A DNA stretch of 38,994 nucleotides, taken from positions 1 to 38,994 of the forward strand of contig JAGVIE010000025.1 in the NCBI GenBank assembly GCA_020056225.1. The letters run 5' to 3'. The DNA is from Bacteroidota bacterium (GTDB lineage Bacteria; Bacteroidota; Ignavibacteria; UBA10030; SZUA-254). Every line of letters begins with the position of its first letter. Within the stretch, counting starts at the first letter, position 1. Positions 1 to 38,994 of this stretch are shown here, in pieces. The notes beneath the pieces were generated by a model that was not told the DNA's origin, did no database searches, and worked only from the letters and a program-made list of their open reading frames with translations. Position numbers and translations under genes: made by a program.

Positions 1-60
1 GAGACATTCTGCTATCGGTTATCAATCACCGGTGCAATTTGAATTAAATAATTTTTTGTC

Positions 61-1683
61 TTAACTTGTTGTCCAGAAAATCGGGACAAGATCAGTTCTC
101 ACATTTGATTTCAGCACACCAACACTCGATAATCTATCAGCACCCAATCCACCTACAGTACATACGACAATTTCCTGAGTATCCGAAGGTGCTAAGGTGA
201 ACGGACCTGTATTTAATACAATCCTGCGGTCACCCGGCGCAAATGAATAATTCTGTCCTTGCCCATCGAGAAACCCAGTAACTGCTACGGGGTCACCTGA
301 TAATGGAAATTTGCTTATCGGATATCCTGGCGGATGTGGATATAATCTGTCAGGAATAGTCGAAGTATCTGGAACGAATCCTTGCAGCATCTTCCACCAT
401 CGCTTCCCACCCTCATAATCAAAATGAGGATCGCTTATAGCACTGCCCGCGGCAAAATATGCGAATGACGACATGCCAAGATTTTTCTTCCCTCCAACCT
501 TTTTCAAATCAAAAATTGCCGTGTCAGAAGGGAATCCGGGAACAATTGGTCCCTGCAGAAGATCATACCCCACAGCAGGAGGTGGTAAACCATATTTTAT
601 AAATTGAGCATCGACTGCGTTTCCATTATAAACAAATCCTAAACTCAACACTGAGTCAGAGCCAGCAAGATCATCACCAAATGCGCCAAGATCGGGATCT
701 GCCCATTGAGCTATGTACATGCTATCAATGTAGAATGAACCTTTCTTTCCGTTTCCAACATCTACACCACCTTTGTTAATAATTTTTATTTTTTTGAAAT
801 ACAGATTACCCTCAGCATCGGTCCGTTTATATCCCCAAATTGTCGCTTGGACTTCTATACCGATCGGTTCGCTGCCATATAAACCAAGCGTTGTGGTTTC
901 ATTTAGATCGTTATATACCGTCCATATTACCTGATCGGCAGGTGAATTCGGATCTGCACCAGCTATTCCGGGTTCATCGTAATTACCGGCAATGAGAGAA
1001 TCAACTGTGAAAAGCGGACCGAACGCAGGTGGCTTTTGGTAACCCGGAATCCCGTTTCGCTCAATGTATGGTGCACCATATTGAACAGGCCATTCATCCC
1101 AGTCTTTTGCATATTGAGTAGCAACGGCTATCATCTGTGCACCGGTAACATCTGTTACTAATATCTCATTCACACCTGCTGCGTCCTGTTTCAATTCATC
1201 AGCAGACATTACTGTATAATCTCTACGAATTCTAAATATGCGAACGTCTGCATCCCATCGGATCGCTGCTACAGCCAACGAATCCATTCCTATAATACGA
1301 CCTTCAACAGTACCGGCATTATAAGTTTGACCACCAATTCTGATTAGCTGCACGGGGGCTTGTTGTGTATGAGCAGCGTCGAGATAAGTTTTACCACCCC
1401 ACATAATACCATCCATGAAAATCACATTGGTAGTACCACGTGGAAAAATACCTCCATTATAAGATTCCGATGTTGGAACGTTCGATTCACCATCTGCTCG
1501 ATACCATGTTGTGAAGTTGTTGATATTCAGCATTGCATGAAGCGGTGAGCCTGTGGGTTTTAGAAGTGATTGTACTCGATGGGGAGTAATGTTCTGGGGC
1601 CTCCCGGCATTCACAACCGAAAAACCCAAGAAACTCAAAATAATAATCAAGCCAAGAAAGGGTTTTTTTGTTATTGTTCTCAT
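61..1683 (-). CDS. Truncated paralogue of the T9SS surface protein at 10516-13920
   Basis: The 540-aa product has an N-terminal signal peptide (MRTITKKPFLGLIIILSFLG, cleavage probably after VVNA). It is very similar, residue for residue, to the first ~535 residues of the 1134-aa protein at 10516-13920. Similarity stops just after DRLSS; the last ten residues (TDLVPIFWTTS region) are unrelated and a stop follows. The fibronectin-like region and C-terminal sorting domain of the longer copy are missing, so this copy should be secreted to the periplasm but not sorted by T9SS. ATG at 1683 is preferred over the TTG at 1692, because AAGGAG lies nine bases before the ATG and directly abuts the TTG. 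The leader around the ribosome site is almost identical to that of the longer copy. Function is unknown. It may be a decaying duplicate or a functional short form. Confidence 0.8.
   Translation of the reverse strand: MRTITKKPFLGLIIILSFLGFSVVNAGRPQNITPHRVQSLLKPTGSPLHAMLNINNFTTWYRADGESNVPTSESYNGGIFPRGTTNVIFMDGIMWGGKTYLDAAHTQQAPVQLIRIGGQTYNAGTVEGRIIGMDSLAVAAIRWDADVRIFRIRRDYTVMSADELKQDAAGVNEILVTDVTGAQMIAVATQYAKDWDEWPVQYGAPYIERNGIPGYQKPPAFGPLFTVDSLIAGNYDEPGIAGADPNSPADQVIWTVYNDLNETTTLGLYGSEPIGIEVQATIWGYKRTDAEGNLYFKKIKIINKGGVDVGNGKKGSFYIDSMYIAQWADPDLGAFGDDLAGSDSVLSLGFVYNGNAVDAQFIKYGLPPPAVGYDLLQGPIVPGFPSDTAIFDLKKVGGKKNLGMSSFAYFAAGSAISDPHFDYEGGKRWWKMLQGFVPDTSTIPDRLYPHPPGYPISKFPLSGDPVAVTGFLDGQGQNYSFAPGDRRIVLNTGPFTLAPSDTQEIVVCTVGGLGADRLSSVGVLKSNVRTDLVPIFWTTS
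69..89. repeat. Short inverted repeat at the truncation point
   Basis: TTGTCC (69-74) and GGACAA (84-89) form an inverted repeat with a nine-base spacer. It lies inside the last codons of the truncated paralogue, exactly where similarity to the full-length copy is lost. It could be the relic of an insertion-sequence end or a chance palindrome; no transposase is visible. Confidence 0.35.
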
Positions 1684-1786
1684 GGTTTGCAACTCCTTTA
1701 CCCGCCAATAAATTAGTATTTTTAGTGTGGAACCAACTGAGTCAATAAAGAATGGATCCTCACCAATCGTTCATTCTATTTGGAAT

Positions 1787-1815
1787 AATATCGAATGTTT
1801 TGCTCATAAAGTCAA
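1787..1815 (-). promoter_or_regulatory. Candidate sigma-70-type promoter for the truncated paralogue
   Basis: On the minus strand TTGACT (1815-1810) is followed after 17 bases by GATATT (1792-1787). This gives a leader of about 97 bases before the ATG at 1683. The -10 match is only 4 of 6, and a second TTGACT at 1745-1740 is also present. Confidence 0.4.
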
Positions 1816-1827
1816 GATAATTATTTT

Positions 1828-3519
1828 TTAATACCCGACTGCCACACCACCCTCACGGAAATCGGGGACACCATATATCCAACCAGAATCAGAATCGAAA
1901 TATATAATTTCCAGTGCACCAATTTTTGATATAACTTCTTTCGTATGATAACCTCTTTCCTGAAGATTTAACACAACATCGCTATTGAAGCAATCTTTTT
2001 CATAGATCAATTCATCCGGGATCCATTGATGATGGAAGCGCGGTGCATTGACGGCATTTTCAATATCCATTCGATAATCCAGAACGTTTAGAATGACCTG
2101 CAAAACACCGGTTATAATTCTCGAACCACCCCGTGCACCAAGAATCAGTATCGGTTTACCATCCTTGAGTATGATTGTCGGCGCCATTGAACTCAGCGGT
2201 CGTTTTCCCGGCTCGATTGAATTGGCGTATCCGCCTGTCAATCCATAACTGTTTGCAACGCCGGGTTTAGAACTAAAATCATCCATCTCATTATTCAAAA
2301 AAAATCCTGCACCATCAACAACCACTTGACTGCCAAAAAGGTCGTTTAGAGTATAGGTCACTGCTACGCAGTTCCCCGATGAATCTACAACAGAGTAGTG
2401 TGTCGTATTTGGGTGTTCACGAACTACTCTTGCCTTGATTGACTCGGAAGGTGTTGAATAGTATGGATCTATCTTTGCTGAATACAATGATGCGTATTCT
2501 TTAGAAATCAACCTATCAACCGGGATAGCAACATAATCCGGGTCTCCCATGTATTCCGCACGATCTGCATAAGCGCACTTCATTGCTTCCGAGATTATAT
2601 GAACGGACTGGGATGTATGATAACCCAACGAGTCAAGATTAAATTTTTCGATGATATTCATAATTTCGATCAGACATAATCCACCGGAGCTTGACGGCGG
2701 CATAGTGATAATATCATAGCCGCGATATGTACCGATCAGAGGTTTCCTGATAATTGGTTTATATTCTGCCAGATCATCTTCAGTAATCAACCCGCCGCCA
2801 CGCCGCATCTCATCGGTGATGAGACGTGCCGTCTCTCCCTTATAAAAACCATCGATACCAGTTGATTGAATACGGATCAGAGTAGCGGCTAAATCAGACT
2901 GCTTCAGTGTGTCCCCTTCTTGATATAAGCTGTCGTTCTTAAAAAATAATTTAACAGTGGATGGAAACGGCCTCAAATCATTTTCATATTCAATAAGTTT
3001 ACTCCGCAGGCGCTCATCTATTTCGAAACCATTCTTAGCGAGAATAATCGCCGGTTCGATAACATCCTTCAATTTCATTGTACCGTAATCATCGAGAGCT
3101 TGTATCAAGCCGGCAACTGTTCCCGGGACACCTGCCGACATGCAACCCCGTGTTATCCTATCCGTTACATTTCCGGCACTATCGAGGAAAATATCACTCA
3201 GTGCGGACCTGGGAGCTTTTTCGCGAAAATCGAGTGCAGCACATGTTCCGTCTGCTTTTCTAACGATCATATACCCTCCACCGCCTATATTCCCCGCTTC
3301 CGGGAAAACCACCGCAAGCGCGAAACCAACGGCAACAGCCGCATCAATTGCATTGCCGCCCTTTTTCATAATCTCGATCCCGACGTCTGAGGCAAGCCGG
3401 TTAGCAGAGACAACCATACCATGTTTCGAACGAACCTGGGAATGTAATTCAAGCGTATGAATCAGAAGGAAAAAGAAGAACAAGAATAAAAGAAAGCGGT
3501 ATTTCGGTTTTCGTTTCAT
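1828..3519 (-). CDS. ggt: Secreted gamma-glutamyltransferase
   Basis: This 563-aa protein is a gamma-glutamyltranspeptidase, an N-terminal-nucleophile hydrolase. The family transfers the gamma-glutamyl group of glutathione or glutamine to water or amino acids, normally in the periplasm or outside the cell. A basic, phenylalanine-rich signal peptide covers residues 1-28 (ending LHSQ). Visible family motifs are GGNAIDAAVA (54-63), the substrate-binding arginine in DFREKAPR (97-104), NTTHYSVVD (371-379), NNEMDDFS (409-416), PLSSMAP (441-447) and GARGGSRI near 460. Autocatalytic cleavage should occur before T372, which would be the catalytic N-terminal threonine of the small subunit. Length is normal and all key residues are present. 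The gene lies downstream of a beta-barrel gene, separated from it by a terminator, so it probably has its own promoter, though none is obvious in the 78-base gap. Confidence 0.95.
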   Translation of the reverse strand: MKRKPKYRFLLFLFFFFLLIHTLELHSQVRSKHGMVVSANRLASDVGIEIMKKGGNAIDAAVAVGFALAVVFPEAGNIGGGGYMIVRKADGTCAALDFREKAPRSALSDIFLDSAGNVTDRITRGCMSAGVPGTVAGLIQALDDYGTMKLKDVIEPAIILAKNGFEIDERLRSKLIEYENDLRPFPSTVKLFFKNDSLYQEGDTLKQSDLAATLIRIQSTGIDGFYKGETARLITDEMRRGGGLITEDDLAEYKPIIRKPLIGTYRGYDIITMPPSSSGGLCLIEIMNIIEKFNLDSLGYHTSQSVHIISEAMKCAYADRAEYMGDPDYVAIPVDRLISKEYASLYSAKIDPYYSTPSESIKARVVREHPNTTHYSVVDSSGNCVAVTYTLNDLFGSQVVVDGAGFFLNNEMDDFSSKPGVANSYGLTGGYANSIEPGKRPLSSMAPTIILKDGKPILILGARGGSRIITGVLQVILNVLDYRMDIENAVNAPRFHHQWIPDELIYEKDCFNSDVVLNLQERGYHTKEVISKIGALEIIYFDSDSGWIYGVPDFREGGVAVGY

Positions 3520-3543
3520 ATTATGTCGATTTATAAAATAAAA

Positions 3544-3574
3544 CCGCCCACACGAATCGTATCGATGTGGGCGG
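3544..3574 (-). terminator. Rho-independent terminator after the beta-barrel gene
   Basis: A nine-base stem, CCGCCCACA (3544-3552) with TGTGGGCGG (3566-3574), and a 13-base loop are followed on the minus strand by a T-rich tract (GGTTTTATTTTAT). It lies 24 bases past the stop of the gene ending at 3598. Confidence 0.85.
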
Positions 3575-3597
3575 AAAATATCTGATATGGCTTAAAC

Positions 3598-5376
3598 TTA
3601 GAACTTCATTACAAATGAAAATCTGAGACTCTTGAAAAATTCCATATCAAAGAATTGGACACTGTCACTCAAATCAAAGAATCCCATGAGATCGATCTGA
3701 AGATTCTCGGTAGGCTCGTAACCAAGCCCGTATGTGAATTCCTTCCATGTATTAGCATATTTATAATTGCTCTTCGTGTTATAATAATAATCTGGATCGA
3801 TCGATGTTGACGAAGTGCCATCACCATATTCCCATTTATCTGTATATGCTTTCGATTCGGTTACAGTTTTTTTCGAATTACTTTCATAACCCTCATAAGC
3901 GAAAATAGTACCTACACGAGCAGACCAGCGCTTATTTTCTGTAAACTTATATTCAATACCAACAGGAACCATGAAAATATTCTGTGTAACATCTTCTGTT
4001 CGGTTCGCGTTTTCACTGTAAGTGATGGTATGGATATAATCAGACGCATTGTTGACATTATCTGTGACAGAATAATTTGTCACTTGTTTGAAGCTCATCG
4101 CGTATTTTGTATTCAATTCTTCTGTGTAATACATATATGATCCGCCAATTCCGAAATAAACTCCGTCAACAAGCGGGATATTAAGTTTCGCATTAATGAT
4201 CAAGTTAGTGGCAGTTCCATCACCGTTATTACTTCCGTTGTAATCTTCAGTAAAACTGTTAACATAGTCCGAACCGCCGGTTCCTATTACGTCGAAATAT
4301 CTAAAGTAAGTAGTCCTTGGGTTTGAAGCTTGATTAGTATAATCATATGAAGAGAAATCCAACCCAACACCAAGCGAATAGTATCCATCGTTTCTACGCT
4401 GTGACTGTTTATCGAATGTACGACGAATTGCGGCGCCAAATCCAATACCGCTTCCTTTGCGTTTCCAATCTGCTTGATAACCTTCTGACTCGGAGTATCT
4501 ATACGCATAATTCGATACTGTTGGTCTGAAATATTCATACGATGCCGAGTATAAATCGTTTATTTTTTCCGACGCATCGATTGTATGGAATATTACATCA
4601 CCACGAAGCTCATACCCCCACATCGGTTTCATTGCCGATGCAATAGCACGGAAGTACGGATTTTCATTTGTTGTAAGGAAATTACCGTGTTCCGAATATT
4701 TATATGGGGAATAATTTGAATCTAGATAGAATGCCTCGTATGAACGGTCAAACGAAGAATATCCTGAATAGACATATGAAAAAGGACCAGTCCCTGTTCC
4801 ATAAGGTGTAGCGGGAGATGCCGCTTGGTAGTAATCGGTTATAGCTTTTGAATATTCCAGATTCAAACCGAATGTGATATCGTTGAAAAGGAAACTGTTA
4901 TTCAAGAGAAATGAATAATAATCTTGCGGATTCCCAGATTTTGATTTATATGATGATGTTTGTCTGTAATCATAAACATCATTGTACGGAGATAGAGCAT
5001 CCGATAATGTAATATAGTCTTGGGAATATTCAGAAATATATTTATATTTTTCAAATCGAACCAACGCAGACATCCAATGATTATCCATCCAGGGATTCTT
5101 GCGGGAAACACCCAGCAAGAACTCATGGTCGCCATTATTGCCAATAACTTCCTCATCATAACTCGTGAGGTTGCTAAGATTAGTGTATAATCTTAGACTA
5201 TCTACAAATCTCAGTTCAATCGGATCATAGACCAGATCGAGATCATCATTAATAATCCCACCCAGTGATAGACTCCTGAATGAAAGTGGATAATTACTAT
5301 AGTACGGCACCTGAGCATTAAGTGTTAAAGTCACCGTAATCAGTAACAGAACAACAAAACAAGTATACAGCTTCAT
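3598..5376 (-). CDS. Outer-membrane beta-barrel protein of unknown function
   Basis: This 592-aa protein has a clear signal peptide (MKLYTCFVVLLLITVTLTLNA, then Q). The mature part is rich in Tyr, Ser and Asn with alternating hydrophobic and polar residues, typical of a transmembrane beta-barrel. It ends LRFSFVMKF, with the C-terminal Phe characteristic of outer-membrane barrels recognised by the BAM complex. No TonB plug, OmpA-like domain or sorting domain is seen. The start at 5376 is supported by AGGAG eight bases upstream. The gene follows a 39-aa ORF and is closed by a strong terminator. I cannot assign a substrate; a transport or structural role in the outer membrane is an inference from architecture only. 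Confidence 0.8.
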   Translation of the reverse strand: MKLYTCFVVLLLITVTLTLNAQVPYYSNYPLSFRSLSLGGIINDDLDLVYDPIELRFVDSLRLYTNLSNLTSYDEEVIGNNGDHEFLLGVSRKNPWMDNHWMSALVRFEKYKYISEYSQDYITLSDALSPYNDVYDYRQTSSYKSKSGNPQDYYSFLLNNSFLFNDITFGLNLEYSKAITDYYQAASPATPYGTGTGPFSYVYSGYSSFDRSYEAFYLDSNYSPYKYSEHGNFLTTNENPYFRAIASAMKPMWGYELRGDVIFHTIDASEKINDLYSASYEYFRPTVSNYAYRYSESEGYQADWKRKGSGIGFGAAIRRTFDKQSQRRNDGYYSLGVGLDFSSYDYTNQASNPRTTYFRYFDVIGTGGSDYVNSFTEDYNGSNNGDGTATNLIINAKLNIPLVDGVYFGIGGSYMYYTEELNTKYAMSFKQVTNYSVTDNVNNASDYIHTITYSENANRTEDVTQNIFMVPVGIEYKFTENKRWSARVGTIFAYEGYESNSKKTVTESKAYTDKWEYGDGTSSTSIDPDYYYNTKSNYKYANTWKEFTYGLGYEPTENLQIDLMGFFDLSDSVQFFDMEFFKSLRFSFVMKF

Positions 5377-5432
5377 AGTTATCTCCTAATGTTTAACATG
5401 AGTTATTTAACATATTAATTATTTTCTTGATC

Positions 5433-5449
5433 ATCGGATATTATCCGAT
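5433..5449. repeat. 17-bp palindrome upstream of the beta-barrel gene
   Basis: ATCGGATA and TATCCGAT are perfect inverted arms around one central base, between the 39-aa ORF and the beta-barrel start. No T-run follows, so an operator or RNA hairpin is as likely as a terminator. Confidence 0.5.
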
Positions 5450-5460
5450 CGAGGGTCTTC

Positions 5461-5580
5461 TTAACTAAGACCTGGTGGTGCATTGGGAAAATGAACGTTA
5501 TACTGGTTCGCTGCAACAGGTTTATCGTCGATAGATGTTACGATAAAAACATGCCGCGCTGAAAGCATAATGTTCTTCAT
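5461..5580 (-). CDS. Small ORF, 39 aa, unknown
   Basis: The ORF reads ATG (5580) to TAA (5461) and encodes 39 residues beginning MKNIMLSARH and ending NAPPGLS. AAAGGAG lies nine bases before the ATG, as good a ribosome site as any large gene here. There is no signal peptide, no membrane segment and no cysteine. It sits between ssb (53 bases upstream) and the beta-barrel gene, on the same strand. I recognise no family. It may be a genuine small protein or a leader peptide for the barrel gene; the Shine-Dalgarno sequence is the main argument that it is translated. Confidence 0.45.
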   Translation of the reverse strand: MKNIMLSARHVFIVTSIDDKPVAANQYNVHFPNAPPGLS

Positions 5581-5632
5581 ATACCCGTTCTCCTTTCTGT
5601 AATTAGTTTTCATTATTATCATTTATATTTAT

Positions 5633-6055
5633 TTAAAATGGTAAATCATCTTTCTCTGCAACCTGAGGTTCCTCACCGATTGTACGAACATCACCCGGTC
5701 CCGATTCAACTGAACCTTTTGAGTCGAGCATAATTAGATCATCAGCGATCACTTCAGTAGTATAGCGTTTAACACCGGTATTCTTATCATCCCATGATCG
5801 TGTCTGTAATTTACCCTCTAGGTAGACCTTACTTCCCTTTTTAAGATATTGACCGCATATTTCTGCCAGTTTCCGCCAAACGATAATATTGTGCCATTCG
5901 ACCCGCTCTTGTACATTTCCTTCCTGATCTTTCCATCGTTCGTTTGTAGCGATTGAAAATTTCGCTACCGCTATTCCGGATGCCGTATAACTTAACTCTG
6001 GGTCTTTTCCCAAATTACCTATAAGCAATACTTTATTTAAACTTTTGCCCGCCAT
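5633..6055 (-). CDS. ssb: Single-stranded DNA-binding protein
   Basis: This 140-aa protein is a standard bacterial SSB, which coats single-stranded DNA in replication, recombination and repair and recruits partner proteins. The OB-fold occupies about residues 4-110, with family motifs [15 protein letters not shown] (6-20), FSIATNERW and [16 protein letters not shown] short linker leads to the acidic tip EKDDLPF, the conserved C-terminal partner-binding peptide. The ATG at 6055 is preceded by AGGAG. It is the last large gene of the run that starts at the TonB receptor, with 65 bases separating it from the propeller gene, so it may have its own promoter; none is clear. Confidence 0.97.
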
Positions 6056-6120
6056 GATTAAACTCCTGTTTATTTATTTGAAATGAACATTTTAATAATC
6101 TTCTGACCAATAAAACACAG

Positions 6121-6993
6121 TTATAATACATCATCTTTTCTAACTATCAGTAAATCATGCTTAGTTAATAAATAAATATACTTTCCAGCTACTAAAATAT
6201 CCTGGAGATTCTTATACTCACCAAGCAAACTACAAAGGGAGAACTCAATAACCTTTTTCCCTTTCGTATCTAATTCATACAACATACATGAATCAATTAC
6301 TACAATACTGTCATTGTCTATTGTAAACGCCTTAAAAGCCTTAAATAAACCTTTACCGAACGACCTAAGATAATTACCAAAAACATCAAAAGCAATTATT
6401 TCGTTCTCATCCTGAATATAAATATAATCATGACTATCTATACGCATTTTTCGAGGGCTTCGCAATTTTCCTCTACCCGCTTCATTACCACCAATTATGC
6501 GTTCAATGGCATTTATTGAAGATATTTTAACCAACCGTTTATTTTCATCATCTAAAATAAATAGTTTCCCAAAACTAGATATGCCGATACTTATTGGGTA
6601 TCCAAAGACATGCTCTATTCTTTCACTATTCCCTTCAGGTGGAATTAATGATATAAGATTGAGATTCTGATCAAAGCGTAGAATACGGCGGTTGCCATAA
6701 TCAGCAACGTATATGTCTAAACCGTTCGGTGAGATTATATCACTGGGCCTATCGAGGGCGGTTGTAGTCCAGCCATAGCCTCCTATGCGTGTAAGAATAT
6801 TCCCATCCGGCGCAAGCTTAACTATTTCATCTGCCCCGGCATCAGAAACATAAATATTACCCTTTGGATCAATCGCCAACGCTGAGGCTGATATAAATCC
6901 TTGGGCTATCGTATCTATTCGAACATTGTCAATCTGTGCATACATCAAACCCGATAAACAACAGATCAGACTAATAATATATAACTGCCTCAT
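6121..6993 (-). CDS. Secreted NHL-repeat (six-bladed) beta-propeller protein
   Basis: From ATG 6993 the product is 290 aa with a signal peptide (MRQLYIISLICCLSGLMYAQ). NHL-type blades follow, for example ALAIDPKGNIYVSDAGADEI and GLDIYVADYGNRRILRFD, then DYIYIQDENEIIAFD. Such propellers usually bind ligands or protein partners outside the cytoplasm; the partner here is unknown. A longer reading from TTG 7026 overlaps the upstream stop by two bases but puts eleven non-signal residues before the signal peptide, so the ATG is preferred although no good Shine-Dalgarno is seen. It is probably translated by coupling to the PIG-L-like gene just upstream. Confidence 0.8.
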   Translation of the reverse strand: MRQLYIISLICCLSGLMYAQIDNVRIDTIAQGFISASALAIDPKGNIYVSDAGADEIVKLAPDGNILTRIGGYGWTTTALDRPSDIISPNGLDIYVADYGNRRILRFDQNLNLISLIPPEGNSERIEHVFGYPISIGISSFGKLFILDDENKRLVKISSINAIERIIGGNEAGRGKLRSPRKMRIDSHDYIYIQDENEIIAFDVFGNYLRSFGKGLFKAFKAFTIDNDSIVVIDSCMLYELDTKGKKVIEFSLCSLLGEYKNLQDILVAGKYIYLLTKHDLLIVRKDDVL

Positions 6994-7022
6994 ATAAGTA
7001 AATAATTGTAATATTATATTTA

Positions 7023-9374
7023 TCAATGTGAAATAATGTTTGATAGTATTTTATGTGCCCCCGGATTGATATTCATTAACTGATAGTTCAAGGCTAACCC
7101 TACATAAGTAATTTTTCTTTGATATATTTTATTTGATATTAGCAAGGGGTCGCCAGTAGTTGCCACTCTGATTGGTAATTCATAATCGTAAGAATTATTA
7201 ATAAGAATTCTATTCTTGCTTTTAGCAAATATCCAATCATCAAAATCCACAGAAGTGATGACGTTATACCGGTTAACCAGCGAACTATTTGAGTCTATTT
7301 CAACATCAAGTTGTGTATCGTATATAGATGTTTTATTCAAGTATATACCTTGTATCAATGGTGTTTTGTTCCAGTCGGCGGCAGATTGTTCAAGTATTAT
7401 AACATGGCCGCCCTTCTCAAGAAATCGTTCAATATTAGAATTATAAAATAGCTGGAATTCAGTAGATTGCGGCATCGGTGAATCTACGATCAATACATCC
7501 AGAGAATCCATTAGCGATGGATCGGGAATATCATTCAACAAATCCACTTTATTGAATCCAATTCGTGTAAGCGCAAGAGATACCGGACTATCGGAGAATT
7601 TCGACAGCAATCCAATCCTTTTATTAATATCTGCCCTTACCTCAAATTTCCGAACAGCGAAATTCGCAACATGGATTCCACCAAGAGATAACGTAACAAG
7701 GTTTTCCTCAGCGGAAGGGTTTTTATTCCATACTAATGGGATGGAAAGAAGCGCTGTTGAATCTTTTTTATTTAAGAATATCCTTGTTCTTTCAATCGTT
7801 ACAATCGTATCATCTATACTTAGATAATCCGACATACCATCTCTCGAATGGTTAGTCAGTTTTACGATAATATTCTCTCTGCTTCCATATCTGACTATTG
7901 GAGTCATCACTTCAGCAGTAAAACGCGGCGTTATGTGAAGCGGAAGATTAATTGTATAAATAAATCTTTTCGCCATCGATGAATCGGATGAAAGAATAAA
8001 TATTTGCAGTGTCTTGCCGATTGCATTTTTATCCAACCCATATATTTCATCAGGGTAAGTATATTCGGAGTGTTGAGGCGAGATAAGGCGGAATGTTTCC
8101 CCAAGTGTAAGCGGAATCTGTTCCCGGTTGTCTTCGTTAATAATCCATCCCTTTTCTACATCTGGAATTATCATCAGCAATTTATCTCCGCGACGATAAC
8201 CCGAGATGGAATCTACTCGGAAATAAGTTAATTGTCTATTGCACAATATTGAGTCGCTGAGTGTATAATATACCTTAATGTCAAGCAATGTATTCCTAAG
8301 CTTATCGATGTTATGTTGCCATCCTATAAGAGTTCTTAATTCATAATGCCTGAGTCGATCTTCAGCTCTTAATATTTCATCAATTTCCTTCATAATTTGG
8401 GTAGATTCGATAAGAAAGTCATTCTTATCAACTGTGCCTATTGTACTTTGTCGGATTTTTTTTAGTATATCTGAAGTAAGTTTTACTATTTTATTTTCAA
8501 TTCTAATCAGGTGTTTTTCTGATAGGTGGTTTAACTTTGTTAACGATATTTTTCGTTCTTTCACACGTGAATAAATAAGTGAATATTTCGGTTTACTCTG
8601 AGAATTCCATTCTCCCCGCAGGGGCAAGTTAGATTCGTAATATTGCTCTGCTAAATGACCGATCTCTGCAGATGTTTTTTTATATATTGGAATAACCGCC
8701 TTAACAGGGAATTGATATCCCGTGAGCGATGAATCATCTACTAATACTCTCTCAACATTCCAAGATGGAAATTGCGTATTATCTGTTGCATTCAAATTTC
8801 TCACAGTTTCTAACAAATCAGATCTTACGATGTCAGTGAGTAAACTATGTTTCCCGATCTCCAAATCGCGTGCAACAATAATTATATCCGGTTTGTATTC
8901 AGAAATAACTTTCATAAGTTTGTATCTTATCGAATCCGATTGCCATTCTTGCCGAACACGAAACGAATCCAGCGCAGAAATGATATCGGGAAATGATAAG
9001 AAATATACCTTGCCGCCAATATAAGAGATAGCTCGAGATGCTTCCTTACGTTTTTTTGAAGCAAGTGTGTACGGATATTCAATTGCTGATTCAGCTTCAC
9101 CGTTTGTGATGTAAACACTCAAGATATTTGCGCCTCGTTCATACCTTAAATATGCTAAGCTTGCTAAATCCTCATATCCCGGTTTGATTGAAATGCTTAA
9201 TACATTTAAGTTCTTCTGTAATTCAAGCGCATTTTGATAAACAGCCCATTGCCCAGTTTCAGGTATATATGAATTCCCCTGCTGTGACGAACTATTGAGT
9301 AAGGTAAGATGAGTGAATAGTACGAAGATGGAGAAATACAGAATGGGCTGTCGAGTTACCGACAGCCCTTCCAT
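7023..9374 (-). CDS. PIG-L/LmbE-type protein with lost catalytic motif, GATase-like C-terminus
   Basis: From ATG 9374 the product is 783 aa with a hydrophobic N-terminus (signal peptide or anchor). Residues ~57-180 keep the layout of LmbE/PIG-L zinc deacetylases: LNVLSIS strand, ITNGEAE (as in LTxGE), KKRKEASRAISYIGGKV and FLSFPD. However, the HPDDE zinc motif is replaced by KPGYE (residues 64-68), and the later His-rich zinc site is reduced to one His (near EIGKHSLL). It is therefore probably not a deacetylase. The middle part looks Ig-like. The C-terminus (DSLDVLIVDSP, FLEKGGHVIILEQ) resembles the GATase-like fold found at the end of large Bacteroidetes PIG-L proteins. The TTG at 9413 would overlap the PorV gene by 11 bases; ATG 9374 is the likelier start, though it lacks a clear ribosome site. 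The exact role is unknown. Confidence 0.7.
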   Translation of the reverse strand: MEGLSVTRQPILYFSIFVLFTHLTLLNSSSQQGNSYIPETGQWAVYQNALELQKNLNVLSISIKPGYEDLASLAYLRYERGANILSVYITNGEAESAIEYPYTLASKKRKEASRAISYIGGKVYFLSFPDIISALDSFRVRQEWQSDSIRYKLMKVISEYKPDIIIVARDLEIGKHSLLTDIVRSDLLETVRNLNATDNTQFPSWNVERVLVDDSSLTGYQFPVKAVIPIYKKTSAEIGHLAEQYYESNLPLRGEWNSQSKPKYSLIYSRVKERKISLTKLNHLSEKHLIRIENKIVKLTSDILKKIRQSTIGTVDKNDFLIESTQIMKEIDEILRAEDRLRHYELRTLIGWQHNIDKLRNTLLDIKVYYTLSDSILCNRQLTYFRVDSISGYRRGDKLLMIIPDVEKGWIINEDNREQIPLTLGETFRLISPQHSEYTYPDEIYGLDKNAIGKTLQIFILSSDSSMAKRFIYTINLPLHITPRFTAEVMTPIVRYGSRENIIVKLTNHSRDGMSDYLSIDDTIVTIERTRIFLNKKDSTALLSIPLVWNKNPSAEENLVTLSLGGIHVANFAVRKFEVRADINKRIGLLSKFSDSPVSLALTRIGFNKVDLLNDIPDPSLMDSLDVLIVDSPMPQSTEFQLFYNSNIERFLEKGGHVIILEQSAADWNKTPLIQGIYLNKTSIYDTQLDVEIDSNSSLVNRYNVITSVDFDDWIFAKSKNRILINNSYDYELPIRVATTGDPLLISNKIYQRKITYVGLALNYQLMNINPGAHKILSNIISH
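9345..9368 (-). terminator. Hairpin after the PorV-like gene, inside the next gene's 5' end
   Basis: GGGCTGTCG (9345-9353) pairs with CGACAGCCC (9360-9368), a nine-base GC-rich stem with a six-base loop, 34 bases past the PorV-like stop. The following minus-strand tract (ATTCTGTATTTCTCC) is only weakly T-rich, so it may attenuate rather than stop transcription. It overlaps the first codons of the PIG-L-like gene. Confidence 0.55.
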
Positions 9375-9402
9375 ATTAATGATGGTATAAATTAGAGAAT
9401 GC

Positions 9403-10449
9403 TTAGAATCCAAGCTTTACTGAGAAGATATTATTCCCATCGAAGTAGTCAACTTGTCGATAAGCATAATCAAGTGTCATATCAACACCAGCGGCTTTAT
9501 AAGAAACACCGAAACCGAATGCACCGCCAAATATCTTTTCATCTGCTGTGGCTTGCGGTACTAATCCTACTCCGGCTCTGGCAAACAGTTTTACGGCATC
9601 CAACAGATAGCCGTACTCGCCGCCAATTTTATATTCATCAAGGAACAGATTATTATTGGTGAACGCTCCGTTAAGTTTCCACGACATATTTTCACCAATC
9701 TTCTGGCCGTAGGCTACACCGATCTCGACAAGAGATGGAAGCTCAAAACTTGCGGCTTCGATCTTATATTTCTGCTCAGGTCTTCTGCCATCGCTTGAAG
9801 TTGCATTCCTGTATAAACCGGGACCGCCAAATTGCATCTGCGGACCAATATTCTTAATGACGACACCAAGCTCCAAGCCCGATAGCCCCACTAAGTTTGT
9901 ATACTGGACACCAACATCAAATGCGAATCCTGTTGAAGAAACCTGATCGATCTGTTCTGAAATAAGTTTAGCAGTTAAACCGACCGATATAGCATCGGTT
10001 AATGCCCGTGCATATGTTAATCCAGTTGTAATATAAGTTGGTGAAAAATAACGACCGGCTTCACCTTCAGGATCAGCCTCAGTTGTTAATGGTATATCAC
10101 CAAAATTAATAGATTTAACACTAAGACCAATGTTACCGAAACTACCGAATGAAGCCCCAATAGCACCATAGCTAACATTTATATCTGCTATATATGACAT
10201 TGTTGAAAACATTCCTTCTGCTGAATACGAAAGATGACCTAATCCAGCAGGATTCCAGTAAATAGCTTCGGTACCATACGAGTTTGCAATTGTAGATCCA
10301 CCCATTGCAAGATCACGTGCACCGACTGGGATTAATAGTTCTGGTGCAGCTGATGTTCCTATTCTCTTATTCTGCGCCTCTGCCGTGACGAAGAGTGATA
10401 ATATCACCACGCAGAGTAATAAGATTTTTACGATTCCTATGTTTTTCAT
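9403..10449 (-). CDS. PorV/PorQ-family outer-membrane protein
   Basis: This 348-aa protein belongs to the PorV/PorQ family, outer-membrane barrels tied to the type IX secretion system; PorV shuttles cargo from the translocon to the surface-attachment complex. A signal peptide (residues 1-25, ending TAEA) is followed by the family N-terminus: PELLIPVGARDLAMGGS, then AIYWNPAGL. The rest is Gly-rich amphipathic strands, ending NNIFSVKLGF with a terminal Phe. ATG 10449 is chosen because GAGGAG lies eight bases before it; longer in-frame readings to 10512 run into the upstream gene's end. It lies 66 bases downstream of the T9SS cargo gene, suggesting it serves that cargo. Whether it is the housekeeping PorV or a dedicated paralogue cannot be told from this window. 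Confidence 0.85.
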   Translation of the reverse strand: MKNIGIVKILLLCVVILSLFVTAEAQNKRIGTSAAPELLIPVGARDLAMGGSTIANSYGTEAIYWNPAGLGHLSYSAEGMFSTMSYIADINVSYGAIGASFGSFGNIGLSVKSINFGDIPLTTEADPEGEAGRYFSPTYITTGLTYARALTDAISVGLTAKLISEQIDQVSSTGFAFDVGVQYTNLVGLSGLELGVVIKNIGPQMQFGGPGLYRNATSSDGRRPEQKYKIEAASFELPSLVEIGVAYGQKIGENMSWKLNGAFTNNNLFLDEYKIGGEYGYLLDAVKLFARAGVGLVPQATADEKIFGGAFGFGVSYKAAGVDMTLDYAYRQVDYFDGNNIFSVKLGF

Positions 10450-10515
10450 AGTTAAATCTCCTCTTATTAAGCAAGTTAGTTTCATTATTTGAGTCTTCAA
10501 AGAAGTCTGCATGGC

Positions 10516-13500
10516 TTAAAATACTCCTGGAACTTCTTGTTCTTGAATAATTGCAACTTTCAACGTTTTCGTCGTCCCAATATCGGGCATGTCGATATAT
10601 ACGATATACATACCGCTGGCTACCGGGAATCGATCGTTATTGACCAGATTCCAGCGGAAAAATTGCGACGGATCATTCTTTTCTTCTTTAAATACAAGTT
10701 GACCTGCGAGATTGAAAATCCGGAATATCGCTCTTGGTGGAAGATTGTTAAAAGTAACAAACTTCTGAGTTGTTTGGATCTCTGCAGAATTGAAGGCATA
10801 ATAAGGATTCGGGAAGACTTTAATATTATTCTTCGCATCTGATTTTTGAAGATCCGCTGAAAATGTGCTCTTATAATTCTTTGTGTCAAATCTCCAGAGA
10901 TCCTCAAGAGTTAGTACTTTTGTAGCAGTGATACGCCAAACATCTCCATCGTTGTATGCTGGTTTTCCTGCATCTGTCAATACATACCAACCAGAGTAAA
11001 GTACAGGTTTATTAGCGCCAGCCCAATTAGCATTCGTTCCAACATATTCAGATTTTTCAGTAGAAGTGTAAGTTTCATCAACGAAAAAGAAGTATTCTCG
11101 AGCGCCACTAGCCTCACCCGGAGCCCAAATACTGTCATAAGTCGTTCTACCAGATTGTTCCATAAAGAGAAAATCAATCTGCCGTTCATTAGTAGGATCA
11201 GTTACATCCCAGACAGTGAACGGTTGAGGGAAAAATCCAATATAAGCCGCGCCACCTGAGCTTGTGGTTCGTAAATAATCATATGCATTTTGCCCCTGAG
11301 CTGGGTTAAATCGAACTTCTACAGTTTTTTTAACCTCATATGGCAATAATGTGCTACCAAAGAAATTATAACCTACATCGAGGCCACCATCGAAAGTGCT
11401 TCCACCCCAGTCAACACCTTCCCAATTCAAATTAGTTGATGGCAAGTATTTTTGGCTTGAAATTTCCTCTCCCGGTATCCAGTATGGGCTTGCTGAAAAT
11501 CCGAGCCTGAAACCATCTAATATTTTGTTCGCAGGATCGATAACATAATTATTACTTAGCGGTATCGACACAACATCTTTTGTAGCATTATAGAGAGACC
11601 ATTGAATATTTGGAAATTTCAATGTATCACCTTCAAATACTACTTCTATAGAATCAGGCGCCGCCAATCTGATTTCGTATGTGTCGCCTGTAATTTTCGT
11701 CGGATCAATTATTCTGAAATCAATCTTAGCATCCGCAATGCCGGTCACGTGGGTTGGTTCGATCATCTCATCGTACGAAGAATGGTATCGAGTACCAACC
11801 TGTGGATATTTGGGTCTGACCGTCATGACATTTACCACAGACTCCAACGATTTTGGTAAATATCCCGGCTGTGTCGCAACACTATACGCGGTTACTGCGA
11901 AATAATATTCCTGACCATTGCTCAATTGATCAACATCGAGAACATAATCACGCTTAATTTGGATGTTTCGTGTGATCCCGCTGTTGCTTCCGAATTGAAC
12001 AGGCAAATTTAATATCTGACCTGAGTTTGGCTCAAATTGTTCATCGAGTACAACCGTTGGATCAGTTGCTAAATCGTAGGTTGTTATCCGAACAGCTTGT
12101 GATAAGCCAGAACTCGAACTGGGCAATTGATAAACATTGTATCCTTCAAATTTATATGCACCGGGTTCTTTAACTTCTGTTTCAATTTTAGTTACGCTCG
12201 GAAGATTGCTTCCCCATTCGAGAATGATTTCACGATTCAATTCTGCATATGTAACGCTCGGTGCATCCGGCGCTTTCGGTACTTGGAAAAGAGCATCGTA
12301 AGTATTCTGAACAAATCTATCGTTAAATTTCATAACTGCAATACTCGATAGCCGATCTGCTCCCATTCCACCAACTGTACCAACTACAATTTCTTGTGTA
12401 TCGGCTGGCGCTAATGTAAAAGGACCGGTATTAAGAACAATCCTGCGATCACCCGGCGCAAATGAATAATTTTCTCCGAGACCATCGAGAAATCCTTTCC
12501 GTGCTACAGGATCACCCGATAATGGGAATTTGCTGATCGGGTATCCTGGTGGATGATCGTATAATTTTTCCGGAGATATTGGATCATCTGGAACGAATCC
12601 ACGAAGCATCTTCCACCAACGCAATCCGCCATCATAAGTAAAGAGAGGATCGCTGATAGCACTGCCCGCAGCAAAATAAGCAAAGGATGACATGCCAAGA
12701 TTAATCTTTCCGCCAACTTTTTTCAAATCAAAAATTCCCGTATCCGATGGGGCACCTGCTACGAGAGGTCCTTGCAGGAAATCGTAACCTGCCGCCGGTG
12801 GTGGTAACTTAAACTTTGTGAACTCGGCATCAATTGCGTTCCCATTGTAAATAAATCCTAAACTGAGGACAGAGTCACAACCTGACAAATCATCACCAAA
12901 GGCGCCAAGGTCTGGGTCCGACCATTGTGCGATATACATGCTGTCGATGTAGAAAGAACCTTTCGTTCCGCCTCCAACATCAACACCACCTTTATTTATG
13001 ATTTTTATTTTCTTGAAATATAAATTACCCATGGCATCGGTTCGCTTATAGCCCCATAGGGTAGCTTGAACTTCCAAACCGATAGGGTAACTGCCATAAA
13101 GACCAAGTGTCGCAGTTTCATTAAGGTCGTTATAAACAGTCCAGATTACCTGATCGGCAGGTGAATTCGGATCCGATCCAGCCAATCCCGGTTCATCATA
13201 ACTACCAGCTATTAGAGAATCGACGGTGAATAAAGGTCCACTCGCTTTATCGTAATTAAATGCAGGTGGATTTTGGTATCCGGGTGTTCCGTTCCGTTCG
13301 ATATACGGCGCTCCGTATTGCACGGGCCATGCGCTCCAATCAGTATGATATTGGCTTGTGACGGCTTCCATTTGTGCGGTCGTAACATCACCTACCAATA
13401 TTTCATTTACTCCGGCGGCATCAAGTTTGAGTTCATCGGCAGACAGAGCTTTGTAGTCTCTGCGGATTCTGTAGATGCGGACATCGGCATCTGCAGGGCT

Positions 13501-13920
13501 TACAGCTACTGCCAATGAATCCATCCCGGCAATGCGGCCCCTAACGGTACCAACATTATACGTTTGACCACCAATCCTGATAAGTTGCAATGGCGCTTGC
13601 TGTGTATGAGCGGCATCAAGGTAAGCTTTACCACCCCACACGATACCGTCCTGATATATTACCCACTTAGTTCCTCGAGGAAAAACACCACCATCTAAAG
13701 CTCCGGAAGATGGATCACTCGATTCACCATCTGCGCGGTACCATGTTGTGAAGTTATTGATATTCAACATAGCATTTAACGGTGCACCTGTGGGTTTCAA
13801 AAGCGACTGCAATTTATTGTCAGAAGTATTCTTGGGCCTCTCGGCGTTTGCAGTCGAGAGAGCAAGAATACTAAATATGATAATCAAACCAAGAAAGGTT
13901 TTTATTGTTATTGTTCTCAT
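10516..13920 (-). CDS. T9SS-sorted surface protein with fibronectin-like domain
   Basis: The 1134-aa product has a signal peptide (MRTITIKTFLGLIIIFSILA, cleavage near TANA). The first ~535 residues match the truncated protein at 61-1683. Residues ~560-690 look like a fibronectin type III domain (EIILEWGSN, FEGYNVYQL, LSNGQEYYFAVTAYSV). The last ~95 residues form a T9SS type A-like sorting domain: KVFPNPYYAFNSAE, FRIFNLAGQLVFKEEKND, VASGMYIVYIDMPD. It should be exported by T9SS and anchored or released at the surface. ATG 13920 is preferred over TTG 13929 because AAGGAG lies nine bases upstream of the ATG. The gene lies 54 bases after the TonB receptor with no visible promoter between, so the two are probably co-transcribed. 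It may act as the surface partner of the receptor; the ligand is unknown. Confidence 0.85.
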   Translation of the reverse strand: MRTITIKTFLGLIIIFSILALSTANAERPKNTSDNKLQSLLKPTGAPLNAMLNINNFTTWYRADGESSDPSSGALDGGVFPRGTKWVIYQDGIVWGGKAYLDAAHTQQAPLQLIRIGGQTYNVGTVRGRIAGMDSLAVAVSPADADVRIYRIRRDYKALSADELKLDAAGVNEILVGDVTTAQMEAVTSQYHTDWSAWPVQYGAPYIERNGTPGYQNPPAFNYDKASGPLFTVDSLIAGSYDEPGLAGSDPNSPADQVIWTVYNDLNETATLGLYGSYPIGLEVQATLWGYKRTDAMGNLYFKKIKIINKGGVDVGGGTKGSFYIDSMYIAQWSDPDLGAFGDDLSGCDSVLSLGFIYNGNAIDAEFTKFKLPPPAAGYDFLQGPLVAGAPSDTGIFDLKKVGGKINLGMSSFAYFAAGSAISDPLFTYDGGLRWWKMLRGFVPDDPISPEKLYDHPPGYPISKFPLSGDPVARKGFLDGLGENYSFAPGDRRIVLNTGPFTLAPADTQEIVVGTVGGMGADRLSSIAVMKFNDRFVQNTYDALFQVPKAPDAPSVTYAELNREIILEWGSNLPSVTKIETEVKEPGAYKFEGYNVYQLPSSSSGLSQAVRITTYDLATDPTVVLDEQFEPNSGQILNLPVQFGSNSGITRNIQIKRDYVLDVDQLSNGQEYYFAVTAYSVATQPGYLPKSLESVVNVMTVRPKYPQVGTRYHSSYDEMIEPTHVTGIADAKIDFRIIDPTKITGDTYEIRLAAPDSIEVVFEGDTLKFPNIQWSLYNATKDVVSIPLSNNYVIDPANKILDGFRLGFSASPYWIPGEEISSQKYLPSTNLNWEGVDWGGSTFDGGLDVGYNFFGSTLLPYEVKKTVEVRFNPAQGQNAYDYLRTTSSGGAAYIGFFPQPFTVWDVTDPTNERQIDFLFMEQSGRTTYDSIWAPGEASGAREYFFFVDETYTSTEKSEYVGTNANWAGANKPVLYSGWYVLTDAGKPAYNDGDVWRITATKVLTLEDLWRFDTKNYKSTFSADLQKSDAKNNIKVFPNPYYAFNSAEIQTTQKFVTFNNLPPRAIFRIFNLAGQLVFKEEKNDPSQFFRWNLVNNDRFPVASGMYIVYIDMPDIGTTKTLKVAIIQEQEVPGVF

Positions 13921-13974
13921 GGTTTGCAACTCCTTATAATTTGTCGAATCAATTATTTTTTTTCCGATCGATAC

Positions 13975-16965
13975 TTAAAGTTCTATTTTTACGCCAAAAC
14001 GCACTTGCCTGGGAGTGCCGTATAACTCGTTGCCCGTTGCAGTTGTATAAGCCCACTGGTTATCAAGGTTAATTGCCTTGTAGAAGTCGGCATATACAGG
14101 ATCTGCTACATAAGATGTAGCCAATGAACTCGTGAGCCATCCGTCATCCTGTGGCGTTCCTGTTGAGGGGTAAACGTTTATGACGTTTTTAGTGTTCAAT
14201 AAATTTAAAACATCCACATAGAATTCAGCAGTAATATCTGTGATGGAAACCATTTTACTGAGTCTGAAATCAATATTAAATATCCACGGAGTACTCGATG
14301 AATTGAGCGGTTCAACCGGGAAGCTTGAGCGCGGATCAATCAATGGACGTACACCTACGTTCCATGCACTTGCTTGACCTAACTCTTTGGGTTCTTTGAT
14401 TTTTGTATATGCGTGACCACTGTTAAAGCTCAACAGTAAATTCGCACCGAGACCCTCTAACACAGGACCGCCGTCACCTTTATCAAAGCGGTAATCCAGA
14501 AAAACAGAACCGCGGTGTCTCTGATCGAAATCAAGAGGATTGATATAATTCACCGGTTGCCCTATATTTTGTTCAATAGCTCCAAATGCCGACCGGGAGT
14601 TTGAACCGGTTCCTTTAGCATCAGAAAGTGTGTAATTCACACGAGCAGAGAAGCGATTGACCCGGCGAAGTTCAAGCGTTAATTCCAATCCTTTTACTGT
14701 ACCAAAATCTTCATTCAGCAAAGCAGTATATAACTTCGATCCCGTTGCACTAAGATATGACCGCACCTGAAGCTGATCTTTGATATCCTTGTAAAAACCG
14801 CTGATCGTGAATGCAAAATTTTCACTCAACGTCTGTCTGAAACCCATCTCATATTGTGTGGTTCTTTCTGGTTTCATTAAGAATCCGACAGGCGTTAAGA
14901 ATGCGTTTCCGCGTGTTGCCGGACTAACTGTTCGGCTCAGTATCGTGTTCCCCGTGTATAACTGGTTCAACGAAGGCATCTGTGCATATTTTCCGTACAT
15001 CGTATAAAATACGGTGTTATCCGTCACCGGAAATGAAAAACTAACACGAGGCAGTACTAATTCGAACGGGGCAACATCTTTCAGTTTAGTCTCATCGATG
15101 ATATCCAGATCAGCGTTAAAATCGGGATTGGATGGATCATTGAATGTTTTGTTCTTCGTGTTCATATATTCGTATCGTAAACCGAAGTTCAGTATAAGGT
15201 CGCTATATTCTAACTTATTCTGAAAATATGCCGATGCGAATAATGGATTCCGCGCTGCATCAACTCCATCATCAACTTTTTCACCGTCAACATCATATCC
15301 ATAGTGATTGATGCTGCCGTTTTCATCCTTCGCAAGTCTGATGCGGCGATCCATCTCAAGTGAATCGTTCAACACAGCCGGATATCTTGGTGTCTGTCCA
15401 TTTTTTCCATAAAGGAAAATCATAGCACTGGAAATATCAGCAACTGCAAAGTTTCGTGTTTTCCAGAAATCTAAACGCCCGCCTGCTTTCATTTCCCAAT
15501 TCTTTAATACTTGAGAGGTAATATCGGCAGTGATACCAGTAGAGATTTGAGAATTTTTTGAATATGCATTGTTGGGCGTATTCTCATTATCAAATAGAAA
15601 ACCTCTGATCGTACTGTAAGCAGAAGGTCCTTCATAATATCCTCGAAAACCTGAATATCCCTTTGCGGCATTGGCAGTGCTGTCGGCATATTTTGTCCAA
15701 TCATCTTTAAAGTCGGGATCGTATCGATGGAAATAACGATTCTGATACGAGAGACCTATCTCGTAGAATGTTGTTGTACTTGCAATATGCGTGAATCTGA
15801 GATTTCCAAACCCGGTCATCGTCTCATCCAGTCTGTCTCTCTTCTGGTTGAAGTAACCTCGTAATGCATTGGGCCAACTGCCGTCAATTGGTAATTTACT
15901 CCACTCATAACTACCGGTAAATCTCAATTTGTATGGATGAAAATCGTACACTAATGTTCCTTGAACAGTGTATGCATCTCTCCAGTTATTCGGTATATAA
16001 TTTTCTTTAAAGCGAACCGGACCCGGAAGTGGAACACCCGCGCCTCGGGAATCGTGAAGATCAGTTACCAGACTATCGAATTCAAATGGCGTAACATATC
16101 TGAAATCTCGATTCCTCACATAATTTTCCTGACCTGCGAGGAAAAATTTAAGATTAGGTATTATGGGTCCACTAACGGTTGCAACTATGTTTCTATAGCC
16201 GAAAGAAGAAGAACCAAAATAAGCGCTTCCCGGCTTTGCAAAATTATCCGTTTGCAAATCAAAGGTCGCTTTCATCTGACTTTGACCTGCTCTAAGAGTA
16301 GTCCTTGTAATAGCAGAGTTGGAACCGCCAAATTCAGCAGTATATCCGCCAGCCTGCAATTGAACTTCTTCAATGGCTTCCTGAATCACACCGACGGATT
16401 GAGTATTCGATATCGGATTTGTAGTCGATGCGCCATCAAGATAAAAAGCAACCTCTCCTGATCTGCCGCCTCGAACATATAAATCGCCATCTTGCAAAAC
16501 AACACCTGCTTCCAACGCAAGTATGTTTTGCAGACCACGAATAGGTAAATTCTCAATCGACTCTTGTGTAGTCAACCGAATTGTGTTCGTTGTGTTCCGC
16601 TGTATCAGAGGTCGCTCGGCAAAAATTTCCACAGCCTTTACCTGAATAGCTTCACTCGTCAACAGGAAATCTTGAGTTGTTGTAATGTTAGAATTGATGC
16701 GAACATTTGATATCGTATATGAAGCATAACCTACATATGATGCCTTCATACTATAAGTGCCAGCCGGGACGCTCAATACGAAATATTCGCCGTTAATATC
16801 AGATGCGGCTCCTAAACTCGTCCCTTCCAGAACTATCGTAGCACCGATGAGAGGCTCACCTGTTTCTTTATCGGTTACTTTACCTCTCAGCTTTCCGGTC
16901 TGTGCTAACATCAAAGACGCAGACAAAACTACAATTGTACACAATACAATAATTTTTCGGATCAT
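13975..16965 (-). CDS. TonB-dependent outer-membrane receptor
   Basis: This 996-aa protein has a signal peptide (MIRKIIVLCTIVVLSASLML, then AQ). A carboxypeptidase-regulatory-like domain follows at ~24-105 (GKVTDKETGEPLIGATI, GTYSMKASYVGYASY). The TonB plug spans ~115-235, with NLPIRGLQNIL, LYVRGGRSGEVAFYLDG (from 162) and GGYTAEFGGSNSA, and the large beta-barrel fills the rest. The family imports scarce ligands such as iron chelates, vitamin B12 or oligosaccharides using TonB/ExbB/ExbD energy; none of these partners is in the window. ATG 16965 is preceded by AAAGGAGGT, the best ribosome site in the window. A TTGACA promoter and an exact 7-1-7 Fur-type palindrome lie upstream, so iron or another metal chelate is the favoured substrate, by inference. 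It heads the run of genes down to 5633. Confidence 0.93.
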   Translation of the reverse strand: MIRKIIVLCTIVVLSASLMLAQTGKLRGKVTDKETGEPLIGATIVLEGTSLGAASDINGEYFVLSVPAGTYSMKASYVGYASYTISNVRINSNITTTQDFLLTSEAIQVKAVEIFAERPLIQRNTTNTIRLTTQESIENLPIRGLQNILALEAGVVLQDGDLYVRGGRSGEVAFYLDGASTTNPISNTQSVGVIQEAIEEVQLQAGGYTAEFGGSNSAITRTTLRAGQSQMKATFDLQTDNFAKPGSAYFGSSSFGYRNIVATVSGPIIPNLKFFLAGQENYVRNRDFRYVTPFEFDSLVTDLHDSRGAGVPLPGPVRFKENYIPNNWRDAYTVQGTLVYDFHPYKLRFTGSYEWSKLPIDGSWPNALRGYFNQKRDRLDETMTGFGNLRFTHIASTTTFYEIGLSYQNRYFHRYDPDFKDDWTKYADSTANAAKGYSGFRGYYEGPSAYSTIRGFLFDNENTPNNAYSKNSQISTGITADITSQVLKNWEMKAGGRLDFWKTRNFAVADISSAMIFLYGKNGQTPRYPAVLNDSLEMDRRIRLAKDENGSINHYGYDVDGEKVDDGVDAARNPLFASAYFQNKLEYSDLILNFGLRYEYMNTKNKTFNDPSNPDFNADLDIIDETKLKDVAPFELVLPRVSFSFPVTDNTVFYTMYGKYAQMPSLNQLYTGNTILSRTVSPATRGNAFLTPVGFLMKPERTTQYEMGFRQTLSENFAFTISGFYKDIKDQLQVRSYLSATGSKLYTALLNEDFGTVKGLELTLELRRVNRFSARVNYTLSDAKGTGSNSRSAFGAIEQNIGQPVNYINPLDFDQRHRGSVFLDYRFDKGDGGPVLEGLGANLLLSFNSGHAYTKIKEPKELGQASAWNVGVRPLIDPRSSFPVEPLNSSSTPWIFNIDFRLSKMVSITDITAEFYVDVLNLLNTKNVINVYPSTGTPQDDGWLTSSLATSYVADPVYADFYKAINLDNQWAYTTATGNELYGTPRQVRFGVKIEL

Positions 16966-17102
16966 ATTCTACCTCCTTTGCTGGTAGATTTTGATTGGTG
17001 ATAGTTAATTGTTTGAAACGATGTTAATACTACTAAATAATATTTTAATTCATTATTCCATTGATAAAGGTATGCTAGGACTTGTATTGCCTGCAAGGTA
17101 TG

Positions 17103-17119
17103 TTGATAATCATTATCAA
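17103..17119. promoter_or_regulatory. Fur-family operator (7-1-7 palindrome)
   Basis: TTGATAATCATTATCAA is a perfect palindrome with eight-base arms around one base. Its core, TGATAATCATTATCA (17104-17118), matches the classic 7-1-7 Fur consensus TGATAATNATTATCA at every defined position. It lies 138 bases upstream of the TonB receptor ATG and about 60-75 bases after the predicted transcription start. Fur, Zur or PerR homologues share similar sites, so the metal is not certain. Confidence 0.75.
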
Positions 17120-17184
17120 TTTGCATATTCAAACTCCCATCTTTTCATTTCAATGATCAAATTGTTGATTACTGATTTTGAGAA

Positions 17185-17213
17185 AATATAAGGAATGATT
17201 TACACGTTGTCAA
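17185..17213 (-). promoter_or_regulatory. Promoter of the TonB receptor operon
   Basis: On the minus strand TTGACA (17213-17208), a 17-base spacer and TATATT (17190-17185) match the sigma-70 consensus at 11 of 12 positions. The predicted start near 17178 gives a leader of about 213 bases. Confidence 0.75.
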
Positions 17214-17303
17214 GTTTTACAATAGATTTAACGAAGTTTTTTAATGATTTTTTAAACTATTCGCAAAAATGAACAAAATTAGCCTATTTCATTTATTCTG
17301 AAT

Positions 17304-18413
17304 TTATTGAATTTCGCGCTTTGTGCGTTCATCGTGCATTCTTCCTAATATTATCTCTATAGCTGATAGTATAATTTTAATATTCGAATCGTCAATATTT
17401 CCGATGTGGGCTATTCGAAATATCTTACCAAAATACTCCGCTTGACCTGGTGCAATAATAATATTATGCTCGCTCAATAATTGCGAATTAAAATTACCCC
17501 ATTCAATCCCGTCAGGCAGAAATACTGCTGTAACGCAGAATGAAGGATTTTTGGAAAATATTTTTAATCCAAGCCCGGTTAAGCCTTCGTGTAAAATTTT
17601 ACTAATACGTTCATGCCGCATCCATACATTACCCATACCTTCGGCAGTGAGCATCTGAAGTGATTTTTCTAATCCTCTAACAAGTGTTATAGCGGGTGTC
17701 CATGGTGTATCGTTATTTTCGTACGCGATAAGAGATTTATTCAAATCAAAATAATACTTAGGCAGTGTAGAAACCAGAGCGGATTGTTCTGCGCGATTAC
17801 TTAAAGCGATAAATGTAAGTCCGGGTGGGATCATCAATCCTTTTTGCGAAGCTGTAACACACGCGTCAATTCCCCATTCATCAAACCGAAACTCTAGCGC
17901 GCCAATTGCGCTGATACCGTCAACAATTACTAAAGCGTTAGAATATTTCTGAACAACCTCTGCGACTGATTTTACATCGGTTGTTGTACCGGTAGACGTT
18001 TCACAGTGTGTCAATAGTACGCCTTGAGTATCGGGATGTATGCTGAGCGCTTCTATTATTTGCGGAACGGCAACAGTTTCTCCCCATGGGATCTTAATTT
18101 CAACCACATTCAATCCGTATGATTTACCAATTGCGCTCCATCGTTCTCCGAACTTGCCTGCATTAACGCTGATTACTTTATCACCTGCAGAGAATAAATT
18201 CACTATGATAGCTTCCATCCCGCCCGTTCCGGAGGATGTTAATGTCATTACAGGTTGCTTTGTCTGAAAAAGCGTTTGCAGATACCCATTCACTCGTGCA
18301 AATATTTCGCGGAACTCTTTGCTTCGATGATATATGATCGGCTCAGACATCCTCTGCACAACCTGTTCCGGTACAGGTGTGGGTCCGGGGGTAAAAAGAT
18401 ATTTATTAGCCAT
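17304..18413 (-). CDS. Class-V aminotransferase (alanine/serine-glyoxylate type)
   Basis: This 369-aa protein is a fold-type I, class-V PLP aminotransferase of the alanine-glyoxylate/serine-pyruvate group. Diagnostic motifs are the start FTPGPTPVP (7-15), IYHRSKEF (27-34), SSGTGGMEAI (60-69) holding the PLP phosphate, VDGISAIG (164-171) with D165 for the pyridine nitrogen, and TASQKGLM (188-195) with K191 as the Schiff-base lysine. The C-terminus (IFRIAHIGNIDDSNI) is also typical. Cytoplasmic; likely roles are glyoxylate detoxification or serine/glycine interconversion. Some relatives act in purine catabolism (PucG), but no such neighbours are present. The ATG at 18413 has only a weak ribosome site. 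It lies 62 bases after the amidohydrolase gene on the same strand and may be co-transcribed with it. Confidence 0.9.
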   Translation of the reverse strand: MANKYLFTPGPTPVPEQVVQRMSEPIIYHRSKEFREIFARVNGYLQTLFQTKQPVMTLTSSGTGGMEAIIVNLFSAGDKVISVNAGKFGERWSAIGKSYGLNVVEIKIPWGETVAVPQIIEALSIHPDTQGVLLTHCETSTGTTTDVKSVAEVVQKYSNALVIVDGISAIGALEFRFDEWGIDACVTASQKGLMIPPGLTFIALSNRAEQSALVSTLPKYYFDLNKSLIAYENNDTPWTPAITLVRGLEKSLQMLTAEGMGNVWMRHERISKILHEGLTGLGLKIFSKNPSFCVTAVFLPDGIEWGNFNSQLLSEHNIIIAPGQAEYFGKIFRIAHIGNIDDSNIKIILSAIEIILGRMHDERTKREIQ

Positions 18414-18475
18414 GCTAGTTATTAGAATTAAATTAAATACATCTAATATAGAATCAGAGATGCGATTACATACTA

Positions 18476-20179
18476 TTAATTGTGACTATCTTGAATCTGA
18501 TTTTTTTGATAAACTATTTTGCCATTCACGATAGTCATTTCAATTTCAGTTTTTAAGATTTCAATCTCTTTAACTTCCATAATATCTTTCAAAAGGATGG
18601 TTATGTCTGCCAATTTTCCTGCCTCGATTGTTCCTTTTTCATTCTCCTGGAAAGCGCCATACGCCGCCCACTGTGTGAAGCATTTGACTGCTTCTTCGCG
18701 TGACATTCTTTGTTTCGGATACCACCCGGAGGAAGGATTGCCGGACTTATCTTGTCGCATGATTGCCGCATATATACCTAAGAGAGGATCCACAAACTCA
18801 ACCGGAAAATCTGAGCCGCCAATTATATGAACGCCAGTATTCAAAATCGATTTCCAGGCATAAGCCCCTTTTATCCTCACCGGACCAAGCCGTGCTTCAG
18901 CCCAATCCATATCGGATGTTGCATGTGTAGGCTGCATGCTTGGTAATATTCCTGTTGCCTTAAATCGTGGAATATCGCCCGGCTGTAAAACCTGAACGTG
19001 TTCTATTCGCCAGCGCGATGAAGCTATTTCTTTCGAAGTAGATTGTAATATTTTTTCATATACATTCAATATGATATGGTTTCCGCGGTCACCGATAGCG
19101 TGTGTACAAACCTGAAATCCGTTCTCAAGCGCTTGTTGGCAGGTCTGTTTTAGACTATCTTCGCTTGTTACTGTCAATCCGCGATTACCCGGATCATCAC
19201 TGTAGGAATCTATCAGTGCAGCGCCGCGTGAGCCTAATGCACCATCAACGTAAAGTTTGATCGCACGAACGGTCAGGAATCCATTCCCATACCCAATTTC
19301 TTTCCCATTCTTTAGATAATATTTCCACGTTTCACCCGGTCCATCGATTACTGCATATATTCGAATTGGACACTCACCTTTATCAATCAATTTTTTATAG
19401 ATGGATATTGTTTCGAGATCGACACCCATATCGTGAACTTCGGTGAGACCTAAGCGGGCACATTCTTCCATTGCGAGCTTTAAACGTTGCTCTATTTCAT
19501 CCTTAGTGAGCGGGGGTAGAACATTATCGATGAGGTTTATTCCATTATCCACAAGAATTCCCGATGGGTCACCTTTATTATCTCTGATAATTTTCCCGCC
19601 TTCAGGGTCTTTCGTCTCGCGTGTGATATTCGCGAGCTGTATTGCCTTTGAATTCAGCCAAACAGCGTGTCCATCAACTCTCCTAAGTAGAACAGGATTA
19701 TCTGGACCAATCTTATCCAATACGTCGCGCGTAGGGAATTCTTTAACTTCCCAATTATTTTGGTCCCAACCTCTTCCTATTATCCATTGACCTGGTTTGA
19801 ATTTCATGATTCTGTCCCTAACCATGCCAGCAATTTGATCTGAAGAAGTTGTTCCAACCAAATCGAGTGTCTGCAATCTTCCACCTTCACCAAGAATGTG
19901 TGCATGTCCATCAATGAACCCGGGAAGAACAGTTTTACCGTTAAGGTCTATTACATTATCCGATTTATACGCGCGTATCAAATCTTCCGAAGTTCCAACA
20001 GCAACAATTTTATTATCACTGATTGCTATCGCCTGAGCGACGGTATTATTAGAGTCGAAGGTGTATATCGTTCCATTGATTAACAACATACCGGCTTCAC
20101 GCGGTGCTGAGCGAATAAAATAATATACAAGCGCAACGATGACAATTGGTATGAATATCCACCATCTTGTTTGCGACAT
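18476..20179 (-). CDS. YtcJ-like metal-dependent amidohydrolase, membrane-anchored
   Basis: This 567-aa protein belongs to the YtcJ branch of the amidohydrolase superfamily, metal-dependent TIM-barrel hydrolases of amide or related bonds. Residues 6-23 are a hydrophobic helix (WWIFIPIVIVALVYYFIRS) without a cleavage site or lipobox, so the enzyme is probably anchored facing the periplasm. Visible family motifs are LPGFIDGHAHI with H92 and H94, GRGWDQNNW, LRRVDGHAVWLNS, AIKLYVDGALGSRGA, CTHAIGDRGNH, RIEHVQV and GGSDFPVE, followed by GTIEAGKLADITIL near the C-terminus. All expected metal and substrate motifs are present. ATG 20179 has AGGAG seven bases upstream and a promoter further up. Substrate unknown; YtcJ relatives are annotated as exoenzyme-like amidohydrolases without firm physiology. 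Confidence 0.88.
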   Translation of the reverse strand: MSQTRWWIFIPIVIVALVYYFIRSAPREAGMLLINGTIYTFDSNNTVAQAIAISDNKIVAVGTSEDLIRAYKSDNVIDLNGKTVLPGFIDGHAHILGEGGRLQTLDLVGTTSSDQIAGMVRDRIMKFKPGQWIIGRGWDQNNWEVKEFPTRDVLDKIGPDNPVLLRRVDGHAVWLNSKAIQLANITRETKDPEGGKIIRDNKGDPSGILVDNGINLIDNVLPPLTKDEIEQRLKLAMEECARLGLTEVHDMGVDLETISIYKKLIDKGECPIRIYAVIDGPGETWKYYLKNGKEIGYGNGFLTVRAIKLYVDGALGSRGAALIDSYSDDPGNRGLTVTSEDSLKQTCQQALENGFQVCTHAIGDRGNHIILNVYEKILQSTSKEIASSRWRIEHVQVLQPGDIPRFKATGILPSMQPTHATSDMDWAEARLGPVRIKGAYAWKSILNTGVHIIGGSDFPVEFVDPLLGIYAAIMRQDKSGNPSSGWYPKQRMSREEAVKCFTQWAAYGAFQENEKGTIEAGKLADITILLKDIMEVKEIEILKTEIEMTIVNGKIVYQKNQIQDSHN

Positions 20180-20229
20180 GGATTTCTCCTATTATTATTT
20201 TGGAATAACTGTTCATTTTGTGCAGGGGA

Positions 20230-20258
20230 AATATAAATATTCTCGATGACACTTCCAA
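20230..20258 (-). promoter_or_regulatory. Promoter of the amidohydrolase gene
   Basis: Minus-strand TTGGAA (20258-20253), a 17-base spacer and TATATT (20235-20230) lie in the 154-base divergent gap with mazG. The leader would be about 45 bases. Confidence 0.55.
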
Positions 20259-20333
20259 TGATAATTCTTCATACAAATTGCTTTTCAACTCATTTTTCGG
20301 TAAGTTTTTTCACACGTCAGAAAGGAATAACAA

Positions 20334-21092
20334 TTGTCGAATAGTGAATTTACAAAATTTGTCGAGATAACGAAACGCTTGCGGAAGGAATGTCCGTGGG
20401 ACAAAGAACAAACGCACGCATCTATCCGCCATAGCTTGATTGAAGAAACCTACGAAGTGGTTGAAGCAATTGACAACAATAACATGGACGAGTTGAGAAA
20501 AGAGTTAGGAGATATCTTGCTGCACGTAGTCTTCCATGCAAATATAGCCGAAGAACAAAAGGAGTTTACCTTAGCACAAGTCATCGATGGTATAACCAAT
20601 AAACTGATTTACCGCCATCCTCATGTTTTTAGCGATACAAAAGTTGAAAGCACACACCATATCATTCAAAACTGGGAAAAACTTAAGAAAGGTGAAGGCA
20701 GGGAATCGTTGATGGACGGGGTCCCGAAAGATATGCCCGCTCTTTTGCGCGCTCATCGCCTAACCGATAAAGCATCACGTGTAGGTTTCGATTGGGAGAA
20801 AAAAGAAGATGCATGGAAAAAAGTAGATGAGGAGATGCACGAGCTTCACCACGCGATTGAATCGGGTAAACAGGAAGATGTTGAAGCAGAGTTCGGCGAC
20901 CTCCTTTTTGCGATGGTTAATTACTCCCGATTCATAAATGTTAATCCTGAAAACGCTTTAAGACAGACAGTCACAAAATTTATTACGCGTTTTCAATACA
21001 TTGAAAAACGGCTTAAGGAAATGGGAAAAGATATTCACTCCTCCTCATTGGAAGAGATGGATAAGTTGTGGAATGAAGCAAAACGACAATAA
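20334..21092 (+). CDS. mazG: MazG nucleoside triphosphate pyrophosphohydrolase
   Basis: This 252-aa protein is a full-length two-domain MazG, which hydrolyses NTPs to NMP and pyrophosphate, cleans up aberrant nucleotides and in E. coli lowers ppGpp. The N-terminal domain has CPWDKEQTH (20-28) and the magnesium motif EExxE at 37-41 with ELGD at 57-60. The linker carries ESLMDGVPKDMPALLRAHRL. The C-terminal domain repeats the motif (DEEMHEL, then EAEFGDLLFA). The start is TTG at 20334, supported by AAAGGA seven bases upstream and by alignment of the first residues with the family. It stands alone on the plus strand, divergent from the amidohydrolase gene and ending seven bases from the convergent lipoprotein gene. 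Cytoplasmic. Confidence 0.95.
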   Translation: MSNSEFTKFVEITKRLRKECPWDKEQTHASIRHSLIEETYEVVEAIDNNNMDELRKELGDILLHVVFHANIAEEQKEFTLAQVIDGITNKLIYRHPHVFSDTKVESTHHIIQNWEKLKKGEGRESLMDGVPKDMPALLRAHRLTDKASRVGFDWEKKEDAWKKVDEEMHELHHAIESGKQEDVEAEFGDLLFAMVNYSRFINVNPENALRQTVTKFITRFQYIEKRLKEMGKDIHSSSLEEMDKLWNEAKRQ

Positions 21093-21099
21093 TTGATCA

Positions 21100-21852
21100 T
21101 TAGCCATCCCACTTTACGAAATACCCTAAATTATGACTTGCTTCCACCCACCAGCTCGGTATCGAATCTCTGACGTTCCAATCACCGATGAAATGAGGTA
21201 CTCCATTTGTGTATCTAAAATAGCAACTATGATATATCTGTCCATCGAAACCATCTGTAAACAAATAAGTCATGTCGCTACCAATTTTCCTTGGATATAT
21301 TGGATAAACATGACCATCGGTGTACATCATATATGTTGGCGATGCACCAATTACACCCGGTAATGTTTTGTATAATTCTGCAAGTCGTTTTGGATGGAAA
21401 TAACCTGAAAATCCAAGGTCAACTCCTCCGTAAAATAAATTAATATTACCTTTCGGACGAATATATTCAGGTAATCGATCCCACTCATGATATTCACCAT
21501 TACTAACTTTCAGAGCAGTTGAATCATCGAATTGAACATAAATAATTGACGGTATCCATGGAGCCATAAATCGGCGTGAACGTAATATTAGTATACTATC
21601 GCCAAAGCGATGCCGTATATAGTTCAAATTATATAATAACTCTGAGACAAGACTATCTGTCGGTTGCAATTTTCCAGATAACCATAATGCAAATTCTTTT
21701 GCCTCAGATGAGTCTGCCTTCGAATAATTCAATTGCATTCTTTTAGTCTGCCCGCTAGGTACGATCTCAACACCCTTATCATTACAAGATTGAAATACGA
21801 GAATCAATCCGATAACCATAGGAATTATAAAATAATATTTATGCCGCATCAT
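21100..21852 (-). CDS. Predicted lipoprotein of unknown function
   Basis: The 250-aa product begins MMRHKYYFIIPMVIGLILVF and has a lipobox ending in C23 (VFQSC, followed by Asn, Asp), so it should be lipidated and exported. The mature part is rich in Tyr, Trp and Gly (NLFYGGVDLGFSGYFHP, MMYTDGHVYPIYP), with no internal repeats and no domain I recognise. Two ATGs in tandem (21852 and 21849) follow GAGAGGAT; the first is used here. A TTGACA promoter lies directly upstream, within 65 bases, so it is probably transcribed alone. It converges with mazG with only seven bases between stops. Confidence 0.75.
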   Translation of the reverse strand: MMRHKYYFIIPMVIGLILVFQSCNDKGVEIVPSGQTKRMQLNYSKADSSEAKEFALWLSGKLQPTDSLVSELLYNLNYIRHRFGDSILILRSRRFMAPWIPSIIYVQFDDSTALKVSNGEYHEWDRLPEYIRPKGNINLFYGGVDLGFSGYFHPKRLAELYKTLPGVIGASPTYMMYTDGHVYPIYPRKIGSDMTYLFTDGFDGQIYHSCYFRYTNGVPHFIGDWNVRDSIPSWWVEASHNLGYFVKWDG

Positions 21853-21888
21853 AACATATCCTCTCAGATTTTATCGTTTAGATGATAG

Positions 21889-21917
21889 AATTTAGGTGAA
21901 TAATAAATAAATGTCAA
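21889..21917 (-). promoter_or_regulatory. Promoter of the 250-aa lipoprotein gene
   Basis: Minus-strand TTGACA (21917-21912), a 17-base spacer and TAAATT (21894-21889). It starts 13 bases after the phoH stop codon. Confidence 0.6.
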
Positions 21918-21929
21918 CTAAATTCTCAT

Positions 21930-22931
21930 TTAGGAATTCCCAGTTGTTTCATTTTTTCCATTCGTATGGTACTTATCATACGCATCAATAATATCTTTCA
22001 CGAGTTTGTGGCGGACAACGTCGTTCCTATCGAAGTAGCAGAACTGCACACCATCGATGTTCTGAAGAATCTCTCGGATTTGTACCAAGCCGGAGATAGT
22101 CTTTACTGGTAAATCTATTTGGGTAATGTCACCGGTTATGATTGCTTTAGAATTAGCGCCAAGCCGTGTAAGAAACATTTTCATCTGCATGCTCGAAGCG
22201 TTCTGTGCCTCATCGAGAATCACGTAGGCGTTATTCAGTGTACGTCCGCGCATGTAGGCAAGCGGAACAACTTCTATAACCCGCCGTTCAACGTAGGTTT
22301 TAAGTTTATCAGGCGGAATCATATCATCAAGCGCATCATACAATGGTCTGAGATACGGATCGACTTTTTCTTTCAGATCGCCGGGCAAAAAACCTAAACT
22401 TTCTCCCGCTTCAACCGCGGGTCTGGCGAGAATGATCTTCACAACCTCACGGTTTTTCAATGCCGCTACCGCCATGGCAACTGCAAGATATGTTTTGCCT
22501 GTCCCAGCCGGACCAATTGAGAATACGATATCGTTCTTCTTGATCTGCCTAACATACTCACGCTGTCCCGGTGTTTTCGCACGAATGATTCCGTTACGTG
22601 TGAATAGAACTACCGATTCTAATTCACCGTCATCCATCTGAGAAGCGACACTCTTTGGAATGGCAGAATCACCATTAACTTTCACAAGATCAATCACTGT
22701 CTCGACATCGTTGATCGAGAGACTGCCGTTTTTGTTGATGATGTAAATTAATTCTTTGAAAATCTTCTCAAGTTCTTCAACCTGATGCTGGTCGCCGCGG
22801 AAGGAAATATTATCACCACGAACAGTGATGTTAGCATCGAAGCGATCTTCAATCACATGAAGGTTGGCATCGTTCAGACCGAGCAGTCTGAGCATGTCCA
22901 CGCCTTCAACTTTCATTTTTCTCTCAGCCAA
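21930..22931 (-). CDS. phoH: PhoH-family ATPase
   Basis: This 333-aa protein is a PhoH/YbeZ-type P-loop ATPase, a cytoplasmic family linked to RNA metabolism and, in E. coli, to YbeY in ribosome maturation. An N-terminal KH-like segment (DANLHVIEDRFDANITVRGD, 21-40) precedes the ATPase core. Walker A is GPAGTGKT (140-147), ARPAVEAGESLGFLPGD follows, and Walker B is VILDEAQN (237-244); TGDITQIDLP is also typical. A ybeY gene is not seen nearby. The start is uncertain. TTG 22931 has AAAGGAG 12 bases upstream; ATG 22916 would give 328 aa with only a weak GAGAG. A terminator separates it from the LysM gene upstream, so a local promoter is expected, but none is convincing. Confidence 0.93.
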   Translation of the reverse strand: MAERKMKVEGVDMLRLLGLNDANLHVIEDRFDANITVRGDNISFRGDQHQVEELEKIFKELIYIINKNGSLSINDVETVIDLVKVNGDSAIPKSVASQMDDGELESVVLFTRNGIIRAKTPGQREYVRQIKKNDIVFSIGPAGTGKTYLAVAMAVAALKNREVVKIILARPAVEAGESLGFLPGDLKEKVDPYLRPLYDALDDMIPPDKLKTYVERRVIEVVPLAYMRGRTLNNAYVILDEAQNASSMQMKMFLTRLGANSKAIITGDITQIDLPVKTISGLVQIREILQNIDGVQFCYFDRNDVVRHKLVKDIIDAYDKYHTNGKNETTGNS

Positions 22932-22978
22932 TGAAGTTGTTTACTCCTTTTGAATACTAATTGGTAAATAAAAAACAA

Positions 22979-23013
22979 GAAGCCCTCCTATCACTCGTGT
23001 GATGAAGGGCTTC
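22979..23013 (-). terminator. Rho-independent terminator after the LysM gene
   Basis: GAAGCCCT (22979-22986) pairs with AGGGCTTC (23006-23013), with an inner stem ATCAC/GTGAT. On the minus strand TTGTTTTTTATTT follows. It lies 58 bases past the stop at 23071. Confidence 0.85.
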
Positions 23014-23070
23014 CTGAAATATAAGAAGGTATTTAACAACAGTTTAAGCTTTTAGCTAAATCTCACAAAA

Positions 23071-23832
23071 TTACTGTTTGGGAGCTTCAGCAGGTGCCGC
23101 CGCTTTATTACGGTAGTACCTGTTCGCGGCAGATTTTTCTTCCTTGGATAATTCGTTTCCTTCAGGAATTTTCAAGACCCATTTCGGTTTGATGACATCA
23201 GGATCTTTGATTATGTCGCGGTTACCCTGCCAGATTTTGGGCCACATCCAAGCGTTTGCATAGATATCCTTTTTCTTGGCAATGTTCCATAAGCAATCGC
23301 GATCTTGTCCCCATGTACCGACAGTGTAAGTTTTCTCTTTTTGGATACTGTTCATTAAGGCAGTTATCTTATCCTGAAGAGCTTTTACCCTATCGCCATA
23401 GCGAGGGATCAAGCAAATTTTACTCTGAGCCATTTCCTTAATACGGCTGTCTAACTGCGCAAGCTCGTCTTTATAATTTACAAGTTCTGCATCCGACATT
23501 CGCTGGAGTTCGGCAACCCGATTTTCCATCTGAGCCAACTCTTTATCGAATGCTTCAACATCTGCGCGCGTTACGCCGAGCATTGCATATAGCGCATCTT
23601 CACAAGTAAGAAGATCGGTATCCAATTTTGAAGACTGAACTTTCAATCCTTCAATATCGGCGTTCAATTTTGTAACTTGCGCTTGTAAATCTGCTTGCTT
23701 TGCTTTATAGCTGGTCATCTGTTCCTGCCACTGATCTTTTGTCATTTCCTCCTGAGCAAATAACGGAGTAATGTTAAAGAGCATAACAACAACGATGAAC
23801 AGTATTAACGAGAAAATATGGTTGGTTTTCAT
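23071..23832 (-). CDS. Secreted coiled-coil protein with C-terminal LysM domain
   Basis: This 253-aa protein has a signal peptide (residues 1-26, ending PLFA). A long Gln/Lys/Glu-rich coiled coil spans ~30-165 (QADLQAQVTKLNADIEGLKV and on). A LysM-like peptidoglycan-binding domain follows at ~168-223: YTVGTWGQDRDCLWNIAKKK, then VIKPKWVLKIP. The tail is Ala/Pro-rich. It probably sits in the periplasm attached to the wall, spacing envelope layers; that role is an inference. It begins one base after the stop of the small lipoprotein gene, so the two are translationally coupled and may work together, both being coiled-coil envelope proteins. Two cysteines flank the coil (C77, C140) and could form a disulfide. 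Confidence 0.85.
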   Translation of the reverse strand: MKTNHIFSLILFIVVVMLFNITPLFAQEEMTKDQWQEQMTSYKAKQADLQAQVTKLNADIEGLKVQSSKLDTDLLTCEDALYAMLGVTRADVEAFDKELAQMENRVAELQRMSDAELVNYKDELAQLDSRIKEMAQSKICLIPRYGDRVKALQDKITALMNSIQKEKTYTVGTWGQDRDCLWNIAKKKDIYANAWMWPKIWQGNRDIIKDPDVIKPKWVLKIPEGNELSKEEKSAANRYYRNKAAAPAEAPKQ

Positions 23833-23833
23833 A

Positions 23834-24094
23834 TTACTTACCCAGTCCTTTCTTTACAGCTTCCTGATCGGATTGGCATTGTTGAAGTTTACCATTTTTC
23901 TCAGCCACCTGTTTTTCAAGCGCCGCTTTCTCGCGTTGTTTTTCGGCGACTTGTTTTTCCAGTGAACTTACTTCTGCTTTTAAATCGTTTAATTGCTTCA
24001 TCTCTTCATCGGATGGCGTGTTCGAGCAACTCGATAACACAAGTCCGCCTGCTAAAAATAAAGCAAGAACTACATTTTTTGAGATTTTACCCAT
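23834..24094 (-). CDS. Small coiled-coil lipoprotein (Lpp-like)
   Basis: The 86-aa product has a lipoprotein signal (MGKISKNVVLALFLAGGLVL) with lipobox LSSC and the modified C23. A continuous heptad-rich helix follows (NDLKAEVSSLEKQVAEKQRE, then EKAALEKQVAEKNGKLQQ). It ends VKKGLGK, with a Lys as last residue as in Braun's lipoprotein, although homology to Lpp is not implied. ATG 24094 has AGGAG upstream, and a TTGACA promoter lies 48 bases before that. It is coupled to the LysM coiled-coil gene, so a joint role tethering the outer membrane to peptidoglycan is a reasonable guess. Confidence 0.8.
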   Translation of the reverse strand: MGKISKNVVLALFLAGGLVLSSCSNTPSDEEMKQLNDLKAEVSSLEKQVAEKQREKAALEKQVAEKNGKLQQCQSDQEAVKKGLGK

Positions 24095-24141
24095 TGCTAC
24101 TCTCCTATTATGTTCCTGATGTATTCAATTACAACGCTTAA

Positions 24142-24170
24142 AAAATAAGAAATAAATGGTATAATGTCAA
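24142..24170 (-). promoter_or_regulatory. Promoter of the lipoprotein/LysM pair
   Basis: Minus-strand TTGACA (24170-24165), 17 bases, then TATTTT (24147-24142), 48 bases upstream of the ATG at 24094. Confidence 0.7.
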
Positions 24171-24204
24171 GACAAATGATAATTAAATTGTTTTATATCA
24201 AAGA

Positions 24205-24921
24205 CTAAATAAGCCCTTTTTCAGCAAAACTCGTGAATTTATCTATAGCGACTATAATGTGGTCATGCACCGGAATACCGAGAATCTTACCTGCTTCAAC
24301 GATTTGCCTAGTAATCTGTATATCATCAGAACTTGGTTCCGGGTTACCGCTCGGATGATTGTGCATGAGAATGACGCTCGCCGCCGGCTCGTTGATTGCA
24401 GGATAGAATACCTCTCGAGGATGAACAAGTGCAGAATTCAAAATGCCGTCGGAGATTTTCACTATGCGAAGAAGATGATTCGCACTATCAAGAAGAATCA
24501 CTTTGAAGACTTCTTGCTTTAGATCCTGATACTCAGATCGAAAATGTTTGTAGCAATCCTCTGGTGAATTAATTTGTTCTTTTTCGGATACCTGTTCGGA
24601 TGCCCTTTTTCCTAATTCAAAAGCGGCTACGAGTGTGATGGCTTTCGTGTTACCCAGCCCTTTGTATTGTCGTAATTCTTCAACCGAACGTGTGGATATT
24701 CTGTGAAGTGTTTCATAATCTTTTAGAAGAGTTTTCCCCAGATCTACCGCAGTTATCTTTCCGGATCCGCTTCTAATTATGATTGCTAAAAGTTCAACAG
24801 CGGTAAGAGATTTAGCTCCGTGTGACAATAATTTTTCCCTGGGACGCTCTTGCTGGGGCCACTCTTTAATTTTTAAATGATAAGCTGACGGCTCACTAAC
24901 TTTTTTTATTGACTTGGACAT
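24205..24921 (-). CDS. radC: RadC-family JAB/JAMM protein
   Basis: This 238-aa protein is a RadC (UPF0758) protein. The N-terminal helix-hairpin-helix part (~20-100) contains RPREKLLSHGAKSLTAVELL and YKGLGNTKA. The C-terminal JAB domain carries the metal motif HNHPSGNPEPSSDD (187-200) with H187, H189 and D200, preceded by NSALVHPREVFYPAI. Despite its name, a direct repair role is unproven; a metal-dependent hydrolase function is inferred from the fold. ATG 24921 has GGAGG just upstream. It begins 17 bases after the periplasmic-binding gene, so it shares that transcript. Length and motifs are complete. Confidence 0.94.
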   Translation of the reverse strand: MSKSIKKVSEPSAYHLKIKEWPQQERPREKLLSHGAKSLTAVELLAIIIRSGSGKITAVDLGKTLLKDYETLHRISTRSVEELRQYKGLGNTKAITLVAAFELGKRASEQVSEKEQINSPEDCYKHFRSEYQDLKQEVFKVILLDSANHLLRIVKISDGILNSALVHPREVFYPAINEPAASVILMHNHPSGNPEPSSDDIQITRQIVEAGKILGIPVHDHIIVAIDKFTSFAEKGLI

Positions 24922-24938
24922 ATTTCCTCCCTTCTTAA

Positions 24939-26738
24939 TTAGTTCACTGATATTTCCGTAACTTTTCTAACTTCATTATTGATGAATTGCAAAATCTGCA
25001 ACTCTTGATTCACCCTGTTCCTTGAAAAAGATATTCGCGAACCGATGCCGGGATAATTTTTTGTGCTTCCCAATGCGCCGGCCAATTTTTCACGCGTAAC
25101 AGCACCCCTATCGATCTTGTCAAGAAGTAATTTCATTAAATTGTATCCGCGTAATGTATATTTAGTCGGGGCTTTATTCATCTGCGCCGAGAATGATTTC
25201 ACAAAATCCAAATATCGGGAATCATTCTTATCAAGATATGTGTCCGAGATAAACGACATTCCCTTTAAATACTGCTTATTCGACTCAAGCTGCTGCATAT
25301 CATACCATTCGTTACTTCCTAATATCTGTGTCTCGATATTAAAATATTTTATCTGTGAAGCCAGGATACCTATATCATCGGCATCCGAGATCGGTATGAA
25401 CAATCCTTGTATAGCATCTACCGGTATTTCAAGATTACGAACGCTTGCATGTTTGCCGTTCATAGCCAAGCCGGCATTTCTGATGTTATAAAATTGATCA
25501 CTCAGATCGCTCGCGCCTTTAGAATAAAAATCTGTTACAACGATCCTGGCGCCAAGTCGTTCTGCCTCTCTGGAAAAACTTTCTGCAAGCGCCTTCCCGA
25601 TTGGTTCGGTCGTTGAGAGAATAGCGAGCTTTTTAAATCCTAATTCTCTAACGGCATACCTTGCCATCGCTTTTCCACGCGTTTGATAATCGGGAGATGC
25701 CTGGAATAGGTGCGAACTCAGAGCCGCAATTCCGTCTGCCGCGGCAGTTGGGGTTATCAGTGGAAGCCCGGCTCGCTCAGCAACAGGTGCGCAAGCTTTG
25801 GCAATGTTACTAAAAAGCGGACCAATTACCGCCACAATTTCTTCCTTCCTTGCTAGATCTTTTAGTGCATCGACGGCTACATCCGACTCACGTTCTGTAT
25901 CCCTAATTTCTAATGTTACCGCCCCTATAATCGCATGTGTGATTCTATATTGATCCGTGGCAATTGTGATGCCATCTAAAATTTCTTCCGATATCGTTTT
26001 AATGGAATTAGGCGCGCTTGTCTTCATAAAAGGAAGAAGAACTCCCACCTTCAAGTTTACGTTAGCTGTGATTTTTTCTTTAAGGATTCTTGCCTTCGTT
26101 TCATACTTACTTTTCGGAACTCGATTTAACATCTCATCCAACAATGCACCGGCACGGTTGGGAACACCGGACGCAATATAACGTTCTGCAATTTTCAAAC
26201 TCAACAAATCTTTTACCGGTTCAGTTTTAGATCTTCGCTGAAGTTCCTGCAGTATGTAATCTTCAAGTCTTTCATCGGCAATCGTCTCGAACAAAACAAC
26301 AGCATTAGTTGAGAGGTTTCTTTTGGATGTTGATTCAATGACATCGATCAGATGCCGGACTGCTTCCTCATCCTGCTGAAGCATCATATAATCGATTGCA
26401 AGTGTATAGTGTGCTTCATCCCGATAATTTGAATCGGGAAATCTCTTTAGGAAATCGGTAAGAAGCATTGACGATTCCCGGTATTTCTTAAGATTCTGTA
26501 AACTCTTTCCTGCCATGATATAAGCGGCGGTCGTACGCTGATGTGCCGGCTCTCGATTGAGTAGAATTTCAAATGAGCCGAGCGCCGATATGAAATCTCC
26601 CTCTCTGAATTGTTGGATAGCACCGGCAAATATTTTTTCTGCCGATGCGCTGTACCCAAATGATTCTTGCGATAAACCCGACGTAACAAGGCAAAACAAT
26701 ACTGCAATACTTGCTAATAAATTTTTCAGATGCTTCAT
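24939..26738 (-). CDS. TPR plus type-I periplasmic-binding fusion (LpoA-like)
   Basis: The 599-aa product has a signal peptide (MKHLKNLLASIAVLFCLVTS, ending SQ, no lipobox cysteine). TPR-like helices span ~34-220 (GAIQQFREGDFISALGSFEI, RYRDEAHYTLA-type repeats). A type-I periplasmic ligand-binding domain follows from ~232 to the end: KVGVLLPFMK, IVAVIGPLFSNIAKACAPVA, LPLITPTAAADG, KLAILSTTEPIGKALAES, ILGSNEWYD. This order is that of LpoA, the E. coli activator of penicillin-binding protein 1A, and of proteins annotated as penicillin-binding protein activators. The family also resembles LivJ amino-acid receptors, but no Liv permease is nearby. A role in wall synthesis is plausible but unproven. 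It lies 25 bases after a TPR gene and 17 before radC. Confidence 0.8.
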   Translation of the reverse strand: MKHLKNLLASIAVLFCLVTSGLSQESFGYSASAEKIFAGAIQQFREGDFISALGSFEILLNREPAHQRTTAAYIMAGKSLQNLKKYRESSMLLTDFLKRFPDSNYRDEAHYTLAIDYMMLQQDEEAVRHLIDVIESTSKRNLSTNAVVLFETIADERLEDYILQELQRRSKTEPVKDLLSLKIAERYIASGVPNRAGALLDEMLNRVPKSKYETKARILKEKITANVNLKVGVLLPFMKTSAPNSIKTISEEILDGITIATDQYRITHAIIGAVTLEIRDTERESDVAVDALKDLARKEEIVAVIGPLFSNIAKACAPVAERAGLPLITPTAAADGIAALSSHLFQASPDYQTRGKAMARYAVRELGFKKLAILSTTEPIGKALAESFSREAERLGARIVVTDFYSKGASDLSDQFYNIRNAGLAMNGKHASVRNLEIPVDAIQGLFIPISDADDIGILASQIKYFNIETQILGSNEWYDMQQLESNKQYLKGMSFISDTYLDKNDSRYLDFVKSFSAQMNKAPTKYTLRGYNLMKLLLDKIDRGAVTREKLAGALGSTKNYPGIGSRISFSRNRVNQELQILQFINNEVRKVTEISVN

Positions 26739-26763
26739 TTTAGATAATGGATAACTTAGGTTT

Positions 26764-27654
26764 TTACTTGATTACTTTTATTTTCGATCTTTGCAGTTTC
26801 CACTGCATTGATCGTGCCTGTTGATTCTTTGGATCTACATCGAGAGCTTTTTTGATATACTCGATTGCGCGCTCCATCTCACCCTTCGCACATAAAACCT
26901 GACTGAGATTGACCAATGTTTCCACTGAGTGCGGAGCTAACTCAAGCGCTTTGTGTAAATACGGCTCGGCTTCCTGATAACGTTTCAGGTGCATTAAACT
27001 TTCACCGCACATCTGCCAGTTAGTTGCTTGTTCCGGGTCCATGTCTACTGCAAGCAAAAATTCTTTCTGTGCTTTTTTCCAATCGTCGATCTTTCCGTAT
27101 GCAGTGCCGAGCAGGTGATGATTAACAGCGCTGTATGGATTTATCTCAATTCCGCGCTTCAAATAATCTATTGCCTCTGTGTAAGCTTGCCGCTTGAGGA
27201 GCAATTCACCTAACGATTCATTTATCTTCGGATATTTAGGATCATACTTCAGCGTTAAGCGAAATTGTTCCTCTGCAAGCTTGAAATTATTTTTAAAGTA
27301 ATATGCCACGCCCATATTGAAATGAACCTGCGGCAATTTCTTCCCGACCAGTTTCTTATAAAGTGTAAGCGCTTTCTCGTATTCTTCTATCCGCAGATAA
27401 TACCCACCTAAATGGTAGGTAACTTCGACGTTCTCCGGAAACAGCTCCTGCGCCTGACGAAGTATTGAAATGGAAGCATGCTCTTTACCCAATTCGGCAT
27501 AAAGTGAAGCTAATTCGAAATATGGAAGAAGAAACGATGGTTCCGTAGCTACCAGCCGATTATATACCTGCATTGCATGGAGACGCTTTCCCTCTTCCAC
27601 AAGCGCTCGCGCATTATCTAATAACCGGGCAAGCTGGGTTTCATTCAATTTCAT
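26764..27654 (-). CDS. Cytoplasmic tetratricopeptide-repeat protein
   Basis: The 296-aa protein is built almost entirely of about eight TPR units, with clear matches such as VTYHLGGYYLRIEEYEKALT, VHFNMGVAYYFKNNFKLAEE and NHHLLGTAYGKIDDWKKAQK, ending QQARSMQWKLQRSKIKVIK. It has no signal peptide or membrane segment, so it is probably a cytoplasmic scaffold. It is the first gene of an apparent operon with the LpoA-like protein and radC. ATG 27654 has no evident Shine-Dalgarno. A weak TTGAAA-17-TAAGTT promoter may lie just upstream. Confidence 0.85.
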   Translation of the reverse strand: MKLNETQLARLLDNARALVEEGKRLHAMQVYNRLVATEPSFLLPYFELASLYAELGKEHASISILRQAQELFPENVEVTYHLGGYYLRIEEYEKALTLYKKLVGKKLPQVHFNMGVAYYFKNNFKLAEEQFRLTLKYDPKYPKINESLGELLLKRQAYTEAIDYLKRGIEINPYSAVNHHLLGTAYGKIDDWKKAQKEFLLAVDMDPEQATNWQMCGESLMHLKRYQEAEPYLHKALELAPHSVETLVNLSQVLCAKGEMERAIEYIKKALDVDPKNQQARSMQWKLQRSKIKVIK

Positions 27655-27721
27655 GACAGTGGAAACTTACTGAATTTAAGATTGAATTTCAACATCAGTC
27701 TAAAAATTAGAAAATAAAAAA

Positions 27722-27746
27722 CCCCTTGATCCATTCAACCAAGAGG
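27722..27746 (-). terminator. Rho-independent terminator after the 1100-aa T9SS gene
   Basis: CCCCTTGA (27722-27729) pairs with CCAAGAGG (27739-27746), with one G-U pair on the RNA; on the minus strand TTTTTTATTTTC follows. It lies 30 bases past the stop at 27776. Confidence 0.8.
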
Positions 27747-27775
27747 CTTTCCAAGTATTCTTTTTGTTCTAAATC

Positions 27776-30700
27776 CTACCGCATCACTAACAATTTCTGG
27801 ATATCAGAATAAAGTTCTTTCCCAAAGCCATCAGAAACCGTGAACCGACAAAAATATAAGCCGCTCGAACAACTGCTCGCATCCCATTCGATGCTGTGGT
27901 AACCTTTCTCAATAAAACCATCGATCAATCTGGCTACTTCTCTACCAAGCAGATCGTAAATAATAAGACTTGTATGACCTTCAACAGGCAACTGGAAATT
28001 AATACGCGTAACGGGATTAAATGGATTTGGATAGTTGCGATCTAATTTGAAAGATGTAACATCCTGAAGTGAGCCATTCAAACGATTACTTTGGGATGAA
28101 TCTTCAATGGTTTCATAACGACCTTCAGAAAGAAGTATAAATGTACGCTTCTTGTTCGATGAAGTACCGGGGATAGAATTGAAACGAAGCTCGATGGATT
28201 GACCCGGCATCAATGTAGAATATGAAAAATCCTTCTTCAATAGTACAGCAGTAACATCTCCATTGGATGAATGAACTGCCGAGGATAGTGACAACTCGCG
28301 TGACGTATAAGTTTGAGGCACAGACAGACCATAATTGAAATAATCCAGTTTCGCTTTTTGCGTCCAGATTATGTCCAACGAATTTGTGCTGTCCAAAGTC
28401 ATCGGTGTATATACCAATGTCGGTCTTTGTCTAAATGTAAACCCGGCTGGATTTGATGGTGATGATCTTGTTTGTATTACACTTGCCATCTTGTCCACTT
28501 TGGGAAGTCCAGATCCGTCACCTTCTCCTCCGCCAACCGATGTTTGAAGTGAACGTGAGTTTTTTGCCAAAAGGTTCAACACAGAAATATGTAACGTATC
28601 TCCGGGATTCACGATGATTCTATTACTATCGGATGCAGATAAATTTTGTGTTACATCGAGTCCTCTCGTTCTTGCCCGATTTAGTGCGAATGGTGTAATA
28701 TATTGGTATATTTCTCCGGTTGCAGAGACATCGATCTTGGTATTCGCAGGATGATCTACCGCAATAAGCCTGAAGTGATCGAGATAAGATTTCTCATTCT
28801 CAAACTCCCTTATCTGCAAAATATATTTCCCATTTTGAGCATTCAATATTTTACGAAGCCGGTAATAATCTGTAACATCTTTGCCGGTATTATTCGGATA
28901 CGCGCTTTGCGGAAGAATATTATTATCTTCTTGAAACTTGAAGCCATCCCACGTATAAACGAATGGACAGCTTATTATAGTCGGCGGGTTATAAGGAGAG
29001 CAATTTGGGTAGTACGCTTCTTTTATGTCTCCATCACGATGCGTAACATCGCATCTAAGCTCGAAGCTTTCACTAGTCGTACGAAACGATACTTCAGGTG
29101 TGTTCTCACCAAAATAGCCCCAGTCATCATCGCCAATATATTGATTTCGATACCATTTATATGAGTAGAAACCTATCGGGCAGGTTGGCGTAACCTTCCA
29201 TGTCCCGGTCCAACCCGATGAGAAGCATTTCATATCGGATGGTACCGGAGTTATGGAAGCCGCCCACACCGGCGCAGATGTTCTAAATTCAATCGAGTAG
29301 TACCACCAGCGTCCTTGTGGCGGTATTTGATAACTCAGCCAATACCTCGGTTGAATCTCAATCGTAAATTTATAATATGTCTCTGCTTTTTTTAATTTAA
29401 ATTTATCGATCTTTAAAGTTTGGGTACCTGCCGGCAAAACTCCGTAATCATAATATGCAATTGTTGTTGTATCATTGTTGAGTGTTAACCGACCTCTTAC
29501 ATATGCCTGATTTGTTAGAATAAATTTGACACCCGCATAACACAATTCCACATATGGAATAAAAGAAATATTTAACGCATCAACACCGGGAAAGAATGCA
29601 CGCATTCCTGTATTCGTGCCCCATAAGTCGGATGTATAAATATACTGGCATCGAGCAGATCCATCACCAGAATAATAAGGAGCCTTGGTGATAGAAACTG
29701 GTGATTGAAAATTTTGGGCAGGGTCGTCTGATTGTTTATATGATGCAAGATATTCTCCATTGGCAGTGAACTTATGATACATCTTTTGTTTAATGTCGCC
29801 AACCCACCATTCGTTATTTAGGTCTTGTCCTATACATGTTAAATCAGAGGTTGTTTTATCAAACTCTGTGGAATAATATGCAGTAGCTACAGTACCACCA
29901 GTCGGAGGTGGCGCCGCTGTAACGAACGCCATACGATCCCTATCTATGAATGCGATCATCGATGGGCTGTGTGCTAATACTTTTAGCGGATGTGCAAGGC
30001 GTAATGTTCCGATCCTTGGCATGGCATAATATTCTATCGTTTTTTTTATTTCACCTGCGCGATTTATAGCAACTATCTTGCCGGTATAATCATCTGCAAT
30101 CCAGATTAGATCACCTTGTGGATTTGGATAACTCAATAAAGTGCCACTCTGATCGATATCTATGTCAACCGGATGAATTATACCATTGATTGAAAAGCTC
30201 GATACAAATGATATCTGAGCGGCGTTATAAAATAGCTTTACAATTTTACTATTATCACTATCTGCTACGTAAATTGTATCCCGTACATCAATTGCCATAC
30301 CTTTTGGATTAATGAATTTATGATCACCGGCATGATCTCCATAAGATTTGATCCAGTTGCCACTCTTCTGTGCATATAGAATCCTATCCCAATTATGGTC
30401 TAAATGAAAACTTATCGCATCATCCGGGTTTAAATTAGGATAGACAGCGTCAATATCCATCTTGACATCATCAGAAAACAACCGACGCTGGATATTATTC
30501 CACGTGTATCCAGCATCTATTTGATATTGATAATTATTTGTCCACGGATGAGGAATCTTTATGAGTATATTGTTAGAGATGAGAATTGAAGGAGTAGTTA
30601 ATAGTGTCTTCGAATCGCTTTCTTTTTGCATACTATTTTGTTGACTTGAATTGTTAGAAATAATAGCAGAAATAGTACTTATCAATTCTGGGGCTTCTTT

Positions 30701-31078
30701 TATTTGCCAATAAAATCCATGTTTTTCAAAAATTATTTGCTGCTCACGTAAAAGCTCTCCCTTACAATTTTGAATTTTGCACATCGTCGATGCAATGTTT
30801 TTATCAATTTTTAATTTATCAATATCTATTGCACTAATATCAAGACCCTCGTTCAGTGTATTCTTAGCAATATTTGTGTTATTAATTTCACGATAAATAG
30901 CTTTTAGCTGATTTGCATTTTTACCTATTAGAGCTTGCGTTAATGTTTTTATAATTACATCGATTTGTTCATTGTCGCTCATTATTGGAACAGGAGGCAA
31001 GGCGGGCTGGGGTTGAGATAAACCGATATTAAATGCGATGAATAATAAAAGAAAAAAATATATCATTGACTTTGTCAT
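27776..31078 (-). CDS. T9SS-sorted secreted protein with beta-propeller region
   Basis: From ATG 31078 the product is 1100 aa with a signal peptide (MTKSMIYFFLLLFIAFNIGL, then SQ). Residues ~235-480 are propeller-like with NHL features (FINPKGMAIDVRDTIYVADS, GDLIWIADDYTGKIVAINR). Residues ~600-700 look Ig-like or PKD-like (Cys- and Trp-rich, WTGTWKVTPTCPIGFYSYKW). The last ~85 residues are a classic T9SS type A sorting domain: YPNPFNPVTRINFQL, SLIIYDLLGREVARLIDG, WDASSCSSGLYFCRF. The ATG has GGAGG eight bases upstream; the longer reading to 31126 would overlap the upstream gene. It follows a second propeller gene and an M74 peptidase gene in the same direction, so the three may form an extracellular unit. 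Binding target unknown. Confidence 0.85.
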   Translation of the reverse strand: MTKSMIYFFLLLFIAFNIGLSQPQPALPPVPIMSDNEQIDVIIKTLTQALIGKNANQLKAIYREINNTNIAKNTLNEGLDISAIDIDKLKIDKNIASTMCKIQNCKGELLREQQIIFEKHGFYWQIKEAPELISTISAIISNNSSQQNSMQKESDSKTLLTTPSILISNNILIKIPHPWTNNYQYQIDAGYTWNNIQRRLFSDDVKMDIDAVYPNLNPDDAISFHLDHNWDRILYAQKSGNWIKSYGDHAGDHKFINPKGMAIDVRDTIYVADSDNSKIVKLFYNAAQISFVSSFSINGIIHPVDIDIDQSGTLLSYPNPQGDLIWIADDYTGKIVAINRAGEIKKTIEYYAMPRIGTLRLAHPLKVLAHSPSMIAFIDRDRMAFVTAAPPPTGGTVATAYYSTEFDKTTSDLTCIGQDLNNEWWVGDIKQKMYHKFTANGEYLASYKQSDDPAQNFQSPVSITKAPYYSGDGSARCQYIYTSDLWGTNTGMRAFFPGVDALNISFIPYVELCYAGVKFILTNQAYVRGRLTLNNDTTTIAYYDYGVLPAGTQTLKIDKFKLKKAETYYKFTIEIQPRYWLSYQIPPQGRWWYYSIEFRTSAPVWAASITPVPSDMKCFSSGWTGTWKVTPTCPIGFYSYKWYRNQYIGDDDWGYFGENTPEVSFRTTSESFELRCDVTHRDGDIKEAYYPNCSPYNPPTIISCPFVYTWDGFKFQEDNNILPQSAYPNNTGKDVTDYYRLRKILNAQNGKYILQIREFENEKSYLDHFRLIAVDHPANTKIDVSATGEIYQYITPFALNRARTRGLDVTQNLSASDSNRIIVNPGDTLHISVLNLLAKNSRSLQTSVGGGEGDGSGLPKVDKMASVIQTRSSPSNPAGFTFRQRPTLVYTPMTLDSTNSLDIIWTQKAKLDYFNYGLSVPQTYTSRELSLSSAVHSSNGDVTAVLLKKDFSYSTLMPGQSIELRFNSIPGTSSNKKRTFILLSEGRYETIEDSSQSNRLNGSLQDVTSFKLDRNYPNPFNPVTRINFQLPVEGHTSLIIYDLLGREVARLIDGFIEKGYHSIEWDASSCSSGLYFCRFTVSDGFGKELYSDIQKLLVMR

Positions 31079-31115
31079 CTGCGTATCCTCCGTAGAACCT
31101 TGTTCAAGTATAATT

Positions 31116-32060
31116 TTAGTCTGCAATTTTTATCTTCTCAATTTTTGAGCTCGGTAACGCTTTAAATACTTTCTTATCTTTGTGAACATAGATTTCTGAT
31201 GTTTTCGGATCGTAACCGATCATTTGACCAGTAAAAGTTTTCATTATCTTTCCTGTACTTACAACTATTATCTTTTTCTCTGAGATTACATCCCCAATTA
31301 CTATTTCATCGTTACTAATCCACTGATAAAAGTTTACATGTTCTTTTTTTATAACAGGTGGTGTTATTTCAAGGTTTGATTTACTTTCGAACAATTTGAA
31401 ACCCCCACCTTCATAATTAGGTTGATAATAATATTCTCCAATTGAAGAAAAGTAAATTCCCTTGAAATTGACTTTAACTATAGAACCGTTCTCAGGATTT
31501 ATCTTATGGACATTAAAATAGTCAGTAGCGTATAGCATCGAATCAAACTCAGCCCAATAAATATCTTGATAGCCAACTTTAGGACTTATTATACGTTTCT
31601 CCCATTTATTAATACTTACTATAATAAGGCTATCAGCCGCAAAACCAAAACCTTCTATTTCCTTTCCAAGTATGCAAACAAGTTTTTTCCCATCAGGAGA
31701 CCAAGCATAGCGTTGTACATTCGGAATAGTACGTACTAAAACACCCTTTAAAGAAATTAAAAGTAGCGTATGATCTATATAATCTCTACCATAAATTTCA
31801 CCATGCACGTAATCAATAGAGCGTGCAATAGCTGCAACTAAATTATTTGACAGAGATAGTTTTACATTATGATCAGCAAATACATGATTCTGGTCCGTGG
31901 AATAAATTGCTTTTTTTATACCACTTTCCACATCGTATATATAAATTGTTCTCCCTCTAAAGTTATCACCAAAAGTTGATGTTATTATCTTTTGTGCAAA
32001 CATTAGTTGGAGCTGAAAGGAAATTGTAATTAGCAAAAGTCCAAGTATCTTTTTTATCAT
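31116..32060 (-). CDS. Secreted WD40/TolB-like beta-propeller protein
   Basis: The 314-aa product has a signal peptide (residues 1-22, ending LMFA). Its repeating strands are typical of a TolB-N/WD40-like propeller, for example YIYDVESGIKKAIYS, RYAWSPDGKKLVCIL and YDPKTSEIYVHKDKKVFKAL. No catalytic motif or sorting domain is seen, so it is probably periplasmic. ATG 32060 has AGGAG upstream. It lies 21 bases after the M74-like lipoprotein gene and 37 bases before the T9SS-sorted protein, so it is almost certainly co-transcribed with both. Confidence 0.78.
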   Translation of the reverse strand: MIKKILGLLLITISFQLQLMFAQKIITSTFGDNFRGRTIYIYDVESGIKKAIYSTDQNHVFADHNVKLSLSNNLVAAIARSIDYVHGEIYGRDYIDHTLLLISLKGVLVRTIPNVQRYAWSPDGKKLVCILGKEIEGFGFAADSLIIVSINKWEKRIISPKVGYQDIYWAEFDSMLYATDYFNVHKINPENGSIVKVNFKGIYFSSIGEYYYQPNYEGGGFKLFESKSNLEITPPVIKKEHVNFYQWISNDEIVIGDVISEKKIIVVSTGKIMKTFTGQMIGYDPKTSEIYVHKDKKVFKALPSSKIEKIKIAD

Positions 32061-32081
32061 AGTAAATCTCTCCTAAAAATA

Positions 32082-33233
32082 TTAATTGTTTCCATCTGGA
32101 TCAGCAATTCTGACATGAAAGTGATTATTGTGGTCGGCGTCATATGTTATGCCTTGAAGTTGTGTATCATCTGAGTATATTAATACGATATTTCCAAGTT
32201 GAAATAATAAATTAATAAGCTCTTGTGTCCTTGTTCTGCTGTATAAAGAGATATTATCTGTAGTAACACCCCCACTGCTGTTGTCGCTACGAATATATCT
32301 CATATCCATATCTAATCCTTTCTGGTGGGAATCATGCGGGTGAAAATATCCACCACCCTCTTTACTCATATCCATCGAAGTTATAACAGGATAACTGGGA
32401 TAACTTGTATTCCATTTTCGTGCTACTTTCTCAATAAGATTAATTAATTCCAATGCTCCCCAGTTGTCCGTATCTGCAGCGTCGCCACCTCGCTCGTATT
32501 GATAACCTGTCCCGGAATTTGCGATACGAAGTCCGTTGATTAGTGTTCCTTTCTCATTCGCAGGGGGAGGATAAGGTAATTTAGGAATATCACTCGCCAG
32601 CGTATAATCATGCGTGCCCACATTCATTTCCCAATCGCTTAGCGGAAGTTTAGGAATAATTGGTGGATTATAAAAATTAATATCATTACCATAATAATAT
32701 GTATCGCTTCCATAAGTAATCTGTGTCGTGGCTGGCGTATTCTCATTTTCCACAGCATCGCTAATGTTATCACCATCAGAGTCATAGTCATTGGGTATAA
32801 CACGGATCGAGCTATATGAACTGTACGAAGAAATGTTGCACATCTCGATACTCATGTAATAAACTCCTGGTGGCACAGGGCTTTTACGGAAGTTGTAATA
32901 GCAACCGTTCCATTCAACACTGCCTTTACCCTCAATGTCCTTCTCTACTGAGGCATTTGGCGAGGTCACTAGATAATCTTTGTAAGTAATTGCACTTAGC
33001 GGTATGTTTGAATAGAGTGTGAATCGTGCATCACACGTCGCTATATAATCCAGCCTCCAGCGAAATTTTACTATGAAGGTTTCACCACTTTTTAAGGTGA
33101 GATCAGAATTATAGATTTTGACTCCGTGCCAATCTAGATCAGCTACTGGTTTATCCTTGTCACAACCTATTATAAATGATAAGATTGAAAATATTATTCC
33201 TCCAACAATGAGGCAATTAATCGCCCGCTTCAT
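32082..33233 (-). CDS. Lipoprotein with M74 (MepA-like) murein endopeptidase domain
   Basis: This 383-aa lipoprotein has a signal with lipobox IIGC (C24, followed by Asp, suggesting possible inner-membrane retention in enterics, though the rule may not hold here). Residues ~30-147 form a beta-rich domain. Residues 149-161 (DYDSDGDNISDAV) form a calcium-binding thrombospondin-type-3-like loop. The C-terminal domain has the LAS/M74 metallopeptidase motifs of penicillin-insensitive murein endopeptidase MepA: SHQKGLDMD with H303 and D310, and NHFHVRI with H371 and H373. MepA cleaves D-alanyl-meso-DAP cross-links. It is much longer at the N-terminus than MepA (about 270 aa). A TTGACA promoter lies just upstream, and the two propeller genes follow. 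Confidence 0.85.
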   Translation of the reverse strand: MKRAINCLIVGGIIFSILSFIIGCDKDKPVADLDWHGVKIYNSDLTLKSGETFIVKFRWRLDYIATCDARFTLYSNIPLSAITYKDYLVTSPNASVEKDIEGKGSVEWNGCYYNFRKSPVPPGVYYMSIEMCNISSYSSYSSIRVIPNDYDSDGDNISDAVENENTPATTQITYGSDTYYYGNDINFYNPPIIPKLPLSDWEMNVGTHDYTLASDIPKLPYPPPANEKGTLINGLRIANSGTGYQYERGGDAADTDNWGALELINLIEKVARKWNTSYPSYPVITSMDMSKEGGGYFHPHDSHQKGLDMDMRYIRSDNSSGGVTTDNISLYSRTRTQELINLLFQLGNIVLIYSDDTQLQGITYDADHNNHFHVRIADPDGNN

Positions 33234-33277
33234 TTTATCTTCCCTATCCTATAAATGGATATGCTATTATTTTCTAC

Positions 33278-33306
33278 AAATTAGGGAAATAAAAACGTTA
33301 TGTCAA
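33278..33306 (-). promoter_or_regulatory. Promoter of the M74 lipoprotein gene cluster
   Basis: Minus-strand TTGACA (33306-33301), 17 bases, then TAATTT (33283-33278). The -10 match is poor (3 of 6) but -35 and spacing are ideal. The leader would be about 40 bases. Confidence 0.5.
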
Positions 33307-33363
33307 GTAAAATCTTAATTAAATTAAAAATAATATAAGACAAATCCCTCCTGATTAATTCTC

Positions 33364-35049
33364 TCAATAATCCCTCTTTAATGCTCTCTGTCCAACCACA
33401 AGTGATATCGCACCGATGATGATTGATATAATGAAGAAAGCTAACACAGCATAATTTAAATTTGCCACATCGAACGGAATCCCTTTAAGTATCAAACCAA
33501 AATATCCGTTGAGCGGGAGAAAAACAATCGCAACCATAATCGTGAGATAGACTATGCTTAACAAGAACGTTACCGTTGCGCTCTGCGACGAAGCGACTCG
33601 GATAGGGTTTTTCTCTTTGAAGTCGGAAAAATAACTGCCTGCTCCAAGATTCAATCCGACAAACGCAAACGCAACACTCACCATAATAACAGATGCAGAT
33701 TGAACCAGAACAGGGTATGCCCACAACGACCTATGCGAGAATATTACAAGAATCTCGCTCATCAAAAGTATAGGAATAAAGGCGATCAGATATTTTAGCC
33801 AGAATATCTTGGTGCGCTTCACGGGTGCGCTCAGCACCGTCCAGAAGTTTGTGCCTTCTATGCTGATAGCCGGAAACACAAACCTCAGCGCAATCGAGGC
33901 AATTAAGAACGCATTGAACAAAAGCAGTGCCATATAAGATACAGTTTGCAGGAAAGGCAGGTTCTGCCTGAGGTTTATGTTGGCAACACTCACAACGAAC
34001 GTTATCACTAAAATCGTGATAATACCGAGATGAATCCACTGGCTCGGCTCGCGTACGAACTGCCAGACTTCCTTTTTTATAAGCACACTCGTTTGCATCT
34101 CAAGTCTTGGTGGTCTCGTGAATGAAAACATCTTCATCATAGGAAAGCGCGACTCACCCCCGGCTCTGAAGTTCAACGATGCCAGCCAGCTTGTGTAAAA
34201 TAATTTCTTCCCGATCCATACCATCATCCCGAATATAAATATTGTCGCGATAACCAGCAGGATCGTATATGAAAGAGCGAAGGAAGAATCTCCACGCATA
34301 GTCCAGTACAACGACTCGGCAATCCAGTAATTTGGGAAATACCTTGTAACAGGCGGGTCGAGATAACCGAAATACTGATCGAGATTTGGGAAATGCTGCC
34401 ATACCTGATTTACGAGCCGAAGCGGGTTTGTCATCGAGAAGTACAAAAAGAGCGACTCCAGGTACAGAATCGAGAGGATAGCTATCATCTTACGGACACC
34501 TATCTTCTGAGCGAATCTCATCAATAATAAAAGAATCATAACAGCGATGCATCCGGCTATCAGCATGAACGGGATAAGCATGAAAACCATCGTATTAAAA
34601 TAAAATGTCCACGGCATATGGAAATGGGAACCGTAACCCAACAGCACTGCGAGTGCTATCAGGAAGAAAGCGGCTGAACTATAGAAAAAATTATCGAAGA
34701 ATTTTATGACAAAGAGATTTGTGTGCGATACGGGCTTGGTCAGATAATACGACATCTCCTGCGAGCGGTAAAATGTGGCATACGAAACGATGATGTTGCC
34801 TACATTGATCGAGAGAAAGTAAACGAATAACAGCATCGACAAAAGCCGATGAAATAAGAATAGACCGATATGAACAGATTCGAGCAGATAATCGGTGGCA
34901 ACACGAGTTGAATAGTAAGCGCCTATAACGAATCCGCCGAATACAATAAGTGATGCAGTATGTTTAACATAATCCCGCATCCTCCACCCTGCGGAAAATT
35001 TCAGCGAGATCTTGAGCTTGAAAAGAGCAATATGAAAGATAGAACTCAT
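33364..35049 (-). CDS. ABC transporter permease (ABC-2-like exporter)
   Basis: The 561-aa integral membrane protein has about twelve hydrophobic segments, for example LIVFGGFVIGAYYS, LLSMLLFVYFLSINVG, PFMLIAGCIAVMILLLLM and FFIISIIIGAISLVVG near the C-terminus. It resembles large permeases paired with single ATPases of the drug/bacteriocin exporter type found in Bacteroidota; the substrate cannot be told. No signal peptide. Its start codon overlaps the stop of the ATPase gene in ATGA, so the two are translationally coupled and form one transporter. Confidence 0.85.
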   Translation of the reverse strand: MSSIFHIALFKLKISLKFSAGWRMRDYVKHTASLIVFGGFVIGAYYSTRVATDYLLESVHIGLFLFHRLLSMLLFVYFLSINVGNIIVSYATFYRSQEMSYYLTKPVSHTNLFVIKFFDNFFYSSAAFFLIALAVLLGYGSHFHMPWTFYFNTMVFMLIPFMLIAGCIAVMILLLLMRFAQKIGVRKMIAILSILYLESLFLYFSMTNPLRLVNQVWQHFPNLDQYFGYLDPPVTRYFPNYWIAESLYWTMRGDSSFALSYTILLVIATIFIFGMMVWIGKKLFYTSWLASLNFRAGGESRFPMMKMFSFTRPPRLEMQTSVLIKKEVWQFVREPSQWIHLGIITILVITFVVSVANINLRQNLPFLQTVSYMALLLFNAFLIASIALRFVFPAISIEGTNFWTVLSAPVKRTKIFWLKYLIAFIPILLMSEILVIFSHRSLWAYPVLVQSASVIMVSVAFAFVGLNLGAGSYFSDFKEKNPIRVASSQSATVTFLLSIVYLTIMVAIVFLPLNGYFGLILKGIPFDVANLNYAVLAFFIISIIIGAISLVVGQRALKRDY

Positions 35050-35768
35050 TTAGTTAACTCTAAAAAGAGAGATTCAAATTTGCCGTCGTATTTATCTTTC
35101 ATAATGTGTAAAGCATCGGGCGTATTTTCAAAGATGAGCCGTCCTTCTTTAATAATTCCGATTCGGTTACATAACTCTTCTGCAACAGGCAAGCTGTGAG
35201 TCGACATGAAAATCGCGATGCCATCTTTCGATTTCTTCCTTAATGTTTCTTTCACGATGTGAGCGCTTCGCGGATCGAGTCCAACCATCAGCTCATCGAT
35301 GATGAGAACTTTCGGATTGTGCAATAGTGCAGATGCAATCACAATGCGTTGTCGCATTCCTTGCGAATAATTTTCAGTCCTTTGATCAATCCACGATCCG
35401 ATCTCAAACAGATCGGCGATTTCTTTTATCCGTTCAGTTGTTTCAGCATGTCTCATTTTGTACAACCCTGCGCTGAAGTAGAGAAATTCCCTGCCGGTCA
35501 GTTTTTCATACAGAAACGGCTGGTCGGGGATGTAACCGGTTGCCATCTTTGCGTCGATCGGCTCTCTCTGTATATCGAATCCATTAATTGATATTGCTCC
35601 GGATGTAGGCGCGAACAATCCAACCATCATTTTAATAGTAGTAGTTTTGCCCGCACCATTAGGTCCGAGAAAGCCGTAGAATTCACCGGCTTTGATCTCG
35701 ATCGTGAGATCATCGACGGCGGTGAAATCATTAAACTTTTTTGTGAGATGTTGTAGTCTGATCATCAT
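35046..35768 (-). CDS. ABC transporter ATP-binding protein
   Basis: This 240-aa protein is the ATPase of the exporter. Motifs are Walker A GPNGAGKT (35-42), Q-loop Q83, signature YSQGMRQR (134-141), Walker B VLIIDE (154-159), D-loop GLDPR and switch H191 (MSTHSL). The usual Pro after the catalytic Glu (DEP) is Leu here (DELMVGLDP), a small change next to an intact Glu. It is typical of CcmA/drug-exporter subfamilies. Two ATGs in tandem (35768 and 35765) are possible. It is the first gene of a two-gene operon. Confidence 0.92.
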   Translation of the reverse strand: MMIRLQHLTKKFNDFTAVDDLTIEIKAGEFYGFLGPNGAGKTTTIKMMVGLFAPTSGAISINGFDIQREPIDAKMATGYIPDQPFLYEKLTGREFLYFSAGLYKMRHAETTERIKEIADLFEIGSWIDQRTENYSQGMRQRIVIASALLHNPKVLIIDELMVGLDPRSAHIVKETLRKKSKDGIAIFMSTHSLPVAEELCNRIGIIKEGRLIFENTPDALHIMKDKYDGKFESLFLELTK

Positions 35769-35982
35769 TATATAATATTTATGCTTTATAAATGTTTAAA
35801 ATATTTCTGAAAGAAGCAAGAGTCTGACTGGAACGCTTAAATGTAACCTTATCAATGCTTAGACGTAGTAGTAATCAGCGTTTGTGTCACTAAATCGTAT
35901 CCTTTGCTAATAATATTTTTATCGGAGATGATAAATCATATTAGCGGTCAGTTTTTTATCTGGCATTTATATATGATATATA

Positions 35983-36011
35983 TTGACAGCTTCTTGTATT
36001 TTAATTATCTT
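35983..36011 (+). promoter_or_regulatory. Promoter of the 29-residue-repeat protein gene
   Basis: Plus-strand TTGACA (35983-35988), 17 bases, then TATCTT (36006-36011). The predicted start near 36018 lies inside the palindrome at 36011-36022. The leader would be about 45 bases. Confidence 0.65.
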
Positions 36012-36022
36012 AATGATCATTA
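36011..36022. promoter_or_regulatory. 12-bp palindrome over the predicted transcription start
   Basis: TAATGATCATTA is a perfect palindrome starting at the last base of the -10 element. A repressor site is possible; at this AT content chance is not excluded. Confidence 0.3.
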
Positions 36023-36062
36023 GACCCAAATAGACTAATCATAAAAAGAAATGGAAGGTTAT

Positions 36063-37334
36063 ATGCGTCAGTATTTTCCACGATGTTTTGCTTCAATCTC
36101 AATTGTAATTTTATTATTACCCTGTCTGAGCATTTCCCAGAATTCGTTTCAGGGGTTGTTGAACTCTTCATCGTTGCCAGATTACGGTAAACTGAAGACT
36201 TTGCCAGGCGTAATTGATAATAAACGGTTGGTCTCCCGAATTACATCTCCAAACGGATGGGTAATCACAGAATTTGTAAGCGATCTTTGGAGCGGTAGCG
36301 TATGGGAACACTTTAATCGTGAAGTCAATACGTACAACGCGAACGGTTACTGCACGGAACGGTTATCTCAGGACTGGACTGGCAGCGCATGGGCAGATGT
36401 ATCGAGAGACAGCAACGTTCTCGATATCAATGGAAAGGTCTCGATAACGTATGCCCAGAAATGGAGCGGAGCTGCATGGATCGATTCTTCAAAACTTACA
36501 TATACTTACGATATCAATGGCTACAATACGGAGATCTTAGATCAGCGATGGACGGGAAGCAGTTGGGAAGATTACTCGAAGCAGACAAATACGATAGATG
36601 CAGATGGTCAGGCAACTGAGAGGTTGTATCAGAATTGGACCGGAGTTACATGGCTGAATGATACCAGAGAACTCCTGACATATAATTTTTTCGGAAGTAT
36701 GACGGAATTCATCTATCAAACGTGGGTAACATCCGACTGGAACAACGAATTCAAAACCACAAATGTCTATGATATTGTCAATTTCCTGATAGAGTCGTAC
36801 TTTCAGTTATGGGATGGAAGTAATTGGGCAGATCAATCATCATCCTATTATTTATATAACGACAATGAACAAATTACGGAAATATTAAGTAAACGCTGGA
36901 ATGGTTTCGCGTGGCTTACCTCCAACCGTTCTATTTATACGTATGATACTTACGGAAACACGATTGAAATTGTTTATCAGAACTTTTTCGGCGCTGCATG
37001 GGTGAACTCTTTCAGAATGGTAAATACATGGCAGGAATATTCAACCGGCGTTAATGAGAATGATTATTTTTCCGATTATCATCTATCCTATAATTATCCT
37101 AATCCTTTTAATCCCATGACAAAAATAAATTACACAATCAAGAAGCAGGGATTGGTCGTATTGAAGATATACGATCTTCTCGGACGCGATGTAGCAACAT
37201 TGGTGAACGAGAATAAGCCGGCGGGGCATTTTACAACACAATGGAATGCAGAAGGTTTCGTAAGTGGAATTTATTTTTACAGGTTAATAGCAGGTGATTA
37301 TTCAGCGACCGGAAGAATGTTATTAATGAAATAA
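36063..37334 (+). CDS. T9SS-sorted surface protein with 29-residue tandem repeats
   Basis: From ATG 36063 (GGAAGG four bases upstream) the product is 423 aa; the in-frame ATG 36051 lacks a ribosome site. A signal peptide (residues 1-26, ending SISQ) is followed by a degenerate repeat (~62-90) and eight 29-residue repeats without a single insertion or deletion (~91-322, bases 36333-37028). The consensus is roughly Y-D-x-N-G-x-x-T-E-x-x-x-Q-x-W-T-G-S-x-W-x-D-x-S-x-x-x-x-T. Trp at repeat positions 15 and 20 is the strongest feature. The C-terminal ~80 residues are a T9SS type A sorting domain (YPNPFNPMTKINYTI, VLKIYDLLGRDVATLVNE, SGIYFYRLIAGDYSATGRML). It is a single-gene unit with promoter and terminator. 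It should be a surface solenoid or adhesin-like protein; ligand unknown. Confidence 0.85.
   Translation: MRQYFPRCFASISIVILLLPCLSISQNSFQGLLNSSSLPDYGKLKTLPGVIDNKRLVSRITSPNGWVITEFVSDLWSGSVWEHFNREVNTYNANGYCTERLSQDWTGSAWADVSRDSNVLDINGKVSITYAQKWSGAAWIDSSKLTYTYDINGYNTEILDQRWTGSSWEDYSKQTNTIDADGQATERLYQNWTGVTWLNDTRELLTYNFFGSMTEFIYQTWVTSDWNNEFKTTNVYDIVNFLIESYFQLWDGSNWADQSSSYYLYNDNEQITEILSKRWNGFAWLTSNRSIYTYDTYGNTIEIVYQNFFGAAWVNSFRMVNTWQEYSTGVNENDYFSDYHLSYNYPNPFNPMTKINYTIKKQGLVVLKIYDLLGRDVATLVNENKPAGHFTTQWNAEGFVSGIYFYRLIAGDYSATGRMLLMK
36246..37028 (+). repeat. Nine tandem 87-bp coding repeats (29 residues each)
   Basis: A degenerate first unit (36246-36332) and eight units of exactly 87 bases (36333-37028) encode the W-rich repeats. 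They are diverged at the DNA level but keep perfect spacing, indicating selection on repeat length. Confidence 0.8.
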
Positions 37335-37367
37335 TAATCAGATTTCTTGAAGATCACTAAACATAAA

Positions 37368-37396
37368 AGCCCCCTGCCGGATTTGTAGGGGGCTTA
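37368..37396 (+). terminator. Rho-independent terminator after the repeat protein
   Basis: AAGCCCCCT (37368-37376) pairs with AGGGGGCTT (37388-37396), followed by ACTTTTATCTT, 34 bases past the stop. Confidence 0.85.
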
Positions 37397-37508
37397 CTTT
37401 TATCTTATCCTGCCAGTTTTAATTTCATGCTGAATGATTTTTTGTAAGTGTAGTTGTAATAATTTTTACATTACGAGATCGCTAACATTTACAATTAAGA
37501 TTTTATTT

Positions 37509-37537
37509 TTGCAAGATCGCTTTAAGTTTTGTATATT
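37509..37537 (+). promoter_or_regulatory. Promoter of tRNA-Leu
   Basis: TTGCAA (37509-37514), 17 bases, then TATATT (37532-37537). The predicted start is ~27 bases before the mature 5' end. Confidence 0.65.
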
Positions 37538-37570
37538 ATTTGCCACGAGTTCTTATGATAGCTACAAAAT

Positions 37571-37659
37571 GCTGAAGTGGCGGAACTGGCAGACGCGCTG
37601 GACTCAAAATCCAGTCCGGCTTACCCCGGGTGTGGGTTCAACTCCCACCTTCAGCACCA
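37571..37659 (+). tRNA. tRNA-Leu (anticodon CAA)
   Basis: A class II tRNA of 89 bases with encoded CCA. The acceptor stem GCTGAAG (37571-37577) pairs with CTTCAGC (37649-37655), followed by discriminator A and CCA (37657-37659). The anticodon stem CTGGA/TCCAG encloses loop CTCAAAA, giving anticodon CAA (37605-37607), which reads UUG. A long variable arm lies between the anticodon and T arms. The T arm is GTGGG-TTCAACT-CCCAC (37632-37648). All stems pair, so it is functional. Confidence 0.97.
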
Positions 37660-37731
37660 ATGCAGAAGCAGCGAATGTGGGTTCTCAGCCGGAGGCTGAT
37701 CCGCTTCTGCGGAAACTCCCACCTTCAGCAC
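37631..37731 (+). repeat. Duplicated tRNA 3' end; second copy interrupted by two hairpins
   Basis: TGTGGGTTC occurs at 37631-37639 and 37676-37684. AACTCCCACCTTCAGCAC occurs at 37640-37657 and 37714-37731. In the tRNA the two blocks are contiguous and form the T arm plus acceptor 3' strand. In the second copy 29 bases (37685-37713) are inserted in the T-loop and fold into two hairpins: TCAGCC-GGA-GGCTGA (37685-37699) and TCCGC-TTCT-GCGGA (37700-37713). An alternative outer stem pairs GCAGAAGC (37662-37669) with GCTTCTGC (37703-37710). No second tRNA 5' half is present. Confidence 0.8.
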
Positions 37732-37807
37732 ACTTTTTATGTGCAAATCAAATTGCCTACCGTTATATTTCCAGTAAATTGTTATTCACCAAATATTTTA
37801 AATAAAA

Positions 37808-37835
37808 AAAGTCGGAAGAATCATCTTCCGACTTT
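37808..37835 (-). terminator. Strong terminator between the tRNA and the Ycf48-like gene
   Basis: A perfect 12-base stem (AAAGTCGGAAGA, 37808-37819, with TCTTCCGACTTT, 37824-37835) with a four-base loop. On the minus strand it is followed by TTTTTTTAT, so it ends the gene stopping at 37859; it may also stop the plus-strand tRNA transcript, though the T-run on that side is short. Confidence 0.88.
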
Positions 37836-37858
37836 CATTAATAAAGTATTTTCAGATT

Positions 37859-38994
37859 TTATTTACGCCGTTGACTGTACCATCCGGGGATTGGATCTTT
37901 CGCAAAGTAGAATGATTCCAATGTATTAAGATTTGCCGGATCGGCTTGACCCATATCATTTGCATAACGAGCCATCGAATACCACTCGGGCATATAACCT
38001 ACCGGTTTGTTATTTTCATACAACGGATCACCATTTGTATACCAGGACGTCGGCATAAAGTTACCCCATCGTACTACATCGATAGTTTTCTTCTCGTATC
38101 CTAAGATGACCTCTGTAACTCTATCTTCTTTAATAAGGTATTTTACGAGCCGAATTTCACCCTGCGGCAATAAATCCCATTTGTACCAACGAACACCGAA
38201 TGCAGCAGTATCATCATAAACGTAACCGATACTAGCGTTCACAAGATTAGCAATGCCGGGACCAAGTTTTATATGATTGTCGAACCTGACACTGTCATTC
38301 CTGATGATCGTGAATCCGCCCGGCGATACATTCCTGACCTCTTTTGGACCAAAGATCGGTAATAAAGATGGAGGTATCGGCTGTCTAACATATTCATACC
38401 AGGCAGCGGGTAGGTCGACATATAACTGAGGGTCAAATAAAATTATTCCTACGTCACTGTCAAGCGTATCATCATAATTCACTACACTCGCGTCAGGATT
38501 AATGTAGTTTATTATATTAAAGAATGGTTTCCTCCTCGCGTGCATCTCGAGCACATATCTGTTTCTAACGCGTACATTTGCCGGGTTGAAATGCATGCCT
38601 GATAATCGTGATGTAGTGAAGTTTGTACTCTGCGTCCATGTTTCACCGCCGTCGGAAGTTGCCAATATAGTACCGCCATCGCCTATTGCTCTTCCGCGGT
38701 TGCTATCGACAAAAGTGACTTTATAAAGATTTGCTGAGACCGGAGTTTCTTTTTTAGCCCAGGTTTCACCTAAATCGGTTGTCTTGAGGATAGTTCCATT
38801 ATCACCGACGACCCACCCAACTCTGTAGTCAAATGCATTAGCCCCTTTCGGTCCAAAGAAAATTCCTCGCAAAGTAGATGTTGTGGTACTTGTTCGGGAA
38901 TTCCATATTGCACCCGCATTTTTCGAGATTGCAATAGCGCCATTAGCACCGACAATGATGCCTGTATCATTCGCGAAGAAAACCGAGTAAAAAT
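37859..38994 (-). CDS. Ycf48/BNR-like repeat surface protein, partial at window edge
   Basis: The reading frame is open to the right edge, so the start is outside the window; 377 residues are visible. The N-terminal visible part has Ycf48-like (BNR) propeller repeats: VFFANDTGIIVGANGAIAIS, VGWVVGDNGTILKTTDLGETW, GRAIGDGGTILATSDGGETW. The remaining ~260 residues (for example GGFTIIRNDSVRFDNHIKLG) match no domain I recognise. The protein ends PIPGWYSQRRK with no T9SS sorting domain. In FCB bacteria such repeats are common in large secreted proteins and do not imply photosystem assembly. Methionine-like starts inside the window, such as TTG 38872, are not the true start. Confidence 0.75.
   Translation of the reverse strand, partial: FYSVFFANDTGIIVGANGAIAISKNAGAIWNSRTSTTTSTLRGIFFGPKGANAFDYRVGWVVGDNGTILKTTDLGETWAKKETPVSANLYKVTFVDSNRGRAIGDGGTILATSDGGETWTQSTNFTTSRLSGMHFNPANVRVRNRYVLEMHARRKPFFNIINYINPDASVVNYDDTLDSDVGIILFDPQLYVDLPAAWYEYVRQPIPPSLLPIFGPKEVRNVSPGGFTIIRNDSVRFDNHIKLGPGIANLVNASIGYVYDDTAAFGVRWYKWDLLPQGEIRLVKYLIKEDRVTEVILGYEKKTIDVVRWGNFMPTSWYTNGDPLYENNKPVGYMPEWYSMARYANDMGQADPANLNTLESFYFAKDPIPGWYSQRRK

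Follow-up and report, generated by a model that had tools for sequence, protein, structure and literature searches.

Introduction

A duplicated tRNA 3' end is a well-known sign of integrase attachment sites. REP sequences and REPINs, with their RAYT transposases, and Rickettsia palindromic elements are short dispersed palindromes, some of which lie between genes, and in fungal mitochondria, for example those of Allomyces, double-hairpin elements made of adjacent GC-rich hairpins spread through the genome. GIY-YIG enzymes are, as far as is known, DNA nucleases. In T-even phages, SegB and other free-standing GIY-YIG homing endonucleases are encoded beside tRNA genes, and SegB is implicated in cutting tRNA-containing DNA and drives recombination that multiplies the tRNA-nuclease segment in tandem; in the available part of that account, how SegB spares its own genome is an open question (PMC13096335).

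The stretch of DNA analysed here (the window, 38,994 nucleotides, contig JAGVIE010000025.1 of the Bacteroidota assembly GCA_020056225.1) contains a tRNA-Leu(CAA) gene followed on the same strand by a hairpin-interrupted copy of its own 3' part. This trailer (37660-37731) is likely to be an ORF-less derivative of a tRNA-parasitic, probably mobile, cassette family.

Results

The tRNA-Leu(CAA) unit of the window

The initial annotation had described the T arm and acceptor 3' strand of tRNA-Leu(CAA) as recurring behind the gene, with the second T-loop split by a 29-nt double hairpin, and the comparison bears this out (Table 1). The tRNA-Leu parts TGTGGGTTC (37631-37639) and AACTCCCACCTTCAGCAC (37640-37657) are repeated at 37676-37684 and 37714-37731 with 27 of 27 nt identical; the 18-nt part is an exact repeat, and the match stops at the first C of CCA. 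As the flank of tRNA-Leu(CAA) matches its own tRNA over 18 nt and the tRNAs of other amino acids, across the whole genome, over at most 9 nt, the repeat is beyond chance. The insert (37685-37713) consists of two perfect hairpins, TCAGCC-GGA-GGCTGA and then TCCGC-TTCT-GCGGA.

In the predicted minimum-free-energy fold of the trailer, the T-stem copy is topped by both hairpins (z -2.53, with 3 of 200 shuffles as low). An alternative stem proposed to span the insert, GCAGAAGC (37662-37669) with GCTTCTGC (37703-37710), is present as letters but goes unused in this fold and was dropped as a trailer structure. When the tRNA and the trailer are folded jointly, the copy is predicted to compete with the tRNA's own 3' strand. 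An Rfam search of the whole window at the gathering score returned no family besides tRNA itself, and the ORFs of the window include no GIY-YIG ORF in this unit. The earlier remark that no element lies between the two copies holds for the window, but several relatives carry a GIY-YIG ORF in that very place.

Table 1. Features of the tRNA-Leu(CAA) unit and its surroundings, in window coordinates
Feature	Coordinates	Strand	Evidence
tRNA-Leu(CAA) gene, intact and with its CCA encoded; cassette host	37571..37659	+	ARAGORN; Rfam tRNA 59.5 bits
16-nt linker with ATG right after CCA; site of the GIY-YIG ORF in some relatives	37660..37675	+	
Copy of the T-arm 5' side (TGTGGGTTC); tRNA-side part of the plugged copy	37676..37684	+	
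First hairpin of the insert (6 bp, GGA loop), placed after T-loop TTC	37685..37699	+	
Hairpin 2, 5 bp, loop TTCT; 14-nt version of the usual 15-nt hairpin	37700..37713	+	
Copy of the T-stem 3' strand and acceptor 3' strand, 18/18 nt; flank-side cassette end	37714..37731	+	
Neighbouring gene outside the cassette	37859..38872	-	

Recurrence of plugged tRNA copies and of the double hairpin

The 201-nt window region was searched against 60 genomes (its own and 59 relatives), and among the matches listed the insert was found behind other tRNA genes. In 14 of 20 fetched loci, a hairpin-interrupted copy comes after the very tRNA that it repeats (Thr, Ser, Arg, Pro or Val); in the remaining loci, a Gly case (L053) is partly alike, one stretch has two tRNAs and no copy, and four have no tRNA. 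Other tRNA genes therefore do carry the same kind of trailer, a point that the initial annotation had proposed to check, and the one-off local duplication that it had named as the alternative is out, since the insert and plugged copies recur at other tRNA genes and in other genomes.

A bias-free survey of tRNA surroundings comes from the 44 tRNA genes of the window's own genome, where 450 nt around each gene were compared with that gene. By a strict criterion, such own-tRNA copies accompany seven of them (Ala(GGC), Asn, Leu(CAA), one Met, Phe, Thr(CGT) and Val(TAC)); copies in a more broken state can be seen by eye at Pro(CGG) and Ser(CGA). Directly upstream of tRNA-Val(TAC) (L057, G000:C45) a whole pseudo-tRNA-Val can be discerned by eye, whose acceptor stem is compensated (GGACGCT/AGCGTCC), whose anticodon arm is replaced by a long hairpin and whose T arm is a mini version; it could still fold. 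ORF-less 5' fragments stand upstream of tRNA-Ala(GGC), tRNA-Met and tRNA-Phe (L209, L163 and L147, respectively), each with approximately the first 16-22 tRNA bases, a long hairpin and a second hairpin, which reads AGAATCCCG..CGGGATT in the Ala and Met fragments; Phe has two copies.

A strict double-hairpin pattern occurs at 94 places in 27 of the 98 genomes of the order, and the reversed pattern at none. Of these places 87 distinct ones were read, with two identical-sequence repeats counted once and G092:C73, G092:C140, G074:C130, G027:C264 and G027:C286 left out. A tRNA lies within 1.5 kb at 33 of the 87 when both strands are considered (23 of 87 upstream on one strand alone), and the 40-nt flanks match the nearby tRNA by at least 10 nt at 26 of 87, compared with 3 of 87 for one random tRNA. 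As there is no tRNA within 1.5 kb in the fetched stretch at the other 54, the double hairpin may be an independent repeat. The REP-like palindrome suggested in the initial annotation is thus apt in so far as the family is dispersed and palindromic; a RAYT/REPIN identity was rejected, as no strict double hairpin is found within 1.5 kb on either side of the 11 Y1-transposase (Y1_Tnp) loci of the genome. At L078, L101, L109 and L111, double hairpins tip inverted repeats that are not derived from tRNA.

A small GIY-YIG gene in the full cassettes

In relatives, an ORF of about 80 amino acids encoding a GIY-YIG domain often stands between the tRNA and the plugged copy, on the tRNA strand. A full cassette is a small GIY-YIG gene and a loop-plugged partial tRNA copy beside an intact tRNA gene on the same strand. 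At tRNA-Ser(GGA) in L040 and L044, for example, an 89-aa GIY-YIG ORF with its ATG directly after the tRNA separates the gene from the plugged copy. In L039, L040 and L044 the nuclease ORF runs through the T-arm copy, and its stop is the TGA formed by hairpin 1 (..GGCTGA). A GIY-YIG ORF also stands beside tRNA-Leu(CAA), the host gene in the window, in L010, L014 (where it looks frame-shifted), L019, L020, L023, L025, L027, L033 and L107; the L107 unit has a double hairpin at the same T-loop place as the window, and L022 is an ORF-less tRNA-Leu(CAA) unit with a different hairpin.

Pfam PF01541 scored above its cut-off in five of five tested ORFs of full cassettes. The nuclease is a bare domain of about 80 amino acids with no further family match, and the residues Y, Y, R, H and E, which we take to be the GIY-YIG active site, are invariant in 60 of 60 ORFs. 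The closest solved structures by sequence are UPF0213 (PDB 1zg2 and 1ywl, E 6e-13 and 7e-11), followed by SLX1 (3e-7) and, weakly, I-TevI. Nine of ten computable ORF pairs gave a dN/dS of 0.05-0.24, four of the ten having a dS above 1 and hence rough ratios; the tenth (0.63) compares two tandem copies, one of them with a stop codon, and a further four of the 14 pairs gave no ratio owing to absent or saturated silent change. Judged by these ratios, the cassette ORFs are under purifying selection. In the second tandem tRNA-Asn cassette of the window's own genome (G000:C47:7352-7606), the GIY-YIG ORF contains an in-frame TGA and is decaying beside an intact copy.

Within the own genome, five of nine GIY-YIG matches lie 4-419 nt behind a same-strand tRNA, the largest distance belonging to a unit that comes second in a tandem pair; three weaker GIY-YIG ORFs (L056, L059 and L062) have no tRNA within 1.5 kb. 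For the best match per genome in 30 genomes of the order, among the matches listed, a same-strand tRNA stands within 1.5 kb in 28 of 30, these loci having matched an alignment built from tRNA-linked ORFs and so not being a random GIY-YIG sample. In a wider scan, 84,980 species were each represented by a single genome and searched with two short protein patterns; of the 208 confirmed relatives the best 80 were retained, again not a random GIY-YIG sample but the best for the Ser-clade alignment. At 68 of these best 80 of 208 loci a same-strand tRNA lies within 400 nt, with an opposite-strand tRNA too at one locus. The 68 comprise Bacteroidota (8 of 9), Ignavibacteriota (10 of 11), Chlorobiota (2 of 2), Cloacimonadota (1 of 1), Omnitrophota (4 of 4), Margulisiibacteriota (2 of 2) and many Patescibacteria lineages; the other 12, some of them near contig ends, have no same-strand tRNA within 400 nt and include both of the two Verrucomicrobiota. 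Phage carriers were considered and set aside, as none of 58 pattern matches on viral contigs was confirmed as a relative of the Ser-clade alignment (A2). The cassette family is widespread among the genomes searched.

Copies of the adjacent tRNA and their plugged loops

Among 115 elements from the order and the named loci, 89 contain a chained copy of their own tRNA, where pairing with tRNAs of other amino acids would give 6.2, and 26 are without a recognisable tRNA copy. Two mirror layouts occur, tRNA-ORF-3' copy or 5' copy-ORF-tRNA, and the 5'-copy layout accounts for 61 of the 89. By longest common substring against all other tRNAs of the set, the adjacent tRNA is the best far-side match in 41 of 48 elements, two of 50 having been dropped for too short a far-side sequence. 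The flank-side end of the copy lies at most 1 nt from the tRNA terminus in 75 of 89 copies, and the ORF-side end does so in 4 of 89; of the two ends, the flank-side one is nearer to its terminus in 82 copies and farther from it in 3. Such flank-side ends fit insertion at a tRNA gene with the native end displaced. Such an insertion would be expected to leave a donor-recipient mosaic, native towards the flank and foreign towards the ORF. Mismatch of the copies to their own tRNA is 0.19, 0.15 and 0.12 per base, no more than a weak gradient of this kind over 41 rows of which several are mispaired with the wrong tRNA. Long plain tRNA matches of 70 nt occur in L182, L184 and L204. The units read span about 70-400 bp. 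Between tRNA and copy stands a GIY-YIG ORF or nothing (16 nt in the window), and no integrase gene was found on the element in the loci read.

In 71 of the 89 copies an insert forms a hairpin of 6 bp or more, with the intact tRNA still beside the copy, and in 18 there is none. Of the 121 inserts of at least 12 nt, 88 have a stem of at least 6 bp, compared with a mean of 4.8 (maximum 8) when the letters are shuffled, and 69 of these 88 touch a loop, compared with 47.9 expected anywhere in the same copy. They fall in the T-loop (24), the anticodon loop (24, arm replacements included), the D-loop (21), the segment from base 22 to the anticodon loop (12) and elsewhere (7). Within an isotype, different genera share hairpin positions more than chance predicts (0.31 versus 0.207 shuffled, 1 of 1000 shuffles).

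The most frequent insert, seen 32 times, is exactly 30 nt long and consists of two 15-nt hairpins with the cores GCC-NNA-GGC and GCC-TNN-GGC, with no tRNA base lost. It is alike in Patescibacteria tRNA-Gln and Ignavibacteria tRNA-Ser records and present in Omnitrophica records, and the window carries a 29-nt version of it. The 32 inserts represent 30 distinct sequences, in which the outer pairs covary (score 0.374 versus 0.107 shuffled; 98.1% of cells paired versus 83.0), with two of five measures unremarkable, namely both-side changes (6 versus 4.3, reached by 51 of 500 shuffles) and pair types (10 versus 8.4, reached by 95 of 500). Other isotypes have other plugs. Pro(CGG) copies have a perfect hairpin of 16-17 nt (slightly longer in L188) instead of the 17-nt anticodon arm, and in Asn copies of either layout the replacement covers tRNA positions 37-46.

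The nuclease tree, filled and empty sites, and tandem arrays

A tree was built from 59 ORFs, one duplicate ORF having been dropped and L192 being unlabelled. When thinned to 47 rows, one per genus and isoacceptor, the tRNA amino acid changes 10 times along the tree (minimum 7, shuffled mean 25.5) and host family 26 times (shuffled mean 27.2). In the unthinned tree of 58 rows, the corresponding values are 10 versus 29.9 for isotype and 26 versus 34.0 (minimum 28) for host family, which here carries some signal as well, though much less than isotype. With 30 of 56 inner branches open and many forks weakly supported, the tree nevertheless tracks tRNA isotype far better than host.

Both tRNA-Ser(GGA) and tRNA-Leu(CAA) are filled in some syntenic relatives and empty in others. 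The tRNA-Ser(GGA) site is filled in G007 and G009, while G001 has two units with the tRNA off the contig, and it is empty in G013, G000, G008 and G010, with homologous downstream flanks; G013 (empty) and G007 (filled) belong to one genus, and their flanks at this site are 83 and 81% identical. At tRNA-Leu(CAA), a homologue (35-40% identity) of the neighbouring gene at 37859..38872 follows the tRNA in G007, G010, G013 and G005, and none of these four syntenic sites has a tRNA copy within 450 nt. By a substring test, a copy stands beside tRNA-Leu(CAA) in 9 of 28 relatives' loci. Tandem arrays also exist, with units of 109 nt (5.8 copies), 92 nt (5.2), 140 nt (7.0) and 303 nt (2.1), the last with the ORF inside.

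Discussion

We give a probability of about 0.7 to the reading that these units are homing-like cassettes in which the tRNA sequence serves as homology arms and the plugged loops are protected sites, the window trailer being an ORF-less derivative. On a naive chromosome, where the tRNA gene is unplugged, the nuclease would cut that gene within or close to a loop; the cassette would then be copied in by recombination, for which the tRNA sequence provides homology on both sides. Each insertion would rebuild the tRNA gene, so that the flank-side end of the copy would be the displaced native tRNA end. The hairpins would take the cut site out of the displaced copy, which we propose is safe because that site is plugged, and may keep the repeats too short for easy recombinational loss. 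Given its position directly beside a tRNA gene on the same strand, the cassette is probably read from the tRNA promoter. ORF-less units such as the window trailer may be deletion derivatives or may have moved in trans. A counterpoint to this reading is that the intact tRNA beside the ORF should be a target too; the tandem arrays may arise from occasional cutting of that intact gene at a filled site. Other points that weigh against it are the 26 of 115 elements in which no copy is recognisable, the 18 of 89 unplugged copies, the 54 of 87 double hairpins away from tRNA genes, the 12 of 80 loci that lack a same-strand tRNA within 400 nt, the weakness of the mosaic gradient and the missing ORF of the window unit.

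It is rather unlikely that the hairpins are instead an independent parasite, resembling REP sequences or the Rickettsia palindromes, which lands in hairpin loops, with the tRNA copies as hairpin-tolerant debris of GIY-YIG insertion and the hairpins uninvolved in it. Such a parasite would account for the 54 of 87 double-hairpin places away from any tRNA, for the unrelated inverted repeats topped at four loci and for a GCC..GGC core that is nearly fixed while the outer pairs covary. It would also suit the flanks of 159 sites, which pair over at least 5 bp in 87 compared with 55.6 when flanks are swapped and over at least 7 bp in 20 compared with 12.8 (maximum 21), an excess modest enough that a general preference of the double hairpin for inverted-repeat tips was discarded; the motif is symmetric under reverse complement, so its "opposite strand" count in this test is meaningless. 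An independent parasite sits poorly, however, with a hairpin in 71 of 89 copies, with the sharing of hairpin positions within an isotype across genera, and with the quite different hairpin sequences that other isotypes have at these places (Asn 36/47, Pro(CGG) 28/45, in tRNA positions), from which plugging seems to matter more than sequence.

The remaining explanations fare worse. A toxin-antitoxin or defence module, in which the GIY-YIG protein cleaves tRNA as RNA and the plugged copy, once transcribed, acts as a decoy or an antitoxin RNA, would agree with the isotype fidelity of the nuclease tree, the plugging of anticodon, D and T loops, the same-strand layout and a trailer that folds better than shuffled sequence; we consider it improbable, as GIY-YIG enzymes are known to cut DNA, SLX1 and, weakly, I-TevI are among the sequence relatives with solved structures, most copies lack one tRNA end, some are long plain matches, and a decoy has no need of a flank-side end that stops at the tRNA terminus. 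The better-than-shuffled fold is likewise what a structured trailer RNA, released on tRNA processing and kept for its own sake, would give, as the initial annotation had suggested; four syntenic relatives have no copy at tRNA-Leu(CAA), similar units occur on many different tRNAs and the tRNA-Ser(GGA) unit is present in one and absent from another genome of a single genus, which leaves this explanation quite improbable. The annotation had also raised a relic attachment site, and the duplicated tRNA end does probably mark an integration event. That an ordinary integrase-type island left it, a tyrosine recombinase having duplicated the tRNA 3' end, is very improbable, given the GIY-YIG ORF at the corresponding place in relatives and the mirror-image layout with the tRNA 5' end that most copies follow; the units are also only about 70-400 bp long, with GIY-YIG as the ORF in them, and their copies are plugged at loops.

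Taken further, the homing-like reading can be joined to a more tentative one, possible but doubtful in its entirety, of a new class of mobile element in Bacteroidota/Ignavibacteriota and many small-genome candidate lineages. The tRNA gene would act as both promoter and homology arm and be rebuilt at each insertion, next to a loop-plugged copy; recognition of the tRNA gene in its folded (cruciform) form would fall to a minimal SLX1-like nuclease; and the double hairpin would be a built-in signal for immunity and for movement of ORF-less units in trans. As tRNA genes are among the most conserved bacterial targets, a homing-like cassette would, if the reading is true, represent a new design of selfish element, one that parasitises tRNA genes without breaking them, follows one isotype across hosts and plugs loops against self-cutting. 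It would account for pseudo-tRNAs, duplicated tRNA ends and tandem hairpin arrays of uncultured lineages, and the plugged positions would predict the cut site of each nuclease clade. Isotype-specific targeting by a bare GIY-YIG domain poses a recognition question that is directly testable.

No such cassettes are described among the matches listed in open-licence PMC full text, and as far as that literature goes the family is so far undescribed. The adjacent hairpins are common to the cassettes and the fungal double-hairpin elements, although the latter are mitochondrial and the cassettes bacterial, and we know of no tie between the fungal elements and a plugged tRNA copy with an isotype-specific nuclease. 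Among GIY-YIG proteins, the single-domain UPF0213 proteins are similar in size to the cassette nuclease, and SLX1, a relative of it by sequence, is named a structure-specific endonuclease; to our knowledge, no tRNA-linked mobility has been attributed to either. We file the cassettes with free-standing GIY-YIG homing endonuclease cassettes, as candidate rather than proven members. SegB and the cassettes are alike in having a GIY-YIG gene beside tRNA genes and in their link to tandem arrays (PMC13096335). They differ in that SegB, in the available part of its description, is phage-borne and has no apparent preference for a tRNA isotype, whereas the cassette nuclease lineages mostly keep to one isotype (PMC13096335). 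Partial tRNA copies and hairpin-plugged loops do not appear in that part of the SegB account (PMC13096335), whereas the cassettes have both.
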